Assembly: GCA_938015445.1 (NCBI GenBank)
Contig: CALLPE010000024.1
Span: 1 to 64,000, forward strand
Direction of reading: 5' to 3'
DNA from: an uncultured Pirellulales bacterium
GTDB lineage: Bacteria; Planctomycetota; Planctomycetia; Pirellulales; Thermoguttaceae
DNA length: 64,000 nt
Under the pieces are notes generated by a model, which had not been told where the DNA came from, made no database searches, and saw nothing but the letters and a program-made list of their open reading frames with translations. Positions 1 to 64,000 of the stretch are shown in pieces. A program made the translations under genes and the position numbers. How positions within the stretch are numbered: position 1 is the stretch's first letter; each line of letters begins with the position of its first letter.

Positions 1-1
1 G

Positions 2-259
2 GCCGGAACCACGCCAAGGTATTTCGAGGCACAACCGACGGTATCCGTCGCCACGCCCACCAGTACTCAGCCTGCGCTTTTGCCTACCCTCGGCCAACCG
101 GCAGTCGAGAGCGCAGACGGATGGGACCGTGAAATCTATGACGCAACCTGGGAGTGGTTTTTGAGCGAACAGAACGCCATTTGCGGGAATAAGTCGTCGA
201 AACGGAGTATACTGGAGTTGCAGGCCGTTGACGCGGCCATTGCCCAGTTGACGTGCTAA
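2..259 (+). CDS. C-terminal end of an unrecognised protein (cut by window edge)
   Basis: Frame 2 is open from the first base to a TAA at 257-259, giving 85 residues. The first half is rich in Pro, Thr and Ala, like a flexible linker. The end is compact and contains WDREIYDATWEWFL followed by an ILELQAVDAAIAQL helix. I do not recognise the domain. The start lies left of the window. Codon use resembles that of neighbouring genes, which supports it being the real end of a coding region. It is followed by a 108 bp spacer before the next gene on the same strand. Confidence 0.55.
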   Translation, partial: AGTTPRYFEAQPTVSVATPTSTQPALLPTLGQPAVESADGWDREIYDATWEWFLSEQNAICGNKSSKRSILELQAVDAAIAQLTC

Positions 260-367
260 GCGGGCGGCGCGGCGCCGGAAGCTGATCGTGCGGCGCAGCC
301 CCCGAACTCGATTACTCACTGCCTGTATTCACTGCCTGATACAAAAACACCGCCCGATCCAAAAGCA

Positions 368-2056
368 ATGAAAAAGCTACCACTTCTTGTATTTGGCGTA
401 TGGTTGACAGCCAGCAGTCTTGCTAGCGGTGCACCGGTCATCGACGTAGGGGTTCATTACATTCGTCCCGGCGAACCGCTTCGCACTATTCCGATCGATG
501 TGACCGGCGGCGACATCATCCAGGCGATGGACTGCTGGGTGGAGATCAAGTACACCGGCGGCGAGCCGAGCGGCCCGGCCAATACGCCATTCATCGTGCA
601 AGTGGATACCACACGGACAGGCACGCTTTTCTCAGTCGATTACGACTATTCCGACACGCTCTATCCTGACCCACCTGCCCCGTCGCGCATCTGGAACCAA
701 GACACTGCGCTAAAGCCTGGCGTGACGGTGCAGGCCCGGGGCACCGTGGCCTTCATCGACGTGCAAACTATCGCTGGTGTGCCGCTGGGATGGAAGTTCG
801 ACCTGTTGCTTAAAGGCGTGGCGGTCAGTGACGATTGGCCCGAGGGACTCGATACCCAATTTTCCTACATCTACGAGATTCCCGCGGTCATCACCAATGG
901 CGCGATTGTGATGTCGGACTGGCACACCATGACCTGGGCCAAGGCCGGCGACGGCTTGTGGTTCGAAACTGGGCCTAACCCGTGGAGCGATGATTCGGTC
1001 TTTCCAGAGCCGGTTCCACCTCCTCCGTCGTATCCCAATTACACCGCCGACGTAGTCATCCAAACGCCGTACACTGTCACCATCGACCGCTACCATGCTT
1101 CGCGACAGTGCCGATCGGTTGCGCTGGGCGGGGGCGCGACATTGTACATCGAAGCCCCCCGGTCGCTGACGGTCACAAATAACATCACGATCGGTCAAGA
1201 GGCGAAATTGCTGCTGGAACCAGGGGCAAGCGTAACCGCCGACGTGTTCAACCTGACAGGCGGGACTTTGCAACTAGGCGGCGGAAGCACCTCAGGCAGC
1301 CTGACGATCGACCGGCCTGTCAACGTCGCTTCCGGCGCGATTGTTCCATCGGCCGCAGCAGACCAGATTACCTTGACAGGCGAGCTGACGCTGGGCGGCA
1401 GCGCGCCGGCCTTGCTGACCAAATTGGGCGAAGGACTGCTGCTATTGACCGGCTCGCAAAGCTGGACCGCCGACGCCCAACTTCTCGCCTCGTCGGGCAA
1501 AGTGCGGTTCCAGTTGGCTGCCGACAAAACTGTCTCGCTAGCCAGCGGTGGCCGAATCACCATCGCCCCCAACGCCGTGCTGGAACTGGCCGGCGAGATC
1601 TCGGCACTCAGCGACGGTTCGCATTACGTGGACGTGACCAACCAAAGCATCGCTGCGGGACTGAAAATCTTGCCCGGAACAATTCAACCACTGGGCAAGC
1701 TCGACGGTTCAGGGACCACATTGATCGAGGCCGGCGCTACGCTTTCGGCTAGTTCGATTTACCAGTCTGAGCTTGTAGTGGGCGGAACGGCCGGGCAGCC
1801 TGGCAAGCTGATCTTCCGCTCCTCGACTGGCGCTGGCACAGAATTGACCGTAGCAGCCAGCAACATACCAGGCGGCGATTGGCTGGCCGGACAGTACGTT
1901 GGCGGCACGGCACAACTCGGCAGTACCGAAAACGCCACCGGCACCGCCGTTCCCGAACCAGCCACCGGCATGATGCTTGCCTGCATAGCCGCAGCCGGGG
2001 TTGCTCTCTGGTTGCGCTGGCCCCCGCGCCGCTTGCCCGCCTCGCCGTGCATATAA
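368..2056 (+). CDS. PEP-CTERM sorted, beta-strand-rich surface protein
   Basis: A 562-residue secreted protein. It begins with a signal peptide (KK, then a hydrophobic stretch ending near ASG at about residue 21). It ends with a PEP-CTERM sorting signal: VPEPA near residue 530, a hydrophobic helix (MMLACIAAAGVALWL) and a short basic tail (RWPPRR). Such proteins are handled by exosortase and placed at the cell surface; no exosortase is in this window. The region from about 240 to 500 is rich in Gly, Thr, Ser and Leu with repeated turn-strand patterns such as GGTLQLGG and LTLGGSAP, like passenger-type beta-helix repeats. This suggests a structural or adhesive role rather than an enzyme. A second PEP-CTERM gene lies at 6970-7800. 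Confidence 0.8.
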   Translation: MKKLPLLVFGVWLTASSLASGAPVIDVGVHYIRPGEPLRTIPIDVTGGDIIQAMDCWVEIKYTGGEPSGPANTPFIVQVDTTRTGTLFSVDYDYSDTLYPDPPAPSRIWNQDTALKPGVTVQARGTVAFIDVQTIAGVPLGWKFDLLLKGVAVSDDWPEGLDTQFSYIYEIPAVITNGAIVMSDWHTMTWAKAGDGLWFETGPNPWSDDSVFPEPVPPPPSYPNYTADVVIQTPYTVTIDRYHASRQCRSVALGGGATLYIEAPRSLTVTNNITIGQEAKLLLEPGASVTADVFNLTGGTLQLGGGSTSGSLTIDRPVNVASGAIVPSAAADQITLTGELTLGGSAPALLTKLGEGLLLLTGSQSWTADAQLLASSGKVRFQLAADKTVSLASGGRITIAPNAVLELAGEISALSDGSHYVDVTNQSIAAGLKILPGTIQPLGKLDGSGTTLIEAGATLSASSIYQSELVVGGTAGQPGKLIFRSSTGAGTELTVAASNIPGGDWLAGQYVGGTAQLGSTENATGTAVPEPATGMMLACIAAAGVALWLRWPPRRLPASPCI

Positions 2057-2278
2057 TCTGTGCACGTAAGGCGATGCACAAAATCGGGGCAGATCCCAAA
2101 AGGTCGTTCTGTTGAAGCCTTAACGTGTCGCCAGTTCCTTGCCAGCTCTTCTGGCAGGCGGCTACAATCAGGCAATGTCGTGCAGGGGTGCGGCAGCCTG
2201 TGCCCGGCGGCGGCAACTCATCTACGGGGGGCATTGGTCACGCCTCGATAAACGGTCTCATACGGAAAACAGTCGCCG

Positions 2279-2998
2279 ATGAAGGTCAACTGTCCGGCGT
2301 GCGGTCAGGTCGTGCCTGCCGAAGGGATCGCCCTGAATACCGGGTGGGGCAAGTGCGTTGCGTGCAACGAGGTGTTCTCCCTGGCCGATGTGATCGAAGG
2401 CTACGTACCACCCGCCGGTAGCAACGTTGCCGGCAAACCGGAGCGGCCGTTCGACGCCTGGGCGGTTGTGGAGCGCGAGCCAGACCGGCTGATGATTCAC
2501 ATTCCGCCGCATGGGATGCGGGCCGGAACGGTAGGCTTGTTGCTCTTCGCCATCTTTTGGCTGGGTTTTGTAGCCTTCTGGACAGCCGGCGCGCTGGGCC
2601 TTTTGTTCGCCCAAAAACCGCAAGGACTGAACATCGGTTTTGCCTGCTTTTCCATACCGTTTTGGTTGGTGGGTTTGGGTATGTTGGGCGGAGTGCTGTG
2701 GGCCAGTCGCAGCAGCCGCACCGTGTACTTCGATGGTGTGGAGATGGTGACCGAACTGCGATGCCTATTGTGGCGGCGGCGCCGGGCGCGCGACTTGGCC
2801 TCGGTGCAACACGCCCGAGAGTACGACGCCACGGCACGCAGCGACAACCAGCCTGCTTCTTCCAATTGCGGCGTGGAGATCGTATATACTGGCGGCTCTT
2901 TCACGCTGCCGTGCTCCAGCCGCGCCGAGCAGCAGTGGCTTCTGGCTGAAATCAACGACTATTTGCAGAGCCACGCCTGGCGACTGCGGCGGGTATAG
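2279..2998 (+). CDS. Zinc-ribbon membrane protein, function unknown
   Basis: A 239-residue protein with an N-terminal zinc ribbon (C5-x2-C8 and C26-x2-C29), then two membrane helices at roughly 80-105 and 115-142, and a soluble C-terminal half with an FDGVEMVTELRCLLWRRRR segment that looks membrane-facing and basic. Proteins with this ribbon-plus-membrane plan are common in planctomycetes but have no assigned role that I know. Two related proteins in this window (19219-19977 and 61210-62418) have the second knuckle at exactly the same positions, 26 and 29. The ribosome site is weak (GGAAAA 12 bases upstream), so the start is chosen on the ribbon being complete. Confidence 0.7.
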   Translation: MKVNCPACGQVVPAEGIALNTGWGKCVACNEVFSLADVIEGYVPPAGSNVAGKPERPFDAWAVVEREPDRLMIHIPPHGMRAGTVGLLLFAIFWLGFVAFWTAGALGLLFAQKPQGLNIGFACFSIPFWLVGLGMLGGVLWASRSSRTVYFDGVEMVTELRCLLWRRRRARDLASVQHAREYDATARSDNQPASSNCGVEIVYTGGSFTLPCSSRAEQQWLLAEINDYLQSHAWRLRRV

Positions 2999-3130
2999 GC
3001 AAAAAGGACAAGTAGTGCGCCCTGCCATCCCGGACCATAAGTACCGCTGGCCGTCGGATATTGTCCGAAACGCATCGCCCCCGGAGGCCGAAAACATAGG
3101 CTAATACGACACAGGTGCCCGCAAGCGAAA

Positions 3131-4612
3131 CTATGTGCTTGCTTGCGGCTGCTGGATAAGTTGCAGGCAGACCTCCTGCACCCGCTTAGGGTTGACGTTG
3201 GGGTTGACCTGCTTCGCCTGGCCGACCAGTTGGGCAATTCCCTTGAGCTTTCCTTGTCGGGCCTCGGCGACGATCTTGGGGTTGGCCGTTACCAGCCGGC
3301 GGCACAGTTCGAGCAACTCGTTCTCGTCAACCGAAGACACGCCAAGCCGTGCCAGGGATTCTTCCAGCGAGCGTCCTGAAGTGACCATTTCCGCCAACAC
3401 GTCGCGCGCACGCGCGGTAGTCAGCTCGCCGCCCAGCACTTTGAGTATTAGTCGTCCGAGTGCTTCGGGGGGCACGGGAAACTGCTGGATTTCTATCTGC
3501 TGCTGATTCAAAGTGCGCAGCACGTCTTGTTGAACCCAGTTGGCGGCCGTTTTACCATCGCCGCACGTCCGGACTGTTGCTTCGTAGTAATCCACCACTG
3601 CCCGGCCGGCACTGACGATCACCTCGCTGTCGTAAGGCGTAATACCATACTGAAGCTGGAGGCGCTTGCGAATCGCTGCCGGCAACTCTCCCAAGGAAGC
3701 CCGCGCCGCTTCGATCTCGGCTTCGGAGACGATTACCGGGGGCAGATCCGGCTCCGGAAAGTACCGATAATCGCTGGATTCTTCTTTGGTTCGTTGCTCG
3801 CGAGTGACTCCAGCCGAGTCGTCCCAGCCCCGGGTCGACTTGGCAGCCTCGCCCAGCCGCTTGCCGGTCCGCTGCCACTGTTGATATTGCCGCTGGGCTT
3901 CGTAGGCCATAGCGCGCTCCACCGCCCGGAAGCTGTTCATGTTCTTGACTTCCACGATCGGGGTGGCCACCGTGCTTTGCGGAGTATCGATGTGCAGGTT
4001 GATGTTTGCATCCACCCGCAACGAACCCTCCTGCATGTTGCAGTCCGATACGCCAAGATAGTTCAACAACAGCTTCAGTTCGCTCAGAAATGTCTTGGCC
4101 TCAGCGGGCGAGCGGATGTCGGGACGGCTGACGATCTCCAGCAGCGGCGTGCCCGCCCGGTTCAGGTCGATGCGGCTGGCTCCGACGCCGCTGGGCTGGT
4201 CGTGCATGCTCTTGCCGACGTCTTCCTCCAAATGCACCCGGATGATGCCGATGCGCCGGGCAGTCGCTTGACCGTCTGCATCCGTCAGCTCCAACCAGCC
4301 GTCGCGACCGATCGGCAAATCGTACTGGCTGATTTGGTAGCCCTTGGGAAGGTCAGGATAATAGTAGTTTTTGCGGTCCCATTTGGTCTGCCGTCCTATC
4401 ACACAGTTTAGCGCTACGGCGGACTTCAGCGCCAACTCAAAGGCCGCGCGATTCATCACCGGCAACGAGCCTGGCATACCGATGCACACCGGACAGGTTT
4501 GCGTGTTCGGAGGGGCGCCAAAACGGGTGTCGCACCCGCAAAACAGCTTGCTACGGGTCAGTAACTGAACGTGTACTTCTAGGCCGATTACGATTTGGTA
4601 AGGCTCGCTCAT
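3131..4612 (-). CDS. gatB: Aspartyl/glutamyl-tRNA amidotransferase subunit B
   Basis: GatB of 493 residues, which with GatA and GatC converts misacylated Glu-tRNA(Gln) or Asp-tRNA(Asn) to the amide form. The N-terminus has EVHVQL, a zinc quartet (C25-x-C27 and C40-x2-C43) and the conserved KNYYYPDLPKGYQISQ block. The C-terminal part contains the helical YqeY/GatB tail domain that binds tRNA. The start at 4612 is preferred over the upstream one (4666) because AGGAG lies five bases before it and because the family begins here. Neither gatA nor gatC is in the window, so the complex is not encoded as one operon. An 18-bp tandem duplication lies 30-65 bases upstream of the start, in the leader. 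Confidence 0.95.
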   Translation of the reverse strand: MSEPYQIVIGLEVHVQLLTRSKLFCGCDTRFGAPPNTQTCPVCIGMPGSLPVMNRAAFELALKSAVALNCVIGRQTKWDRKNYYYPDLPKGYQISQYDLPIGRDGWLELTDADGQATARRIGIIRVHLEEDVGKSMHDQPSGVGASRIDLNRAGTPLLEIVSRPDIRSPAEAKTFLSELKLLLNYLGVSDCNMQEGSLRVDANINLHIDTPQSTVATPIVEVKNMNSFRAVERAMAYEAQRQYQQWQRTGKRLGEAAKSTRGWDDSAGVTREQRTKEESSDYRYFPEPDLPPVIVSEAEIEAARASLGELPAAIRKRLQLQYGITPYDSEVIVSAGRAVVDYYEATVRTCGDGKTAANWVQQDVLRTLNQQQIEIQQFPVPPEALGRLILKVLGGELTTARARDVLAEMVTSGRSLEESLARLGVSSVDENELLELCRRLVTANPKIVAEARQGKLKGIAQLVGQAKQVNPNVNPKRVQEVCLQLIQQPQAST

Positions 4613-4641
4613 ACTTGCTCCTGCCTGTGGGCGAGTCTCCT

Positions 4642-4677
4642 CCCGCATAGCCCCTGCGACCCGCATAGCCCCTACGA
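4642..4677. repeat. 18-bp tandem duplication in the gatB leader
   Basis: Two adjacent 18-bp copies of cccgcatagcccctgcga (4642-4659 and 4660-4677) differ at one base. They lie directly upstream of gatB. The unit is not seen elsewhere in the window. Confidence 0.85.
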
Positions 4678-4755
4678 ACCGTCGCTATAGGTGCGTTGGG
4701 GGGCGATTACCAACGCCCAGTTCTATGCTGAATCCAGTTAGAACGCTGGCCGCTC

Positions 4756-4797
4756 AGATTGGTCTGTTACCCATTGAGATTGGTCTGTTACGCATTC
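4756..4797. repeat. 21-bp tandem duplication
   Basis: Two adjacent 21-bp copies, core agattggtctgttac, at 4756-4776 and 4777-4797 with two mismatches. They lie in the spacer between gatB (minus strand, start 4612) and the end of the small membrane protein gene. This spacer carries two unrelated duplications within 160 bp. Confidence 0.85.
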
Positions 4798-4885
4798 GGA
4801 GCATTACTTTGCCGGTCGCGCGCCAATCAGCGCAACCGCCGGCTTTAGCGGCGCGCGACATTGCCGCGAACCTGGTGTACGCGCC

Positions 4886-5170
4886 TCAGCGTCCACGCAA
4901 TCGACCGGCCGCGTAACCCAAACCAAAACCCAGTAGCGCCGCCCCCACAGTAGATCCGCCGTACAAGGTTGCGTCGCCGCCAAAGTAATTCGCCAGGCTC
5001 CCAAAGACCGAGGCCACTGTCAAAATCAGCATCAGCGCCATCAGCAACACGGCGGCCGTTAGTCCTCCCACTTGCCTTTGAAGTCGGCGGAGGGTATCGA
5101 CCAACATCGCCTGGGCGGCCCAATCGGTCTGCTGTTGGTTATCCGGTTGCGGCCGAACAGATTCCGACAT
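4886..5170 (-). CDS. Small two-helix membrane protein, function unknown
   Basis: A 94-residue protein with a polar Gln-rich N-terminus, then a membrane helix at about 39-62 (GLTAAVLLMALMLILTVASV) and a second at about 72-90 (VGAALLGFGLGYAAG), ending in a basic RLRGR. The region before the first helix (LVDTLRRLQRQV) is an amphipathic helix. I do not recognise a family. It lies downstream of the DUF1080 gene on the same strand, with an 82-base gap. The start codon overlaps the first copy of a 26-bp tandem duplication, so its ribosome-binding region has been built from a duplicated sequence. Confidence 0.65.
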   Translation of the reverse strand: MSESVRPQPDNQQQTDWAAQAMLVDTLRRLQRQVGGLTAAVLLMALMLILTVASVFGSLANYFGGDATLYGGSTVGAALLGFGLGYAAGRLRGR

Positions 5171-5220
5171 TTGATTTCCCTTCCACTGCGATTAATTTGA
5201 TTTGTCTTCGACGGCGATTT
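5169..5220. repeat. 26-bp tandem duplication overlapping a start codon
   Basis: Two adjacent 26-bp copies (5169-5194 and 5195-5220) share atttgattt at the start and gcgatt near the end, with five mismatches. The first copy overlaps the start codon of the 94-residue gene. Confidence 0.7.
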
Positions 5221-5252
5221 AACCGCCACGCTCCTCGCCGCCCTCGAATCGC

Positions 5253-5996
5253 CTATTTTTCAGTCGGCCTGAGCGGCCGCAGCCAAATGTTTCGGTACGC
5301 CACCGGTCCGTGGTCCCCCTGTAGCATCAGCGGCCCTAGCGGTTTCTCGTCGTTGAAGCTGGCAGCGCGGGTTGGTCCGGTCACCTCGACATTCTCGTGA
5401 ATCAGTTTGCCGTTGTGAACCACTTTGACGAACTTGGCATTGGCAATTTTCTTGCCAGAAGAGTCGAAACGCGGGGCCAGAAATACAACGTCGAACGACT
5501 GCCACTGGCCGGGCGGCAAGCTAGCGTTTACGCGCGGAGCGTAGCCCTCGAAGCCTTTTCCGTCCTGCCACCGCTGATAGATGCCGCCGCAATCGCCGAA
5601 GCCCGGCTTCTCTACGCCCCAACTATCGAGAATCTGTATCTCGTATCGCCCTTGGAAATAAACGCCCGAGTTCGAGCCTTTGGGCACCATGAACTCGATG
5701 TGCGCCTCAACGTCCCCATGCTCCAACTTGCTGTGCAGGTTAACGGTCCGGCCCTGCGGGCCATTGTACAGAATGCCTTCGCCAGGTGTGACCGTGAGCG
5801 ACTTGGGGGTATCCGGATTCATCTGAGCGCTGCCGACTATCTGCCACTGGCCCGCGTTGGCTTGCCAAGCTGAAAGATCGCTCCCCACAAGCATGTGCTT
5901 TTCAGCCTCTGCTGCCACACCTAGCCCGGCAACAACAGCGCAACTAAACACTAACAGTGGCACGGCCGCCGCGACGCCAGGTCGTGCGAAGGCCAT
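5253..5996 (-). CDS. Secreted DUF1080 (3-keto-disaccharide hydrolase family) protein
   Basis: A 247-residue protein with a hydrophobic signal segment in the first 28 residues followed by a DUF1080 beta-jellyroll. Typical family blocks are visible: DLSAWQ near the start, VEAHIEFMVPKGSNSGVYFQGRYEIQ split across the middle, GGIYQR, and an end with PLMLQGDHGPVAYRNIWLRPL. The fold is shared with glycan-binding and 3-keto-disaccharide hydrolase proteins that are greatly expanded in planctomycetes. The start at 5996 is preferred to 6095 because it gives a clean signal peptide and has AGGG five bases upstream. The role is probably extracellular sugar processing; the exact substrate cannot be told from sequence. 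Confidence 0.85.
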   Translation of the reverse strand: MAFARPGVAAAVPLLVFSCAVVAGLGVAAEAEKHMLVGSDLSAWQANAGQWQIVGSAQMNPDTPKSLTVTPGEGILYNGPQGRTVNLHSKLEHGDVEAHIEFMVPKGSNSGVYFQGRYEIQILDSWGVEKPGFGDCGGIYQRWQDGKGFEGYAPRVNASLPPGQWQSFDVVFLAPRFDSSGKKIANAKFVKVVHNGKLIHENVEVTGPTRAASFNDEKPLGPLMLQGDHGPVAYRNIWLRPLRPTEK

Positions 5997-6748
5997 CGAG
6001 ACCCTAGCGCACCCTGAGAGCTTGGCGCCCCCCAAAGGCGCAGCCCACAAAGCGCGCAGATAACACTTCCGACCGATGTTGGTTCGGCATTCCATTCGTT
6101 AGTTCCTTGTGATGAAGGTTTGCAAATGTATTGTGCTTCTTTGTGACTGAGGATGATAAATGGATGGAGTAACCGAGTGCAAGTACTTCGGGTGGTGCTA
6201 CCGCAGGCACCTGGCGCGCTGAGACTTGGTTGACCTCACCCTACTCGCAAATACACAGCCGTCAGCCGCCTGGCGAGTCGATAAGTGCTCGTGGAACGAC
6301 GGGCGGCAAAATACATCCTGACTCATTATAGCTGCACCGATCGGTGCCGGTCACAGGGGCAATCGGCCGTCGGTCATCCCGCGGGCGCGCCTGGGAATAG
6401 GATCGCTTAGCAGTGTGCACAAAAAGATCGAGTGATCTTTGGTCGCAACATTGTATTGTACTTCTGGTTGCGCCGCCCGGTGAGCGCAAGGACCAGGCCG
6501 GCTGGTCTCCGCTTGTCGCCCGTTCGCAGAGTGTGCGGGCCGGTAAACTGACGTAAACTCGCCGGGATAGGTGGCTTTAATCCACAGCTCGACGGTCGGA
6601 CGGTGGGTAAGCCAGTAGGTACTCCAATGATCAGGGCGATACGATACCCAGCAGTGGCAAGTAATGCCGCTTGTTTGCGTCGAGTTATTTGGGTCCATGT
6701 TGTCACTGTCGATGTGTCTGGGTGTTGAGAATGTAAAAATAAGCACTC
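5997..6748. other. Long spacer without a convincing gene
   Basis: About 750 bases between the divergent DUF1080 and second PEP-CTERM genes. Base composition is less GC-rich than in the genes. Two overlapping minus-strand frames (6351-6830 and 6407-6928) are open but have erratic amino-acid composition, and I recognise nothing in them. I see no tRNA or hairpin terminator here. Confidence 0.5.
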
Positions 6749-6776
6749 TTGACATACGGGATAAAATAAGTAAAAT
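6749..6776 (+). promoter_or_regulatory. Strong sigma-70 type promoter for the PEP-CTERM gene
   Basis: A perfect TTGACA (6749-6754), a 16-base spacer and TAAAAT (6771-6776). It points to the PEP-CTERM gene starting at 6970 and would give a leader of nearly 190 nucleotides. Confidence 0.6.
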
Positions 6777-6843
6777 AGGGGATGCTGGAAAGTATGGAAG
6801 GAGAGGCGGTATTCGGCAAACCTTGGCCAATCTAGCGATTTGC

Positions 6844-6871
6844 TTGACAGGTTTGCAGCCTTCAGTAAGAT
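6844..6871 (+). promoter_or_regulatory. Second sigma-70 type promoter in tandem
   Basis: TTGACA (6844-6849), a 16-base spacer and TAAGAT (6866-6871), with the same spacing as the promoter 95 bases upstream. It would leave a leader of roughly 90 bases before the GTG start at 6970. Confidence 0.45.
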
Positions 6872-6936
6872 CAAGGGCGCCGAATGGTTCTTCAAAACCG
6901 GTGCTTCGGTATTTGTCGGGTCAAGCAACTGGGTGG

Positions 6937-6964
6937 TTTTAGCCGGGCTAAAAGCCTAAGGAGG
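6937..6964 (+). promoter_or_regulatory. Hairpin directly before an ideal ribosome binding site
   Basis: TTTTAGC (6937-6943), a three-base loop CGG and GCTAAAA (6947-6953) form a perfect 7-bp stem. Three bases later comes TAAGGAGG (6957-6964), a full anti-16S match, five bases before the GTG start. The hairpin could influence translation start or protect the mRNA end. No known riboswitch consensus is apparent. Confidence 0.5.
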
Positions 6965-6969
6965 CAGCG

Positions 6970-7800
6970 GTGTATTCGGACAACCTGACGAGGGCGCTGA
7001 AATATCGCGCTCTGATTCTATGGCTTGCCATCGCTTTGGCAGCCTGCGGTGGTATAGCGCGCGGCGATCTAATATCAAACCATGCCGGTCCGTATACGCC
7101 GCCAGCTCCAACGATCTTTGAAGACGTTACTGAGAACACTATTACAAACGTCCCGCAAACAGCGCCCGGCGGTTGTCAGCTCGGCAATCCTGAGTCGCCT
7201 GCCAGTGCCGTGTTGCGCTTTACCGTAGGCAATGGTTTGAGCGTGCTTTCGATGTCGGAAGGCAGCGCTAATTTTACCGACAGCGTCTTGTACACCAAGA
7301 TTATCGCCCCGGTTGGGCAGTGGCTCAACAAGGTTTGGATCGAAGAACGCGGCGATTACATCGTCGGACCGGGCGGTTCCGACACCCTGGCTTTGTGGTC
7401 GCTGGGCAGCCTACTGTTGCAAGTGACCGAAGTAAACGGCAGCCCCTTGGCCCTTCCGATTACAGTACCGGCAACGATCAACTGGATTCAAGCAACCGGG
7501 GGAACTCCCGTGGGCAGCTCGGCGATGAAGTTCGAGGCGGGTAGCTTAGTGAAAGTCGGGGACGTTCATGTGAAGGTGGAGTTCGATATCGCTTCCGCGT
7601 TGCAGCCCGGCGATTTTGCCACCAAAGCAACGCTTGTCTTCGACAACACTCTGGCAACCCAAGCTGCCGCCGACAGCTTCGCATACGTCCGCAAGAAAGA
7701 AGTAGGCGTTGGTGCTGAAGTGGTTCCCGAGCCGGCTAGCCTCGCCCTGCTGGCCAGCGGTGCAATTGGTTTGCTGTGGGGTTTACGCCGCCGCCAGTGA
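6970..7800 (+). CDS. PEP-CTERM sorted exported protein
   Basis: A 276-residue exported protein starting at GTG behind a perfect TAAGGAGG site. The signal helix lies at about residues 12-30 (LILWLAIALAACGGIARG). The C-terminal sorting signal is VPEPASLALLASG, a hydrophobic stretch and a GLRRRQ end. The middle part is predicted beta-rich, with phrases such as GSAMKFEAGSLVKVGDVHVK, and is similar in style to PEP-CTERM proteins of no known function. It is served by two tandem promoters and followed by a strong intrinsic terminator at 7914-7943, so it is probably a single-gene transcript. Confidence 0.8.
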   Translation: MYSDNLTRALKYRALILWLAIALAACGGIARGDLISNHAGPYTPPAPTIFEDVTENTITNVPQTAPGGCQLGNPESPASAVLRFTVGNGLSVLSMSEGSANFTDSVLYTKIIAPVGQWLNKVWIEERGDYIVGPGGSDTLALWSLGSLLLQVTEVNGSPLALPITVPATINWIQATGGTPVGSSAMKFEAGSLVKVGDVHVKVEFDIASALQPGDFATKATLVFDNTLATQAAADSFAYVRKKEVGVGAEVVPEPASLALLASGAIGLLWGLRRRQ

Positions 7801-7913
7801 TCGCGTGATAGCCGATTCGCAGTTGGGATATGGAGTTTCGCTTTCTTTCTCGGTTGCTTGGGTTTGCCAGTTGCGCTGATTAGTCCGGCACAAACCGTTT
7901 TCAGTTCGTTTAG

Positions 7914-7943
7914 GCCCGCCAATCGGCGGGCTTTTCGTTTCTT
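7914..7943 (+). terminator. Intrinsic terminator after the PEP-CTERM gene
   Basis: GCCCGCC (7914-7920), loop AATC, GGCGGGC (7925-7931), then TTTTCGTTTCTT. The 7-bp GC stem with a four-base loop and a T-rich tail is the clearest rho-independent terminator in the window. Confidence 0.85.
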
Positions 7944-8072
7944 GCTATCCGCTTCGGAAGCCGTGTTGTGATAACGCTGTGCCGTTACTTGCCCGCGCCA
8001 TACACAGTGGCCAGCGGGCAACGGCTTGTCGCCGTGTAGTGCGCGCGAATGGTGGTCGCCTAATGCACTATT

Positions 8073-8122
8073 TCCAATATTTGCGTTGTGGGCGGGGTCC
8101 AATATTTGCGTTTTGCGCGGCG
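8073..8122. repeat. 25-bp tandem duplication
   Basis: Two adjacent copies (8073-8097, 8098-8122) share tccaatatttgcgtt and then differ at three positions. They lie in a 1.5 kb gene-poor spacer. A further degenerate pair sharing gcggcctttcg occurs at 8178 and 8207. Confidence 0.8.
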
Positions 8123-8283
8123 ATAGATGACCAACTCGTGCAGTGTGCACAGTTTATCGGATAGCCTGGCGGACATGGCGGCCTTTCGCAGACACCTGTG
8201 GGTATCGCGGCCTTTCGTATCGCAAGGCCCACACAGGCAAGCGGAAATTGTACGAGGTGCAATAGGCCAAGGCTTGATGCCCC

Positions 8284-8388
8284 CCCAATTCTTGCAAAAG
8301 AGTGTAACTGTTTCGCACGCGATTGCCGAAAGAGGCACCGCCAGGCAAAGTCTCCCAATTCTTGCAAAAAACTGTACCTGTTGCGCAC
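8284..8388. repeat. Pair of 35-bp direct repeats separated by 35 bp
   Basis: Copies at 8284-8318 and 8354-8388 share cccaattcttgcaaaa and ctgt/gcac downstream, with four mismatches in 35. The equal spacing suggests a former 70-bp tandem duplication whose other half has diverged. Confidence 0.75.
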
Positions 8389-8547
8389 CTTGAGTACATT
8401 GAGGTTCCGGTCCGTCCCGCTGCCCTGCCCGACCAAGCGCGTGTTAACCAGTGAGCTTATGGCGCACTGCATCAGAGCATTCACCAGCATTGCTAACATG
8501 CCTAAAATCACCCGCAATCCCACTTCCACCGCACGCCTCAGGCGGCA

Positions 8548-8772
8548 ACTCGATGGCTGGCTGTTCTGGCGGTTCTCCGCACGCGACCGGTCGTTCTGCG
8601 GCTGAAGTTCGGCGATCTACTCCGTCGCGCGGCGGTGCATGGCGTGCCAATAGCCGACCTGCTGCCGTAGTTCGGGCAGCTCACGGCGGAGTCGAGCAAT
8701 CTCGGCTTGTAGCCACACCACCCGCGCCCACAGCTCGGCTTGCCGAGTACTCTCTGCCCCGTCCGGCAACAT
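8548..8772 (-). pseudogene. Relic of an IS66-type transposase N-terminus
   Basis: Reading from an ATG at 8772 on the minus strand gives a leucine-rich coiled coil with ELPELRQQVGYWHAMHRRAT, then an in-frame TAG at 8617-8619, then IAELQPQNDRSRAENRQ. The block LRQQVGYW-x-MH-xRA followed by a second EL-rich helix and RAENRQL is characteristic of the N-terminal coiled coil of IS66-family and related transposases. No zinc finger, DDE catalytic core or terminal inverted repeats follow. It is therefore a short, dead remnant rather than an element. I am fairly confident of the relationship, less so of the exact ends. Confidence 0.55.
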
Positions 8773-8896
8773 CGCTGGCACCGTCTAGGTGGCTGTCGAC
8801 AAACAACCACTGAGCACGGCCTCAATGAAGGCCATGCTTTACCCGAAACGTCCTATCCGCACAAACCCAGTTTTTCCGCCAACTGCCCTCCCAAAG

Positions 8897-8989
8897 ACGA
8901 GTTGGACGAATCTTTACACTCATCTTGCGTCGACTACCGTTCCAAAAACAGGTTGGGCGAATGTTTAGACAGGTTGGGCGAATGTTTAC
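8897..8989. repeat. 21-bp repeat, two adjacent copies plus one diverged copy
   Basis: acaggttgggcgaatgttta plus one base occurs at 8948-8968 and 8969-8989 with only the last base different. A diverged copy (acgagttggacgaatcttta) lies at 8897-8917. Downstream at 8990-9286 no further gene or repeat is seen before the sulfatase. Confidence 0.85.
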
Positions 8990-9286
8990 CTTCCAAGCAC
9001 TTGCCGCCTTGCTGCGAGCGATTCTAGCCGAGGCCAAAAGCTGGGGATAAGTCAGGGCCAGCCGATCATTGTTGCCACGGCTGCCGGCTGGTAGGCTGTA
9101 GTTGGTCGCAAAAGCGAAAATGACATGTGAGCGTTGCCGATTGCTGGGCCGTATTCGCCGGAGTCAGCGAGAACGAGTTGTTACGCCTTTCGACAGTTAG
9201 GATGTATTGGGCCGAGCAAGCCGAGACGACTTTCCGAGTGTGACTGGTTATCACTGTTTTTCATGACCTGTCGGAGCTGGTGAATC

Positions 9287-11206
9287 ATGCGTCCATCAAC
9301 TGTTTTTGCGGCTACGCTAATTTGTGCGATGCTTGTCGCCTGGATGCCACTTGCAACCGCCGCGGGCGAAAGGCCCGGCCAACAGCCGAACATCCTGTGG
9401 ATCACCTGCGAGGACATGAGTCCGCTGCTGGGATGTTGGGGCGACAAGCAGGCCGTCACACCGAACCTGGACCGGCTGGCTTCGGAGGGCGTGCGGTACA
9501 CCAATGCCACATCGGTGGGATGCGTATGCACTCCGGCACGCTCGGCGCTGATAACCGGGATGTATCCGGTGGCGTTGGGTTCGCAACATCTGCGCGGCGC
9601 CGTCACCCTGCCCGATCACATCCGCTGCTTTACCCATTATTTGCGTCAGGCAGGGTATTACTGCACCAACAATTTTAAGGAGGACTACAATTTCGTGGCA
9701 CCGCCGGGCAGTTGGGACGAGTCGAGCCGCACGGCGCACTGGAGGAACCGCAAGCCGGGACAACCGTTCTTCGCGGTGTTCAATATCATGGTTACCCACC
9801 AGGGACAGATACGACTGCCTGCGGAAGCCTTCGACAAGCTGACCGCGCGGTTGTCGCCCAGCCAGCGGCACGACCCGGCGAAGGTTACCCTGCCGCCGTA
9901 CTACCCCGATACTCCCCCGTTCCGCCGCGAAATGGCCCGCTTCTACGACCTGATTACCCTGATGGACGCGCAAGTAGGCGATCTGCTGGAAGAACTCGAG
10001 CGGGCTGGACTGCGCGAGGAGACCATCGTTTTCTTTTATTCCGACCACGGTTCGGGGATGCCACGGCACAAACGGGCGGTGTACGATTCCGGTCTGCTGG
10101 TGCCGCTGATTGTCAAATTTCCCGCCAGGTTCCAGTCGCTAGCCCCGGCGCCGCCCGGCGCAGTTGTCCAGCAGCCGGTAAGCTTCGTCGATTTTGGTCC
10201 GACGGTGCTCAGCTTGGCCGGCGTACCTATTCCCAAACACATGCATGGTAAAGCGTTTCTCGGCCCGCAACGCTCAGCGCCGCAGCAGTACGCTTTTGGG
10301 CTGCGCGACCGGGTGGACGAGTGTTTCGACATGAGCCGCGCGGTGCGCACCTCACGCTACAAATACATCCGCAACTTCATGCCACATCGCCCTTACATGC
10401 CGGTTAGCGCATTCTGTGAGCCGGCCGAGATGGTCAAGGAGCTGCGTCGGCTGGCGGCGGCCGGGAAGCTCGACCCAGTCCAGCAGCTCTACATGCGGCA
10501 AATCAAGCCTATCGAGGAACTTTACGACTTGAAGGAAGACCCCCATGAGCTTAACAACCTGGCCGATTCGCCGGCACACCGCCAGGTATTGGAGCAGTTG
10601 CGCGCGGCGCTGCGCCGCTGGATGATCGAGGTCCGCGACACCGGTCTGCTGCCGGAGGCCGAAATCTTCCGCCGCGCTGCCGGCGATCCGCCGTATGTGA
10701 TGGCCCAGGATCGGGCCAGGTTTCCAGTGGAACGCATCCTGGCAGCGGCCGATCTGGTGGGCCGTCCGAACGCCGAAGCCAGGCTGATCGAATTGCTGGA
10801 TGACTCGGATAGCGCCGTGCGGTACTGGGCGGCGGTTGGCCTGATGGCGCCGGGCGCAAACGCCACACCCGCCGTCGCAAAGCTGAAAGAATTGCTCGCA
10901 GATTCAGCACCGGATGTGCGCATTGCCGCCGCTGAGGCGTTGTGTCGGCTTGGCGCAGCCCAGGACGCCATACCGGTGTTGGCCGCCAGTCTGCGACACG
11001 ACGACCAGCGCGTCCGGCTGCACGCGGCAGCCGTGCTGGCTGCGGTGGGCGAGAGTGCCCGGCCGGCGCTGCCCGAGGTGAGCAAAGTTTATCTGAACCC
11101 GCCGACCGCTGACGCCGATTTCAGCATGTTCTTCGAGTGGGCACTGGAACACGTGTTCGAGAACCTCCGGGTCGCCCCGCCGCGGCCGCCGAAGGGCCTC
11201 CCCTAG
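9287..11206 (+). CDS. Secreted sulfatase with C-terminal HEAT-like repeats
   Basis: A 639-residue formylglycine-dependent sulfatase. The signal peptide is residues 1-26. The alkaline-phosphatase-fold core starts at PNILWITCEDMSP. The formylglycine motif is C81-T-P-A-R followed by SALITG, and a metal-binding YSDHGSGMPRHK block follows in the second half. After the sulfatase C-terminal subdomain (about residue 440) a stretch at 490-600 contains alanine/leucine-rich helix pairs such as SDSAVRYWAAVGLM and DSAPDVRIAAAEALCRLG, which are HEAT-like repeats. This fusion occurs in planctomycete sulfatases and may bind substrate or a partner. It probably removes sulfate from polysaccharides outside the cytoplasm. 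Maturation needs a formylglycine-generating enzyme encoded elsewhere. Confidence 0.92.
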   Translation: MRPSTVFAATLICAMLVAWMPLATAAGERPGQQPNILWITCEDMSPLLGCWGDKQAVTPNLDRLASEGVRYTNATSVGCVCTPARSALITGMYPVALGSQHLRGAVTLPDHIRCFTHYLRQAGYYCTNNFKEDYNFVAPPGSWDESSRTAHWRNRKPGQPFFAVFNIMVTHQGQIRLPAEAFDKLTARLSPSQRHDPAKVTLPPYYPDTPPFRREMARFYDLITLMDAQVGDLLEELERAGLREETIVFFYSDHGSGMPRHKRAVYDSGLLVPLIVKFPARFQSLAPAPPGAVVQQPVSFVDFGPTVLSLAGVPIPKHMHGKAFLGPQRSAPQQYAFGLRDRVDECFDMSRAVRTSRYKYIRNFMPHRPYMPVSAFCEPAEMVKELRRLAAAGKLDPVQQLYMRQIKPIEELYDLKEDPHELNNLADSPAHRQVLEQLRAALRRWMIEVRDTGLLPEAEIFRRAAGDPPYVMAQDRARFPVERILAAADLVGRPNAEARLIELLDDSDSAVRYWAAVGLMAPGANATPAVAKLKELLADSAPDVRIAAAEALCRLGAAQDAIPVLAASLRHDDQRVRLHAAAVLAAVGESARPALPEVSKVYLNPPTADADFSMFFEWALEHVFENLRVAPPRPPKGLP

Positions 11207-11208
11207 AA

Positions 11209-11240
11209 TTGCCAGCCTGACATACCCTGCCGGCTGGCAA
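11209..11240 (+). terminator. Hairpin after the sulfatase gene
   Basis: TTGCCAGCC (11209-11217) pairs perfectly with GGCTGGCAA (11232-11240) around a 14-base loop, starting within a few bases of the stop codon. There is no T-run, so it may be a factor-assisted terminator or a 3' protective hairpin. Confidence 0.5.
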
Positions 11241-11426
11241 AGTCTTCAGCAGCGAGCCTGCCTTAGCAGCGGGCTGCGTTCGGCGCCTTGTGCCGCCATA
11301 GCGATAGGTAGACGAGTAACATACCATCAAGACAGTCGATCACGCCTTCGCAGATTGCCAAGCTATAGATGTAAGCCCTTCCTCCGTAGAGTATAGCGAA
11401 CCCCTATCCAGCACCGAGGAGACGCA

Positions 11427-14141
11427 ATGATGTGCACGTCGATTAGCCAAATGCTTCTTGGCACGGCTCTACTGGTTCTTGCGCTCGGCGGCGCGTTGTG
11501 TTGGACGGCCGGCCAAGCAGCCGGCGAAGTGATCTGGATCGAAGGCGAACAGCCGGTGCAAAGCCGCGTGACGCGCCATCCTTGGTACACCCAGGTCAAG
11601 CGTGAGGAGTTGTCGGGCAGTGACTTGCTCAGCCACTTCGACAACGACCGGCCAGGCGAGGCCGAGTATCGGTTTTCGGCCCAGGCAGCCGGGCAGTATG
11701 ACTTTTGGGTGCGGGCCAATCCGGTGTTGGCCAAACTTTCCTACCGCCTCAACGACGGCCAGTGGCAAGAGATTGATCTCCAGCGCAATCAATTTGGCAG
11801 CCTGAACATTGCTGCGGACGACAAGCCCGATCTGCGTTTTCTGGTCTGGGTCCACGTGGGCAAAGTCGAACTGCGTAAAGGGGAAAACATCATCCGGTTC
11901 CGGATGCACAGCCAGAAGCACAACCATGGGTATTTAGATTGCTTCGCTCTGGCCAATGAGCCTTTTCGGCCGCTGGGAAAACGCCGCCCGGAGGAAATCG
12001 CCGCCTACCACCGCCGGCTGGCAGAAGAGAACAAAGGCTGGTTCGCCTTCGCCCCGGTCGAAGAGCGCTTTGATTCCTCCAGTGGTTTCGATTTGCGGGA
12101 ACTCAACGAGAAGCAGGCCGGCCAGTCTGGGTGGATAAGCGCTCGGGACGGGCAGTTTGTACACCCGCGCACAGGCAAGCCGGTGCGATTCTGGGCGGTC
12201 AACGGACCGCCGGAAGACCACAAAGACCGCCAGAGCCTCCGCCGCCACGCCCGGCTGCTAGCCAAGTACGGGGTGAATCTGGTGCGGGTGCACGGGGCGA
12301 TTTTCGACGGCCGCGGCGAGCCGGACATGGCCAAGGTGCGCCACGCGCAGGAGATAGTGGCCGCCATGAAAGAAGAGGGTATCTACACGCACTTCTCGAT
12401 TTACTTTCCGCTGTGGATGCGCCCGAAGCCAACCGATCAGTGGCTGGAAGGCTACACCGGCAACCAGCATCCTTTCGCGGCGATTTACTTCAATCCCAAG
12501 TTTCAGGAAAAGTACCGCAACTGGTGGAAAGCCCTTTTGACGACTCCTGATCCGACCAGCGGCAAACGGCTGATCGACGAGCCGGCGGTCTTCGGCGTGG
12601 AGCTGGTCAACGAAGATTCGTATTTCTTTTGGACGTTTGCCGAAAAGAACCTGCCGGAGCAGCAATGGGCGATCCTGGAGCGTCAGTTTGGCGATTGGCT
12701 CGGCCGGCGCTACGGATCGCTGGAAGCGGCGCTGGACGCATGGAAAGGACAGAAACATCCGCGCGACAATTTCGCTGCCGGCCGCATAGCCTTCCGGCCC
12801 CTATGGAACATCTTCAACCAGAAAACCCCGCGCGACCAAGACACCGTGCGTTTCCTTTTGGAAAGCCAGCGCTCGTTTTATCAGCAGACCTACGATTTCC
12901 TGCGCAAGCTGGGGTTCAAAGGGCTGATCACCTGCTCGAACTGGACGACGGCCAGCCCGCACGTCTTCGGCCCGCTGGAAAAGTACAGCTACACCATAGG
13001 CGACTTCATCGACCGGCACGGCTATTTCAGTTGCAACCACGAGGGCGACAGCGCCGAATGGTCGATTCGCAACGGGCATACTTATAGCGATCGCAGCGCG
13101 CTACGGTTCGAGGCCGAACAGCCGGGCAAGCCGAAGGTGTTCGTCCACCCGGTGATGGACCCGCACTACGCCGGCAAGCCGTCGATGATCTCCGAGACGA
13201 CCTTTTGCCGCCCCAACCGATACCGGAGCGAAGCGCCGCTGTACTACGCAGTCTACGGGGCGCTCCAAGACTCGGATGCCATCGTGCATTTTGCCATGGA
13301 CGGCGATCGCTGGGAGGTCAAACCCCGATTTTTCATGCAGCAGTGGACGCTCGCCTCGCCAGCGATGATGGGCCAATTCCCCGCCGCCGCGCTGATCTAC
13401 CGGCTGGGTCTGATCGAGCCGGGCGAGTTGCTGGTCGAACTGAATCTGAACCTGGAAGACCTATTGCGGCTGCAAGGCACGCCGCTGCCACAAGACGCGG
13501 CACTGGACGAACTGCGATTGAAAGACGTGCCGCTGACGGCCGACGTGCCGCCCGGCGGGATCATCGACCCGCTAGTTCACTACGCCGGACGCACCGCAGT
13601 GAACTTCACCGATAAACCGGCTGCGCACCGGATCAAAGACCTCCGCCCGTACATCGACCGAAAGCAACAAATAGTTCGCAGCACCACCGGGCAATTGGTG
13701 CTCGATTACGGCAAGGGCTTGCTCGCGATCAACGCGCCGGCTGCACAGGGATTGTGCGGCGCGCTGAGTGCCGCCGGAGTGACGAAGTTGGCAGACATGA
13801 CCATACACTCCGACATGGAGCTGGGAGCCATTGTGGCCGTCAGCCTCGACGGTAGGCCGCTGGCCAGTTCGCAGCGGATTCTGCTTCAGGCCATGTCGGA
13901 AGAAAAGAATGCCCAGTGGCGCACCGAACCGGCCGGCGTTGGCGTGTACCGCATCGTCGACATCGGCCAGAGCCCGTGGTTGGTACGGAACATCAGCGGC
14001 ACAATACGACTGCATCGCGCGGACGCTGCCAGACTGCGGGTGACCGCGCTGGATCACAGCGGCTATCCGGCTAAGCCCGTCGGTACCGCCGATCGAATCC
14101 AGCTTCAGCCTCAGGTGCTGTATTATCTGATAAGCCTCTGA
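11427..14141 (+). CDS. Large secreted glycoside hydrolase (clan GH-A type)
   Basis: A 904-residue exported protein. The signal segment (residues 8-33) is followed by a carbohydrate-binding-like beta-sandwich at about 35-175 (IWIEGEQPV, YDFWVRANP, ENIIRFRMHSQ). A TIM-barrel follows with KYGVNLVRVHG near 281-290 and the acid/base motif VELVNEDSYFFW, in which N395-E396 matches the Asn-Glu pair of clan GH-A. A later SMISETTF segment is a candidate nucleophile Glu. The last 250 residues are beta-rich domains. The substrate cannot be fixed; beta-mannosidase-like or other exo-glycosidase activity is plausible. GAGGAG seven bases upstream supports the ATG at 11427. It lies beside a sulfatase on the same strand, which fits degradation of sulfated polysaccharides. 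Confidence 0.8.
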   Translation: MMCTSISQMLLGTALLVLALGGALCWTAGQAAGEVIWIEGEQPVQSRVTRHPWYTQVKREELSGSDLLSHFDNDRPGEAEYRFSAQAAGQYDFWVRANPVLAKLSYRLNDGQWQEIDLQRNQFGSLNIAADDKPDLRFLVWVHVGKVELRKGENIIRFRMHSQKHNHGYLDCFALANEPFRPLGKRRPEEIAAYHRRLAEENKGWFAFAPVEERFDSSSGFDLRELNEKQAGQSGWISARDGQFVHPRTGKPVRFWAVNGPPEDHKDRQSLRRHARLLAKYGVNLVRVHGAIFDGRGEPDMAKVRHAQEIVAAMKEEGIYTHFSIYFPLWMRPKPTDQWLEGYTGNQHPFAAIYFNPKFQEKYRNWWKALLTTPDPTSGKRLIDEPAVFGVELVNEDSYFFWTFAEKNLPEQQWAILERQFGDWLGRRYGSLEAALDAWKGQKHPRDNFAAGRIAFRPLWNIFNQKTPRDQDTVRFLLESQRSFYQQTYDFLRKLGFKGLITCSNWTTASPHVFGPLEKYSYTIGDFIDRHGYFSCNHEGDSAEWSIRNGHTYSDRSALRFEAEQPGKPKVFVHPVMDPHYAGKPSMISETTFCRPNRYRSEAPLYYAVYGALQDSDAIVHFAMDGDRWEVKPRFFMQQWTLASPAMMGQFPAAALIYRLGLIEPGELLVELNLNLEDLLRLQGTPLPQDAALDELRLKDVPLTADVPPGGIIDPLVHYAGRTAVNFTDKPAAHRIKDLRPYIDRKQQIVRSTTGQLVLDYGKGLLAINAPAAQGLCGALSAAGVTKLADMTIHSDMELGAIVAVSLDGRPLASSQRILLQAMSEEKNAQWRTEPAGVGVYRIVDIGQSPWLVRNISGTIRLHRADAARLRVTALDHSGYPAKPVGTADRIQLQPQVLYYLISL

Positions 14142-14278
14142 TGGTCCGTGCTTGCTTGTCATCGGCAGCCACCCTGCGGGTGTTTCGCCGCGCTTCTCGG
14201 CAGCGCCGCAACCATTATCTTCAGCGGCCGGGGCGTGTATCCTCCGTCTGCACCGAGGGGCAACAACCCAGGCAGTCG

Positions 14279-14324
14279 GCACAGCCTATGGATGCCGATG
14301 AGCACAGCCTATAGATGCCGATGA
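14279..14324. repeat. 23-bp tandem duplication
   Basis: Copies at 14279-14301 and 14302-14324, core acagcctatggatgccgatg, differ at one base. A fragment (gagcctatcgg) follows. They lie between convergent genes. Confidence 0.85.
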
Positions 14325-14361
14325 ATAGGGAGCTACAGAGCCTATCGGCGGAGCTGAGCGA

Positions 14362-14616
14362 TTAGCTGCCTTTGAGCTGCTTCGGCAAGGTGATCGAGTA
14401 CAGGCACACGACCGCGCCGGTACCCATCAGCGTCCACGGTGCCCACGGGGGCGGATCGAGAACCTTGTTCGGCCCGATTTTGGGTGTCGTCTCGAACGGC
14501 AAACTGGGGGCTGGTGGAGGCTCGCGTTTGCGCAACACGAACTTGTCTACGGCCAAGCACTCCAACCCGACCAGGATCAACACAGTTCCCATGGCAAGAA
14601 ACATTGCGCGCCACAT
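14362..14616 (-). CDS. Small two-helix membrane protein
   Basis: An 84-residue protein with two membrane helices: residues 3-22 (RAMFLAMGTVLILVGLECL) and about 61-80 (PWTLMGTGAVVCLYSITL), joined by a Pro-rich linker and ending in a lysine-containing tail. I know no function. Small proteins of this plan are frequent in planctomycete genomes. It overlaps a longer open frame in another phase, which I regard as a shadow because it lacks coherent composition. Confidence 0.6.
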   Translation of the reverse strand: MWRAMFLAMGTVLILVGLECLAVDKFVLRKREPPPAPSLPFETTPKIGPNKVLDPPPWAPWTLMGTGAVVCLYSITLPKQLKGS

Positions 14617-15014
14617 GTCGTTTTGCGTCCTGGCGCAAGCTGCGCCGGTGAGGTGGGTTTTCGGGATAGTTCGCGTGTTGGGTATAGCTGTTTGGCATCC
14701 GGAACGCCTGCCGCGAACAGCGCCGCCGGTGGCTCGTTGTTAGTCTGTAAGGCGGGATCGCGCGCAGTGCCACCGAACGCACTCGTTGTTTGAAATCGGA
14801 AAAGCCAATGGTAGTTCTAAAGCGCCGGCGATTGCCTGAGGAATCGCGTTGACTTCGCGCTGGCCGGCAGGAAGGAGAGTAACGCGTCGGCGGACTGGGG
14901 GAACTTTTGCGCCAACGCAGAAGGGAGCAGTGCCGGAGCATCGTTGCTGCCTATTTCTACCGAGAAGACGTGCTTTATGCTCGCGCCGGTTGGCGCATGG
15001 CTGGCTAATTCGGG
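14617..15014. other. Spacer between divergent genes
   Basis: Nearly 400 bases between the small membrane protein gene (minus) and the promoter of the PAS-GAF-receiver gene (plus). I see no gene, terminator or repeat here. Minus-strand open frames in the area are out-of-phase shadows. Confidence 0.4.
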
Positions 15015-15043
15015 TTGTTCTTGGTGCGGGTGCAACTTATAAT
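15015..15043 (+). promoter_or_regulatory. Sigma-70 type promoter for the PAS-GAF-receiver gene
   Basis: TTGTTC (15015-15020), a 17-base spacer and a perfect TATAAT (15038-15043), about 60 bases before the preferred ATG at 15105. Confidence 0.5.
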
Positions 15044-15104
15044 TCGGTAGACAACCGGGGCGATTGCACCGCCCATGCCGCGTGAAGCACCTGTCAGGGC
15101 GTCT

Positions 15105-16826
15105 ATGTCGGAAAAAACTAACAAAATTCTGCTGTTGGCAAGCTGCCACCAAAGCGCCGAGCAGCTTCTGCTCCAGTCGTGCAAGTCGCACGAGATCGTC
15201 ACGGCCGACAATCCCGTGCAGGCGCTGGAGCTTCTGGGCCGACACCAGTTCGACGGCGTCTTCGTAACCTCGGATTATTTGGAGCAAGTATTGCAGGTTG
15301 CCCGGCTGCTTCAGCACGAGCAAGTGCTGGAAAACATGCCTGACGGCGTAGTGCTGCTGGACGCCGACAGTACGATCATCTGGAGCAACGGCAAGTTGTG
15401 CGAGTGGACCGGCCAACAGTGCGTGGTGGGAAAGAAGTTCTACCAAGCCTTGAACAGCCCCCAGACGCTTCTATCGGACTTGTGCCCGTTTCGCACCGCG
15501 CTATCTACCGGGCGTAGCACCAGTTCTACCCTGCGGAGCAACGACAACCGGTACTATCGGGTACATGTTGCTCCGTTGCGCGATCCGGTGGCGCCACCCC
15601 GACACTTAGTGGTCACTGTGCGCGACGTGACCGAAGAGGTCCATCAACAGCAGAAGCTGGCGGCGATCCATCAGGCCGGAATGCAACTGGCCGACCTGAC
15701 GCCGGAAGAACTCAGCCAAATGCCGGTCAAAGACCGCATCGAGCTGCTCAAGCAGAACATCCTGCACTTCACCAAGGACTTGCTCAACTTCGACGTGGTG
15801 GAGATTCGGCTTTTGGACCCCGCCACCGGTAAGCTGGAGCCGCTGCTTTCGAGCGGAATGGACTCCGAGGCTGCCGCGCGGGTGTTGTACGTCAGCCCAC
15901 AGGGAAACGGGGTGACCGGATTCGTAGCTGCCACCGGCCAGAGTTATTTGTGCGAAGACACTACGCGGGACCCGCTGTACTTGCAAGGGGTGGAGGGCGC
16001 GAAAAGCTCGCTGACCGTTCCGCTCTTGTGGCGCGACCAGGTGATCGGCACATTCAATGTAGAAAGCCCGGAACCGCGCGCCTTCGGCGAAAGCGATCGG
16101 CAATTCCTGGAAATTTTCTCCCGCGAGGTGGCCGCGGCCCTGAACACGCTCGAGTTGCTGACGGCCGAAAAGGCCTCGACTGCCCAGCAAAGCGTAGAGG
16201 CGATCCATAGCGCGGTGGCCTTGCCAGTGGACGAGATTCTCAACGACGTCGTCAACATAATGGAACGCTACATGGGCCACGAGCCTGAAGTGGTCGAGCG
16301 ACTCCAGCGCATTCTGCGCAACGCGCGCGACATCAAGCAGGTGATCCAGCAGGTGGGCCAGACGATGGCCCCCGTGCCCGCCAGACCGCAAGACGAGCAA
16401 CTCGAAGAGCGTCGGTTGTTGTGCGGGCGGCGCATCCTGGTGGTCGATGCCGACGAATGCGTGCGCAGCACCGCCCACGTGCTGCTAGAACGCTACGGTT
16501 GCATAGTGGAGACGGCGCACGACGGAAACGAGGCTATCGGCATGGTGCGTGCCACGCTCGACGGGGCCTACGACGTGATAATCTCCGACATCCGCCTGCC
16601 CGATATGACCGGCTACGAGCTGATGCTCAAGCTCCAGGAGCTGCTCGAGGCACCGCCGCTTGTACTGATGACCGGCTTTGGTTACGACCCCACGCACACC
16701 ATCGTCAACGCCCGCAAGGCCGGCCTGCCCGCCTGGGCCGTGCTGTACAAGCCGTTCCGGATGGACCAGTTGCTTTCGGCCGTCAAGCGGATGGTATGCG
16801 AGCCAGGACCGGTCACCCGAACGTGA
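15105..16826 (+). CDS. PAS-GAF signalling protein with a kinase-less phosphoacceptor-type region and C-terminal receiver
   Basis: A 573-residue cytoplasmic signalling protein. Residues 1-75 look like a degenerate receiver: ILLLASCHQSAEQLL and FDGVFVTSDYLEQV have the right rhythm but no clear acidic pocket. A PAS domain follows at about 80-185 (VLENMPDGVVLLDADSTIIW), then a GAF domain at about 230-365 (NGVTGFVAATGQSYLCEDT, SLTVPLLWRDQVIGTFNVES). A helical hairpin at 375-430 resembles the dimerisation part of a histidine kinase, but there is no H-box histidine and no ATPase domain. A complete receiver follows at about 450-565 (ILVVDADECV, IISDIRLPDM, LYKPF). It cannot be a normal kinase; it may be a phosphorylated sensor-regulator. 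ATG 15105 is preferred to 15075 because AGGG lies just upstream. Confidence 0.8.
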   Translation: MSEKTNKILLLASCHQSAEQLLLQSCKSHEIVTADNPVQALELLGRHQFDGVFVTSDYLEQVLQVARLLQHEQVLENMPDGVVLLDADSTIIWSNGKLCEWTGQQCVVGKKFYQALNSPQTLLSDLCPFRTALSTGRSTSSTLRSNDNRYYRVHVAPLRDPVAPPRHLVVTVRDVTEEVHQQQKLAAIHQAGMQLADLTPEELSQMPVKDRIELLKQNILHFTKDLLNFDVVEIRLLDPATGKLEPLLSSGMDSEAAARVLYVSPQGNGVTGFVAATGQSYLCEDTTRDPLYLQGVEGAKSSLTVPLLWRDQVIGTFNVESPEPRAFGESDRQFLEIFSREVAAALNTLELLTAEKASTAQQSVEAIHSAVALPVDEILNDVVNIMERYMGHEPEVVERLQRILRNARDIKQVIQQVGQTMAPVPARPQDEQLEERRLLCGRRILVVDADECVRSTAHVLLERYGCIVETAHDGNEAIGMVRATLDGAYDVIISDIRLPDMTGYELMLKLQELLEAPPLVLMTGFGYDPTHTIVNARKAGLPAWAVLYKPFRMDQLLSAVKRMVCEPGPVTRT

Positions 16827-17158
16827 GCGCGCTGCTGGATCAGGGTTGCCGTCGTCAGTATCGACCCTGGAACTGACCGGACATGGGTGTTTCCGCCCGG
16901 GACAACTGGGTGAGTTGCCGGCTTGTCTGGTGGTCTGGTTATGGGCTGGGTTGAAGCTCACCGCTGGCTACTGAGCTGTTCGGCTGGACAAACAACTCGT
17001 GTTGCCCAGTCACGGGAATCATTTTCCGGCAGTAAGAGGTCGCAGCAAAAAGCAAACCCGACAGGTTCAATTAGCCCAGCTCTCAGCACACAGTGCGAGG
17101 AGAGAACGTTTTCTTATAACGTGTTATGCGGCAGCCCTGCTAAGGGGGCTGTTGCGGG
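16827..17158. other. Spacer between convergent genes
   Basis: About 330 bases between the receiver protein gene (plus) and a sulfatase gene (minus). A weak hairpin (gcagccc/gggctgt with loop) lies at about 17130-17152 near the end of the minus-strand gene. No gene or repeat is evident. Confidence 0.4.
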
Positions 17159-18697
17159 CTAGCGTGGATTCTCGACAGCGGGGACTGTCGGCGAGGGTGG
17201 TCGGGCCTGCTGCCAACCGGCCTTGAGTTGCCGACCGAGTTCCTCCACCAGCTTGGCGGCCTGCGGTGTGCCGGCCAAGTTGACATCGCCGTGCGGATCG
17301 GTCTGGTAGTCGTACAGTTCCACCGCTACCGGAAGCTCCGACTTGGGGTCGCGCCACTCGGTGTACCGGTAACGCTCGGTGCGCATCGAATAGCCCATCA
17401 CCCTGCCCCGCGGATACTGGCTGAAGGCGGCGGTTTTCCACTGGCGGTCAGGCTCATCCAGCAGCGGGGCGATGCTCGTGCCTTCCAGTCCGTCGGGGAT
17501 GGGCAAATTGCACAACTGGCACAAGGTCGGGTAGATGTCAACGAACTCGACCAAAGCGTTGCACTTCGCGCCCGGCTTTTTCTGTGCCGGCGCGCTGATG
17601 ACGAGCGGCGAGCGGGTGGCTACCTCGAAGTTGGTGTGCTTACACCACAGGCCGTGTTCTCCCAGATGCCATCCGTGATCGCCCCACAGCACCACGATGG
17701 TTTTTTCGCGCAGCCCCAGCCGCTCCAGCTCCTCCAGCAGCCTGCCCACTTGCGCGTCGATGTAGCTGACCGATGCGTAATAGGCATGAATCAAATCCAG
17801 GGCAGTTTGCTCCGGAAGGGGGCCTTCGGCCGGGATGTCCTTGTAGCCGCGCAGTTCCGACCAATTGGTCAGCGCCAGCGCTGGCACATCCTTGGGCGGA
17901 AACGGATTAGAAGGCAACCGCAGTTGCTCGCGCTTGTACAGATCGAAATACCTTTTGGGCGCGACAAACGGCAAATGCGGTTTGAGATAACCGACGGCCA
18001 GGAAGAACGGCTTGTCCTTCAATTGCTGCAACACTTCGAGCGCCTGGGCGGTAGTCTTGCCGTCGGGCAGCGCGTCGTCGGGAACGTCTGGGGCTTCCCA
18101 GGCCGGCCCCCGAACGCGATAACGCGCCGGCGAGACTTTCAGAGGCATGCCCGTTTTCGGGTCGCGTTCCAGCACTTCGATGGCCGGCCCTTTAAACTTC
18201 TTGCGCAGCTCTTCCTGCTCCTGGCGAAGGGCGGCCAGTGTTTCCGCCTTGCCGTAGCCAGGGCCAGGTGGCGTCCAATGAGGCGTGCTCCAACTGTGCG
18301 GATCGTCCAGCCCGCCGTGATATATCTTGCTCAGCCCCTGCGTGTGGTAGCCGTGCTGTTTGAAGTGCTGGGGAAGCGTCACCACTTCGGGCAGGTACTT
18401 GCGAAAGTGAGTTTGCAGTTCGTAGATCTTCGTCGTGTCAGGGCGGCGGCCCAACAGCAACGAAGTCCGCGATGGACTGCAAACTGCCTGCTGGCAATAG
18501 GCTCTAAGAAACACAGTTCCCTGTTCGGCCAGCCGGTCTGTGGCCGGCGTGCGCGCTACCGGGCTACCATAGCAGCCAAGCTCCGGCCGAAGATCGTCGA
18601 CGGCGATCATTAGCACATTCAGCTTGGGCTTTTCCGAGCACCAGCCCGACACTATCCCCAGCAACAACACCCCCAGCGACAGCACTACTGGTTTCAT
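17159..18697 (-). CDS. Secreted sulfatase, iduronate-2-sulfatase-like
   Basis: A 512-residue sulfatase. The signal peptide is residues 1-20. The metal site D34-D35 lies in LMIAVDDLRPELGCYG, and the formylglycine motif is C73-S-P-S-R followed by TSLLLGRRPDT. A WGDHGWHLGEHGLWCKHTNFE region carries the second metal ligands. These blocks match the iduronate-2-sulfatase-like branch. The start at 18697 has GGGGGA upstream and gives a proper signal peptide; the upstream start at 18799 does not. Its role is hydrolysis of sulfate esters on extracellular polysaccharides. It is not near the other sulfatase, and no dedicated regulator adjoins it. Confidence 0.92.
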   Translation of the reverse strand: MKPVVLSLGVLLLGIVSGWCSEKPKLNVLMIAVDDLRPELGCYGSPVARTPATDRLAEQGTVFLRAYCQQAVCSPSRTSLLLGRRPDTTKIYELQTHFRKYLPEVVTLPQHFKQHGYHTQGLSKIYHGGLDDPHSWSTPHWTPPGPGYGKAETLAALRQEQEELRKKFKGPAIEVLERDPKTGMPLKVSPARYRVRGPAWEAPDVPDDALPDGKTTAQALEVLQQLKDKPFFLAVGYLKPHLPFVAPKRYFDLYKREQLRLPSNPFPPKDVPALALTNWSELRGYKDIPAEGPLPEQTALDLIHAYYASVSYIDAQVGRLLEELERLGLREKTIVVLWGDHGWHLGEHGLWCKHTNFEVATRSPLVISAPAQKKPGAKCNALVEFVDIYPTLCQLCNLPIPDGLEGTSIAPLLDEPDRQWKTAAFSQYPRGRVMGYSMRTERYRYTEWRDPKSELPVAVELYDYQTDPHGDVNLAGTPQAAKLVEELGRQLKAGWQQARPPSPTVPAVENPR

Positions 18698-18828
18698 GCT
18701 AATTCCCCCGACGCGGTGAACCTCAGGCAGTTTACAGCGGTTCGATCGGCTGGCCAAACCGCCGCCATCAGTGTACTGCCCAGCCAGCCGGAGTGCCAAT
18801 ACTCAGCAATCGCTATGACGGAACTACT

Positions 18829-18912
18829 CGCGCGCTAGGAAAAATTATTCGCGGGCTAGGAAAAACTATTTGCGCGCTACGAAAAAGTATTCGCGCGCTA
18901 GGAAAACCGCGA
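18829..18912. repeat. 21-bp tandem repeat, four copies
   Basis: Four head-to-tail 21-bp units (18829-18849, 18850-18870, 18871-18891, 18892-18912) with core cgcgcgctaggaaaa followed by a short AT-rich linker ending in tatt. Units differ at two to four positions each. They lie upstream of the sulfatase gene, in the same 521-base spacer as another array. Confidence 0.9.
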
Positions 18913-19107
18913 AAGTCGCAGGGAGCCCCCGGAAAGCTAAATCCCCCAAGCGGCTTCTGCCCCATCTGGCGGACGTGATGTATAGTAGCCTAGGGTTTTG
19001 CAGCGCCCGACAAGTGCCGCATCGTGCGGCCGAGGCGTCGTTCAGCCACCGAGGTGGCAGCGCCGCCTGCGGCAAGCAGCGTTGCCCGCCAAAATCAGAG
19101 ACTTCCC

Positions 19108-19201
19108 TGGAAACATACACATTTTTGGAAGGCGCACAGGTTCCTGCAAACCGCAGACACCCTTGGAAACCATTGACACTTCTGAAAACCAAAACGGTTG
19201 G
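19108..19201. repeat. Degenerate 19-bp tandem repeat, about five copies
   Basis: Units begin at 19108, 19126, 19145, 19164 and 19183 and share a start like tggaaacc and, in several units, gacac near the middle. The last unit runs up to the ribosome-binding site of the zinc-ribbon membrane protein gene at 19219. The copies are strongly diverged. Confidence 0.6.
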
Positions 19202-19218
19202 ATCAGAAGGAGCCTGCC

Positions 19219-19977
19219 ATGAACCAGTTCGCCACTTGCCCTAATGGGCATCGGATAACGATCACCGAGGTCCACCTGGGCAAACGGGTGAGTTGTCCGA
19301 TCTGCGGCGATTCGTTCCTCGTGCCCGAGGTCATCCCCGAAGTGCAACCAGTGGCTGCCTCCGCCGCCAAGCCACGGGCGTTGTTATCTTCGGCCGGTAT
19401 CTCGTTGCGGGCAACGGAAGCCAAGAAGGCCGTGTTGCTTACCGGCCGGGTGTTTTTGGGCCTAGGATTGGTTTTGGTGATTCTCAGCCGCGGTTGCGAA
19501 GTGGTGGCGGCGCGGGCGGTCGAGCGTGCCAAAAGCCGGCTGAAGCTCGAACAACTGGTGTTCGACGAGAAATGGGACAGACAGGAAAACGACCTGGAGC
19601 GCAAATTGGATGCCATACGCCAAAAAGACAAGCCGGACCCCAACGATGCCCTTCAGATTGCCAGTCTTAATGAACAATTGAGCCAGTTGCGCAAGGATCG
19701 CAGCCGGGCCAGCGAAGCTTTCAGGCAGACAACCCTCCGGGACCTTCAGTTTGCCGCCACCCAAGCAAGTTATAGTCACGCCCTGAACACGTACTGGCAC
19801 GCGGTGCTCTATGTGTTCGGCTCGCTGCTGTTGGCAATCGGCTTGATGGCCGTCAGTGGAGCGGCCGAAGGCCCCGAGCGCTGGGTATGTCTGGCCGCCA
19901 TGGTCATTCTGATGTTCAGCCTGTACGTATTCGGATTAGGGTGGCTGCCCCTGCCCAGTCTGTCATTATCGAACTGA
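19219..19977 (+). CDS. Zinc-ribbon protein with coiled coil and membrane helices
   Basis: A 252-residue protein. The N-terminal ribbon has C7-x2-G-H11 in the first knuckle and C26-x2-C29 in the second, so His replaces one Cys. A hydrophobic helix lies at about 75-95 (LTGRVFLGLGLVLVILS). A long charged coiled coil follows at 105-185 (EKWDRQENDLERKLDAIRQ, ASLNEQLSQLRKDRSRA). Two or more membrane helices at 195-245 close the protein. The start at 19219 rather than 19198 is supported by AGGAG six bases upstream. The function is unknown. A protein at 61210 has the same ribbon spacing, including the CxxGH knuckle. Confidence 0.7.
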   Translation: MNQFATCPNGHRITITEVHLGKRVSCPICGDSFLVPEVIPEVQPVAASAAKPRALLSSAGISLRATEAKKAVLLTGRVFLGLGLVLVILSRGCEVVAARAVERAKSRLKLEQLVFDEKWDRQENDLERKLDAIRQKDKPDPNDALQIASLNEQLSQLRKDRSRASEAFRQTTLRDLQFAATQASYSHALNTYWHAVLYVFGSLLLAIGLMAVSGAAEGPERWVCLAAMVILMFSLYVFGLGWLPLPSLSLSN

Positions 19978-20028
19978 CTGTCCGCGCGGCTTGACTCCGG
20001 CGGCTATTTGCGCCGGTACCGCGGTAGA

Positions 20029-20094
20029 CAGGTGATGCAGCAACAATGAGCAGGTGATGCACAGGTTGGTAACAGCTAATGCAGCCGGGTGAGA
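20029..20094. repeat. 22-bp tandem repeat, three degenerate copies
   Basis: Units start at 20029, 20051 and 20073 with exact 22-bp spacing and share caggtgatgca, caggtgatgca and cagctaatgca. They lie between convergent genes, after a small inverted repeat (ccggcg/cgccgg, 19997-20016). Confidence 0.7.
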
Positions 20095-20107
20095 CGTTGG
20101 GCAAATC

Positions 20108-20362
20108 CTACCAGCGACGCAACACCATTACAAGCAACGTCGCGATCCATGCCGCCTCCAACGCCACGGCTGCCACGAGCAACCAAAAGTGAAGCCGGAA
20201 ACAACGTCCGGCAGCGGGCCGAACCTGGTCTGGCGCCCCCTGGCCATCACGCTCCTCGACGCCGCGGACGCACGCGCCGCCCGACTCCCCCACACTGTTG
20301 GCCCGGCCGCCTTTAAGTGGCGACGACTTCGGGGCTTGGCTGATACGCTTGCGGCGTCCCAT
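20108..20362 (-). CDS. Small protein with C-terminal membrane anchor (tentative)
   Basis: An 84-residue frame with a basic, Gly/Ser-rich N-terminal half and a single membrane helix near the C-terminus (FWLLVAAVALEAAWIATLLV) ending in LRRW. An upstream in-frame stop makes the ATG at 20362 the natural start, although no ribosome site is visible. The clean hydrophobic anchor and its place behind the Minf_1886/PSP1 pair on the same strand argue for a real gene. The low-complexity first half keeps confidence modest. Confidence 0.45.
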   Translation of the reverse strand: MGRRKRISQAPKSSPLKGGRANSVGESGGACVRGVEERDGQGAPDQVRPAAGRCFRLHFWLLVAAVALEAAWIATLLVMVLRRW

Positions 20363-20449
20363 AGTCGATCAACTGGGCACTTGTTATCCACCTGGCTGCG
20401 GCGCCGTTTGGCTTGCTGAATAACCTCCTGGCAAGCCGATCACGGGGCA

Positions 20450-20875
20450 CTATTCGGTCAACGTGGTGCGGAAGTCGGGTCGGAAGGCCTCGTCGAAATC
20501 GTACACGTCGTCGAAATCTTCGCGGCGGTCGGAGGGCGTCTTCCGCATGTGGCCGATTCGCAACAGATTGAACACGATCTCGCCGATGTCGCCGGTGCTG
20601 TGAATCCCCCAACTGTTAAGTACGATTTTCGCCATCAGCCCGTATTGCTCCAAAGCCAACTGCCGGGCGGCCTGGCAAAGTTCTTGGGCGGTTACATGGA
20701 CGGCCGGTTCGGGCGGCTCTGTTTCGCCAGGCAACGGTTCGGTCTGGCAAGGGCGCCCCAGTCGCAACACTTGCTGAGCGTATTGCAGCGCCTCGAATAC
20801 GAAGGCGTACGCCTCCAGCCGGTAGCGGCGATCCTCGCGCAACAACTTAGCGATAGGATGTTCGGGATCAAACAT
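20450..20875 (-). CDS. Minf_1886 family protein
   Basis: A 141-residue protein matching a family of unknown function found mainly in planctomycetes and verrucomicrobia (TIGR04138-like). Recognisable blocks are YRLEAYAFVFEALQY near the start, HVTAQELCQAARQLALEQYG in the middle, KIVLNSWGIHSTGDIGEIVFNL and DRREDFDDVYDFDEAF at the end. It starts two bases after the stop codon of the PSP1 gene, so translation is probably coupled. Longer upstream open reading in this frame overlaps the PSP1 gene and is not coding. Confidence 0.85.
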   Translation of the reverse strand: MFDPEHPIAKLLREDRRYRLEAYAFVFEALQYAQQVLRLGRPCQTEPLPGETEPPEPAVHVTAQELCQAARQLALEQYGLMAKIVLNSWGIHSTGDIGEIVFNLLRIGHMRKTPSDRREDFDDVYDFDEAFRPDFRTTLTE

Positions 20876-20877
20876 AT

Positions 20878-21765
20878 TCACGGCAACGGAGACTCGCTTT
20901 GGTTGCGCTCGGCCTTGGAATCGGGTGGCGCCGGGGATCGATCGCTCGCTTGGCCACCAGAGTGATTCACTGTCTTGACCGCTTGCAACCCCACTTGCAT
21001 CCGTCGCTGGTCCTCCAGTTGTACGATCACCTGCTCGGATAGCAATTCGTGGCCGACGACTTTGCCCACTCCCTCGGCGGTGCGTACCGTGCTGCCCAGC
21101 GGCGGCATCCGTTCTTGAATCTGTTCGTACAAATCGTATTCGTATCGCAGACAGCACTTCAGACGTCCGCAGCGGCCGGAGATTTTCGTCGGGTCTAAAG
21201 TGGCCTTTTGCAGTTTGGCCATTTTCATCGACACCGGTGGCATTTCCACCAGGTGCGTGTTGCAGCAGACCGGCAGGCCGCAATCGCCATAGTCGGCCAA
21301 CAGTTTGGCTTCGTCCCGTACTCCGATCTGGCGCATTTCGATGCGCGTTTGAAACTCGCCGGCCAGCAAGCGCACCAATTCGCGGAAGTCGACCCGATTC
21401 TCGGCCAGGTAATAGACGATTATCCGCTCTCCGCCGAAAATGTGCTCCAAGTCCACCAGGTCCATTTCCAGGCCGAGTTTCTCCACGTATTGCCGACAGA
21501 CCTGGAACTCGCGTTCTGCTTGCTGAGCGATGCGTTTGGCTTCCAGCGCGTCCTCGGCGGTCATCGCCCGAAGAATTTGTCCCTCGCCGACATCCTTTAG
21601 CTGAGCAATGACCTGCTCGGTGGCTTCGCAAAGCACATGGCCTAGTTCCAGACCGCGATCGGTCCGTACGATCACGTCGGTTCCGCGCGTGTACTGCCGG
21701 TCGCCGGCGGCTGTGAAAATCCCCAGCAGCCGCATGGCGCCATATCGCACTACGTAGCTAGCCAT
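20878..21765 (-). CDS. PSP1 domain protein (RicT/YaaT-like)
   Basis: A 295-residue cytoplasmic protein. The PSP1 core is visible as MASYVVRYGAMRLLGIF, then RGTDVIVRTDRGLELGHVL, DLEHIFGGERIIVYYLAENRVDFRELV split across the middle, and two Cys clusters, DCGLPVCCNTHL and SGRCGRLKCCLRYE. In Bacillus the homologue RicT belongs to an Fe-S complex that affects RNA maturation; the Cys clusters here are compatible with metal binding. The start at 21765 is chosen because the domain begins there and GGTGG lies just upstream. It is the first gene of a pair with the Minf_1886 gene. Confidence 0.88.
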   Translation of the reverse strand: MASYVVRYGAMRLLGIFTAAGDRQYTRGTDVIVRTDRGLELGHVLCEATEQVIAQLKDVGEGQILRAMTAEDALEAKRIAQQAEREFQVCRQYVEKLGLEMDLVDLEHIFGGERIIVYYLAENRVDFRELVRLLAGEFQTRIEMRQIGVRDEAKLLADYGDCGLPVCCNTHLVEMPPVSMKMAKLQKATLDPTKISGRCGRLKCCLRYEYDLYEQIQERMPPLGSTVRTAEGVGKVVGHELLSEQVIVQLEDQRRMQVGLQAVKTVNHSGGQASDRSPAPPDSKAERNQSESPLP

Positions 21766-22064
21766 TTCACCACCGTCCGATTGACGTAGGCCATGAAGTA
21801 TATCCAAACCCGCTGGGGTTTAGAAGGCAGGTAATGGCCGCTGCGCAAACCGCTGCTGCACTGATAAAATCCTGCAAAGGAAGCGTATCCGGCAGGGCTT
21901 TCGGACGTCGCCATTTGGCCAAGCCGGCCTCCGGCGACACCGCAAGAGGCCGCCACTTTCAGCCCGGCGGTCGCACGGCCAGAAGTGGCAGGCCGGAAGG
22001 CACAAAGCCTCGACAAGCACTATCAACGCTCAAGCACTGGCAGCGAAAGAGCATCGCCGATGAG

Positions 22065-22757
22065 CTATCGCAGGTAATCGGCTTCGATGGTGTACGGGAT
22101 GCCGTTGGGAGAGTCCGGGTCGATTTTCAGTCGGCCGCCGACACGAACCATCTGCGTAGTGAAGTCGGTGCGCAGATCGCCGGTAAGTTTCACCAGGATC
22201 ATTTCTGTCTTTTTGGGGTCGGGTATGCAGAAGGTGCAGTCGGGCAGGGCCGGGCAGAGGATGAACTCCTTCAGGTTCACCATGCGGCGCGACGGCGCCA
22301 TGTAACCGCGCACGAATACTTTTTGGTCTTGCAGATCGTAGATCGCCGGCGGGATAACCTGGCCCGGCACGTTGCGGTCTGGCTGAAACTCGGCGTACTC
22401 TACCAATCTATAACCAAAAGGCACCGGTTCGAAATAGTTGTAGATCAACCATCCCAGCCCCAATCCGCCAAATAGTACCGACATCGCCATGCCAGCGTAT
22501 GCTAGCCCAACACCGGTAAGTTCTTCGCGATTATCGAGGATGAGGCGTCGGGCTAGCCAACCAAGGATTAGACCGGCAGCGGGGATCAGCGCAAAAAACC
22601 AGCCAAGAAGCGTCAGCAGCGAAAGCCCGCCAAGCGCCAGACTCGTTACGGCCATGCGGCTAACGGCGCGGTAGCGTAGCGTCGCTGCACCAGCATCATC
22701 GCTCGCTACCCCAGGTCTAAGCGTAACGCCCGCGCTGAAGGAAGCCTGGGTTGTCAT
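22065..22757 (-). CDS. DUF3299-like membrane-anchored protein
   Basis: A 230-residue protein with two membrane helices at about 30-60 (MAVTSLALGGLSLLTLLGWFF) and 80-100, then a soluble part with VFVRGYMAPSRRMVNLKEFIL, CPALPDCTFC and an end with GRLKIDPDSPN. The C-terminal half resembles DUF3299, and the helices resemble a DUF4190-type anchor. The Cys-rich CPALPDCTFC segment could bind metal. It follows an ABC permease and ATPase on the same strand, and DUF3299 proteins are known to me from metal-linked ABC operons. ATG 22757 is used because GGAG lies eight bases upstream; a TTG at 22802 is less likely. Confidence 0.7.
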   Translation of the reverse strand: MTTQASFSAGVTLRPGVASDDAGAATLRYRAVSRMAVTSLALGGLSLLTLLGWFFALIPAAGLILGWLARRLILDNREELTGVGLAYAGMAMSVLFGGLGLGWLIYNYFEPVPFGYRLVEYAEFQPDRNVPGQVIPPAIYDLQDQKVFVRGYMAPSRRMVNLKEFILCPALPDCTFCIPDPKKTEMILVKLTGDLRTDFTTQMVRVGGRLKIDPDSPNGIPYTIEADYLR

Positions 22758-22894
22758 CGCTGAAGCTCCGCTTTGGGCAAGTTGACGACTCACGGTGTGC
22801 AATTTGCTAATAACCGGCTCCTGCGGCCATCATTCTTGCTATGCCACAGGTCAAAGTACTGGCGGTATAGCAGGCCTTAGAAATACTATGCTTT

Positions 22895-24382
22895 TTAAGG
22901 GTTGGCGGTCAACGCTTCAGCCACGTCGGTTCGATAGGCGATAACCGCCGGCAAATAGCCGACCACCGAAGCCAGCACGATCAGCCCTGGTACCAGCAAC
23001 AATTCCACCAGGCGGAACTGGAACAGGCCGACCGACACGCCAGTCCACTGGGCGATCCAGGGGGCTAGTACGGTGACTAATCCGTGCCCCAGGAGCATGC
23101 CCAACGCACCGCCGCCCAGTGACAGCAGAATCGACTCCATCAACACTACCAACATCACTGTAACACGGTTAGCGCCCAGGGCGCGCATGATAGCAATCTC
23201 GCGGCGTCGCTCGCTCATCGAGTTGTACATGCTGACCATGATGCCCACTCCGGCCACCACCACGATCAGTACTGCCATCACCAACAGAACGGCCTCCAGC
23301 TTTCCCACAAAACGCTCGAACAGTGAGGCGACCACGCGGCCGGGCACCACGGCTTGAACCTGAACACCGTCGAAGGTGCCGTTGTTTAGCTCGAAGGCCA
23401 CCTTTTCTACAAGTCCTGGCGGCCTGTCAGGAACGATCACCAGCAGGGCACTGACTTCCCGGTGGTTGTCGTGGTCGTGGTCATGCTGGTGGTTTTGGTG
23501 GTGAGTGTTGGAGCGATCGTCAGTGTGTGTTTCAGCTGCTGCACCCGTAACACTTGTTTCAGGCGTTGCGCCGTTAACATTGGCGGCCGCGGGGCGAGGC
23601 GAATGGCTGGCCTCGGCCCCCTCCGCGCTGGCCATTTGCCGATCAGAGTCGGCTTCGGTCGGGTCGGGCTTTTGGGTTGCCGGTGGCTCTGCATGACTGG
23701 CCGCAGTATCTGTGTCTCTGTGGCTGCTCTGGCCTACCGGGGAGTGAATCAGATAGAAACCTTCCATATTGACGAATATCGCCCGATCGACTGGGGTCCC
23801 CGTAGGCTTGAGCACGCCGGTGACGGTAAACTCTTCGTCGTGCTGAGCGGCACTCTGACCGGTTCCGTGAGTTGCCTTGAACTTAGCGCCGGGGCGCAAG
23901 CCGGTTTCCTTTGCTGCCACCGCTCCAGCTACAGCAGCGAAGGGGTCATCGCTGGCGAAGTTGTCGCCGTCGGCGAACTCGTAAGAGCGTCCGCCGAAGT
24001 AGGTCAGCCGATCGAATATTTCCGGGGTAGTGCCGATGACGCGAAAGCCCTGAAAGCTGTGGCCCAAGCACACCGGGATCACCGCTTCTACATTCTTGTT
24101 GATCCGCCCCTCTTCCAGGTCCTTGTAGAACTGGTAAGGCAGTTTGCCTACCGGGTCGCCGATGTAAAAGATGGTGCTAAGCACCAACTGTTCCGGGCCG
24201 CCGCGTGGGCCGACGATCAGGTCGTAGCCTTCCGCGCCGCGATGTAACGACTGGTACAGCACGCCGAAGAAGACCAGCACCGTAACCACCAGCGACACGC
24301 CCAGCGCCATCGAGAAGGCTGTCAAGCCCGAGGCCACCGCACGCTGCTGGATGCTCCGCCAGGCGATTTTCCACAAACTCAT
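22895..24382 (-). CDS. FtsX/MacB-type ABC permease with a His-rich loop
   Basis: A 495-residue permease with a first membrane helix at about 20-42, a large extracytoplasmic domain and three helices at the C-terminal end (EAVLLVMAVLIVVVAGVGIM, VMLVVLMESILLSLGGGAL and a last one near 465). The FtsX core is typical. In the periplasmic domain, residues about 220-315 form an unusual low-complexity insert rich in Asp, Glu, Thr and His, ending in NTHHQNHQHDHDHDNHRE. Such histidine clusters commonly bind zinc, copper or nickel. The gene overlaps the ATPase gene by four bases (ATGA), so the two are coupled. With the DUF3299 gene downstream, a metal-related export or lipoprotein-type transport function is likely. 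Confidence 0.85.
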   Translation of the reverse strand: MSLWKIAWRSIQQRAVASGLTAFSMALGVSLVVTVLVFFGVLYQSLHRGAEGYDLIVGPRGGPEQLVLSTIFYIGDPVGKLPYQFYKDLEEGRINKNVEAVIPVCLGHSFQGFRVIGTTPEIFDRLTYFGGRSYEFADGDNFASDDPFAAVAGAVAAKETGLRPGAKFKATHGTGQSAAQHDEEFTVTGVLKPTGTPVDRAIFVNMEGFYLIHSPVGQSSHRDTDTAASHAEPPATQKPDPTEADSDRQMASAEGAEASHSPRPAAANVNGATPETSVTGAAAETHTDDRSNTHHQNHQHDHDHDNHREVSALLVIVPDRPPGLVEKVAFELNNGTFDGVQVQAVVPGRVVASLFERFVGKLEAVLLVMAVLIVVVAGVGIMVSMYNSMSERRREIAIMRALGANRVTVMLVVLMESILLSLGGGALGMLLGHGLVTVLAPWIAQWTGVSVGLFQFRLVELLLVPGLIVLASVVGYLPAVIAYRTDVAEALTANP

Positions 24383-25050
24383 AGTTTCACGACTGCGCGA
24401 TTGAACTTTTCCAGATACTCGATACGTTGGAACTGCTGGGCCACCTCGGGGGCATGTGTCACCAGCAGCAGGGTGACGTTTTCTTCCTGGCAGGTTTCAC
24501 GAATCAAATCCAGGATGGCCTGCTGGTTGCCCGAGTCCACGCTGGCCGTTGGCTCGTCGGCCAACAGCAGTTTAGGCTTGTTGGCCAGCGCTCGGGCGAC
24601 AGCCACCCGCTGCTGCTCGCCCACCGAAAGCATCGGCGGCCTATGCGACATGCGATTGCCCAGCCCGACCCGATTGAGCAACTGTTTGGCCCGGGCTTTA
24701 TCGACATGGCCGCGGGCAAACCGCATGGCCACCAAGACGTTTTCCAGAGCTGTGAAGCCGGGCAGGAGATTGAACGTTTGAAACACGTATCCGATGTGCT
24801 CGGCACGGAAGCGGTCGCGCTCGGCCTCGCTCAGCAAGCTAATATCCCAGCCATTGACCTTCACCCGGCCCGAGTCGGCCCGGCTGATCCCTGCAATCAC
24901 GTGCAGCAGCGTGGTCTTACCACAACCGCTGCGGCCGACCAGCACCACCTGCTCGCCAGCAGCGGCGCGGAATTCGGGGATGTCAAGCACGGAGAGTTGC
25001 TCACCGTTGGGTAAGAGAAAAGATTTGCGAACGTCTATAAGCTCGAGCAT
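24379..25050 (-). CDS. ABC transporter ATP-binding protein (LolD/MacB type)
   Basis: A 223-residue ATPase. Walker A is G39-R-S-G-C-G-K-T-T47, the Q-loop lies in GYVFQTFNLLPGFTALENV, the signature is LSVGEQQRVAVARAL (Val and Glu in place of Gly and Gln), Walker B is LLLADEPT and the switch His is in LLVTHAPE. It energises the FtsX-type permease encoded immediately downstream with a four-base overlap. Proteins of this class usually drive mechanotransmission or substrate extraction from the membrane rather than classic import. Confidence 0.93.
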   Translation of the reverse strand: MLELIDVRKSFLLPNGEQLSVLDIPEFRAAAGEQVVLVGRSGCGKTTLLHVIAGISRADSGRVKVNGWDISLLSEAERDRFRAEHIGYVFQTFNLLPGFTALENVLVAMRFARGHVDKARAKQLLNRVGLGNRMSHRPPMLSVGEQQRVAVARALANKPKLLLADEPTASVDSGNQQAILDLIRETCQEENVTLLLVTHAPEVAQQFQRIEYLEKFNRAVVKL

Positions 25051-25321
25051 TTAGCGCTTCCCAAACATTCGGCGTTCACACTAGCAGACTTGACTTACTT
25101 GCCCGATTGCACATCGCATCTAGGCCCAGAAGCCTGCTTTGCGCTATTGCAAAGGCGCGCAGCGCAAGTGCGTCGAATCCAAGAAATGTACGTACCGTCG
25201 GCTACGGCGGTTCGCATGTCAGAAAAGTAACCCATATCCAGCATGCACTTGTGAGTTACCATACATGCCATCACTAGAGGGGGGGCAGTCGGCCGGCAAA
25301 CATGTATCGCATTGTTTCCGC
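25051..25321. other. Spacer upstream of the ABC and Gly/Met-rich protein genes
   Basis: A spacer of nearly 400 bases between divergent genes, of which 25322-25350 carries a candidate promoter. In this part I see no gene and no clear repeat. Confidence 0.4.
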
Positions 25322-25350
25322 TTGGATTTATCGGCCAGGCGAATTATGCT
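25322..25350 (+). promoter_or_regulatory. Candidate sigma-70 promoter
   Basis: TTGGAT (25322-25327), a 17-base spacer and TATGCT (25345-25350). It would give a leader of about 80 bases to the ATG at 25436. Confidence 0.4.
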
Positions 25351-25435
25351 GAATATTACCACCTGGCTGCACCGTGTATTATGGTGGGGAGCGGCGGTGG
25401 GCATCTAGGCAATTGCCTTCTCGGAGGGTTGATCG

Positions 25436-26221
25436 ATGAGGTTCAAGCTCATATCGGTTTTGTCACTGGTGGCGTTGGCGTTGGCGACCGGATCGCTGGC
25501 GGCTGCGGATAAAGCGGGCAAAGGCCAGCAAGGCCAGCTCGGTGCCACTATAGATAGCGTGGACATCTTCGAAGGGATCAAGACCGGCAAGCTCGAGGTT
25601 CGAGTCATTCCCAAGGACTCTACCCTGTGCCGGATCACCATCCAAAACAAGACCGACAAGCCGCTTACTGTAAAGCTTCCCGAGGCTTTCGCCGCAGTTC
25701 CTGTGTTGGCGCAAATCGGAGGAGCCGCGCCAGGCACGACCACCACGTCCAGACAACCGCAGCCGATGATGGGCGGCATGGGAGGAATGGGCGGTATGCC
25801 CGGCATGGGTATGGGGATGGGCGGCGGCTTCTTCAACATCGCCCCGGAACAACTCGGACAACTGAAGGTACCCACCGTCTGCCTCGAGCATGGCAAGGCC
25901 GAACCGCGCTCCACCATGAAGTATGAGCTGCGCCCCATCGAGGAGTATACTCAGAACAAGGCGGTGCATGAGCTTGGCCGAATGTTAGGTCGGGGGCAGA
26001 TCGGCCAACGGGCGGCCCAGGTGGCTGTGTGGCATCTAAACAGCAAGATGAGTTTCGAGCAACTGGCCGCTAAAGAACTGCGTTTCGCCAATGGTACGCG
26101 GCAGCCATACTTTTCTCCGCAGGAGATTCGCGCCGGAATGCAGGCAGTGGCAGCGGCGGTAGCAGCGGCGGACAAAGCCAGCAGTTCCGACTCGGCCAGC
26201 AGCGCCGTCAGCAGGAACTGA
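25436..26221 (+). CDS. Secreted Gly/Met-rich protein, function unknown
   Basis: A 261-residue exported protein with a signal peptide (residues 1-23, MRFKLISVLSLVALALATG). It has a compact domain at 30-105 (SVDIFEGIKTGKLEVRVIP, ITIQNKTDKPLTVKLP) and a low-complexity tract at about 120-145 made of Met and Gly (MMGGMGGMGGMPGMGMGMGG). A helical part at 175-230 follows (VHELGRMLGRGQIGQRAAQ) and an Ala/Ser-rich end. The domain with KTGKLEVRVIPKDST and a C-terminal helix that processes AAQVAVWHLN recurs in planctomycete exported proteins. GGAGG eight bases upstream supports the ATG. The Met/Gly tract could bind metal or act as a flexible linker. Confidence 0.7.
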   Translation: MRFKLISVLSLVALALATGSLAAADKAGKGQQGQLGATIDSVDIFEGIKTGKLEVRVIPKDSTLCRITIQNKTDKPLTVKLPEAFAAVPVLAQIGGAAPGTTTTSRQPQPMMGGMGGMGGMPGMGMGMGGGFFNIAPEQLGQLKVPTVCLEHGKAEPRSTMKYELRPIEEYTQNKAVHELGRMLGRGQIGQRAAQVAVWHLNSKMSFEQLAAKELRFANGTRQPYFSPQEIRAGMQAVAAAVAAADKASSSDSASSAVSRN

Positions 26222-26403
26222 GTGATCGTAAGGCGCGACTGCAAAAACTCACCTTCTGTCGAGCGCGGATACAATTTCGGTCGCTGTCGTTCGGTTGGGC
26301 GAGGCGCATTCGTGGCCGATGGTTGCCGGGTAGCAGAACCGCTGCTCGCCGATCGCCCCGTGCACAAAGTTCGGTCTTCGCAAAGCCGGTGCCGGCTGAA
26401 GAG

Positions 26404-28023
26404 TCAATCGACGCTCGCCCCCTCGCTATACATCTGGGCGCTTACCGCTGCGGAGCCGGCGTTCGCGTAGCGTGCATAAGCCAGCAGGTCGGTCACCAAC
26501 TCTTGCATTCCCGTGGCGCTGCCGATGACGTAGGGCACGATGTCTTCGTCGTCGCGGTAGACGCGTTGTTCCAACTGTTGGGCTTGGCGAGTAAGCTCGC
26601 GCGCCGTTTGTGCCAGCCGATGTTTTGAACGATGTGGATCAACCGGCTCGCGGTGCAACAAGTCAGGGTCTTCGATCAGACCTTTGCTAATCACCAGGTT
26701 GCGGAACCAACGCAACAGCGTTCCCCGGCTGATAGTTCCCGTTGGCCTCTTGTTGCAGGCGATCACCACTCGCCGTATCGTTACCCGGCACAAAAATTCG
26801 TATATGGTGCGAATCGGGGTGTCTTCTTCGTAAACGATTACGTGCTGTTTCATCACTTCGCGGACCGGTAGCCGCCAACAGTCCAGCGAAATCATTGCCC
26901 CCAGCAAGTCCTTTTCGGAGAGCATACCGACCAGCAACCCTTCCTCGTCTACTACCGGAGTGGAGTTGATCCGCAAGCGGAGGAAGAACTCGGCTGCTTG
27001 GCCGACCGAGTCGTCCTGGCGGAGGCAGGCTACCAGCGGCGTCATCACGTGGCGAGCACAGATGCCGCGGAACAGGTCTTCGTACCGCTGGGCCTCTTGC
27101 AGGGTCAATTCGTCGGCGTCGGAAAGCGATTCGTAGCGCACTACCCGGTCGCGGCCCGATTGCTTGGCGCAGAGCAACGCCTGGTCGGCGGCGTCCACCA
27201 AAGCCTCCGGCGTCTGGATGTCGTCGTGCGCCTGCGCGGTGCCGAAGCTCGCCGTTACGTGCAGCACTTTGTCGCCGCAGTTGATAGGCAGTTCGCTTAT
27301 CAGGCGGCGTAGTCGCTCGGCCCAGGTGGCCGCGTTTACTTCAACCGTTTCGGGCAGTAACACGCAAAATTCTTCTCCTCCGTAGCGGCAGACGACGTCA
27401 GCACTGCGGCAGTTGGCTGCCAGCAGGTCGGCCACGGCTTTTAGCACGGTGTCGCCTGCGGTATGGCCGTAAATGTCGTTGATCCGCTTGAAGAAGTCTA
27501 TGTCCATCATCACGCAGCTCAGCGGCAGATGGTACCGCTTGGCGCGATGAAACTCGCGCTGGAGCATTTCGTAGAAGAAGCGCTGCGTGTACAAGCCGGT
27601 CAGCGAATCGGTGCGCGCTGCCCAGCTCAGCCGCTGCTCCAACTCCAGCACGCGCGTGCCGGCGCGCATCCTGGCCAGCAGCTCGGTGGAGTTGACCGGC
27701 TTGGTGAGGAACTCGTCGGCTCCCAGCTCCAATCCCTGGATTACCATCTCCCGGGCACCCTTGCCGGTGAGGAAGATGATGTACAAGTAGTGCGGCAGAG
27801 ACATGGCGCGCACTCGGCGGCAGAGTGCTGGGCCGTCCAAGCGCGGCATTTCCCAGTCGGTCAGCAGAAAGTGAGGGCAGTCGGCCTCGATGGCGTGGAG
27901 CGCTTCCTGGCCGTCGGTGGCTTGGCGCACCTGATAACCCGCCCCTTGCAGCCATGCCCCGATGATGCGGAGCATCGAAGGTTCGTCGTCCACCACCAAT
28001 ACTTTGATTTCGGATGGTTCCAT
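26404..28023 (-). CDS. Receiver-GGDEF-CBS pair signalling protein (diguanylate cyclase)
   Basis: A 539-residue regulator. The receiver spans about 5-122 with phosphoacceptor D56 (LLTDWEMP) and Lys in LTKP. The GGDEF domain at about 135-300 has an active-type GGEEF motif with an RSAD inhibitory site exactly five residues before it, so it should make cyclic di-GMP and be product-inhibited. Two CBS motifs follow at about 315-440 (ARHVMTPLVACLRQDD, REVMKQHVIVYEEDTPI), which usually bind adenine nucleotides. A coiled coil at 465-500 (TARELTRQAQQLEQRVY) ends the protein. This links phosphorylation, possible nucleotide sensing and cyclic di-GMP output in one chain. The partner kinase is not adjacent. 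Confidence 0.9.
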   Translation of the reverse strand: MEPSEIKVLVVDDEPSMLRIIGAWLQGAGYQVRQATDGQEALHAIEADCPHFLLTDWEMPRLDGPALCRRVRAMSLPHYLYIIFLTGKGAREMVIQGLELGADEFLTKPVNSTELLARMRAGTRVLELEQRLSWAARTDSLTGLYTQRFFYEMLQREFHRAKRYHLPLSCVMMDIDFFKRINDIYGHTAGDTVLKAVADLLAANCRSADVVCRYGGEEFCVLLPETVEVNAATWAERLRRLISELPINCGDKVLHVTASFGTAQAHDDIQTPEALVDAADQALLCAKQSGRDRVVRYESLSDADELTLQEAQRYEDLFRGICARHVMTPLVACLRQDDSVGQAAEFFLRLRINSTPVVDEEGLLVGMLSEKDLLGAMISLDCWRLPVREVMKQHVIVYEEDTPIRTIYEFLCRVTIRRVVIACNKRPTGTISRGTLLRWFRNLVISKGLIEDPDLLHREPVDPHRSKHRLAQTARELTRQAQQLEQRVYRDDEDIVPYVIGSATGMQELVTDLLAYARYANAGSAAVSAQMYSEGASVD

Positions 28024-28074
28024 AGATTCAATATCAACAGATGCAAGCTTCCAAAACGACCCGTTCCGCCGGCT

Positions 28075-28114
28075 GCGGGGCAGCCGATACTTTGGCGGGG
28101 CAGCCGATACTTTG
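28075..28114. repeat. Perfect 20-bp tandem duplication
   Basis: Two identical adjacent copies of gcggggcagccgatactttg (28075-28094, 28095-28114), about 50 bases upstream of the start of the receiver-GGDEF gene. Identity suggests a recent event. Confidence 0.92.
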
Positions 28115-28416
28115 AGCGCTCAAATGTAGCTTTTTCCTGGGTGGGCGCAGGGCAAGAAAACAGCAAGCGCTACAACGGGATTGGAATTTCGCACCGGGTA
28201 AAGTTTAGACTGGCGGTCTTCCGACCGACGGGTTTCGCAGCGGCAGATGATTAGCTGGTCGGTCTTTTCCGTCGGTTCGCTACGACTGATAAACTCATCC
28301 CAGCCGGGATAATCGGCTGTACAATCGCAATTATCGACCGCCAGATGTATTGGTCAGTTCAAGCCGCAGCGCAGCCCATCCGTCTCAGCCCCGGGGTAGC
28401 CGACAAAAGGGCCGCT
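28115..28416. other. Spacer after the 20-bp duplication
   Basis: About 300 bases between the receiver-GGDEF gene and the end of the enolase-superfamily gene. Besides the duplication at 28075-28114 I see no gene, terminator or RNA. Confidence 0.4.
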
Positions 28417-29466
28417 TCAGAGCAGTTGGTAACGTTCTAGTTTTGCGCGATCGATCTCCACACCCAAGCCGTAACCGCCGGGGATAGACATCATCCCGTC
28501 GGAAATCTCGATTCCCTCGGCCAACAAGTGGTCTTTCAGTTGGTGATAGGCGCATTCGCTGCATCCATCCAGTGCCGGTTCCGCGGCTGCCAATTGCAAA
28601 GCGGCTGCCGTGGCTATTCCCACCGAAGGTCCTCCGCCCAGCAAAGCATGCAATCCGCCGGCCGCCGCGACTGCGGCGCAGCGTCGGGCAGCCGCTATGC
28701 CGCCTACGGCGCACAGGTCTACTATCACATATTGTGCCGCCCCACATCGCACCGCCCGTAACACGTCGGCTGCTCCGCCGATCGACCGCCACAGGGCCAG
28801 GGGGACGTTTGTTTGTCGGGCCAATGCCGCCTGGGCATGAAAATCGCGCGCTGCCAGGGGATCGAGCAAGAACCGAGGACCGTGGTATTCCATTGCGGCA
28901 CAGAGGTCGCGCGCCGCTTCCAACTCATATCGGCAGCCGCCATCGAAGCGCAGCTCCGTCCGCTGAGTAACGCTGGCCCGTACCGCCTCGAAGGTTCGCA
29001 CGTCCTCATCCAACTGGCCGCAGGCAGTTATCATCTGCACGTAAAATCCTTGCTCTTCCAACGCATGGGCCAGTTCGGCCACGTGTTGCGGGGGGCCTTC
29101 CGGGAGCCGCACGGCCAGAGGAATCTGCTTGCGATAACGACCACCGAACAGGTTGTACAAAGGCTGGTGCAGGCTGCGGCCGATCAAGTCCCAGCAAGCC
29201 ATCTCTACCAGCGCCCGAAGGCCGGCCGGCTGAAGCACGTCCAGGGTCAACAGGTCTTCCACGTCGAACGGATTGCGACCTTGCAGACAGGGCAACAAGG
29301 CGGTGCGGCGCTCGGAGCATTCTGGCGGACGCCAGCGCAGCGCTGCTTCCGCCCAACCTTCCACGCCCCGATTGGTCGCCAGGCGGAGCAGTACAGTCCG
29401 CAGCGGCTCGTTGCCGTCGGTGCGCGGCACTGAAACGCAGTAGAACTCCAGGTCGTTGATCACCAT
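28417..29466 (-). CDS. Enolase-superfamily (MR/MLE-like) protein with lost catalytic residues
   Basis: A 349-residue protein with the full enolase-superfamily plan: an alpha/beta cap at 1-110 (ALVEMACWDLIGRSLHQPLYNLFGG) and a modified TIM barrel at 115-340. The expected catalytic KxK after the GF turn reads G140-F-Y-V-Q-M-I-T, so both lysines are gone (M145 and T147 at their places). The first metal ligand Asp is present (D175 in RFDGG). The second is Asp instead of Glu (D202 in LLDP), and the third (usually DES) reads W226-R-S, so it is lost. It is thus probably not a normal muconate or mandelate-type enzyme. It may be a diverged enzyme without the base, or a non-catalytic homologue. The gene precedes ispH on the same strand with a 158-base gap. 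Confidence 0.85.
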   Translation of the reverse strand: MVINDLEFYCVSVPRTDGNEPLRTVLLRLATNRGVEGWAEAALRWRPPECSERRTALLPCLQGRNPFDVEDLLTLDVLQPAGLRALVEMACWDLIGRSLHQPLYNLFGGRYRKQIPLAVRLPEGPPQHVAELAHALEEQGFYVQMITACGQLDEDVRTFEAVRASVTQRTELRFDGGCRYELEAARDLCAAMEYHGPRFLLDPLAARDFHAQAALARQTNVPLALWRSIGGAADVLRAVRCGAAQYVIVDLCAVGGIAAARRCAAVAAAGGLHALLGGGPSVGIATAAALQLAAAEPALDGCSECAYHQLKDHLLAEGIEISDGMMSIPGGYGLGVEIDRAKLERYQLL

Positions 29467-29624
29467 CGTAGCCAGACGGTCGTCAGGGTTCTCATGGCTG
29501 CTGCACAGCTACTTTTTCTCGCTGTTTCCTGCATACTTCCGAAAACTTTGCGCGCACCAGCCGGCGGCGCCACGCTACCAACCGCGCGAAGACGACGTTG
29601 CGTACGCCTTCTGCCGCGTTGCGG

Positions 29625-30545
29625 CTATCGCAGCGGCTCGGGGAGCGGAAAGACTACCTGCTCGCTACGCAGATTACAACATTCCACCGTGGCCGAAAAA
29701 CGTTCTCGCAGCAATTGCACGCACTTCTCGACCAACAATTCCGGCGCGCTGGCGCCGGCAGTTATCACCACACGTTCGCCGCCGGTGAACCAACTCAGGT
29801 CGATCTGCTCGGGGCCATCCACCAGCCGGGCAGGCACGCCATGCGCCTGGGCGATTTCCGCCAGCCGCTGACTGTTGGAGCTGTTTTGGCTGCCGACGAC
29901 CAACACGAAATCGGCCTGGGCGGCCAGCCGGCGCACGGCGTGCTGCCGATTCTGCGTGGCGTAGCAGATGTCGTCCTGCGATGGGCCGCGGATGTGCGGA
30001 AAACGCCGACGCAACCTTTCGATAATCGCCGTCGCATCGTCCAACGACAGTGTGGTTTGCGTCACGTATGCCACCTTCTGCGGGTCCTCGATCACCAGCC
30101 GGTCAACGTCGGCCGGCGTTTCTACCAAGCGGATCGCCTCCGGTGCTTCGCCCATCGTGCCCACCACCTCGTCGTGGCCAGCGTGACCGATCAGCACGAT
30201 GGTATAACCCAGTTCCGCAAAACGCACTACTTCTTTATGGACTTTAGTTACCAGCGGACAGGTGGCGTCTATGGTTCTCAGTTTTCGCTGCGCTGCCTGT
30301 CGACGCACTTGCGGCGAGACTCCATGCGCCGAGTACAGCAGCACGCTTCCCGCCGGAACTTGCTCCACCTGGTCGACAAAAACCGCTCCCGCAGCGCGGA
30401 ATTGCTCGACCACCCATTTGTTGTGCACGATCTCGTGAAACACGTATATCGGCGGCCCGAAACGCTCCAGCGCCTTGCGCAAAGATTCGATGGCCATATT
30501 CACGCCGGCACAGAAGCCCCGCGGACCGGCAAGCAAGATGTGCAT
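29625..30545 (-). CDS. ispH: 4-hydroxy-3-methylbut-2-enyl diphosphate reductase
   Basis: A 306-residue IspH, last enzyme of the MEP isoprenoid pathway, making isopentenyl and dimethylallyl diphosphate. The [4Fe-4S] ligands C12 (GFCAGV), C96 (DATCPLV) and C194 (DDICYATQNRQ) are all present, as are substrate-binding H41, H74 and H124 with the catalytic E126 (GHAGHDEV). The start at 30545 matches the usual IspH beginning (MHILLAGPRGF). An upstream GTG at 30632 would add an atypical extension. No strong ribosome site is visible. The gene lies 91 bases downstream of a TraB/GumN-like gene on the same strand. Confidence 0.97.
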   Translation of the reverse strand: MHILLAGPRGFCAGVNMAIESLRKALERFGPPIYVFHEIVHNKWVVEQFRAAGAVFVDQVEQVPAGSVLLYSAHGVSPQVRRQAAQRKLRTIDATCPLVTKVHKEVVRFAELGYTIVLIGHAGHDEVVGTMGEAPEAIRLVETPADVDRLVIEDPQKVAYVTQTTLSLDDATAIIERLRRRFPHIRGPSQDDICYATQNRQHAVRRLAAQADFVLVVGSQNSSNSQRLAEIAQAHGVPARLVDGPEQIDLSWFTGGERVVITAGASAPELLVEKCVQLLRERFSATVECCNLRSEQVVFPLPEPLR

Positions 30546-30636
30546 GGCAGCATTGAAAGTGCTGGAAAAGAGAGCCGATTTCTGGAGGCAGGCGTGTTGC
30601 TTTGCAGTTGCTATGTGCCTGACATTTCCCACACCT

Positions 30637-31620
30637 TTACAACCGCAACTTTCCCTTCGTGGCAGCTTTGCTCGGTTTCTTATCGGTCAAGTCCCAGGCA
30701 ACCAGCCACCGAGTTTCCGTAGGCCGTAGGGCCATCTCTTGCCGCAGTCGCTGGTCGAAGTCGGGCATGTGTCCACCGCCGTAAAAGATTGCTATTTTGC
30801 GTTTGCCTGCCTGGATCTGCTTGTGCAGAACTTGCATCGCCGCTTTATTGCGGTCTGTGATCAAGGCTGAACCTTCCGGGCCGTCCAGCACTGTAAGCGA
30901 ACCGCCCATTTCCTCGAACTGATCGGCCATCACGCGCTTCAGCGCCAGTGCGCGGTTCTTGTCGAAAAGCGCCCGAAGCAAATCGATGTCGCTGGTCTTG
31001 CTAGTGCCCTCACGTGTCATCGCGTAACCCATTATGCGGAGCATCATCGTCAACCAGCTTTCGCCCCGGTCGCGCATCGCGGCGCTGAACTGTTCGGGCG
31101 ATAGGTCTGCGTGGACTAGGTTGTTGGCGGTGTAGTCGATATGTTCCAGTTGGAATTCCAATTCGAGGATGGATTTCAGCGCCTGCTGAAGGGCCGAGAC
31201 CGGATGTGCCGACCGTTGCCCGCCGCCTTTAGGAATGCGCGTGCCTTCTGGGGCGACAAGCTCATAAAGCACGCAATCGTACTTGGTGAACTCCTTGTTC
31301 AGTTGGTCGTAGTACGCTTTTTCTCCTACGTGTACCACCGAGATCAAATCGACTACTAGTCCGGGAAACTTCGCCGCCTTCTTGTCCTTGACTTCGTAGC
31401 GGACGATGGCCGTTTCCAGGGCCACCGGCGCGCCATTGTTGTCGCGGCGCGTGCGGATGAACTGGCTGAACTTCTTCTCGGCGCCCTGGGCCTCTGCTGT
31501 GTTGCCTGCTTTCACAGCCGGGGCCGCCGCCTCAGCCGTCGACACCGCAGGGGACAAAAGCACCCCCTGGGCTGCTAGCAACGCGAAGAACATTCCCCCG
31601 ATTATGGTGTGGCCATTCAT
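30637..31620 (-). CDS. Exported TraB/GumN-like protein
   Basis: A 327-residue protein with a signal segment (residues 1-30) and a TraB/GumN-type domain. Visible blocks are LVVDLISVVHVGEKAYYDQL, CVLYELVAPEG and, near the C-terminus, IAIFYGGGHMPDFDQRL with the conserved G-x-H-x-P. In other families of this fold the motif marks a metallohydrolase-like active site, but the activity in planctomycetes is not established. ATG 31620 is chosen over 31635 and 31629 because GGAG lies nine bases upstream. A promoter on the minus strand precedes it. Confidence 0.8.
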   Translation of the reverse strand: MNGHTIIGGMFFALLAAQGVLLSPAVSTAEAAAPAVKAGNTAEAQGAEKKFSQFIRTRRDNNGAPVALETAIVRYEVKDKKAAKFPGLVVDLISVVHVGEKAYYDQLNKEFTKYDCVLYELVAPEGTRIPKGGGQRSAHPVSALQQALKSILELEFQLEHIDYTANNLVHADLSPEQFSAAMRDRGESWLTMMLRIMGYAMTREGTSKTSDIDLLRALFDKNRALALKRVMADQFEEMGGSLTVLDGPEGSALITDRNKAAMQVLHKQIQAGKRKIAIFYGGGHMPDFDQRLRQEMALRPTETRWLVAWDLTDKKPSKAATKGKLRL

Positions 31621-31676
31621 CACTATCATCTCCACGCAGCAGGGTTAGTGAAAAAATGTACTTGCCAGCGAATACT

Positions 31677-31705
31677 ATTGTAATCATTTTATCGATGCCG
31701 CCCAA
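31677..31705 (-). promoter_or_regulatory. Sigma-70 type promoter for the TraB/GumN-like gene
   Basis: On the minus strand: TTGGGC (31705-31700), 17 bases, TACAAT (31682-31677). This leaves about 50 bases of leader to the ATG at 31620. Confidence 0.45.
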
Positions 31706-32108
31706 GGGGACAGCGGCAGTCCCAAAGAGGGACGAAACGCTCAGTGCTCTATGGCCTGACCAAGCGGTACCTGAGGCGATTGGCAAGACGTTGCAGCTTT
31801 GCTCCGGCGAGGCCAGCCCGCTCGGAAGCGCATTGCGTTGCACCCCACAGTCTCCGCTGTAAACCACGGTCACGGCAGAGGGTGAGCTACGGGCCGATGT
31901 CGCCTGTCCGTCTGGCCAGCAAACCGTTTCGCATCGGCTATAATTGAGCAGTTCAACCTGCGAGGCGCCATCGGTCAATCGTTGCTACATGCCGGCCCCG
32001 AGGACCTGTCGAACCAGCCACCGCATGGCTTGCCATCCCCTCAATTGGAGAGCCTCACTGGTAGTGCGCCAGACGATAGAAGCACTCATCCCGTAGATAA
32101 TCCAAAGC
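31706..32108. other. Spacer upstream of uppP
   Basis: About 400 bases between divergent genes. A TATAAT lies at 31939-31944 about 165 bases before uppP, but without a convincing -35 box. No gene or tandem repeat is evident. Confidence 0.4.
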
Positions 32109-32930
32109 ATGACAGAACTTCTTGCGGCGCTGATGGGCATGGTCGAAGGGCTGACGGAGTTCATCCCTGTTTCCTCCACCGGGCATTTGATACTGGTCGG
32201 TTGGGTGTGCGGCTTCGAACAAGCGGTGGGAAAACAGGTCGCCGACACTTTCGATGTGTTCATCCAACTTGGGGCGATCATGGCAGTGGTGGCGGCCTAT
32301 CCGAGTCGGTTCATGCTTCTGGCCGACTTGCGCCGGCGGTCGGGTTTTGCAGGCTGGGGCGGCCTGTGGCTGCTGGCCCTGACCACCTTGCCGGCTTTGC
32401 TGGTGGGCCTGGCGGCGCGCAAAGCCATCAAGATGTATCTGTTCAATCCCACGACTGTGGCCATCGGACTGGCCGGCGGGGCACTGTGGATACTGTACAT
32501 CGAATGGCGAAAACACAATACCCGACCCATCGGACTGGACGGTCTGACGTGGAAACACGCTGTGGGCGTGGGACTGTTCCAGTGCTTGGCGTTGTGGCCC
32601 GGGGTGTCGCGGGCGGCGGCAACGATACTCGGCGGTATGCTGTGCGGCATAGATCGCAAGACTGCCACCGAGTATTCGTTCTTCGCCGCCGTGCCGGTGC
32701 TGACAGCAGCAGCCGTGTACGACCTATACAAGAGCCTGCCCATCTTAAGCGCCCAACATGTGCCGGTATTCGTGGTGGGCACAGTGGTGTCGTTCTTTTC
32801 GGCGTGGGCGGCGGTCAAGCTGTTGATTCGCTACGTCAGCCGCCACACGCTGACGCCGTTCGCTTGGTATCGGCTGGCAGTTGCCTTGCTGGTGCTAGCG
32901 CTTTTGTGGGGCAGGCCGATCAGCGGATAA
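32109..32930 (+). CDS. uppP: Undecaprenyl-diphosphatase
   Basis: A 273-residue membrane enzyme of the BacA/UppP family that dephosphorylates undecaprenyl diphosphate so the lipid carrier can be reused in cell-wall polymer synthesis. The active-site block EGLTEFIPVSSTGHL near residue 13 and PGVSRAAATILGG near residue 177 are intact. Eight hydrophobic segments are visible across the protein, and there is no signal peptide beyond the first helix. No ribosome site is seen before the ATG, but the family starts with this MTEL-type N-terminus. Presence of this enzyme fits a peptidoglycan-bearing planctomycete. Confidence 0.96.
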   Translation: MTELLAALMGMVEGLTEFIPVSSTGHLILVGWVCGFEQAVGKQVADTFDVFIQLGAIMAVVAAYPSRFMLLADLRRRSGFAGWGGLWLLALTTLPALLVGLAARKAIKMYLFNPTTVAIGLAGGALWILYIEWRKHNTRPIGLDGLTWKHAVGVGLFQCLALWPGVSRAAATILGGMLCGIDRKTATEYSFFAAVPVLTAAAVYDLYKSLPILSAQHVPVFVVGTVVSFFSAWAAVKLLIRYVSRHTLTPFAWYRLAVALLVLALLWGRPISG

Positions 32931-33274
32931 CCTAATTTGCTATCTCCCGATCAGCGCGGCAAGCCAGTTACATAACGATTCAGGGCCGAGAGGCACGGCT
33001 GGCTTGCCCAGCCTTGCATCTCAGGTGACCATGGTGGGCCGTACCCCAATGGACTGAAACCCAACTCGTGACAGCATTGCCGGACAAGCCCCCAGTGCCA
33101 CGCAACCGCGAATGTGTACTAGGCCCAACACCAAACAAGATCAAAAGGGTTCAGCGAGCCGGTCTGCTGCGCACACAGTAGCAGTGAGGCTCGTTTCGTT
33201 GGAACGTGTAAGTCTTTGCAAATGGGGCAATACCAGCCAACGCCAGACTGAGTGAACGCCGGAGGAGGTTTGGT
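32931..33274. other. Spacer before an unrecognised operon
   Basis: About 345 bases with no gene or repeat that I can support. A minus-strand open frame (33119-33442) contains GWYCPICKDLHVP and could be a short zinc-binding relic, but it overlaps the start of the next operon and has no start signal. Confidence 0.4.
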
Positions 33275-33303
33275 TTGACCGGCTCGCCACGTCGGGCTAT
33301 AGT
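33275..33303 (+). promoter_or_regulatory. Sigma-70 type promoter of the 33.3-35.1 kb operon
   Basis: TTGACC (33275-33280), a 17-base spacer and TATAGT (33298-33303), each five of six consensus bases, 41 bases before the first gene at 33344. It is one of the best promoters in the window. Confidence 0.6.
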
Positions 33304-33343
33304 TAGCAGTTAATAGGTCGGAAACGTTATCAAAGCTCAACTC

Positions 33344-33968
33344 ATGAACGCATCGGTGGTTGTGGTTGCCCGGGACCACAATCCGACAATCCTTCACCCA
33401 GCTTTCCTGGAGTCGCAGGGGATCGTCCGAAGCGATTGGCAACTAGCCGAGCCGCCCATTTGTGTGCCGCCTGCCTCCGTAGTCAAATACGCCAACGGAA
33501 TCGTGTTCACGGTGGACTTGAATCGTTTTCAGGTGCTAGACAATGGAGTGCCGGAGGAAATTCTCGGGGGTCGTGTTCGCGAGTTGGCTATCGCCTATAT
33601 CGACCGGCTGCCACACGTCCGCTACACCGCTGTCGGAGTTAACTTCCGTGCTTTTGCGGAGCACGCGGATCCGGAGCGGTTCCTGATCGACCGTTTTCTT
33701 AAGCCGGGGCCGTGGAATTCCAGCCCGATAGAGCTTCGGTCTGCGGTTTGTTTATCCCAGGGACGGTGCCACACTCTGGTTGTCTTGCGACTGCGGGACA
33801 GTCAAGACGAAGAGCGAGCAACAGAAAGCTCTCCTCATCGATTGCCACTACCACACCAACCTTGTCGAGCAGAACGTCGGCCATGCGAAATGCGCGATTG
33901 GCCGGTTCGACGATTGGGTACGCGATTTTGCTTACATTCTGAAGACGGTCATGGATTTGGAGCAGTAG
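33344..33968 (+). pseudogene. First gene of an unrecognised operon, frameshifted
   Basis: The frame at 33344 gives a coherent protein (VKYANGIVFTVDLNRFQVL, RELAIAYIDRLPHVRYTAVG, FLIDRFLKPGPWN) up to about 33720, then loses sense. A second frame continues from about 33732 with LRFVYPRDGATLWLSCDCGT, then HYHTNLVEQ and DDWVRDFAYILKTVMDLEQ, to TAG at 33966-33968. The switch between frames is near 33720-33732 and equals a one-base insertion (or two-base deletion). The repaired protein would be about 207 residues. I do not recognise the family. The next gene starts one base after this stop, as in a translationally coupled operon. The shift may be real decay, a sequencing error or, less likely, programmed frameshifting. 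Confidence 0.65.
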
Positions 33969-33969
33969 C

Positions 33970-34500
33970 ATGGCAACCTACTCGGTGGAAACCAGAACGG
34001 TCAGCCCTTCGCAGACTTTTCAGATAGAAGGACTGCCAGCGGGCTTTGCGTTCGGCAAAAAGCAACTGGCACACGAACCTCGCCTCACTCGGTCACATGC
34101 CGAGGATCATTGGGCAGTGCGCGTATGGTCTTCGTGTTTTCCTTGGGCAAGATTGTGCGCCGTTAAATTGTTACCGGTAGAAATCATCAGTTCACATTCG
34201 ACTACCAGCACGACGGCTGGACAAACGCCGAGTTCCGTCCGGATCGAATTACAAGAGGCCGAAACAGCGACAGCGCAGCAGAGCTTCATCAAGATGGTGG
34301 AACGGCTGAGCAGTGTTCGACAGCCGGTCGGTCAGGAAGCAGCAGCAGAAGCAGCAGCAGAAGAATCAGCAGCAGAAGAAACTTGGGATTGGGATGTCGT
34401 GGTCGAACCTCCTTCCAATCATCAAATCCGGCGCGTCACCTTCCACTTGGTTCGTCGAGGTTACAAAGAACCCCGTATCATTGCAGAGTCGGATGACTAG
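33970..34500 (+). CDS. Second gene of the operon, 176 residues, unrecognised
   Basis: An open frame of 176 residues starting one base after the previous stop. The N-terminal part is irregular, but the C-terminal third looks like a genuine domain: EETWDWDVVVEPPSNH and then IRRVTFHLVRRGYKEPRII, ending in SDD. A short microsatellite of GCAGCAGCAGAA type (34339-34380) encodes AAAEAAAEESAAEE before it. I recognise no family. The tight spacing to both neighbours (stop-ATG one base; next ATG five bases after this TAG) shows it belongs to one transcript. Whether the N-terminus is intact is uncertain. Confidence 0.55.
   Translation: MATYSVETRTVSPSQTFQIEGLPAGFAFGKKQLAHEPRLTRSHAEDHWAVRVWSSCFPWARLCAVKLLPVEIISSHSTTSTTAGQTPSSVRIELQEAETATAQQSFIKMVERLSSVRQPVGQEAAAEAAAEESAAEETWDWDVVVEPPSNHQIRRVTFHLVRRGYKEPRIIAESDD
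34339..34380 (+). repeat. Coding CAG-type microsatellite
   Basis: Repeated gcagcagcagaa units within a gene, read in frame as Ala-rich and Glu-containing. Length changes of three bases would keep the frame; other changes would break it. Confidence 0.7.
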
Positions 34501-34505
34501 GCCCA

Positions 34506-35081
34506 ATGTCTGTGTCAGAAGCACATGACTACCCGTGGTACGCGGCGGTTTCAGGGAACACATTGGAGCAGGGCGACATTCTGCTGGGCTGTCCAGTATT
34601 GCAGATTCCGCCGGAAGCGCTTCGTGTGGACATGACTGAAATAGAGGTGGAGGTCTTCCATCGCAACGTGATTGTAATGTAGCAATCGTGCGATTTGGTT
34701 ATCCGCCAGGGGGGTAGATGCAATCTGGATGAGGTTATCCTCTGTCCGATCTACTCGAAGACGGAACTCCGGTCTGATCCATGCTTTGGCAAGCAAGACC
34801 AGTGGGAAAACGCCCGCAAGGGGAGGTTTCCGGGCTATCACGTGCTCAACAAATGCGAGGTGGCGGGGCTGCAAATGGATTTCCTGCTAGTCGACCTGCG
34901 ACAAGTTTACTCCTTGCCTGTGGCGCTGGTTCGCCAAGTGGCTGCCGCGCGGAATCCACGAGTCCGTTTGCTGCCCCCTTACCGCGAGCATCTTTCTCAG
35001 GCTTTTGCGCGGTTCTTTATGCGCGTCGGCCTTCCGGTAGACATCCCGCCTTTCACAAAGCAACTTGCAGAGGTGCGCTGA
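34506..35081 (+). pseudogene. Third gene of the operon with an in-frame TAG
   Basis: From ATG 34506 the frame reads SEAHDYPWYAAVSGNTLEQG, then EVEVFHRNVIVM, then TAG at 34680-34682, then continues in the same frame QSCDLVIRQG to TGA at 35079-35081. The uninterrupted protein would be about 191 residues. The stop sits exactly before QSCDL, where related proteins that I remember read as V-V-M-S/T-Q-S-C-D-L, so one codon for a small polar residue appears to have become TAG. Downstream residues (GYHVLNKCEV, LLVDLRQVYSLPVALV) are well-formed to the end. TAG also ends the two genes upstream, so it works as a stop here. The 58-residue N-terminal product is probably non-functional unless readthrough occurs. 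Confidence 0.7.
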
Positions 35082-35111
35082 GCTGCCATCGGTTGCCAAA
35101 CTGCGCTCGCA

Positions 35112-35167
35112 CCGCTCAATAGCAAACGGATCTGAATGACCGCCCAATGGGAGACGGATCTAAATGA
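35112..35167. repeat. 28-bp tandem duplication after the operon
   Basis: Two adjacent copies (35112-35139, 35140-35167) share acggatct and aatga in the second half and ccgc/caat in the first, with five mismatches in 28. The rest of the roughly 300-base spacer holds no gene that I can support. Confidence 0.75.
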
Positions 35168-35385
35168 TCGGTTCGATCCCAGTTGAGCGTGCCGGGTTGT
35201 GGGCCAGAAGCGCTATTGCCGGGCAGAGTGCTGCGAGTACTTATGGTGCATCACGCGTTGTTGCTAGTTGGTTTTCAAGGCCTTCGGTTGACGGCGCTTT
35301 CGTTGGCTGGTGCCAGCAAAGCACTGCGGCTTCCATCGCCGCAACCCCCCAACAGTGGAAGGGACGGGAGACGATGGCCATGCAC

Positions 35386-36777
35386 TCATGCCGTCTTGTT
35401 TAGTCCGCCGAGCTGGTTGAGCTTGTTGTACAGCGTCTTCAAACTGATTCCCAGTTCCTGTGCGGCCTTAGGCTTGTTGCCGTGGTTGCGGTCCAGGGCT
35501 TCGTGGATGGCGCGGATTTCCAATTCTCGCAGAGTACACGGCCCACTGCGCTTTGAGGGCGACAAGCTGCCGGTTCTTGCTGGCGCCGATAGCCGGTCGG
35601 GAAGATGTTCCACGTCGATCGGCAAGCGATCGCAGAGTATCAAGGCGTGCTCGATCAGATTGGCCAACTCGCGCACATTTCCCGGCCAATGGTAATTTTG
35701 CAGCACTTCGAGCGCCTGGGACGTGAAGATGGGGTCTTGGCTGCCGACGAATCGGCCTTTGCGGATGAGGAAGTGCCGGGCCAGTTGCGGAATATCTTCG
35801 GTGCGCTGGCGCAGCGGCGGCAAAGGTATCTCGAAGGTATTGATGCGGAACCACAGGTCTTCGCGGAATTGGCCGGCGGCAACCATTTCGTCCAACCGGC
35901 GATTGGTGGCGCAAACCACCCGCGTATCGCAGATGATCGCCTGGTTATCGCCCACCCGGCGCACCTCTCCGCTTTCCAAAAAGCGCAGCAATTTGGCCTG
36001 TAGCGGTTTGGGCAACTCGCCGATTTCGTCTAGAAAGACCGTACCGCCGTTGGCCACTTCCAGCAGCCCAACGCGGTGTTCGTCTGCCCCTGTGAACGCT
36101 CCCTTGCGATGGCCGAATAATTCGCTTTCGATGAGCGTTTCGGGGAGTGCTCCGCAGTTGATTGGCACAAAGGGCATATCGGCCCGTAGGCTTTGGTCGT
36201 GGATGGCCCGGGCGACCAGTTCTTTGCCGGTGCCGGTTTCTCCTAACACCAGCACGGTGGAGTTGGTGGGCGCGGCTTTGGCGATCAGTTGTCGCACGCG
36301 GTGCATTTCCGGCGAGTTGCCAATTAGTTCCGAACGGCCTTCGATGCGCTCCAGCCGCTGTTTGAGCGCTCGATATTTGTTGTTCAATTCCCGTTTTTCA
36401 GCCACGCGACGCAGCACGGCCTGTAGCTCGACCAGCGTGCAGGGCTTCGTCAGATAGTCGAATGCACCGTAGCGCAGTGCGGCCACAGCCGACTCCAGAG
36501 AAGACTTGCCGGTAAGAACGATGGCTTCGGCATCGGGCGAGATTTGTTTTGCCCGGGCGATGACCTCGATACCACCCAGTCCTGGCATGTCCAAATCGAC
36601 TAGCAAACAGTCGTAGGCGTTGCGTTCCAGGGCGGCCACAGCGGTCAGGCCGTCGGGGCAGACGGTTACTTCGTGCCCCATGCGCGGCAGCTCCATTCGC
36701 ATCAGCTCTTGCAGGCCGCGTTCGTCGTCGGCGAAGAGGATTTTCAGTCGATTAGGCTGCTTGGCGATGGTGCTCAT
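35386..36777 (-). CDS. Sigma-54 dependent response regulator (NtrC type)
   Basis: A 463-residue activator. The receiver spans about 12-125 with phosphoacceptor D61 (LLVDLDMP) and Lys in LTKP. The AAA+ domain has Walker A G179-E-T-G-T-G-K-E, the GAFTGA loop at 226-231 that contacts sigma-54, and Walker B TVFLDEIG near 246. The C-terminal helix-turn-helix (AAQELGISLKTLYNKLNQLG) is of the Fis type. It overlaps the upstream kinase gene by 26 bases, so the two form one operon and surely a cognate pair. It should switch on sigma-54 promoters. I could not find a convincing -24/-12 site in this window. Confidence 0.95.
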   Translation of the reverse strand: MSTIAKQPNRLKILFADDERGLQELMRMELPRMGHEVTVCPDGLTAVAALERNAYDCLLVDLDMPGLGGIEVIARAKQISPDAEAIVLTGKSSLESAVAALRYGAFDYLTKPCTLVELQAVLRRVAEKRELNNKYRALKQRLERIEGRSELIGNSPEMHRVRQLIAKAAPTNSTVLVLGETGTGKELVARAIHDQSLRADMPFVPINCGALPETLIESELFGHRKGAFTGADEHRVGLLEVANGGTVFLDEIGELPKPLQAKLLRFLESGEVRRVGDNQAIICDTRVVCATNRRLDEMVAAGQFREDLWFRINTFEIPLPPLRQRTEDIPQLARHFLIRKGRFVGSQDPIFTSQALEVLQNYHWPGNVRELANLIEHALILCDRLPIDVEHLPDRLSAPARTGSLSPSKRSGPCTLRELEIRAIHEALDRNHGNKPKAAQELGISLKTLYNKLNQLGGLNKTA

Positions 36778-38437
36778 AAGCGTTGTTTTCCTCGGCGAGC
36801 GGAAGTGTTACCCGGAAAGTCGAGCCGCGGCCGGGTCCATCGCTATGGGCCGTGATATTTCCCCCGTGATCGGCCACGATGCGGTAGCTTATCGACAGCC
36901 CCAGGCCGGTGCCCTGCTGTCCGGCGCGGCGGCGGGTAAAGAACGGTTCGAAAACATGCTCCAGCACATGCTGGTCCATGCCGCAGCCGTTGTCGGCCAC
37001 GACCAGCTCGGCCATACCGTCGCGGGCCGAAAGCTCTACGCGTACCAAGCCCCCGTCGTCGAGGCTATCCAGGGCGTTCACCAACAGGTTCAGCACCACC
37101 TGCTTAATTTCCCTGGCGTTGACCGAGGCCAGCAGCAACCCGCGCCGCACCAGCTCGATTTGTTTGTGCTGATATTTGCCAATGTGCCGCACCATGTCGA
37201 TCACGTCCTGGACCAGTTGTCCCAGCTCGGCGGTCTGCCGCGAAATAGGGCCGATCCGCGAGAAGTCCAGCAACTTCTCGGTCACCGCCTTGCAGCGGAA
37301 GGCTTCCTCCTGGATCATCCGCAGGTAGCGCTTGAAGACGGCTAACTGCTCGTGGTCTGCTGCCGCGGCGTTTTGGCGCAGTTCGTCCATGCGGCTTTCC
37401 AGCGACTCGGCGCACATGGCGATCGAGGCCAGCGGATTGTTGATCTCGTGGGCCACACCTGCGGCCAGAAAACCCACACTAGCCAACTGCTCGGCGCGAA
37501 CGACCTGTTTGGTGCGCTCCTGCACTTGACGGTCCAAGTCGTCGCGGATTTCGCAGAACCTGGCGGTCATATCGTTTAGTGCTTGCGCCAGCTCGGCAGT
37601 TTCGTCTTGGGTATCTAATCGGATACGGTACGAGAACTGCCCGGCCGCTACCTGGCGCGAGCCGGCAATCAACTTGCGCAGCGGTTCGATTACCCACGTC
37701 AACAACAGCCGTACATACACCAGGAAAAGCAGGCCGGCCAGCACGCTGGCGATCCAAGTAGCGATGATCAGCGTGCGATATTGTCCGCGCACCTGCTCGG
37801 CAAATCCGCACAGTTTCGCGTGCAAGTGGCTGGGCAGTTCGAAACTGAGTTCCTGCAACTGGGCTGCATCCGCTTCGAGGCGTTCGAGTTTGCCGGCCTC
37901 CAGTATCCAGTCGCTATCCACGCCGGCCTGTCGCAGTCGGGCCACAACGGTCTCGATCCTCCGGAGCGTCTCCCACTCGTGCTGGCAGTCGCCGATTTGT
38001 GGGTCGGGGTCTACGGTGTTTTCCAACTGCCGCCGATAGGAAGAAACGGTTTGTTCGATTTCGGCCAGTTGCGCACGGAATTGTTCACGTCCGAGCAGTA
38101 GCTGGGCAGACACCGCCTGCGATCGATTTTGCGAGGCCTGGGCAGCTCGAAAACCTTCCAGCTCGCTGAGCGTGATCCGCAATTGTCCGACCCGACGGCT
38201 CAGCTCGGCGGCCACCGGCAGCTCGTTTACCCGCCACGAGAGACTCTTCACCAGGCTGCGATACGCATACGTGGCATATAGCCCGCTGCTGGAGAGCACG
38301 GCTACCATCACCACCAGAAGTCCCAGCCCAGCAAGCAACTTCAGGCAGATGGGCCACTTGGCCGTCAGCCGCGCAAGCAACCGCGGCAGCCCGGCAGCAT
38401 CCAACAAAACCTGAAGTGGTAGAAGCAGCCAGCGCAT
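36752..38437 (-). CDS. Membrane sensor histidine kinase
   Basis: A 561-residue kinase. A membrane helix lies at about 34-56 and another at 222-243, enclosing an extracytoplasmic sensor of roughly 165 residues with long helices. A HAMP region follows at about 245-295, then an H-box with H330 (GFLAAGVAHEINNPLASIA). The ATPase domain is complete: N-box QVVLNLLVNALDSL, G1 VADNGCGMDQH and G2 GTGLGLSISYRIV. GGAGG nine bases upstream supports the ATG at 38437. Its partner is the NtrC-type regulator just downstream, with 26 bases of overlap. The signal is unknown; the helical sensor resembles four-helix bundle receptors. Confidence 0.93.
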   Translation of the reverse strand: MRWLLLPLQVLLDAAGLPRLLARLTAKWPICLKLLAGLGLLVVMVAVLSSSGLYATYAYRSLVKSLSWRVNELPVAAELSRRVGQLRITLSELEGFRAAQASQNRSQAVSAQLLLGREQFRAQLAEIEQTVSSYRRQLENTVDPDPQIGDCQHEWETLRRIETVVARLRQAGVDSDWILEAGKLERLEADAAQLQELSFELPSHLHAKLCGFAEQVRGQYRTLIIATWIASVLAGLLFLVYVRLLLTWVIEPLRKLIAGSRQVAAGQFSYRIRLDTQDETAELAQALNDMTARFCEIRDDLDRQVQERTKQVVRAEQLASVGFLAAGVAHEINNPLASIAMCAESLESRMDELRQNAAAADHEQLAVFKRYLRMIQEEAFRCKAVTEKLLDFSRIGPISRQTAELGQLVQDVIDMVRHIGKYQHKQIELVRRGLLLASVNAREIKQVVLNLLVNALDSLDDGGLVRVELSARDGMAELVVADNGCGMDQHVLEHVFEPFFTRRRAGQQGTGLGLSISYRIVADHGGNITAHSDGPGRGSTFRVTLPLAEENNAYEHHRQAA

Positions 38438-38493
38438 GCTCGGCGACCTCCATGTCGCACACCGAATTGTTCCCGGTTTGCCGGGGCGCTCAG

Positions 38494-38523
38494 AATGTAC
38501 CGTTCAGTAGGCGGGCGAATCAA
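38494..38523 (-). promoter_or_regulatory. Weak promoter candidate before the kinase operon
   Basis: Minus strand: TTGATT (38523-38518), 18 bases, TACATT (38499-38494), about 60 bases before the ATG. Confidence 0.3.
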
Positions 38524-38982
38524 TACGCATCTGCGGGCGATTTGTCGATTTCCCATCTTTCCTAATATTCCCTAGCATACTAACCATCCGTCTTTCTCTA
38601 GACATCTTAATCAGCGTAGTTTTCACACGTTCTCGTGGCCGGGATTTTTCGCGGATGGGAAAGCGATAAACTCTCCGCAATTGCACCGATCAGCGGCCTA
38701 CCCAGATTGCGATCATCTTTCTCCCCCTTCGGAGGGCAGGACCTTCGACACTCCAGAGCGCCCACCAGAATGTGTAAAGTTTTTCCGACGAGGCGGAGGA
38801 TTGACACGACAGCGGCCGTCTCGCAAATTGTGTGGTTCGAGCGCAGCATACAGGCCGTTAACAGCACGGGCAGCGGCGCGTTGGCCCGCGAGCTTGCCAT
38901 AGCACCAGCTTGTATGCGCTACCACAATGCTTCGTGTTAACAACGTTTTCCTACTTTGATCTGAAGCCAACAAGAGAAGCAA
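38524..38982. other. Spacer between kinase operon and nagB
   Basis: About 460 bases between divergent transcription units. A TTGACA lies at 38801-38806 but is followed only by a poor -10. A minus-strand open frame 38713-38982 is unconvincing. No repeat array is evident. Confidence 0.4.
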
Positions 38983-39759
38983 ATGGAAGTCATTGTCACC
39001 CGCGACTACGACGAAATGAGCAAGACGGCGGCCCGAGTGGTCGCGCAGGTCCTAAACCTCAAACCCAACGCGGTGCTGGGGTTGGCGACAGGTTCTACAC
39101 CGCTGGGTCTATACCGCGAGTTGATCCGGATGCACCGCGAGGAAGGGCTGGATTTTTCGCAAGTGACCACCTTCAACCTCGACGAGTACGTGGGTTTGCC
39201 ACGCACCCATCCACAAAGTTACTACTACTTCATGCAGGAGAACCTCTTCAAGCACATAAACGTCCCGAAGCAGAACATCTATGTTCCCTCGGGGACGACC
39301 AGCAACTACGCGGCCTTCTGTCAGTGGTACGAGCAGCGGATTCGAGAATGCGGGGGCATCGATTTGCAAGTGCTGGGGATCGGTACCGATGGGCATATCG
39401 CCTTCAACGAACCTTCCAGCTCGCTCGGGTCGCGCACGCGCATCAAGACGCTGGCTCGGCAAACCATCGAAGACAACGCCCGCTTCTTTGGCAGTCCAGA
39501 CGAAGTGCCGGTATATGCGATCACCATGGGTGTGGGCACGATCCTGGAAGCCCGCAAGATCATGCTGTTGGCTAGCGGTCGCCAGAAGGCGCCCGCCGTG
39601 GCGGCGGCCATCGAAGGACCGGTCACCAGCATGATTACCGCCAGTGCTTTGCAATTGCACCGCGACGCGATGTGCATTATCGACCGCGAAGCTGCCAGCC
39701 AATTGAAGATGCTCGACTATTACGAATGGGTACAAGCCAAGATGCCCAACGCGCCCTGA
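38983..39759 (+). CDS. nagB: Glucosamine-6-phosphate deaminase
   Basis: A 258-residue NagB that converts glucosamine 6-phosphate to fructose 6-phosphate and ammonia. The catalytic residues are in place: D67 in FNLDEYVGLP, and D136, H138 and E143 in GIGTDGHIAFNEP, together with the phosphate-binding LATGSTPLGLY near residue 34. The GAGAAG before the ATG is a modest ribosome site. It links amino-sugar breakdown to glycolysis. The next gene, a GlmU-like enzyme, acts in the opposite biosynthetic direction, 153 bases downstream on the same strand. Confidence 0.96.
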   Translation: MEVIVTRDYDEMSKTAARVVAQVLNLKPNAVLGLATGSTPLGLYRELIRMHREEGLDFSQVTTFNLDEYVGLPRTHPQSYYYFMQENLFKHINVPKQNIYVPSGTTSNYAAFCQWYEQRIRECGGIDLQVLGIGTDGHIAFNEPSSSLGSRTRIKTLARQTIEDNARFFGSPDEVPVYAITMGVGTILEARKIMLLASGRQKAPAVAAAIEGPVTSMITASALQLHRDAMCIIDREAASQLKMLDYYEWVQAKMPNAP

Positions 39760-39912
39760 CGCGCACGATTTAATCGACAGCTTCCAAGGGCGGTGGTCGT
39801 TTCTGGCTTCATGTATGCTTTTTTTTGATAGTTCATACGCTGCGGAAATTACCATCAATCGCTGATACATCACCTTCAAAGTCCCAGTCTAGTTCCAGCC
39901 GAAGAACCACTG

Positions 39913-41310
39913 ATGCGTTTGCTACTTTTCGATCGACCTGATGCGAAACGTTTGGGTTTCGAGCCGCTGGCGCTGTCGCGCCCTATTTGGGAGCTGCGCT
40001 GCGGAATAAGCACTTTGGGGGCGAAGCTGGTCGCCCGGGTATGTCCGTGGTGGCGGCCGGAGCCGGGCGGATCGCTACCACAGGCTGAAGTACTCGCCGG
40101 GGGGCAGCCGGCCAGTGGGGATTCAGCAGCGGCTGCGTATGCGAGTCTGTCGGTAGGCTGTTTCGTGCCCGACTACATGGCGGCCGCATACGCCGCGCAG
40201 ACGGATTGGCCGGTCAACGACCTGTCGCTGTTGCGTGGCGATGATCTGCTTTTGCTCCACGGTCGATTGAAGGCGGAGCATTTCGACTGGTCGTGTGAGG
40301 GCGCGAGCATGGTCGGTTTGGATAGCGACGGGCAAGTGGTTGCCGCCCGCATCGCCGCAGCCGACCTCGAGCGTCTCGACACATCGACGCTCGAGGGCCT
40401 TTTGGCTTCCGCTCGGCAGGGCTTGCCCGCCGGCGATCGGCCCTTGCCCACCTGGAACTACACCTGGGAACTGGTACTGGCCAACGCGGAGCAGATTCGC
40501 GCCGATTTCGCCGCGTTGGGCCGCTCAGGCGTCGAAGGGGTCGTCGAGGAGCCGTGCGCGATCCGCGGCAGTCGCAAAGACGTGTACATCGCACGCGGAG
40601 CGGTCTTGCATCCCATGGTGGTAATCGACGCCGAGCACGGCCCGGTGTTCATCGACGAAGGCGCGCAGATACATCCGTTTACGCGCATCGAGGGGCCGTG
40701 TTACATCGGGCGGGGAAGCATTCTGCTGGGGACTAAGTGCCGCGAGGGGAACACCATCGGCCCAATGTGTCGCGTGGGCGGCGAAGTGGAAGAGTCGATC
40801 ATCCACGGTTACTCGAACAAGTACCACGACGGTTTTTTAGGGCACGCCTATGTGGGCCAGTGGGTCAACCTGGGCGCGCTGACGACCAACAGCGATCTGA
40901 AGAACGACTACACCACCGTGTCGGTGATCCTCGACGGCCGCACGCCGGTCGATACCGGCTCGACTAAAGTCGGTGCGCTGATCGGCGACCACGTCAAGAC
41001 CTCCATTGGCACACTGTTCAACTCCGGAGCATACGTCGGAGCTATGGCGATCATTGCCGCCACCGGCAAGCCGCTGCCGAAGTTCATCCCCAGCTTCGCC
41101 TGGTTCCTGGAAGGAGTGGTCACAAAAGGCTTCGGAAAGAAACAACTTTACCAGACGGCCAAAACAGTCATGAGCCGCCGCGGTTGCACCTGGACGGAAG
41201 CCGAGCAGAGCATGTGGGACGAGATTTACAACCTGACGGCTCCACCGCGCAACGAGGCCGTCAAACGCGGCCGTCGCACGCTGGCCAGCACGCAAGGCCC
41301 ACAACCGTAA
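39913..41310 (+). CDS. Alternative GlmU-like sugar-phosphate nucleotidyltransferase
   Basis: A 465-residue protein of the alternative bacterial GlmU type (TIGR03991-like). The N-terminal domain begins MRLLLFDRPDAKRLGFEPL and ALSRPIWELRCGISTLG instead of the classical nucleotide-binding GmsRL motif. The C-terminal half forms a left-handed beta-helix of hexapeptide turns (GPCYIGRGSILLGTKCREG, GQWVNLGALTTNSDLKNDY), then a helical tail. Proteins of this class have been proposed to make UDP-N-acetylglucosamine in bacteria lacking normal GlmU. It lies behind nagB, which supports an amino-sugar role. Confidence 0.85.
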   Translation: MRLLLFDRPDAKRLGFEPLALSRPIWELRCGISTLGAKLVARVCPWWRPEPGGSLPQAEVLAGGQPASGDSAAAAYASLSVGCFVPDYMAAAYAAQTDWPVNDLSLLRGDDLLLLHGRLKAEHFDWSCEGASMVGLDSDGQVVAARIAAADLERLDTSTLEGLLASARQGLPAGDRPLPTWNYTWELVLANAEQIRADFAALGRSGVEGVVEEPCAIRGSRKDVYIARGAVLHPMVVIDAEHGPVFIDEGAQIHPFTRIEGPCYIGRGSILLGTKCREGNTIGPMCRVGGEVEESIIHGYSNKYHDGFLGHAYVGQWVNLGALTTNSDLKNDYTTVSVILDGRTPVDTGSTKVGALIGDHVKTSIGTLFNSGAYVGAMAIIAATGKPLPKFIPSFAWFLEGVVTKGFGKKQLYQTAKTVMSRRGCTWTEAEQSMWDEIYNLTAPPRNEAVKRGRRTLASTQGPQP

Positions 41311-41629
41311 GCACGCAAGCAGAACCGAACTACAAGCGCCACCCAGCAATTGCCGTCAGCCCACCATCGCCCCCGAGCGAAAGTCGGCAGATTAAAATCG
41401 CGCCAGAGCTGCTCTGGCCGGGCAGCCGGACGGCTTGTGGCAGGTTCCACGGCAGCGCTGGGACGCCATTGGCGACGGCTGTATCGCCGCAGCCGCGCAG
41501 TAGTCGGCTACTGTGAAGCGCTTGTTAGGCCATCAGTGTTCGATTACACTCGGTTTATCGGAATTACGTGGTACTGATCAGGATTCGGTATTGGGTGATG
41601 TTTTTGGTGTTTTCTCAGGGGAGTGCGAT
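41311..41629. other. Spacer before the acyl carrier protein gene
   Basis: About 320 bases. A GTG at 41513 would extend the acyl carrier protein frame upstream, but that part has no family similarity. No RNA or repeat is seen. Confidence 0.4.
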
Positions 41630-41884
41630 ATGTCGGATGTGGCCGAAAGAGTCAAGAAGGTGACCGCTCGCGTGCTGCGGCTCGACCCGGCGCAGATCAA
41701 GCTGGAGCACCATTTCACCACCGATTTGGGCGCCGAAAGCGTGCAATCGGTCGAGTTGGTGGCGATGTTCGAAGAAGAGTTCGGCATCGAGATGGACGAA
41801 GACGCCGCACTGGCCGTGCAAAGCGTAGGAGAAGCAGTGGAGTTCATCACCAAAGTGTGTAAAGAACAAGGCGTGGAAGTGTGA
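41630..41884 (+). CDS. Acyl carrier protein
   Basis: An 84-residue acyl carrier protein. The phosphopantetheine serine is S37 in LGAESVQSVELV, where the usual D-S-L reads E-S-V. Flanking helices RVKKVTARVLRLD and MFEEEFGIEMDED are typical. GGGGAG six bases before the ATG fixes the start at 41630 rather than the upstream GTG 41513. It stands alone without fatty-acid synthesis genes. The next gene is a citrate/homocitrate synthase-like enzyme, so a special carrier role (for example in lipoate or a secondary pathway) cannot be excluded. The E-S-V motif is a variant seen in some non-canonical carriers. Confidence 0.92.
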   Translation: MSDVAERVKKVTARVLRLDPAQIKLEHHFTTDLGAESVQSVELVAMFEEEFGIEMDEDAALAVQSVGEAVEFITKVCKEQGVEV

Positions 41885-41914
41885 GCAGTGTGAAGAAGTG
41901 TGAGGAGTGTGAAT
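41878..41914. repeat. Four copies of a 9-10 bp unit over a stop codon
   Basis: agtgtgagc, agtgtgaaga, agtgtgagg and agtgtgaat follow each other at 41878-41914. The first copy contains the TGA stop codon of the acyl carrier protein gene. Confidence 0.75.
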
Positions 41915-42043
41915 AGGATCGCTGGCCGTCTTGAAAAAGCAACTGCGGGAGCTTGAAACGTTCTACCCACCGCGCTGCGCCGAGGGCGGGGCAGTCGGTG
42001 CGGAAGGTACAAGAAGCCCCGGGTTGCGTGGCAGAGGAGCACC

Positions 42044-43441
42044 ATGTCGCAAGAGAAGTTCCCCTTGGTAGATCGGACCGAGCCGAACTTGCTGGAGGAG
42101 ATTTTCGACTACAGTCTTCCGCCGAAGATTCGCTTCGACGGTCCGGTAGTGGAATACATCGACGGAAAACCGGTGGAGTTCGACCCGCAAGCGCTGCGAA
42201 CACGCGACATTTTCATCACCGACACCACCTTCCGCGACGGCCAGCAGGCCCGACCCCCTTATACCGTCGAGCAGATGGTTCACATCTACGATCTGCTGGC
42301 CAAGTTGGGCGGTCCCAATGGCGTGATTCGCCAGACCGAGTTCTTTCTATACACCACCAACGACCGGCGGACGCTCGACCGCTGCCGGGAACTGGGGCAT
42401 CGCTACCCGGAGTGCACCGGCTGGATTCGCGCCGACAAGGGCGACTTCCGCCTGGTGCGCGAGGCGGGCCTGAAAGAGACCGGCATCCTCACCAGTTGCT
42501 CGGATTACCACATTTTCCACAAGCTGAAGTTCAAAAACCGCCGCGAGTGTCTGGAAGCTTACTGTGCCATCGTCGACGCCGCCTTCGAAGCCGGCGTGCG
42601 CCCCCGCTGTCACCTGGAAGACATTACCCGCGCCGACATCGACGGCTTCGTCTTGCCCTACTGCGAACGGCTAATGCGCATGAGCGAGCAAGTGCCCGAA
42701 GAGCTTTCGGTCAAAATCCGCCTGTGCGATACGATGGGGTTCGGCGTCAGCTACCCGGGCGCCGAACTGCCGCGCAGCGTGCCGAAGCTGATCTACAAAC
42801 TCAACCGCGAGGTGGGCGTGCCCAGTCATCGGCTCGAATGGCACGGCCACAACGATTTCCACAAAGTGCATACCAACGCCGTCACGGCCTGGTTGTACGG
42901 CTGCGACGCGCTGAACAGCACCCTGTTTGGGTTCGGGGAACGCACCGGCAATCCGCCGCTGGAGGGGGCGATCATCGAATACATTTCGCTCAAAGGCGAC
43001 TTGTGCGGCATCCAAACGCAAGTAATCACCGAACTGGCCGATTATATGCGCTCCATCGGATTGCCGATTCCGGACAACTATCCGTTCGTGGGCCGGGCGT
43101 TCAACGTCACGCGGGCAGGCATCCATGCCGGCGGACTCCGCCAAGATGAACGCATTTACAACATCTTCGACACTACCGCGCTGCTGGGCCGACCGCCGCG
43201 CGTTTCCATCACCGACAAGACCGGCGCCGATGGCGTGGCGCTGTGGGTCAACGAATACTTCGGCCTGAAAGGCGCAGAACGAATCAACAAGATCAAAGTC
43301 CACAAGATAGCCCGCTGGGTCAACGACCAGTACGAACTCCACGGCCGCATGACCTCTATCAGCGACGAAGAACTGGAAGCCAAAGTCAAAGAATATCTGC
43401 CTGAGTATTGGGAAAAGTACAAAGGGAAAGCGGCCAGCTAG
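42044..43441 (+). CDS. DRE-TIM synthase, Re-citrate or homocitrate synthase-like
   Basis: A 465-residue enzyme of the isopropylmalate/homocitrate synthase superfamily. The catalytic N-terminal motif is TDTTFRDGQQARPPY, and the metal-binding motif is LEWHGHNDFHK with LCDTMGFGVSYPG before it. LPRSVPKLIYKLN, AWLYGCDALN and FGERTGNPPLEG are blocks I recall from Re-type citrate synthases. Two products are possible: citrate with Re stereochemistry, or an alpha-ketoacid extension product such as homocitrate. GAGGAG before the ATG is a good ribosome site. It is upstream of purE with a 15-base gap and probably co-transcribed with it. Confidence 0.85.
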   Translation: MSQEKFPLVDRTEPNLLEEIFDYSLPPKIRFDGPVVEYIDGKPVEFDPQALRTRDIFITDTTFRDGQQARPPYTVEQMVHIYDLLAKLGGPNGVIRQTEFFLYTTNDRRTLDRCRELGHRYPECTGWIRADKGDFRLVREAGLKETGILTSCSDYHIFHKLKFKNRRECLEAYCAIVDAAFEAGVRPRCHLEDITRADIDGFVLPYCERLMRMSEQVPEELSVKIRLCDTMGFGVSYPGAELPRSVPKLIYKLNREVGVPSHRLEWHGHNDFHKVHTNAVTAWLYGCDALNSTLFGFGERTGNPPLEGAIIEYISLKGDLCGIQTQVITELADYMRSIGLPIPDNYPFVGRAFNVTRAGIHAGGLRQDERIYNIFDTTALLGRPPRVSITDKTGADGVALWVNEYFGLKGAERINKIKVHKIARWVNDQYELHGRMTSISDEELEAKVKEYLPEYWEKYKGKAAS

Positions 43442-43456
43442 GAGGCTTGTAGAGCA

Positions 43457-43972
43457 ATGGTAGAAGTGGGGATTCTTCTGGGCAGCGACAACGATTGGCC
43501 GAAGATCAAAGCCGCAGCCGAAGCGCTGGACCAGTTCGGCGTGGATTACGAAGTCCATGTGATGAGCGCGCACCGCACGCCGCACAAAGTGGCAGAGTAT
43601 GCAACCGCGGCGGCCTCGCGGGGAATAAAAGTCATTTTGGCGGCTGCGGGCGGCGCAGCGCATCTGGCGGGCGTGATAGCGGCACATACTACCTTACCGG
43701 TGATTGGTATCCCGGTGCCTACGGAAGTGATGGGCGGGCTGGACTCGCTTCTGTCGATGGTGCAAATGCCTGGCGACGTGCCCGTGGCTACGGTGGCCGT
43801 TGGCGGCGGTGGGCCGCGCAACGCCGGTTTGCTGGCTGTGCAGATTTTGGCGCTTGCTAACCCGACGCTCCGGGAGAAGCTCGCCGCTTTCAAGAAGCAA
43901 CTTGTGGAAAAGGTGGAGTCACGCGACGCGGCACTGCAAGCCACTCTGTCCGAGTCGCTGCCCGGCAAGTAA
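43457..43972 (+). CDS. purE: N5-carboxyaminoimidazole ribonucleotide mutase
   Basis: A 171-residue PurE that moves the carboxyl group in purine synthesis. The phosphate-binding GSDNDWP and the catalytic MSAHRTP with H39 are intact, as is the AAAGGAAHLAG loop. The C-terminus is slightly longer than in E. coli. AGGAGG lies 11 bases before the ATG, immediately after the stop of the preceding gene. No purK lies in the window, so purE is separated from its usual partner. Confidence 0.95.
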   Translation: MVEVGILLGSDNDWPKIKAAAEALDQFGVDYEVHVMSAHRTPHKVAEYATAAASRGIKVILAAAGGAAHLAGVIAAHTTLPVIGIPVPTEVMGGLDSLLSMVQMPGDVPVATVAVGGGGPRNAGLLAVQILALANPTLREKLAAFKKQLVEKVESRDAALQATLSESLPGK

Positions 43973-44068
43973 CCCTTTGCGCCCCGCATCAGCGCATGAC
44001 TGCCTGACGACCCGTGTGGCCACGGGCAATCTTCCGCTACTTCCGGCCCCCGGGCCGATGCTACTGCC

Positions 44069-45250
44069 ATGGAAAATATCGAGCCAGTCTGTTGGATCGG
44101 CGGGGTGGATGGCTATCTTCGGCTGATTGACCAGACTGCCTTGCCCGCGGAACTGAAATGCATCGAGTGCCGGGACATTGCCACATTGTGGGAGGCGATC
44201 AAGATGTTGCGCGTCCGCGGCGCGCCGGCCATCGGGGTGGCCGCTGCGTATGGTCTCTGTTTGGCGGCGCAGTCGGCGTTGCGCTTGGACACCGGGTCGC
44301 AAGCCGAGCCGTCCCAGCTAGTTCACCCCTCAACCGATCAAGCCCAGCGATCAGCCGGACCGTTTCACACGGCCAGAAGCTCCACGAACGCCCGGGACGC
44401 TGCGGCGGCAATCTCCTCCGGTGCGCTGCTTGATCGCTTGATGGAAGCGGCCGATTATCTCCAGTCCAGCCGTCCGACGGCGGTGAATCTGTCGTGGGCA
44501 CTGCGCCGCGTGCTTCACGCCGCCGAGGCGATGCGCGACCGCGAACCGCTTGATATTGCCGAGGCCGTGCTGGCTGAAGCCCATGCCATCTGCGAGGAAG
44601 ACCGGCAGATGTGCCGCGAAATCGGCCGCCATGGGGCTACGTTGCTTCGCGACGGCCAAAGCGTGTTAACGCATTGCAACGCCGGGGCCTTAGCCACGGC
44701 CGGTTACGGCACCGCGCTGGGTGTTATCCGCGCAGCAGTAGAAGCGGGAAAGCGTTTGCAAGTGTTCGCCTGCGAAACCCGACCGCTGCTGCAAGGGGCG
44801 CGTCTGACCGCTTGGGAATTGCAACGCAGCGGCATCGAGGTAACGCTGATCTGCGACTCGATGGCCGCTGACCTCATGCGCCAGGGACGCATCGGAGCGG
44901 CAATCGTCGGGGCCGACCGCATCGCCCGAAACGGCGACGTGGCCAACAAAATCGGCACTTACTCGTTGGCTGTGGCAGCCGCCGCGCACGCAGTGCCTTT
45001 CTACGTCGCCGCTCCCAGCAGCACGTTCGATCTGTCGATCACCAGCGGACGGGAAATACCCATCGAGCAACGCGACCCGCGTGAGGTGACGCACGCTTTC
45101 GGGCGGCAGATTGCCCCCGAGGGCGTCGCCGTGTACAACCCGGCTTTCGACGTTACGCCTGCCGCACTGCTAAGCGCGATCGTTTGCGAGCGTGGGATCA
45201 TCAGGCCCGTGGATGAGTCCAGTATCCGGCGGCTACTCGAAGGCCGCTGA
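44069..45250 (+). CDS. mtnA: S-methyl-5-thioribose-1-phosphate isomerase
   Basis: A 393-residue MtnA of methionine salvage. The start RGAPAIGVAAAYG, the active-site cysteine in LTHCNAGALATAGYGTAL, and the catalytic Asp in VGADRIARNGDVANKIGTY all match. Between AYGLCLAA and the DRLMEAADYLQSSRPTAVN block lies an extra low-complexity stretch of about 25-30 residues rich in Ser, Gln and Ala (roughly residues 75-115), which makes the protein longer than the usual 345. The insert lies away from the active site. No other methionine-salvage gene is adjacent. The ribosome site is weak. Confidence 0.93.
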   Translation: MENIEPVCWIGGVDGYLRLIDQTALPAELKCIECRDIATLWEAIKMLRVRGAPAIGVAAAYGLCLAAQSALRLDTGSQAEPSQLVHPSTDQAQRSAGPFHTARSSTNARDAAAAISSGALLDRLMEAADYLQSSRPTAVNLSWALRRVLHAAEAMRDREPLDIAEAVLAEAHAICEEDRQMCREIGRHGATLLRDGQSVLTHCNAGALATAGYGTALGVIRAAVEAGKRLQVFACETRPLLQGARLTAWELQRSGIEVTLICDSMAADLMRQGRIGAAIVGADRIARNGDVANKIGTYSLAVAAAAHAVPFYVAAPSSTFDLSITSGREIPIEQRDPREVTHAFGRQIAPEGVAVYNPAFDVTPAALLSAIVCERGIIRPVDESSIRRLLEGR

Positions 45251-45347
45251 AACATCGCACTCAGCAGATCGCCAGCTAATCGATCCGCATGAACATACAG
45301 AGCCAAGCCGCCAGTTACGACCGAACCACGCGGCAGCCGTGGCGGCG

Positions 45348-46289
45348 TCATTCGCCCCCGCGTGCAATCATCGCCGCAGCGTGATAGCTAGAGCGCACCA
45401 GCGGGCCACTGGCCACCTGCCGATAGCCGATTTTTCGAGCCAACTGGCCCAGGCGATCGAACTCTTCCGGTGGAACATATCGGGCCACTGGCAACTGGGC
45501 CGGCGAGGGCCGAAGGTACTGTCCAAGCGTGAGCATCTGGCAGCCGGCGTCGTGCAACTCGGCCAGCGTATCCAGCAGTTCGCCGGTGGTTTCGCCCAAG
45601 CCGAGCATCAAGCCGGTCTTCCGCTGTACCGCTGGTCTTTGCCGGGCGATGTGGCGGAAGATGTCGAGCGTGCGTCGATAGCTGGCCATGGCGGTTCGCA
45701 CCAGCGGATACAGCCGGGGGACGGTCTCGCAGTTGTAGTTGTAAACCTCCGGAGCGGCCTCAAGCACCCGATCCACTGCCGCCAGGTTGCCGGCGAAATC
45801 CGAGGGCAGCACTTCCACGGTTGCTCCGGTAGCGGCGCGGACCGCCAAGATGGTGCGATAGAAATGCTCTGCGCCGCCGTCGGGCAGGTCGTCGCGCGTC
45901 ACCGAAGTAATCACTACGTGGCGCAACCCCAGTTGCGCAGCGGCTTGCGCCACGCGCTGCGGCTCTTGCGGGTCCACCGGCAGCGGTGCCCCCTTGGGAA
46001 CGCTACAGAACCGGCAACCCCGGGTACAGACAGAGCCGAGGATCATAAAGGTGGCCGTGCGCTGGGAGTAGCATTCGGGGCGATTGGGGCATCGGGCGTG
46101 TTGGCAGACCGTCGCTAACCGCAACTCTTCCAGCAGGCGAGACGTAGAGCGCATCGCCCCGCCGTAAGGCAGGCGGGCCTTCAGCCAGCGAGGCAATCGC
46201 GACGTGTTGGTTGCCTGATCAAAAGCCGCAGAATCCATCTGTTGTTGCTCGGCTGCTGCGGTGTTCATCAGGGGTGCAGATTTCGACAT
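45348..46289 (-). CDS. lipA: Lipoyl synthase
   Basis: A 313-residue radical SAM enzyme that inserts sulfur into octanoyl groups to form lipoate. Both clusters are encoded: the auxiliary C-x4-C-x5-C motif in CQHARCPNRPEC and the SAM-binding C-x3-C-x2-C in CTRGCRFC. The family end GPLVRSSYHA is present. Three Met codons (46289, 46268, 46238) lie before the conserved core and none has a good ribosome site, so the start is a guess. It converges on mtnA and diverges from smpB with a short shared upstream region. Confidence 0.93.
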   Translation of the reverse strand: MSKSAPLMNTAAAEQQQMDSAAFDQATNTSRLPRWLKARLPYGGAMRSTSRLLEELRLATVCQHARCPNRPECYSQRTATFMILGSVCTRGCRFCSVPKGAPLPVDPQEPQRVAQAAAQLGLRHVVITSVTRDDLPDGGAEHFYRTILAVRAATGATVEVLPSDFAGNLAAVDRVLEAAPEVYNYNCETVPRLYPLVRTAMASYRRTLDIFRHIARQRPAVQRKTGLMLGLGETTGELLDTLAELHDAGCQMLTLGQYLRPSPAQLPVARYVPPEEFDRLGQLARKIGYRQVASGPLVRSSYHAAAMIARGGE

Positions 46290-46379
46290 TGGTGTGCTGC
46301 GCTTGGCTTGTCTGCTCGCCCCGCAGCACATTACAGTGGATTATGCACGTCGGCCGCGGCGGCGCGAAGGACCAGTAGG

Positions 46380-46868
46380 ATGGCGAAAAAAAACAAGCAG
46401 TACGACGACCCGCAAATTCGGCTCATTAGCCAGAACCGCAAGGCCAGTCACCGCTTCCACGTGCTCGACGAGCTGGAGTGCGGCCTAGTGCTGGTGGGCA
46501 GCGAGGTGAAGAGTCTGCGCGAGGGGCGCGTGTCGATCGAGGAGGCTTACGCCCGACTTAAAGACGGCGAATTGTGGCTACTCAACTGCGATATTCCTGA
46601 GTATCCCGACGCCAATCGCTTCAATCACCAGCCTAAGCGTCCCCGAAAGCTGCTGTTGCACCGCCACCAGATCAGGCAATTCGCCCAACAGGCCTTGGAA
46701 AAAGGCCTGACTCTGGTGCCGCTGAAGATGTACTTCCGTGGCGGCAAGGCGAAGGTGCTGCTGGGGCTGTGTCGCGGCAAGCAACGCCACGACAAGCGCG
46801 AGGCGATGAAGCGCGCGGAAATCGAACGGGAGATTCGTCGCCAGATGCTCCGCCGCACAAGACGCTGA
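46380..46868 (+). CDS. smpB: SsrA-binding protein SmpB
   Basis: A 162-residue SmpB that brings tmRNA to stalled ribosomes. The fold starts with NRKASHRFHVLDELECGLVLVGSEVKSLREG and includes EEAYARLKDGELWLLNCDIPEY, written here in parts, and ends in the basic tail RREIRRQMLRRTRR-like. AAGGA upstream supports the ATG at 46380; the longer upstream frame has no similarity. No tmRNA gene was recognised near it. Confidence 0.95.
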   Translation: MAKKNKQYDDPQIRLISQNRKASHRFHVLDELECGLVLVGSEVKSLREGRVSIEEAYARLKDGELWLLNCDIPEYPDANRFNHQPKRPRKLLLHRHQIRQFAQQALEKGLTLVPLKMYFRGGKAKVLLGLCRGKQRHDKREAMKRAEIEREIRRQMLRRTRR

Positions 46869-47437
46869 GGCACGCGCCCGAAGGCTTGACCGGCGCAACG
46901 ACATTATGCCGCTCTCGAACGCGCGGCGGTCTTTTGGCAGGCTCCCCGGCAGATTTTCCCGCGTGCGGCTTGTCGTTTTATCGAACTCTCGGCAGGGTGC
47001 CTGCACACTACATAGTTGAATCCCGGAAGTGTGCCTGCGCACCAGATAGAGAGACGCCCGCAGATTCCCAGTGCGCGACGTAGTAGAAGGCCCGGCGAGT
47101 TCGGTTTACCCAACGTCGTCGAACACCCAGCGGCTTTTGCTGCGGGGAGTCCCGCGGCCATGCGTCTGCAAGCCTGGGCACGCTGGAGCCTGTTGTCCGA
47201 GCCTCCAAAAAACGACCTTTTCTGGCAGTGTACCGCTAACACGGCGGTTAGCCGAACCTTTTTTGTTTCTGTTTTGTTAAGGCCTCTGATGGTCCTGGTG
47301 CCCAGGCTGATCGATAGGGGGATTTGAATCTCCACCTCCGGCCGATAATCTTCTGGCCGGTTTGTGGCAATGCTTACAGCAATGTGTTACAACAAGCACG
47401 GGGCTTACGCACTAATGATACCAGCACGGGTGGCGCG
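46869..47437. other. Long spacer downstream of smpB
   Basis: About 570 bases with one tandem duplication (46988-47055). I searched both strands for tmRNA or tRNA ends and found none. A tRNA-like phrase near 47318-47335 does not fold. The upstream part of the following open frame is unlikely to be coding. Confidence 0.45.
46988..47055. repeat. 34-bp tandem duplication
   Basis: Two adjacent copies at 46988-47021 and 47022-47055, best seen as gggtgcctgcacac and tgtgcctgcgcac. About 25 of 34 positions match. Confidence 0.65.
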
Positions 47438-49693
47438 ATGCAAAGCAGTCGCTATCCTCGCCCGGGCCACCGACTGGCGCCCAACACGCTTAGAGAGCTG
47501 CTCCTAGTGCCTTTGCCCAAGGAGTTTCGCAGTTTGCCTGGCGCGTCGGGCATGACGCTTGCCGACCTGGATGAAAGGGTTTGGGAGCGATTCAGCCAGT
47601 CGGATTGTCGCAAGCTGGCCGAAGCCGTGGTGCGGCAGGTGGCACGGGCGGTTCGCACCAGTAATCCGATCGGCGGCCGGCGGGTGCCTGCGCTACCGCG
47701 CGGGCTGACGCTAGCCGACCTGAATCTGGAGGTGCGCACCTTGCGCTGTCTGGCCGCAGCCGGCATACACCAGCGACCGCAGGACTTGCATTTGTTCACC
47801 ATCGATGGGCTGTTGTCGCTACGTGGTTTTTGGGCTAAGTCGCTGGTAGATTTGCTCACCGCGCTGGAGTATGTGATCGATCATCCCGAAGCCCGTCAGC
47901 GCCGCCGCGCCGAAGCTTTAAGATCGCTGAAGCATCTGCGCACCGGGCATCGTTACCCGCGCCCAGGGCAGCGTCTAGCGCCCGTCACGCTTAAGGAAGT
48001 GCTGCTCGACCGTGCGCCGGCGAAACTGTTGCGAGCGACGCCATTGGCCGGCGCGCGGCTTTGCGATTTGGACGAATCGGTCTGGAAGCACTTGCCACCG
48101 GCTACCATCGCCCGGCTGGCAAAGTTGATAGTGGCGCGCAGCGCCAATTGCGTCCATCACCGGCAATTGCTCAAGCGGCGCGTGCCCCCGCTGCCTGTTG
48201 CCGTCAAGCTGGACGACTTGCACTTGGAAACGCGGACTTATAACTGTCTGGCGCGAGAGGGGCTGGCCGACCGGTTGGCCCGTCTTAGCAAGTACACGAT
48301 CGGCGACTTGCTGCGCATCCGCTCGTTTGGCGTAAAGTCGTTGGTCGATCTATTGACTGCTTTGGAAAGCGTGGTCGCGCGAAAAGGCAAGCTCGACCGT
48401 CGGCTTACTACAGAAGCCAAACGCTTGGCCGCCACTCCTGGTGCCGTGGAAATATCTTTCGCCGATCCGCGGCTGGGTGGTTTATTGCGGGCGATGGACC
48501 CGGAGGCCAACACCGTGGGCCAGTTGGTGAACCGTCTGCTACGCCGCCGCATCGATCCGGTCGATCCAGACCGGCTGTGCCACCAAATGCGACAGTTGCG
48601 CCAGCAGATCGCGGCTTTGGGAAGACTTCCACTGGAGGAAGAACTCAAACAGGTATTCGGGGCGGAGGCCAGCCAGCGCGATCAGTCCATCGTGGCACAA
48701 TACTACGGTTGGGACGGGCGCGGCAGGCGGACGCTGGAACAGTTGGGCCGCAAGTTCGGGCTGAGCCGCGAGCGCATCCGACAGGTGTGCCTGAAGGCCG
48801 CTCGCAGAATTCGCCAGACGCCGGCAGCCACGCCGGTGCTCGACAGAACGCTCGACTGGCTGCGCACCTGCAAGTTGCCGCTTCCGGTATCCGAGCTTCA
48901 AGCGAGGCTCGACGCCACCGGGCTGACCGCGGGAAGAATCTCGCTGGAGGCCGTTCTCGAAGCAGCAAAGCTTCTGGGCCGAAAACCGCCGCTGTCCATC
49001 GTCCAGGTCGGTTCAACAGCATGGGCCGTTCGCCCTGAAACGGCAGCATTGCCGGGCATGGTGGTGACTGCCGTGCGCCGGGTAGCAGGCAACTATGGTG
49101 CAGCTACGCTTGCTCAGCTTTGCGCCGTTGTCGAGGAAAAGGCCGGAAAACGTGTGGATCGCAGTCTGGTTTGTGCCGTACTGGACACATTGCCGGGCTT
49201 CGCTTGGCTGGACTCCCGCCGCCGGTGGTTTAAGGTGGAGTGTTTGCCCCGCTACGGATTGGCGTACATGATAAACAAGGTTCTCGCGGTGGCTGAACGC
49301 ATCGACGTCGGCGCTTTGCGCGACGCCCTCGCCCGACGCTCCACTGACCGCCGGCCGCCACCGCAGCACGTCCTGCTGGAGTTTTGCAGGCACATGCCAC
49401 AGGTGCGCGTCGCTGGCAGTCAGGTATGGGGCGATCCGCCGCAGGACTGGCGCAAGTTCCTTTCAGGCACTGAGCGGGTGATAGCACACGTGTTGCACAA
49501 GCATGGTCCCGTGCTCAGCCGCGGCGAACTGGAGCGGATGTGCGGCGCCCTGGGCGTCAAACAGGCCAGTCTTAACGTCATGCTGGCGATCTCGCCAGTG
49601 GTGGTCCACCTGGGCCGCAGTCGCTATCGACTGGTCGGCTGCGGCGCTGCAATGTCGCGGCAAGCCAAAACGCGAAGGCCGGTTCCACGATAA
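47438..49693 (+). CDS. Tandem alpha-CTD-like / sigma region-4-like fusion protein
   Basis: A 751-residue protein with no annotated function that I know. Residues 1-150 and 172-315 are an internal duplication: each half begins RYPRPG and RLAP, continues with LADLDE/LCDLDE and ends in an RNA polymerase alpha-CTD-like helix-hairpin-helix (91-145, LEVRTLRCLAAAGI and LLSLRGFWAKSLVDLLTALE; 257-311, LETRTYNCLAREGL and LLRIRSFGVKSLVDLLTALE). At 398-462 lies a sigma-70 region-4-like helix-turn-helix: RTLEQLGRKFGLSRERIRQV. Residues 465-740 look like several winged-helix or HARE-type modules (TLDWLRTCKLPLPVSELQ, CAVLDTLPGFAWLDSRRRWF, ELERMCGALGVKQASLNVML). The start at 47438 has GGTGG four bases upstream. 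A role in transcription control is inferred. Confidence 0.8.
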   Translation: MQSSRYPRPGHRLAPNTLRELLLVPLPKEFRSLPGASGMTLADLDERVWERFSQSDCRKLAEAVVRQVARAVRTSNPIGGRRVPALPRGLTLADLNLEVRTLRCLAAAGIHQRPQDLHLFTIDGLLSLRGFWAKSLVDLLTALEYVIDHPEARQRRRAEALRSLKHLRTGHRYPRPGQRLAPVTLKEVLLDRAPAKLLRATPLAGARLCDLDESVWKHLPPATIARLAKLIVARSANCVHHRQLLKRRVPPLPVAVKLDDLHLETRTYNCLAREGLADRLARLSKYTIGDLLRIRSFGVKSLVDLLTALESVVARKGKLDRRLTTEAKRLAATPGAVEISFADPRLGGLLRAMDPEANTVGQLVNRLLRRRIDPVDPDRLCHQMRQLRQQIAALGRLPLEEELKQVFGAEASQRDQSIVAQYYGWDGRGRRTLEQLGRKFGLSRERIRQVCLKAARRIRQTPAATPVLDRTLDWLRTCKLPLPVSELQARLDATGLTAGRISLEAVLEAAKLLGRKPPLSIVQVGSTAWAVRPETAALPGMVVTAVRRVAGNYGAATLAQLCAVVEEKAGKRVDRSLVCAVLDTLPGFAWLDSRRRWFKVECLPRYGLAYMINKVLAVAERIDVGALRDALARRSTDRRPPPQHVLLEFCRHMPQVRVAGSQVWGDPPQDWRKFLSGTERVIAHVLHKHGPVLSRGELERMCGALGVKQASLNVMLAISPVVVHLGRSRYRLVGCGAAMSRQAKTRRPVPR

Positions 49694-49801
49694 GGGAACG
49701 GGCCGCCACACCCAGCATGTTGGCTATGGCCTGGCTCTGTCGGGACTGGCTGGCGACATTCTCACCGTGCGAGGCCGCCGGAGGCGGTAATGCCGCAACA
49801 G

Positions 49802-52321
49802 TCACTCGTACTGTAGCGCCAGCAAAAGGTTGAGCCGGGCTGCCCGTTCGGCCGGAACCCATGCCGCAAGCAGCACTACGGCCAATCCGAGCAGGAAGCA
49901 CCCGGCGACCATTATCGGGTTCAGGGAGAAGGACACCACATGGCCCAGCATCCGCAGCGAACACAGGTTCATCACATAAGAACCGCTCAGTCCGCCGATG
50001 GCTCCGGTCGTCAGGCCGATCAAGGCGATGATCGCTGCCTGGCCCAGTATGGTGCGGCGGACCTGTGCGCGGGTCATGGCCACCACGCGGAGCATAGCCA
50101 ATTCGCAGGTCTGCTCCAGCACGTTGATAGTCAGCGTGTTGGCGACGCCGAAGGCGGCCATAACGAAGCCCACAGCCACCAAGCCCCACAGGCTGCCGAT
50201 CACGCCGTCGAGAATCGCGTCCAGCATCCGCCGCAGATCGGCGAACGAGTGCAACATCACGCCGTGTTGGTCGCAGAGCTGTTGCAAGGCGGGTTCCGCT
50301 TCGGCTAGTTTGTCCCGGGCAACCTGCACCACGAATACGTCCACGCCTTCGATGTTGAGCAATTGCCGGGCCTGCGCGCCCTGCATGTAGATGACCGATC
50401 CGCCCACCAGATAAGCATTGCTGGTACCAGCGACAGTGATTTGCCGCTCGCCGTATCGGGTACGCATGGGGAAGCTGTCGCCCACGCGCAGCCCGTGCCG
50501 CTGGGCTAAAACGGTGCTGATGACCGCTTCGCCTCTGGCCAAGCGGTCGCGCAACTGCGCCGGAGAGCCTTCTTTCAGTTCGATGGGCAGGGTGTCTTGG
50601 TCGGTAAAATCGCGTACTACCAACAATACCGACTGCCCCATGGCCTTCACGTCGCGGACGAAGCGGATGGTGTCCACGTTGGTCACTCCGGGCACGGCGC
50701 GGATCTGCGCGCCGAGTTCCTCCGGCATAGCGATGGCGGCGCCCGACGCCGGATCGACTTGCAGCGCGCGCACGAAGAAATCGCCCGACATAGTGTGCGC
50801 GTGCCAGTTACGCACTTCGCGCACGTTGTTCATGATCGTAGTGCCCATGGCAATCGCGGTACTAACTGCCATGTATAACACACCGATGGTCAGCGTGGTG
50901 CGCACCCGGCGTCGCAGCAATTGCCGTTGGGCTACCGCAGCTTCGGCGCCCAGCAGCGGACGCAAGGCTGTGGCGCCTGCCGAAGCCACCGGTCCGAGCA
51001 CGATGGGGATCAACATCACGAAAGCGGCAGTGAACAGCGCCCCGGCCCAAACCATTGTTTCCAGCGGTAGCCAGCCGACCACGCTGCCGGCCAGCCACGT
51101 TCCGGTAATTACGAAGGCTGCTGTCGCCGCCAGCACATACCCCACGGGCAATCGAGAGCGAGATTCTTTAGCCACCGTCGGTCTCATGCCTTCCAGTGGG
51201 CTTATCGAACCGGCCAAGCGGGCCGGCAGATAACTGGCCAGTAAGGCAACCGAAGGTCCGAGCAACGCCACGAAGGCGAACGGTTCCCAATGTATTTTCA
51301 GCGCCGGGATGTTTGCGCCGTATGCCACGCTCATGGCGCGGGTGAGCAAATATGCGCCGCCCACTCCCAGCAGCGAGCCAAGCGCCGTGCCCAAAAGGCC
51401 CAGCGCAAGTCCCTCGGCAAGCATTGTGCGGATGATCTGAGCGCGCGTCGCACCGATTGCTCGAAGAATGGCAAGCTGCTTGCGTCTTTCGCCCACATTG
51501 GTCAGGAAGGTGTTGAAGATCATGAACAGCGCCAGCAATACGCTCAGCACTTTGGCATAATCCAGGCCGGTTTCGACGCTCCGTAGCGTATCGGCGGCCA
51601 GTTGGGTGCGGGCCTGTGGGGTGCGCAGGGCTAAGCCGGTGGGCAGTCGGCGCTCGATCTCGGCTGCCACGCGCCGCTGGTCGGCGCCGTCGGTCAGAAC
51701 CACGCTGGTTAGATTGACCATGCCCGGCTTAGCAAATAGTTTCTGCGCCATCGGCAGCGGGAGAAATATCACACCCCCTTGATTGAACCCAGCCGCACCG
51801 CGCGGCGCAAGCAACCCCAGCACAGGCACCGATTTGCGTCCCCGACCGGCCAGCAGGCTGACTTCGTCGCCGGGGTGGACGCCCAGGGCACGGGCAAAAC
51901 CCGCTTCCAGCAGGCAACCTTCGGTTTCGGGCGTAAAGAACTTCCCTTCGACCAACGTGTAGTCCCGCACTGCCTCGTCCAGCGCCGGATCAACGCCCAT
52001 GACTAGCAGCGCCAACCGGTCCTGCTTGTAGAAGAGTTTGGACGGCGTCTGGATGGTGGGCACCAACAAGGCAACGCCTGGGACGTTTCGCAGCTCCTCG
52101 ACCTCTGTGGCTGGGTAGAATCCTCCCCCTTCGGCTGCGATCTCGAAAGCCGCGCGGCCGGTCACCGCCTCGTACATTTGCTGATAGGCCGAGCGCGTCG
52201 TGCGCACTGCCAGCATCACCGAGACCACCGCCGCCATGCTGATGGCCAGGCTAAGCAAGGTCAGCAAGGTGCGGCCAGGCCGGTTGACAACTTCCCTGAA
52301 AGTGAACCGCCAAAGAACCAT
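49802..52321 (-). CDS. Two-domain FtsX/MacB-type ABC permease
   Basis: An 839-residue permease with a first helix at about 20-40, a periplasmic domain, three helices around 260-370, two more at about 390-440, a second periplasmic domain and three final helices (GSLWGLVAVGFVMAAFGVAN, a middle one and VAGCFLLGLAVVLLAAWVP). It therefore carries two FtsX domains, as in LolCDE-like and macrolide-type exporters. The ATPase gene lies upstream on the same strand, with a 164-base gap. The substrate is unknown. Sequence near the end (ERAARLNLLLALQYE) is the usual FtsX closing block. Confidence 0.88.
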   Translation of the reverse strand: MVLWRFTFREVVNRPGRTLLTLLSLAISMAAVVSVMLAVRTTRSAYQQMYEAVTGRAAFEIAAEGGGFYPATEVEELRNVPGVALLVPTIQTPSKLFYKQDRLALLVMGVDPALDEAVRDYTLVEGKFFTPETEGCLLEAGFARALGVHPGDEVSLLAGRGRKSVPVLGLLAPRGAAGFNQGGVIFLPLPMAQKLFAKPGMVNLTSVVLTDGADQRRVAAEIERRLPTGLALRTPQARTQLAADTLRSVETGLDYAKVLSVLLALFMIFNTFLTNVGERRKQLAILRAIGATRAQIIRTMLAEGLALGLLGTALGSLLGVGGAYLLTRAMSVAYGANIPALKIHWEPFAFVALLGPSVALLASYLPARLAGSISPLEGMRPTVAKESRSRLPVGYVLAATAAFVITGTWLAGSVVGWLPLETMVWAGALFTAAFVMLIPIVLGPVASAGATALRPLLGAEAAVAQRQLLRRRVRTTLTIGVLYMAVSTAIAMGTTIMNNVREVRNWHAHTMSGDFFVRALQVDPASGAAIAMPEELGAQIRAVPGVTNVDTIRFVRDVKAMGQSVLLVVRDFTDQDTLPIELKEGSPAQLRDRLARGEAVISTVLAQRHGLRVGDSFPMRTRYGERQITVAGTSNAYLVGGSVIYMQGAQARQLLNIEGVDVFVVQVARDKLAEAEPALQQLCDQHGVMLHSFADLRRMLDAILDGVIGSLWGLVAVGFVMAAFGVANTLTINVLEQTCELAMLRVVAMTRAQVRRTILGQAAIIALIGLTTGAIGGLSGSYVMNLCSLRMLGHVVSFSLNPIMVAGCFLLGLAVVLLAAWVPAERAARLNLLLALQYE

Positions 52322-52345
52322 ATTGCCGCAGTCGTTCCCGAAGCA

Positions 52346-52383
52346 ATGGAAAATACAAAACTGTATGGAAAATGAAAAATATA
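52346..52383. repeat. AT-rich 19-bp degenerate duplication in the ABC operon spacer
   Basis: atggaaaatacaaaactgt (52346-52364) and the related next 19 bases share atggaaaat. This AT-rich stretch upstream of the permease start contrasts with the surrounding GC-rich sequence. Confidence 0.5.
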
Positions 52384-52485
52384 AAATTATATAAGGTGCT
52401 ACGTTGAGTGTTTACCGCTGACTCCTCAGTTGCCCAAACAAGCCGACAAAACGTAGCCTGTCGTATCCGGGGGGAGCGTAGCTGT

Positions 52486-53283
52486 TCACGGCCCTCGGCG
52501 GAAGGGAAACAGGCAGGAGCGGGCACTCGGACGTTGGGGGGAAGTTCGGCTCTCGGCATCCGCCAGGCGGATCGTTTCACGATGTTGATCGTGGCCCACC
52601 GCCGTGGCGCCGTCGCTTTCGATCAAGCCGTCGCGCAATCGGACGATGCGGTCGGCATAAGCGGCTACGTCGTGGTCGTGCGTGACCATGACGATAGTCT
52701 GCTGTTTTTCGTCCACCAAGTTCCGCAACAAGGAGACTATTTGCTGGCCGCTGGCGCTGTCCAGATTTCCTGTGGGCTCATCGGCCAGCACCAGAGCTGG
52801 TTGAACTACCAGCGCCCGGGCGATTGCCACCCGCTGTTGCTCTCCGCCGGATAACGTACTGGGGATGTGGGTACGGCGGTGCCAGATGCCGACGGTTTTG
52901 AGCATTTCTTCGGCCCGAGCGCGGGCCTCGGCGGTGGGCACTCCGCCCAATTCCAGGGGCAACGAAACGTTCTCTTCGGCCGTAAAGGCTGGCAAAAGGT
53001 TGAAAGACTGGAAGATGAAGCCCAGGCGCGTGCGGCGGATGATGGTCCGCCGATCGTCGTCCATTTGTGCCAGGTCCTGTCCCTCGAGGAAAACGTGCCC
53101 GGTGGTGGGGCACTCTACCCCGCCTAAGATGTGCAGCAAAGTGCTCTTGCCCGACCCCGATGGTCCCATTACGGCCAAGAACTCGCCTTTGCGTACTTGG
53201 AGGTTGACTCCCCGCAAGGCGTGGACTTGGGCCTCGTCTGAGCCATAAATCTTAGTAAGATCACGAGTTTCGATAACGACCAT
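52486..53283 (-). CDS. ABC transporter ATP-binding protein (MacB/LolD type)
   Basis: A 265-residue ATPase. Walker A GPSGSGKST, the Q-loop in LGFIFQSFNLLPAFTAEENV, a signature LSGGEQQRVAIARAL, Walker B LVLADEPTGNLD and the switch His in VMVTHDHDV are all present. The C-terminus has an extra Arg/Ser-rich tail of about 35 residues after DGLIESDG that is not part of the family. GGAAAG seven bases upstream supports the ATG at 53283; the upstream extension has no similarity. It pairs with the two-domain permease encoded downstream. Confidence 0.92.
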   Translation of the reverse strand: MVVIETRDLTKIYGSDEAQVHALRGVNLQVRKGEFLAVMGPSGSGKSTLLHILGGVECPTTGHVFLEGQDLAQMDDDRRTIIRRTRLGFIFQSFNLLPAFTAEENVSLPLELGGVPTAEARARAEEMLKTVGIWHRRTHIPSTLSGGEQQRVAIARALVVQPALVLADEPTGNLDSASGQQIVSLLRNLVDEKQQTIVMVTHDHDVAAYADRIVRLRDGLIESDGATAVGHDQHRETIRLADAESRTSPQRPSARSCLFPFRRGP

Positions 53284-53667
53284 GCGGGGACTTTCCGCTG
53301 GGGGAGCAGGGGAGCTGTGCACGTAGTCGACTTTCGGGCGGTTCTCCGGGCGGCGAATCGTCATCGCCGGCAATGCAGACGCAAACTTTGGCCGGGCGTT
53401 TCCAACGACACTCGTCAGTCGCACCGGCGTGGCACCCAAGCATTTGCCGTGTTGCACAGATGCTTCGCGCGCCTGCGCACGCCCGACCGAATATCGAGTA
53501 CCCACGTTGCTTAACCAATATGGCACCGATGTCATTTTACCCTAGCGGATTGGAAAAGGGGAGTCAAGGGGCCGAGAAATACCCTAAATCTCCTATATTG
53601 CTCATATTAACCGCAGGCAATGAGCATAAAGCGAGCGCTCAATTCTAGTTTTCGGGGATTACCGGCA
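53284..53667. other. Spacer upstream of the ABC operon
   Basis: About 380 bases between the ATPase gene start and the end of the large activase gene. The sequence toward 53560-53640 becomes more AT-rich, as expected for a promoter region of the ABC operon. No gene, repeat or hairpin stood out. Confidence 0.4.
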
Positions 53668-56600
53668 TCAAATATGAAACAATGTGCGCGAAACGCGGGC
53701 CGCCAGCCAGCGCACCAAACGTTGAATCGGCTCGTGCTTGGCGTCGAGCCGCAACCGCCCGCCCGCATGTCCGTTCGACTGTAGCTTCCGGTGAACCCTT
53801 TCCACCTGCAAGCAGAAGGCTTCCAGCTCGGCCTCGATCACCTGCGGCAAAGGATTGCCGTCGCACTCGACCGACAAGAAAGGCAAACTGGCCAAGTCCG
53901 AAAACTCGTCTGCACGGGGCAAGGCCGCCACAGTTCGATTGCCGTGAACCTTCGATTCCGGTGTAAGGATCGACTGGATAACCCTGGTCGGCAAGCAGGC
54001 GAACGGCCCGATGGAGATCAAACCGTGGAACTCGCGCAGGATGCCGGTAAAAAATCGGCCGATCACTAAGATTGTTTCCCCGCCAAACTTTGGGTGGACG
54101 AAATGCGAACCCACCTCGACCAGCGGCTCTACTTCCGCCAGCGATGGTTCGCATAGCCCAGAGCGGCTCAAGATTCGTTTGATCTTCCGCTCGATGTTCT
54201 CAAAGACCATCGAACGCACGCGCAAACGCAATCGGTCCAGCGCCGACAGTCCGCGACTGTCGATCTTCTGCGCCCAGAAGTCGATGTAGCGGAGCCATTC
54301 GATCATCGGGGCACGGTGGACGACGATCTGGCGGCGTTTAAGGGCCTCTACGACTTGCCGGGAGCTAAACTCGTCCTTTCGCACGAATATCTCGCCTGCT
54401 AGCGCTACCCGAGCGGCGGCATGCAGCGGTTTCACCACAGGCACTTGGCGCAACTGCTGGGCGACATTCTCTAACAATGGGTACAAGCCGCGGCAGCCCT
54501 CGGCGAAGCACTTCAATATTTCATTCCATTGCGTTTGCCACACGCGCAGGGCGTAGTGCTCGTCGACGGCCAAGACTTCCAAGCTGTTGCGGATGTCGTC
54601 CATCACATCGGCCGTGACGATGCCCTTAAGCAACGTCGTCACGCAACCGGCGCCCAGACCTCCGTAGCTGTTCTCCGAACTCAACGTGAAGGTGGCCACA
54701 TCTTGCAGCCGGCGCTTGGCGATCAAACGGTTGAGGAAAACATGATATTGCGTAAAGCGGCAGTTGCCGTTGGTCGTGGGCATGAAGTACAGCAGCACCT
54801 CGCCCGGCTGGCGCCGCTGCTCGACATACTCCAGCAGCGAGCCGGTGGTGAGTATCAGTGGCAAGCACTCCTTGCAGCAGGTGTTGGCGCGGCCCCGCAT
54901 TAGCGTGCTGAAGTCCGGCAGCGGCACCGCCTCGGCCTGCACGCCCAACCCTTGGAAGGCCGCAGCGGCCATCTCTGAAAGCGTCCGGCCCATCGAAGGA
55001 AATACCACCTTTACCTTGGGGTGGCGCAGGCTGTACCGCTTGCCGTCGCTGGCTACTACCGATAGGTCGCCGCTGCGCATGACGACTTGAGCTTTACGGA
55101 AAGGCGGAGCGGGTGGATCGACCAGCCCCAATTTGCGGTAGCGTTCCACGATATCCAGAAACGCTTCCACGCGCGTGGTCACGCCGGCATCGGCGGTGTG
55201 GCTGTCGATTTCCAGAGTCAGCGAGGGCTTGGTCTGCATGATGTCGCGGAAGTATCCGACAATGAAGGCATCCGGCCCGCAACTGAAGTTCGTCAAGAAC
55301 ACCCCGAACAACTGGGGATGCTTCTTCACGAACTGTGCAGCGCGCATCAGATCGTGACCCGATGCCCATGTCATCTTCTCGAACGGGGGCTGATCACCCA
55401 GGGGCAGACAATCGTGCGGTATGATGTGCACGCCACGGGAGGCGAACTTTCGAGGTATGCCCATGTTCGCTTCGGCAGCAAAGGCGTTGTACGCCCGGCC
55501 GAAAAACACCACGCCGATTCGCTCGGGCGAGCTTTCCAGTTGCCGAAGCGCCTCCAGTCCCAGTTGCTGACGGCGGCGGAAGAACTCGCGCAGCTTTTCC
55601 ACGGCTTCGTCGTAAGCACGGCCGGCCCGAGCTGCCGCGCAACCGAGCTGCCGGGCCAACCGGACGAACTCGTCGCGCATGCTTTCCCAACCGGCGGAAA
55701 AGTTCAGCGTCGGCACAAGCAACTGGCTTTGCAAGTCTTTGAACGCGCTACGCAGATAGTACGGCTCGGCCAACACAGTCACACAGGTGCTTTGGTGGCC
55801 GGGATAGCGCTCGGGCAAGTCCGCCACGTGCATTTCGTTGATTTGCGGCAGGAAGATGTAATCCGGCCGTTTCTTGGCCAGATTCATCATCATTCCGTGC
55901 GCCAGTTCGGCCGGATAGCAGAACTCTGCCGCTGTGCGGCGAACCCCCTCCGGGTCTACACCGTCGGAAAGCACCACTCGAAAACCCAACGCTCCGAAAA
56001 AGTGGCTGTACAGCGGATACAGGATATTGGTCAGGAACGATCGGGAAATACCGACGCTGGGTGCATCGGGCGGTGCCTCCGGCGGTGCGAAACTATACAG
56101 CGCCTCTTGCCGCTTGGCCACATAGTCCAGCGGCGTGGGGTCGATCTGGATATGATGTGCCGCGTTGTAGTACTTGTTGCAGATGCCCCCGAAGGGAAAA
56201 CTCTTTCCTTCCAATTTAATTACATTAATCTGGCACCCGCGATCGCACTTCTCTTTTCTGCCGGTACAAGTGAAGCTCTTGCCGTACGACACTTCGCGGG
56301 CGGCCAGCCGCCGTAAGTCGAACGCCGCCGGTTGGAGCAAGCCCATCCGCAGCCGCTGCTTGACCTCCAGGGCCACTCCGAACGCGCCCATCAATCCTGG
56401 CTCGGGCGGGACGATAAGCGGTCGCTGTAGCACGGCAGCCATCGCCAGCGGCACCGCCCGGTTGTAGCACACGCCGCCTTGCATGAAGATTTTTCGTCCG
56501 ACGCGCCGCGCCCCTTTGACACGGTTGTTGTAGTTCATGGCGATCGAGTACACCAAACCGGCCACGATGTTTTCGCGGCTCATCTCGTGCGAGGCGTTCT

Positions 56601-58035
56601 TGATGTCCGAACTGATGAACGCTGCGCACTGGTCGTTGAAGTTCGGCGGAGCTTCGCCCTGCATGGCAATGTCCTGTATCTGGCGGTAGTCGATGTTCAG
56701 GCTTTCCTTGGCCGCCTCTTCCAGAAACGAGCCGGTGCCGGCCGAGCAAGCCTCGTTCATCGCGTAATCGCAAGGCACTCCGTTGACCAGAAAGGTGTAC
56801 TTGGCGTCCTGCCCGCCAATTTCCAGGATGGTGTCCACCTCTGGGTCGAAGAAGGCGGCGGCGGCCGCGTGGGCGATGATTTCGTTTATGATAGCGTCGG
56901 TCTGGGCGTGCAATCCGGCGATGTACCGGCCCGAACCGGTCACACCCAAGGCGATAATCCTCACCGGCACGCTTGCCAGTTGGTCGGCGATGGCCGCGTA
57001 ACAATCGCGCGAAGCGCGAATGGGATCGCCGTTAGTGCGCAGATAGACCGAGGCCAGTATGGCGTCGTCGGCCGTGCGCAGCAACACCGCCTTGGTGGTG
57101 GTCGAGCCGACGTCCAAGCCGAGGATGGTCTCGTCGCCTGGCTGGGCAACTCCCCGCGGATGTTCCCGAAATGTGACCATTCCGGCAGCATTTCGCAGCG
57201 GCGGCAGGGTGGGGTAAGTGCTTCCGGGCGGCGCGAAGCTTACCGGCCCGCTCATCCGGGTTCGTTCTTCCAGCGCGTACAGCGCTGCGCCGAGGGCCTC
57301 GAACACGTCGGCGTGTGCTGGGATGGTCAAGCCGTCGATCTGCGCCCGCAGTTGCTTGACCACGTACTGGTTGTTGGTCACCCCGCCGACGATTAGCACG
57401 TCGCGTCGCGGCAGCGTGCCAAGAATCTCTAACGCCTTCTCGGCGATCATCCTTCCCAGCCCGGCGCACACGCGCTCCTTAGGAATGCCCTTGTTGAGGG
57501 CGTGCGTGCAATCGCTTTTGCAGAACACACTACAGCGGCCGGAAACGGCATACGGCTGAATGTCATCGGCCAGTTGACAGGCTTGGTGGAGCGGGATGTC
57601 CATGCGGCGGATTTGCTGAAGGAAGAACTCGCCCGTACCCGAGGCGCACTTGTTGCCCGCCCGCACGCCGATGATCGTGCCTTCCCGGTCGAGCTGATAG
57701 ACAATGAAGCTTTCGCTTCCCAAACTCAGCAGCGCCCGGCAGCGGTCGCCGTAGCTTGGCCAAAGAGGCCGCAAGGCGCGTTCGACGGCCTCTGGCTCGG
57801 TGATGCGGGGCAAGTTGACCAGGTCTTTGAACTTCCGCCCCGTTACGCACACGTAGTCGTAACGCGCCGGGTCGAACTGGTGCAATATCCGCTGCAAAGC
57901 GCCGCGCAAGTCGCAATCGTGCGGAAAGACATGCTTGCCGGCAACCTCAGCCGTGCCACCATCGCTACTTAGCTCCACGACCTTTATTGACGCTGCGCCG
58001 ATGCATATCCCCAATGCCGTGCGCGTTGTGCTCAT
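53668..58035 (-). CDS. Giant fusion of two activase domains with 2-hydroxyacyl-CoA dehydratase-like parts
   Basis: A 1455-residue protein. Residues 1-260 form one BcrA/BadF/HgdC-type ATPase domain (GICIGAASIKVVEL, AGNKCASGTGEFF with C130, GRCSVFCKSDCTH). Residues 303-585 form a second, fuller one (LGLDVGSTTTKAVLL, EIGGQDAKYTF, NEACSAGTGSFLEEAA with C430, MQGGVCYN). The domain after it resembles DUF2229, and the rest (GVVFFGRAYNAF, RANTCCKECLPLILTTGSLL, MPTTNGNCRF) looks like an HgdA/B-type dehydratase. Each activase keeps the Cys used for a [4Fe-4S] cluster, so one chain could form the dimer-like cluster. Such fused proteins occur in anaerobes, but the substrate is unknown. AAGGA nine bases upstream supports 58035. 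Confidence 0.85.
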   Translation of the reverse strand: MSTTRTALGICIGAASIKVVELSSDGGTAEVAGKHVFPHDCDLRGALQRILHQFDPARYDYVCVTGRKFKDLVNLPRITEPEAVERALRPLWPSYGDRCRALLSLGSESFIVYQLDREGTIIGVRAGNKCASGTGEFFLQQIRRMDIPLHQACQLADDIQPYAVSGRCSVFCKSDCTHALNKGIPKERVCAGLGRMIAEKALEILGTLPRRDVLIVGGVTNNQYVVKQLRAQIDGLTIPAHADVFEALGAALYALEERTRMSGPVSFAPPGSTYPTLPPLRNAAGMVTFREHPRGVAQPGDETILGLDVGSTTTKAVLLRTADDAILASVYLRTNGDPIRASRDCYAAIADQLASVPVRIIALGVTGSGRYIAGLHAQTDAIINEIIAHAAAAAFFDPEVDTILEIGGQDAKYTFLVNGVPCDYAMNEACSAGTGSFLEEAAKESLNIDYRQIQDIAMQGEAPPNFNDQCAAFISSDIKNASHEMSRENIVAGLVYSIAMNYNNRVKGARRVGRKIFMQGGVCYNRAVPLAMAAVLQRPLIVPPEPGLMGAFGVALEVKQRLRMGLLQPAAFDLRRLAAREVSYGKSFTCTGRKEKCDRGCQINVIKLEGKSFPFGGICNKYYNAAHHIQIDPTPLDYVAKRQEALYSFAPPEAPPDAPSVGISRSFLTNILYPLYSHFFGALGFRVVLSDGVDPEGVRRTAAEFCYPAELAHGMMMNLAKKRPDYIFLPQINEMHVADLPERYPGHQSTCVTVLAEPYYLRSAFKDLQSQLLVPTLNFSAGWESMRDEFVRLARQLGCAAARAGRAYDEAVEKLREFFRRRQQLGLEALRQLESSPERIGVVFFGRAYNAFAAEANMGIPRKFASRGVHIIPHDCLPLGDQPPFEKMTWASGHDLMRAAQFVKKHPQLFGVFLTNFSCGPDAFIVGYFRDIMQTKPSLTLEIDSHTADAGVTTRVEAFLDIVERYRKLGLVDPPAPPFRKAQVVMRSGDLSVVASDGKRYSLRHPKVKVVFPSMGRTLSEMAAAAFQGLGVQAEAVPLPDFSTLMRGRANTCCKECLPLILTTGSLLEYVEQRRQPGEVLLYFMPTTNGNCRFTQYHVFLNRLIAKRRLQDVATFTLSSENSYGGLGAGCVTTLLKGIVTADVMDDIRNSLEVLAVDEHYALRVWQTQWNEILKCFAEGCRGLYPLLENVAQQLRQVPVVKPLHAAARVALAGEIFVRKDEFSSRQVVEALKRRQIVVHRAPMIEWLRYIDFWAQKIDSRGLSALDRLRLRVRSMVFENIERKIKRILSRSGLCEPSLAEVEPLVEVGSHFVHPKFGGETILVIGRFFTGILREFHGLISIGPFACLPTRVIQSILTPESKVHGNRTVAALPRADEFSDLASLPFLSVECDGNPLPQVIEAELEAFCLQVERVHRKLQSNGHAGGRLRLDAKHEPIQRLVRWLAARVSRTLFHI

Positions 58036-58214
58036 TCCCTGTGGTCCTTCCTTGCGACGACTAGCGACAAGCTCGAACAGCAATACCGCAAGCCCCTAGG
58101 TGAACGCAGATGAACTATGAAGTATACAAGTGGCCCGAAACGCGGTAAAGCTACGCGCCCCTAGACAGAGCCGACCCGTGCTGTTATTCCTGGCACCGAG
58201 CTAATGGTTCCTTT
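58036..58214. other. Spacer upstream of the activase gene
   Basis: Part of a 444-base spacer between divergent genes. No promoter is convincing. The next stretch is a tandem repeat. Confidence 0.35.
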
Positions 58215-58344
58215 ACAATCGACCACAATCGACCGCCGCTACAATCGACCACAATCGACCACCACTACAATCGACCACAATCAACCGCCGCTACGATCGA
58301 CTACAATCGACCGCCGCTACAAGCGACCACGATCAACCAGTACA
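58215..58344. repeat. 26-bp tandem repeat, five copies with inner repeats
   Basis: Units start at 58215, 58241, 58267, 58293 and 58319. Each unit consists of two similar 10-bp parts (acaatcgacc) and a short GC-rich linker (gccgct). Differences between units are one to five bases, with the last unit most diverged. The array ends about 135 bases before the glycoside hydrolase gene at 58480, with no CRISPR-like variable spacers. Confidence 0.92.
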
Positions 58345-58479
58345 CCCATTGGCCAATAGACGTGTAGCGGGACATGAGAGCGTGGTCGCTAGTGTCGCTG
58401 GCTGTGCACGCGGCAGCGCTGGCAAACTCCGCAGCGCGCGGCTCCATAAGCAACCTCGACAGCAAAGGAGAAGCGGGAG

Positions 58480-60777
58480 ATGAAGACGTGCTCGATTGCT
58501 GTAGTTGTTTTACTGGTGCTTTGCCCCTTGCTGATGGCAGCCGAAGCAGCGCGTCCCGGATTGTCCATGCCGGTGTTGCCCGATGGCTTGGGAGTGAACA
58601 TCCACTTTACAGATCCAAAGCCGGGCGAAATGAAGATGCTGGCCGAGGGCGGTTTTCGCTGGGTGCGGATGGATTTTGTCTGGAGCGCTACCGAACGCGA
58701 GAAGGGTAAGTACGATTTCAGCGCGTACGACCGGCTGCTTAAAGCCCTGGACGAATACAACATCAAGGCGCTGTTCATCTTGGACTACACCAACCGGCAT
58801 TACGACGGCGGGCTGTCGCCGCACAGCGACGAGGGCCGCAAGGCCTTTGCGCGTTGGGCCGCAGCGGGTGTCCAGCGTTTTCGCGGCCGCGGCATACTGT
58901 GGGAGATGTACAACGAGCCGAACATCCATTTCTGGAAACCCAAACCCAATCCGCCCGATTACATCAAGCTGGCCATCGAAGTCGGCAAAGCCATTCGGAA
59001 CGTAGCCCCAGAAGAAACGTACATCGGGCCTGCCACTTCGCAGATCGACCTGAAGTTTCTCGAAGAGTGCTTCCGGGCTGGGTTGTTGGAATACTGGGAC
59101 GCCGTATCAGTCCATCCGTACCGGCAGAAGCCGCCGGAGACCGTCACCCCCGAGTATGCTCGCCTGCGCCAGTTGATTGCCCAATATGCCCCGCCGGGAA
59201 AACAGATACCGATTATCTCGGGCGAGTGGGGATATTCGGCGGTGTGGCGGAACTTCAACGCCGACATACAGGGCAAGTATCTACCGCGGCAATTCCTTGT
59301 CAACTTGATGAACAATGTGCCGCTATCGATTTGGTACGATTGGCACGACGACGGCACGAACCCCACCGACCCAGAACACCATTTCGGCACCGTAGCACAT
59401 AAATACCACGCCGGGCGCGAGCCGGTGTACGACCCCAAGCCGGCCTACAAGGCCGCGCAGACCTTCGCCAAAACGCTGGAGGGCTTTCGCTACAACAAGC
59501 GGCTGATGCAGAAGGACGAGGCAGACTACGTGCTGCTTTTCAGCCGGCAAGGACCTGCCGAGCAGCTCGAAGTGCGCCTTGCCGCCTGGACGACCTCTAC
59601 CACTCCGCGCGAAATCGCACTGCCGGTAAGTCCGGGGCGTTTCCGGCTCGTCGGTCATCTGGGAGAATCGCTGCCCGACTTGACTTCCGACGGCGGGCTT
59701 TTGCGCATCCGGCTGACCGATGCCCCTCAATATATCATCCCGCAAGGGCCAAACGAAATGCTGCTCCGTGCCGCGCGCTGGGAGGTGCTGCCGCTGGAGC
59801 AAGTCGTGAAGGCTCCTACAACAGTCGGAAACGTGGAAGTGCTGCGCAGCGCGGAGCCCTTGCCGGTACGCATCGGCTTAGACCTGGCGGAGGGCAAACG
59901 TTTCGAGCAACTTACGCACTACGTGGTCTCCAACCCGCTTCGGGTGACTATCTTTCCGCCCCTGGCAACCACGCTGTGGATTCGCGTGGAGAACCCATCG
60001 GGCACGCCATCGGACGAAACGTTGTGCATCGACGAAGCACACGGTCTGCGTCCTGCGACCCGGCAACACGAACTGCGTTTCGCGCAAGGTCAACAGGAAT
60101 GTCTGATTGCGGTAGGTTTGCAGGACGCGTCGGACAACGACTACCGAGTGTCGCTGACGGTTCGGGACGCCGCTGGGCGAGTTTCGCTGCGGGTGCCGCA
60201 GCAGCGCTTCAGGCTGGTGGACGATTTCGCACGCTACACCGACCAGGCATTGGCGGCCGAGTACCGCATCATTGCTGACGGCGACGCCAAAGTCGGCTCC
60301 CAACAGTCGATTGCTCTTGCCGCGCCGCCGTTGCCCAACACCGGTGCAGCCGACGCCGCAGAAAAACAGTTGCCTTTTCTCAGTCAGTTGAAATCGCTGC
60401 GAATAAAGTACCGCTTCGACGCCGGATGGAAGTTCGTCCGCGTTACGCCCACCGATGAAAAACTCCGGCGAATAGAAGGGAAACCCAAAGCAGTAGGAAT
60501 GTGGCTGTATGGCGACAGCTCGGGCAACATCCCGCGAGTGCGGCTAGTAGATTCCACCGGACAAGTCTTTCAGCCTACCGGCCCGCCATTGGACTGGCGC
60601 GGCTGGCGTTACGTTACGCTAGCGATCGACGATTTGCACACCGGCCACTGGGGCGGCGCGAACGACGGCGTGATACACTACCCGCTGCGCTGGGACACGC
60701 TGCTACTGCTTGATAGCGCCCGCCGCCAGCAAACCGAAGGCGAAGTCTATATCGCCTTGCCGACGTTGATCTACTGA
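58480..60777 (+). CDS. Secreted glycoside hydrolase (clan GH-A, GH39/GH5-like)
   Basis: A 765-residue exported enzyme with a signal peptide (residues 1-21). The TIM-barrel starts near LGVNIHF at 37-43 and has KMLAEGGFRWVRMDFVW. The acid/base Glu is E146 in WEMYNEPN, and the nucleophile is E249 in IISGEWGY, giving the pair expected of GH39-like or GH5-like enzymes. Residues 410-765 are beta-rich extra domains. AAAGGAG upstream supports the ATG at 58480. The substrate may be a plant or algal polysaccharide; the sequence alone does not tell which. Confidence 0.85.
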   Translation: MKTCSIAVVVLLVLCPLLMAAEAARPGLSMPVLPDGLGVNIHFTDPKPGEMKMLAEGGFRWVRMDFVWSATEREKGKYDFSAYDRLLKALDEYNIKALFILDYTNRHYDGGLSPHSDEGRKAFARWAAAGVQRFRGRGILWEMYNEPNIHFWKPKPNPPDYIKLAIEVGKAIRNVAPEETYIGPATSQIDLKFLEECFRAGLLEYWDAVSVHPYRQKPPETVTPEYARLRQLIAQYAPPGKQIPIISGEWGYSAVWRNFNADIQGKYLPRQFLVNLMNNVPLSIWYDWHDDGTNPTDPEHHFGTVAHKYHAGREPVYDPKPAYKAAQTFAKTLEGFRYNKRLMQKDEADYVLLFSRQGPAEQLEVRLAAWTTSTTPREIALPVSPGRFRLVGHLGESLPDLTSDGGLLRIRLTDAPQYIIPQGPNEMLLRAARWEVLPLEQVVKAPTTVGNVEVLRSAEPLPVRIGLDLAEGKRFEQLTHYVVSNPLRVTIFPPLATTLWIRVENPSGTPSDETLCIDEAHGLRPATRQHELRFAQGQQECLIAVGLQDASDNDYRVSLTVRDAAGRVSLRVPQQRFRLVDDFARYTDQALAAEYRIIADGDAKVGSQQSIALAAPPLPNTGAADAAEKQLPFLSQLKSLRIKYRFDAGWKFVRVTPTDEKLRRIEGKPKAVGMWLYGDSSGNIPRVRLVDSTGQVFQPTGPPLDWRGWRYVTLAIDDLHTGHWGGANDGVIHYPLRWDTLLLLDSARRQQTEGEVYIALPTLIY

Positions 60778-60848
60778 ATGATCTACCGAATGCGCGCAGC
60801 GGATTTGCGGGTCGGGGCAACATCTTTCTTCTGCGATCGATTGAAATT

Positions 60849-60914
60849 TTGTCGTCGAGAGACTGTAACTTTAGCTTCAAGAAACTGCATCTGTAGCTTC
60901 AGCAAACTGCATCG
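60849..60914. repeat. 22-bp tandem repeat, three copies
   Basis: Units at 60849-60870, 60871-60892 and 60893-60914. The second and third share tagcttca and aaactgcatc with two or three differences; the first is more diverged. Confidence 0.75.
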
Positions 60915-61046
60915 GGCAAACAGAGCTGTGCCGGATGCCGCCAGGGGCTTGCGCAGCCGTAATTTCGCGGCAGCGGCCCCTCCCCGGCAATGTCAGCACT
61001 GCTAAGCAAGCCGGCAGCGCCGTTCGTAGTCAACTTCCAGGCAGCG

Positions 61047-61110
61047 GCAACTGCCGGGAAAAGACACCAGCAACTGCCGGGAAAAAACAACACCTGGCAA
61101 ACTCCCGAAG
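61047..61110. repeat. 23-bp degenerate repeat, two copies plus fragment
   Basis: gcaactgccgggaaaa occurs at 61047-61062 and 61070-61085, and a fragment (gcaaactcccgaag) at 61097-61110. The array is unrelated to the 22-bp repeat 150 bases upstream. Confidence 0.75.
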
Positions 61111-61209
61111 CTTTAATTGCCTTGACGATGCCGCGGGCCTTACGCACACTGAAGGTGAGTGGCCGGGTAGTTGATTGAGCGCGGTTAACGGAGCGGAAGG
61201 GGTTGCGGC

Positions 61210-62418
61210 GTGGTGTTGACGGTCAAATGCGAGGGCGGCCACTGGCTGGCGGTGGACGAGCGTCTGAGCGGGACGGTTGTGCGCTGCGGCGTGTGCAAGC
61301 GGCTGGTGTGCGTACCGCCGATGGCCATTCTGGTGGCGGAATCAGGTGTGATACCGCGCCCCCGGCCCGAGCAGCGCTCTGCGGTCGTCCACACACCACC
61401 CGGCGTCCACCGCGACGATTCTCCATGGTCGAATGCTCCGCCGCCGGTGGCAGCCGCTAGTCGGTCGGTGTCGTCGGAAAGCACTGTAGAACTGACGCCG
61501 TCAGTAGTTTTCACCCCCCAACAGAAGCGGCAACCAGTGGTTCCCCGGCCAGGCCATCCAAATCGGGTTGAGTCGCCGCGCAACGAAATCTGTGAAGCAA
61601 TTGGGTCCGCGCCGCCTGCGGAGGGATATTCGAAGCTGCCAGTAGCAAACCTGTTGCCCGAGGCGGGCCGCTCGTTGCCCGTCGCGCCGCCGCGGGTCGC
61701 CGCAACTCAGGCAGAACCGGCGGTCTTGGCTGTTGTGTTGTCTGATGAGCCGGTCATCACCCCCGAAGCCGTCGCCACGAAAGCCGAGGCCTCTGGTGTC
61801 GCGTCTTCATCTGCCACTGCTGGTGTGCCGATTCCCTTCGGTGAACCTTCCCAACCGCTGCCGCTGATTGCTGGCGACGGGCGCTTGCGACGGCGGCGCT
61901 TAATGGCTCGGCGCTCAGTAGGGCGGCGCGCGTCGCCGACGATCATCGTACCACCGGACGCATATCAAGCCGAACAGCGCTGGATTACCCTGGTGAAGTA
62001 CCTTAGCATTGGACTCGGCGCAGCGATTCTGTTCAGCTTACTACCAGTGCTGACGAGAGGCTTCCTCAATCTGGCAACTGCCCCGACCTGGGCAAGGGTG
62101 GTGCTGCTGGTTTCAGCCTTGCAGGCGACGTATGTACTGTGGCTAATGACTGCGCCGGATTGGGCGGCGCTGCGGGTGATGATGTACGTCTTCGCCGCAG
62201 CGGCGGCACTGTATGCCTTGGCCGGAGCGCTGGCGCTAACTGCTCCGGCTGAGCGGTTGGCGTGGCTAGGGATGGATGAAATACAGCACGCCGCGCGAAG
62301 TTGGTGCGGCGCCGCTATGGCCGTGATGATGCTGGCCAGTTACGTATGCGGCCGTTTCGCTGCCCGGTGGCGATCGGCCTGCCGGCAACAGTTAACCGCA
62401 CGGCATCGCACTGCCTGA
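61210..62418 (+). CDS. Zinc-ribbon membrane protein with Pro/Ser-rich linker
   Basis: A 402-residue protein. The N-terminal ribbon is C7-x2-G-H11 and C26-x2-C29, with the same spacing as in the protein at 19219. A low-complexity linker of about 200 residues rich in Pro, Ser, Ala and Val follows. Four membrane helices lie at about 260-375 (VKYLSIGLGAAILFSLLPVL, WARVVLLVSALQATYVLWLM, MMYVFAAAAALYALAGALAL and one near 365). I do not know a function. The start may be GTG 61210 or GTG 61213, with GGAAGGGG upstream. The ribbon may recruit a partner to the membrane. Confidence 0.7.
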   Translation: MVLTVKCEGGHWLAVDERLSGTVVRCGVCKRLVCVPPMAILVAESGVIPRPRPEQRSAVVHTPPGVHRDDSPWSNAPPPVAAASRSVSSESTVELTPSVVFTPQQKRQPVVPRPGHPNRVESPRNEICEAIGSAPPAEGYSKLPVANLLPEAGRSLPVAPPRVAATQAEPAVLAVVLSDEPVITPEAVATKAEASGVASSSATAGVPIPFGEPSQPLPLIAGDGRLRRRRLMARRSVGRRASPTIIVPPDAYQAEQRWITLVKYLSIGLGAAILFSLLPVLTRGFLNLATAPTWARVVLLVSALQATYVLWLMTAPDWAALRVMMYVFAAAAALYALAGALALTAPAERLAWLGMDEIQHAARSWCGAAMAVMMLASYVCGRFAARWRSACRQQLTARHRTA

Positions 62419-62431
62419 GCGTGTCACCTGT

Positions 62432-62551
62432 CAGCATCGACTGCATCACGCATCGGCATCGACGAGATCACGCACCAGGACCGACCGCATCACCTGCCAG
62501 CCCCCACCATATCGACTGTCAGTATTCACCACATCAAACACCAGTATCGGC
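62432..62551. repeat. Degenerate 23-24 bp tandem repeat
   Basis: About four to five weakly conserved units starting near 62432, with phrases atcgactgcatcacgcatcg, atcgacgagatcacgcacc and accgaccgcatcacctgcc. It lies between the converging zinc-ribbon and ThuA-like genes. Confidence 0.55.
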
Positions 62552-62678
62552 TGCCGGCCAGAAACTTGGGCTGGCTGTGACGTCGCCGCACCGGCTTGGC
62601 GGCAGCATTGGGGCGGCAGAGCCGTGTACGACACTATGGCTACCGGGCCACAAAACTTGTCGGCACGCGGCTGTCGGC

Positions 62679-63536
62679 TCAATACTTCAACTGGTTGGCC
62701 TTCGGGGTAACTTTGTCGATGTTCGGCGTGACGTCGGCGTCCACGTTCCCCATCGCCCAAGCCATTCCGCCCAGCATGATCTGCTGCACCTGCTCGTTCT
62801 GCCAGATGTCCTCCCGATGGCCAAACGAGGTGTAGAACACCCGACCCTTGCCGTGCATTCGCGCCCAGGTGGCGGGGAAAGGCGGCCGCTGGTACTCGTT
62901 GCCTTTCATCCCTTCGGTCTCCTGGATAAGGATCACGTGCAGGTCTTTGGCGAACTTAGCCAAGGCGTACCACTCTTCCATTAGCGATAGCGACTCGTAC
63001 TTGCCGATGCCGGGAAACTTCGGCGAGGCGACGGTGACTTTGGCCACCTGCTGCGGGCCGTGGGAGACGAACTCCCCGCCGATCATGGCGATGTACGGAT
63101 CGACGCCTGGACCGCGGAACGAATCGGTCGCCGAATGAAAACCCACAAACGGCTTACCGCTGGCGATAGCATCGAGCAGTTTCTTCTTTCCATCGGGCGA
63201 CATCGGTTCGCCCGGTTGATTACACGGCTTGGTCAAATCGCCCGAGGTGTAGAAGGCAATCAGATCGAACTGGGCCAGATCGCCGTCGAAGACTTTGCCG
63301 TCTTTGGTACACTCGACGTCGAAGCCGGCGCGCTTGCCCATTTCGATCAACGCCCGCTCCGAAAACCCCAGTTGGTCGCCCTTGCGCTTCACGGCTTCGT
63401 GTTCGAAGCCGGCGCTACGGGTGAAGTACAACACTTTTTGTTTTTTCCCCTCGGCGGCAGGCACCCAGCGCAAGGGAAACGACGACACACCGACCAGCGC
63501 AGCACCGGCCGACAACAGCACTTGGCGACGTTTCAT
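62679..63536 (-). CDS. ThuA-like exported protein (class I glutamine-amidotransferase fold)
   Basis: A 285-residue protein that begins MKRRQVLLSAGAALVGVSSF, a twin-arginine-like signal. A ThuA domain follows: VLYFTRSAGFEHEAV, FDLIAFYTSGDLTKPC, GKPFVGFHSATDSFRGPG, MIGGEFVSHGPQQ and GRVFYTSFGHREDIW. The family is used in trehalose-like disaccharide oxidation in other bacteria and is expanded in planctomycetes, often near DUF1080 proteins (one lies at 5253-5996). It is thought to act on keto-sugars outside the cell, but the reaction is not clear. ATG 63536 is chosen because GGAG lies nine bases upstream; the TTG at 63551 is less likely. Confidence 0.85.
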   Translation of the reverse strand: MKRRQVLLSAGAALVGVSSFPLRWVPAAEGKKQKVLYFTRSAGFEHEAVKRKGDQLGFSERALIEMGKRAGFDVECTKDGKVFDGDLAQFDLIAFYTSGDLTKPCNQPGEPMSPDGKKKLLDAIASGKPFVGFHSATDSFRGPGVDPYIAMIGGEFVSHGPQQVAKVTVASPKFPGIGKYESLSLMEEWYALAKFAKDLHVILIQETEGMKGNEYQRPPFPATWARMHGKGRVFYTSFGHREDIWQNEQVQQIMLGGMAWAMGNVDADVTPNIDKVTPKANQLKY

Positions 63537-64000
63537 GGCGACGATCTCCAACGATTACACTGCAAAAACCACGCAGCACGAACACGATAAATCGCTACGA
63601 CAATCCACGACCATACACTGCTAGGGCAAACCGGCGGCAATCAGCCGACGATAATCAGCCTGCAACAACTAGCAGCCCGCAACCAGGGCAGTATAAACGC
63701 CCCACATGCCCGTGCCAAGTTTTTCGCCGTGCTTATTCCGCCGAGGAAGGCCGCCGGTTGTCGGCAATCGGAGGAAGAATTGGCAAGCGGAAAGAAGCAG
63801 TTTGTGGTTGGCCGTGGACGTTTGTACTGCGCTGCCCTGACAGATCGCACAGCACAAACCGCTTTACGGTAACCGGACAGCCGACAACAGCCAACGTGCA
63901 AAGCCGGAAATAGGCTGCGCCCGGCCATCCGGCCTCGGGCGGTGCGCCTGCTGGGTGATGCCACCACCGGCGAATGCTACCAGGTGGTTTCCAGCTTGAA
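63537..64000. other. Terminal spacer with possible cut gene
   Basis: About 460 bases to the window edge. A short imperfect 14-bp pair occurs near 63634-63660. On the minus strand an open frame of 88 codons runs off the right edge (63733-63999); its composition is not decisive and I see no motif, so I do not call it a gene. Confidence 0.35.

Follow-up and report, generated by a model that had tools for sequence, protein, structure and literature searches.

A planctomycete protein joining duplicated RNA polymerase alpha-CTD units to a sigma region 4-like helix-turn-helix, from an uncharacterised family

The analysed stretch of DNA, here called the window, comprises 64,000 nucleotides of a contig from an uncultured Pirellulales bacterium (Thermoguttaceae), and contains an open reading frame for a 751-aa protein that joins alpha-CTD, sigma region 4-like (sigma-4) and winged-helix modules in one chain (Table 1). 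The reading frame is open, its ATG start agrees with the start of its relatives, and over aa 2-736 the protein is 52% identical to a relative from its own bacterial family. The protein is real and conserved, being one of an uncharacterised family of such fusions. The neighbours of the window copy are housekeeping genes, including purE-like (AIR carboxylase), mtnA-like (IF-2B/MtnA-type isomerase), lipA-like (lipoyl synthase), smpB and MacB/FtsX-type ABC transporter genes. No operon partner common to the family emerged from an all-against-all comparison of neighbourhoods, and no RNA element or tRNA was found near the gene. The approximately 570 bases from smpB to the gene (window 46869-47437) gave no Rfam or tRNA/tmRNA match.

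Table 1. Features of the 751-aa protein and their positions in the window
Feature	Position	Strand	Basis
ORF: (YPRPG module + alpha-CTD) x2, linker, sigma-4 HTH, winged-helix array	47438..49693	+	Pfam, relatives
Repeat unit 1 (aa 5-150): YPRPG helical module + alpha-CTD 1	47450..47887	+	46% identical to unit 2; unit tree
Alpha-CTD 1 (aa 91-144)	47708..47869	+	PF03118 above cut-off; residue map
Repeat unit 2 (aa 171-316): YPRPG helical module + alpha-CTD 2	47948..48385	+	Family alignment
Alpha-CTD 2 (aa 255-310)	48200..48367	+	PF03118 above cut-off; residue map
Linker (aa 317-397), conserved motif FxDPRLGxLLRxxD at about aa 341-354	48386..48628	+	Family alignments
Sigma-70 region 4-like HTH (aa 398-462), recognition helix SRERIRQ	48629..48823	+	PF04545, PDB, Foldseek, column counts
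Winged helix 1 (aa 464-531)	48827..49030	+	AF2 single-sequence model, pLDDT about 70-85
Probable winged helix 2 (aa 538-600), conserved GFxWLDxxxxWF	49049..49237	+	Helices partly modelled; conservation
Probable winged helix 3 (aa 607-665)	49256..49432	+	Conservation; low-confidence model
Probable winged helix 4 (aa 675-734)	49460..49639	+	Conservation

For the N-terminal part, an earlier note on this DNA had proposed tandem alpha-CTD modules, and two stretches do exceed the Pfam cut-off for RNA_pol_A_CTD (PF03118; E=4.9e-15, 55.4 bits versus a cut-off of 23.8), each of them also when matched at the level of the genome; alpha-CTD chains of the PDB match aa 255-312. The repeat is nevertheless not an alpha-CTD alone, as that note had it, but a unit of about 145 residues in which a new helical module starting RYPRPGxRxAP precedes the alpha-CTD. 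The two units are identical at 66 of 144 positions (46%), with a score of 257 versus a shuffle maximum of 15. In the unit tree, all first units of the same bacterial family form one group (97/94) and the second units cluster with the single units of short paralogues, apart from the unit 1 clade, so that the duplication is old and shared. As the single-sequence model of unit 2 was too poor for a test of the fold (mean pLDDT 50, no meaningful structural match), the alpha-CTD assignment rests on sequence profiles.

The DNA-contact surface of these alpha-CTDs is retained in part and not as a whole. Residues are numbered by the E. coli alpha-CTD sequence, which strongly matches the alpha subunits of the genomes searched. 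Among 27 alpha-CTD modules, the equivalent of R265 is retained in all 27 and the K298 position is K or R in 25, while G296 is retained in 20, N268 in 16 and N294 in none. In the window protein, alpha-CTD 1 keeps the equivalents of R265 and K298, with N268 replaced by R and G296 by W, and alpha-CTD 2 keeps those of R265, N268, C269, G296, K298 and S299 and not that of N294. In the alpha-CTD of E. coli RNA polymerase, R265 and N294 enter the minor groove and K291/K298 contact the backbone (PMC7822876). Given the pattern at N294 and N268, DNA binding by the modules may be weaker or different. Besides RpoA, the genome of the window also encodes a 464-aa TPR-like protein bearing two alpha-CTDs (L088) and a 113-aa free-standing alpha-CTD (L100), both with counterparts in several other genomes searched. 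Extra alpha-CTDs are thus frequent among these relatives, and against that background the fusion is less unusual. An alpha-CTD-like C-terminal end was also seen in the 166-aa product of gene 68 of Mycobacterium phage Zenteno07 (L114:1186-1686; family profile E=1e-12).

The sigma region 4-like helix that had been suggested was borne out by Sigma70_r4 (PF04545; E=2.9e-7, 30.3 bits versus a cut-off of 24.1, aa 412-460) and by sigma-4 chains of the PDB, which match about aa 398-462 (best E=1.2e-7). The structural comparison agreed: an AlphaFold2 single-sequence model of aa 395-736, confident for sigma-4 and the first winged helix (pLDDT mostly 70-89), was searched with Foldseek and sigma-A region 4 was ranked first with a probability of 1.00 and a target-normalised TM of up to 0.80, the E-values being above 0.001, probably because sigma-4 is a small part of the model. 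In the recognition helix, E445, R446, R448 and Q449 are each conserved in 18 of 18 sequences and R444 in 17 of 18, and the helix matches that of the four RpoD-like sigma factors encoded in the window's genome (TRERVRQ, TRERIRQ, TKERIRQ). In sigma-70, the recognition-helix residues aligned here contact the -35 element. Features specific to the family are a cysteine that follows RQ[IV] and the motif YGW. The structural matches include PDB 3n97, in which alpha-CTD and sigma-4 lie together on UP and -35 DNA.

Behind sigma-4 there is probably an array of winged helices. The several such modules proposed at the outset stand on unequal footing, as the first is modelled at pLDDT about 70-85 in the order helix-helix-helix-strand-strand and winged helices 2-4 are probable from sequence pattern and weak tandem winged-helix matches; the weaker non-sigma Foldseek matches include the tandem winged-helix proteins SelB, RPC62, ESCRT-II and UFL1. 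The window ORF stops about 17 codons after winged helix 4, whereas its close relatives run on into a domain of about 130 aa. This C-terminal domain has been lost in the window copy, and no frame-shifted remnant of it was found downstream of the ORF. Two other members (G040 and G204) likewise end before it.

Even with these domains, the protein does not belong to the sigma factors or to the alpha subunits, because sigma regions 2 and 3 and the alpha-NTD are all missing from it. With respect to the sigma-70 family, the region 4 HTH is present and region 2, which serves core binding and -10 recognition, is absent (no Sigma70_r2 match in Pfam), region 3 likewise not being found; a sigma factor identity was rejected on this basis with Pfam and NCBIfam. 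With respect to the alpha subunit, the alpha-CTD is present by profile and the alpha-NTD, which serves dimerisation and beta/beta' contact, is absent by the same two databases. The NCBIfam RpoA and sigma-factor models match the protein only at their CTD and region-4 ends. It has been considered that the protein is bound to RNA polymerase, with its sigma-4 docked on the beta flap and its alpha-CTDs replacing or competing with those of the polymerase, as an anti-sigma-like decoy or in a remodelled holoenzyme. Its domains normally sit on polymerase, and many sigma-4/beta-flap complexes are among the Foldseek matches; however, neither alpha-NTD nor sigma-2 is present to anchor it on the core, and among the best-conserved positions of sigma-4 are the ones that align with DNA contacts, so that such a polymerase-bound factor appears quite unlikely.

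The family is patchily distributed within the order of the window. When 60 relatives were searched with the protein, 21 had matches, in some cases weak and sigma-only. A profile of the part behind sigma-4 matched 21 of 397 genomes from the order, almost all of which belong to the bacterial family of the window, and two of 392 genomes in a sample of the phylum. A long and a short, one-unit paralogue occur together in several genomes (G009, G015, G029). The number of alpha-CTDs varies from one to three across relatives: the short class has one unit, G204 has one unit then two further alpha-CTDs, and G623 (L123:7298-9574) has three YPRPG/alpha-CTD units and a winged-helix segment with no sigma-4. 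The protein of G751 (L071:7736-9124) also has no sigma-4, and consists of one YPRPG/alpha-CTD unit, a winged-helix segment and the C-terminal domain. As the proteins of G751 and G623 are without sigma-4 and the recognition helix of the G040 member is degenerate, reading of a -35 element cannot be essential throughout the family. A phage origin was rejected, since phage records yielded only sigma-4 or alpha-CTD fragments and scans of viral contigs yielded no relative.

What the analysis shows is the domains of the protein and their order, with most aligned DNA-contact residues conserved and sigma regions 2-3 absent. The reading that we favour, and to which we give an even chance, is that the 751-aa protein is a stand-alone promoter-type DNA-binding regulator, and not a sigma factor, because both domain types pass curated thresholds, RERxRQ and R265 are conserved, and no sigma region 2 or 3 or alpha-NTD is present. 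The absence of a conserved operon partner fits an orphan regulator. DNA binding, the target sequence and the effect on transcription are what we infer here: the sigma-4 helix would read a -35-like (TTGACA-like) element, the alpha-CTD units would grip the A+T-rich minor groove beside it, and the winged helices would extend or stabilise the footprint. One chain would then represent the upstream half of holoenzyme promoter reading, minus the parts for core binding and DNA melting. The simplest consequence would be the occupation of a subset of promoters, at which RNA polymerase would be competed with or modulated; we lean towards occlusion rather than recruitment, because nothing anchors the protein to core polymerase. 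The domains read in the earlier note are correct, and the largely retained DNA-contact residues support promoter-type DNA recognition. HhH and HTH folds are also found in repair, replication and defence proteins, which counts against a regulator, as does the varying number of alpha-CTDs. A broader proposal, possible and rather doubtful, is that a single-chain copy of the UP and -35 reading surface of RNA polymerase, competing at housekeeping-type promoters or at those of invading DNA, has been repeatedly assembled and varied (one to three alpha-CTDs) in the window's phylum and in Actinobacteria.

The gene context of more distant relatives brings in phage defence. The gene for a YPRPG/alpha-CTD-like/sigma-4/winged-helix protein of the same class (G775, L124:6461-8704), whose alpha-CTD-like part is recognised solely by the family profile, sits in a phosphorothioate-defence island with matches to SspA, SspB, SspC (E=0), SspD (E=3.6e-136), PbeC, PbeA and DndB, where it lies between SspBCD and PbeC/PbeA with DndB nearby. 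A sigma-4 relative on a Rhizobium plasmid, named 'sigma factor-like HTH' (L112:4548-6842), adjoins PbeA (E=1e-245); its locus also holds a RelA/SpoT-domain protein and a CxC DNA-modification small protein. A Microbacterium homologue adjoins UvrD-type and DUF4011 helicase genes, and in PglW of BREX type 2 three winged helices stand behind an alpha-CTD-like domain (PMC12839542). It may be, therefore, that these proteins are defence-type DNA sensors or regulators, with alpha-CTD, sigma-4 and winged helices as the scanning and regulatory module of phosphorothioate or BREX-like systems, and that the window copy is a chromosomal offshoot. The support is real for the cousins but not for the window clade: the window's neighbours are housekeeping genes, ten neighbours of six close relatives gave no PADLOC match at 1e-10, and beyond alpha-CTD and sigma-4 the homology to the defence-linked examples is suggestive only. 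A defence setting of the window copy and its close relatives thus found no support, and a defence role of this kind for the window protein seems unlikely.

On Pseudomonas megaplasmids (L109:4965-6044, L110:4938-6011, L113:4058-5008), a sigma-4/winged-helix gene without alpha-CTD has a conserved place between dnaE and dnaG. This position would suit a DNA-structure or replication/partition protein in which HhH and HTH folds are used outside transcription. However, these relatives are without alpha-CTD units, and the RERxRQ helix of the window family is the same as that of the cell's own RpoD-type factors, which makes such a role very unlikely.

If the protein is indeed a stand-alone regulator, bacteria would have turned the parts by which RNA polymerase itself reads promoters into an independent regulator, and its target sites would be predictable beforehand from known promoter rules. 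The related architectures in phosphorothioate defence islands suggest a possible use in the control of, or recognition by, phage defence. More generally, proteins that databases list under no more than a generic name turn out to share an architecture that is coherent as well as varied. No paper describing an alpha-CTD/sigma-4 fusion was found in the open-licence literature, which is no proof of absence; the earlier note knew of no characterised homologue and none was found here, yet homologues do exist, both as a clade of close relatives and, more widely, as comparable architectures spread over two phyla.

Beyond its own class, the window protein has alpha-CTD/sigma-4/winged-helix counterparts of similar make-up elsewhere in the phylum and also in Actinobacteria. 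A 734-aa ORF of G587 (L125:1-2202) has three alpha-CTDs and sigma-4, no YPRPG module being seen, and its winged helices are probably of HARE-HTH type, with matches below the cut-off. In Actinobacteria, the NCBI name 'sigma factor-like helix-turn-helix DNA-binding protein' is carried by a Microbacterium protein (WP_197491897.1), and an Arthrobacter locus (L128) is similar and unannotated. These share with the window protein a sigma-4 HTH above the Pfam cut-off, an alpha-CTD upstream (Arthrobacter E=8.5e-6, above the cut-off; Microbacterium E=6.9e-4, below it) and a multi-domain C-terminal half, and differ from it in having one alpha-CTD and no detected YPRPG module. The window protein itself has the feature behind the NCBI name, as its sigma-4 HTH is part of a multi-domain chain that lacks regions 2-3. 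Profiles of the alpha-CTD unit of the window family and of the actinobacterial set, which includes G775, match at E=6.4e-7. The winged-helix and C-terminal halves align weakly (hhalign E=0.016 and 0.0086, low probability), and common descent of the whole architecture is for this reason suggested only.

Plasmid proteins of Piscinibacter (profile E=9.7e-43) and Pseudomonas pBASL58 (E=5.9e-38) are homologous to the window family through sigma-4 and the winged-helix array; unlike the window protein, no alpha-CTD was found in the Pseudomonas and Piscinibacter proteins, and that of Piscinibacter runs on into a C-terminal region resembling the domain lost in the window copy. With the sigma-like MzaA of the anti-phage system MZA, only the sigma-4 segment is shared (PADLOC E=6e-5, 67 of 683 profile positions matched), and none of the neighbours examined was an MZA gene. 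PglW, compared by description only, shares the succession of an alpha-CTD-like domain and three winged helices, and differs in its NERD nuclease, kinases and iSTAND, with sigma-4 not described for it; the window protein has no Pfam match to NERD nuclease or kinase domains. With RpoD region 4 and the alpha-CTD of RpoA, the window protein shares the individual domains and most aligned DNA-contact residues, whereas it has no core-binding domains, carries both parts in one chain and has its alpha-CTD duplicated.
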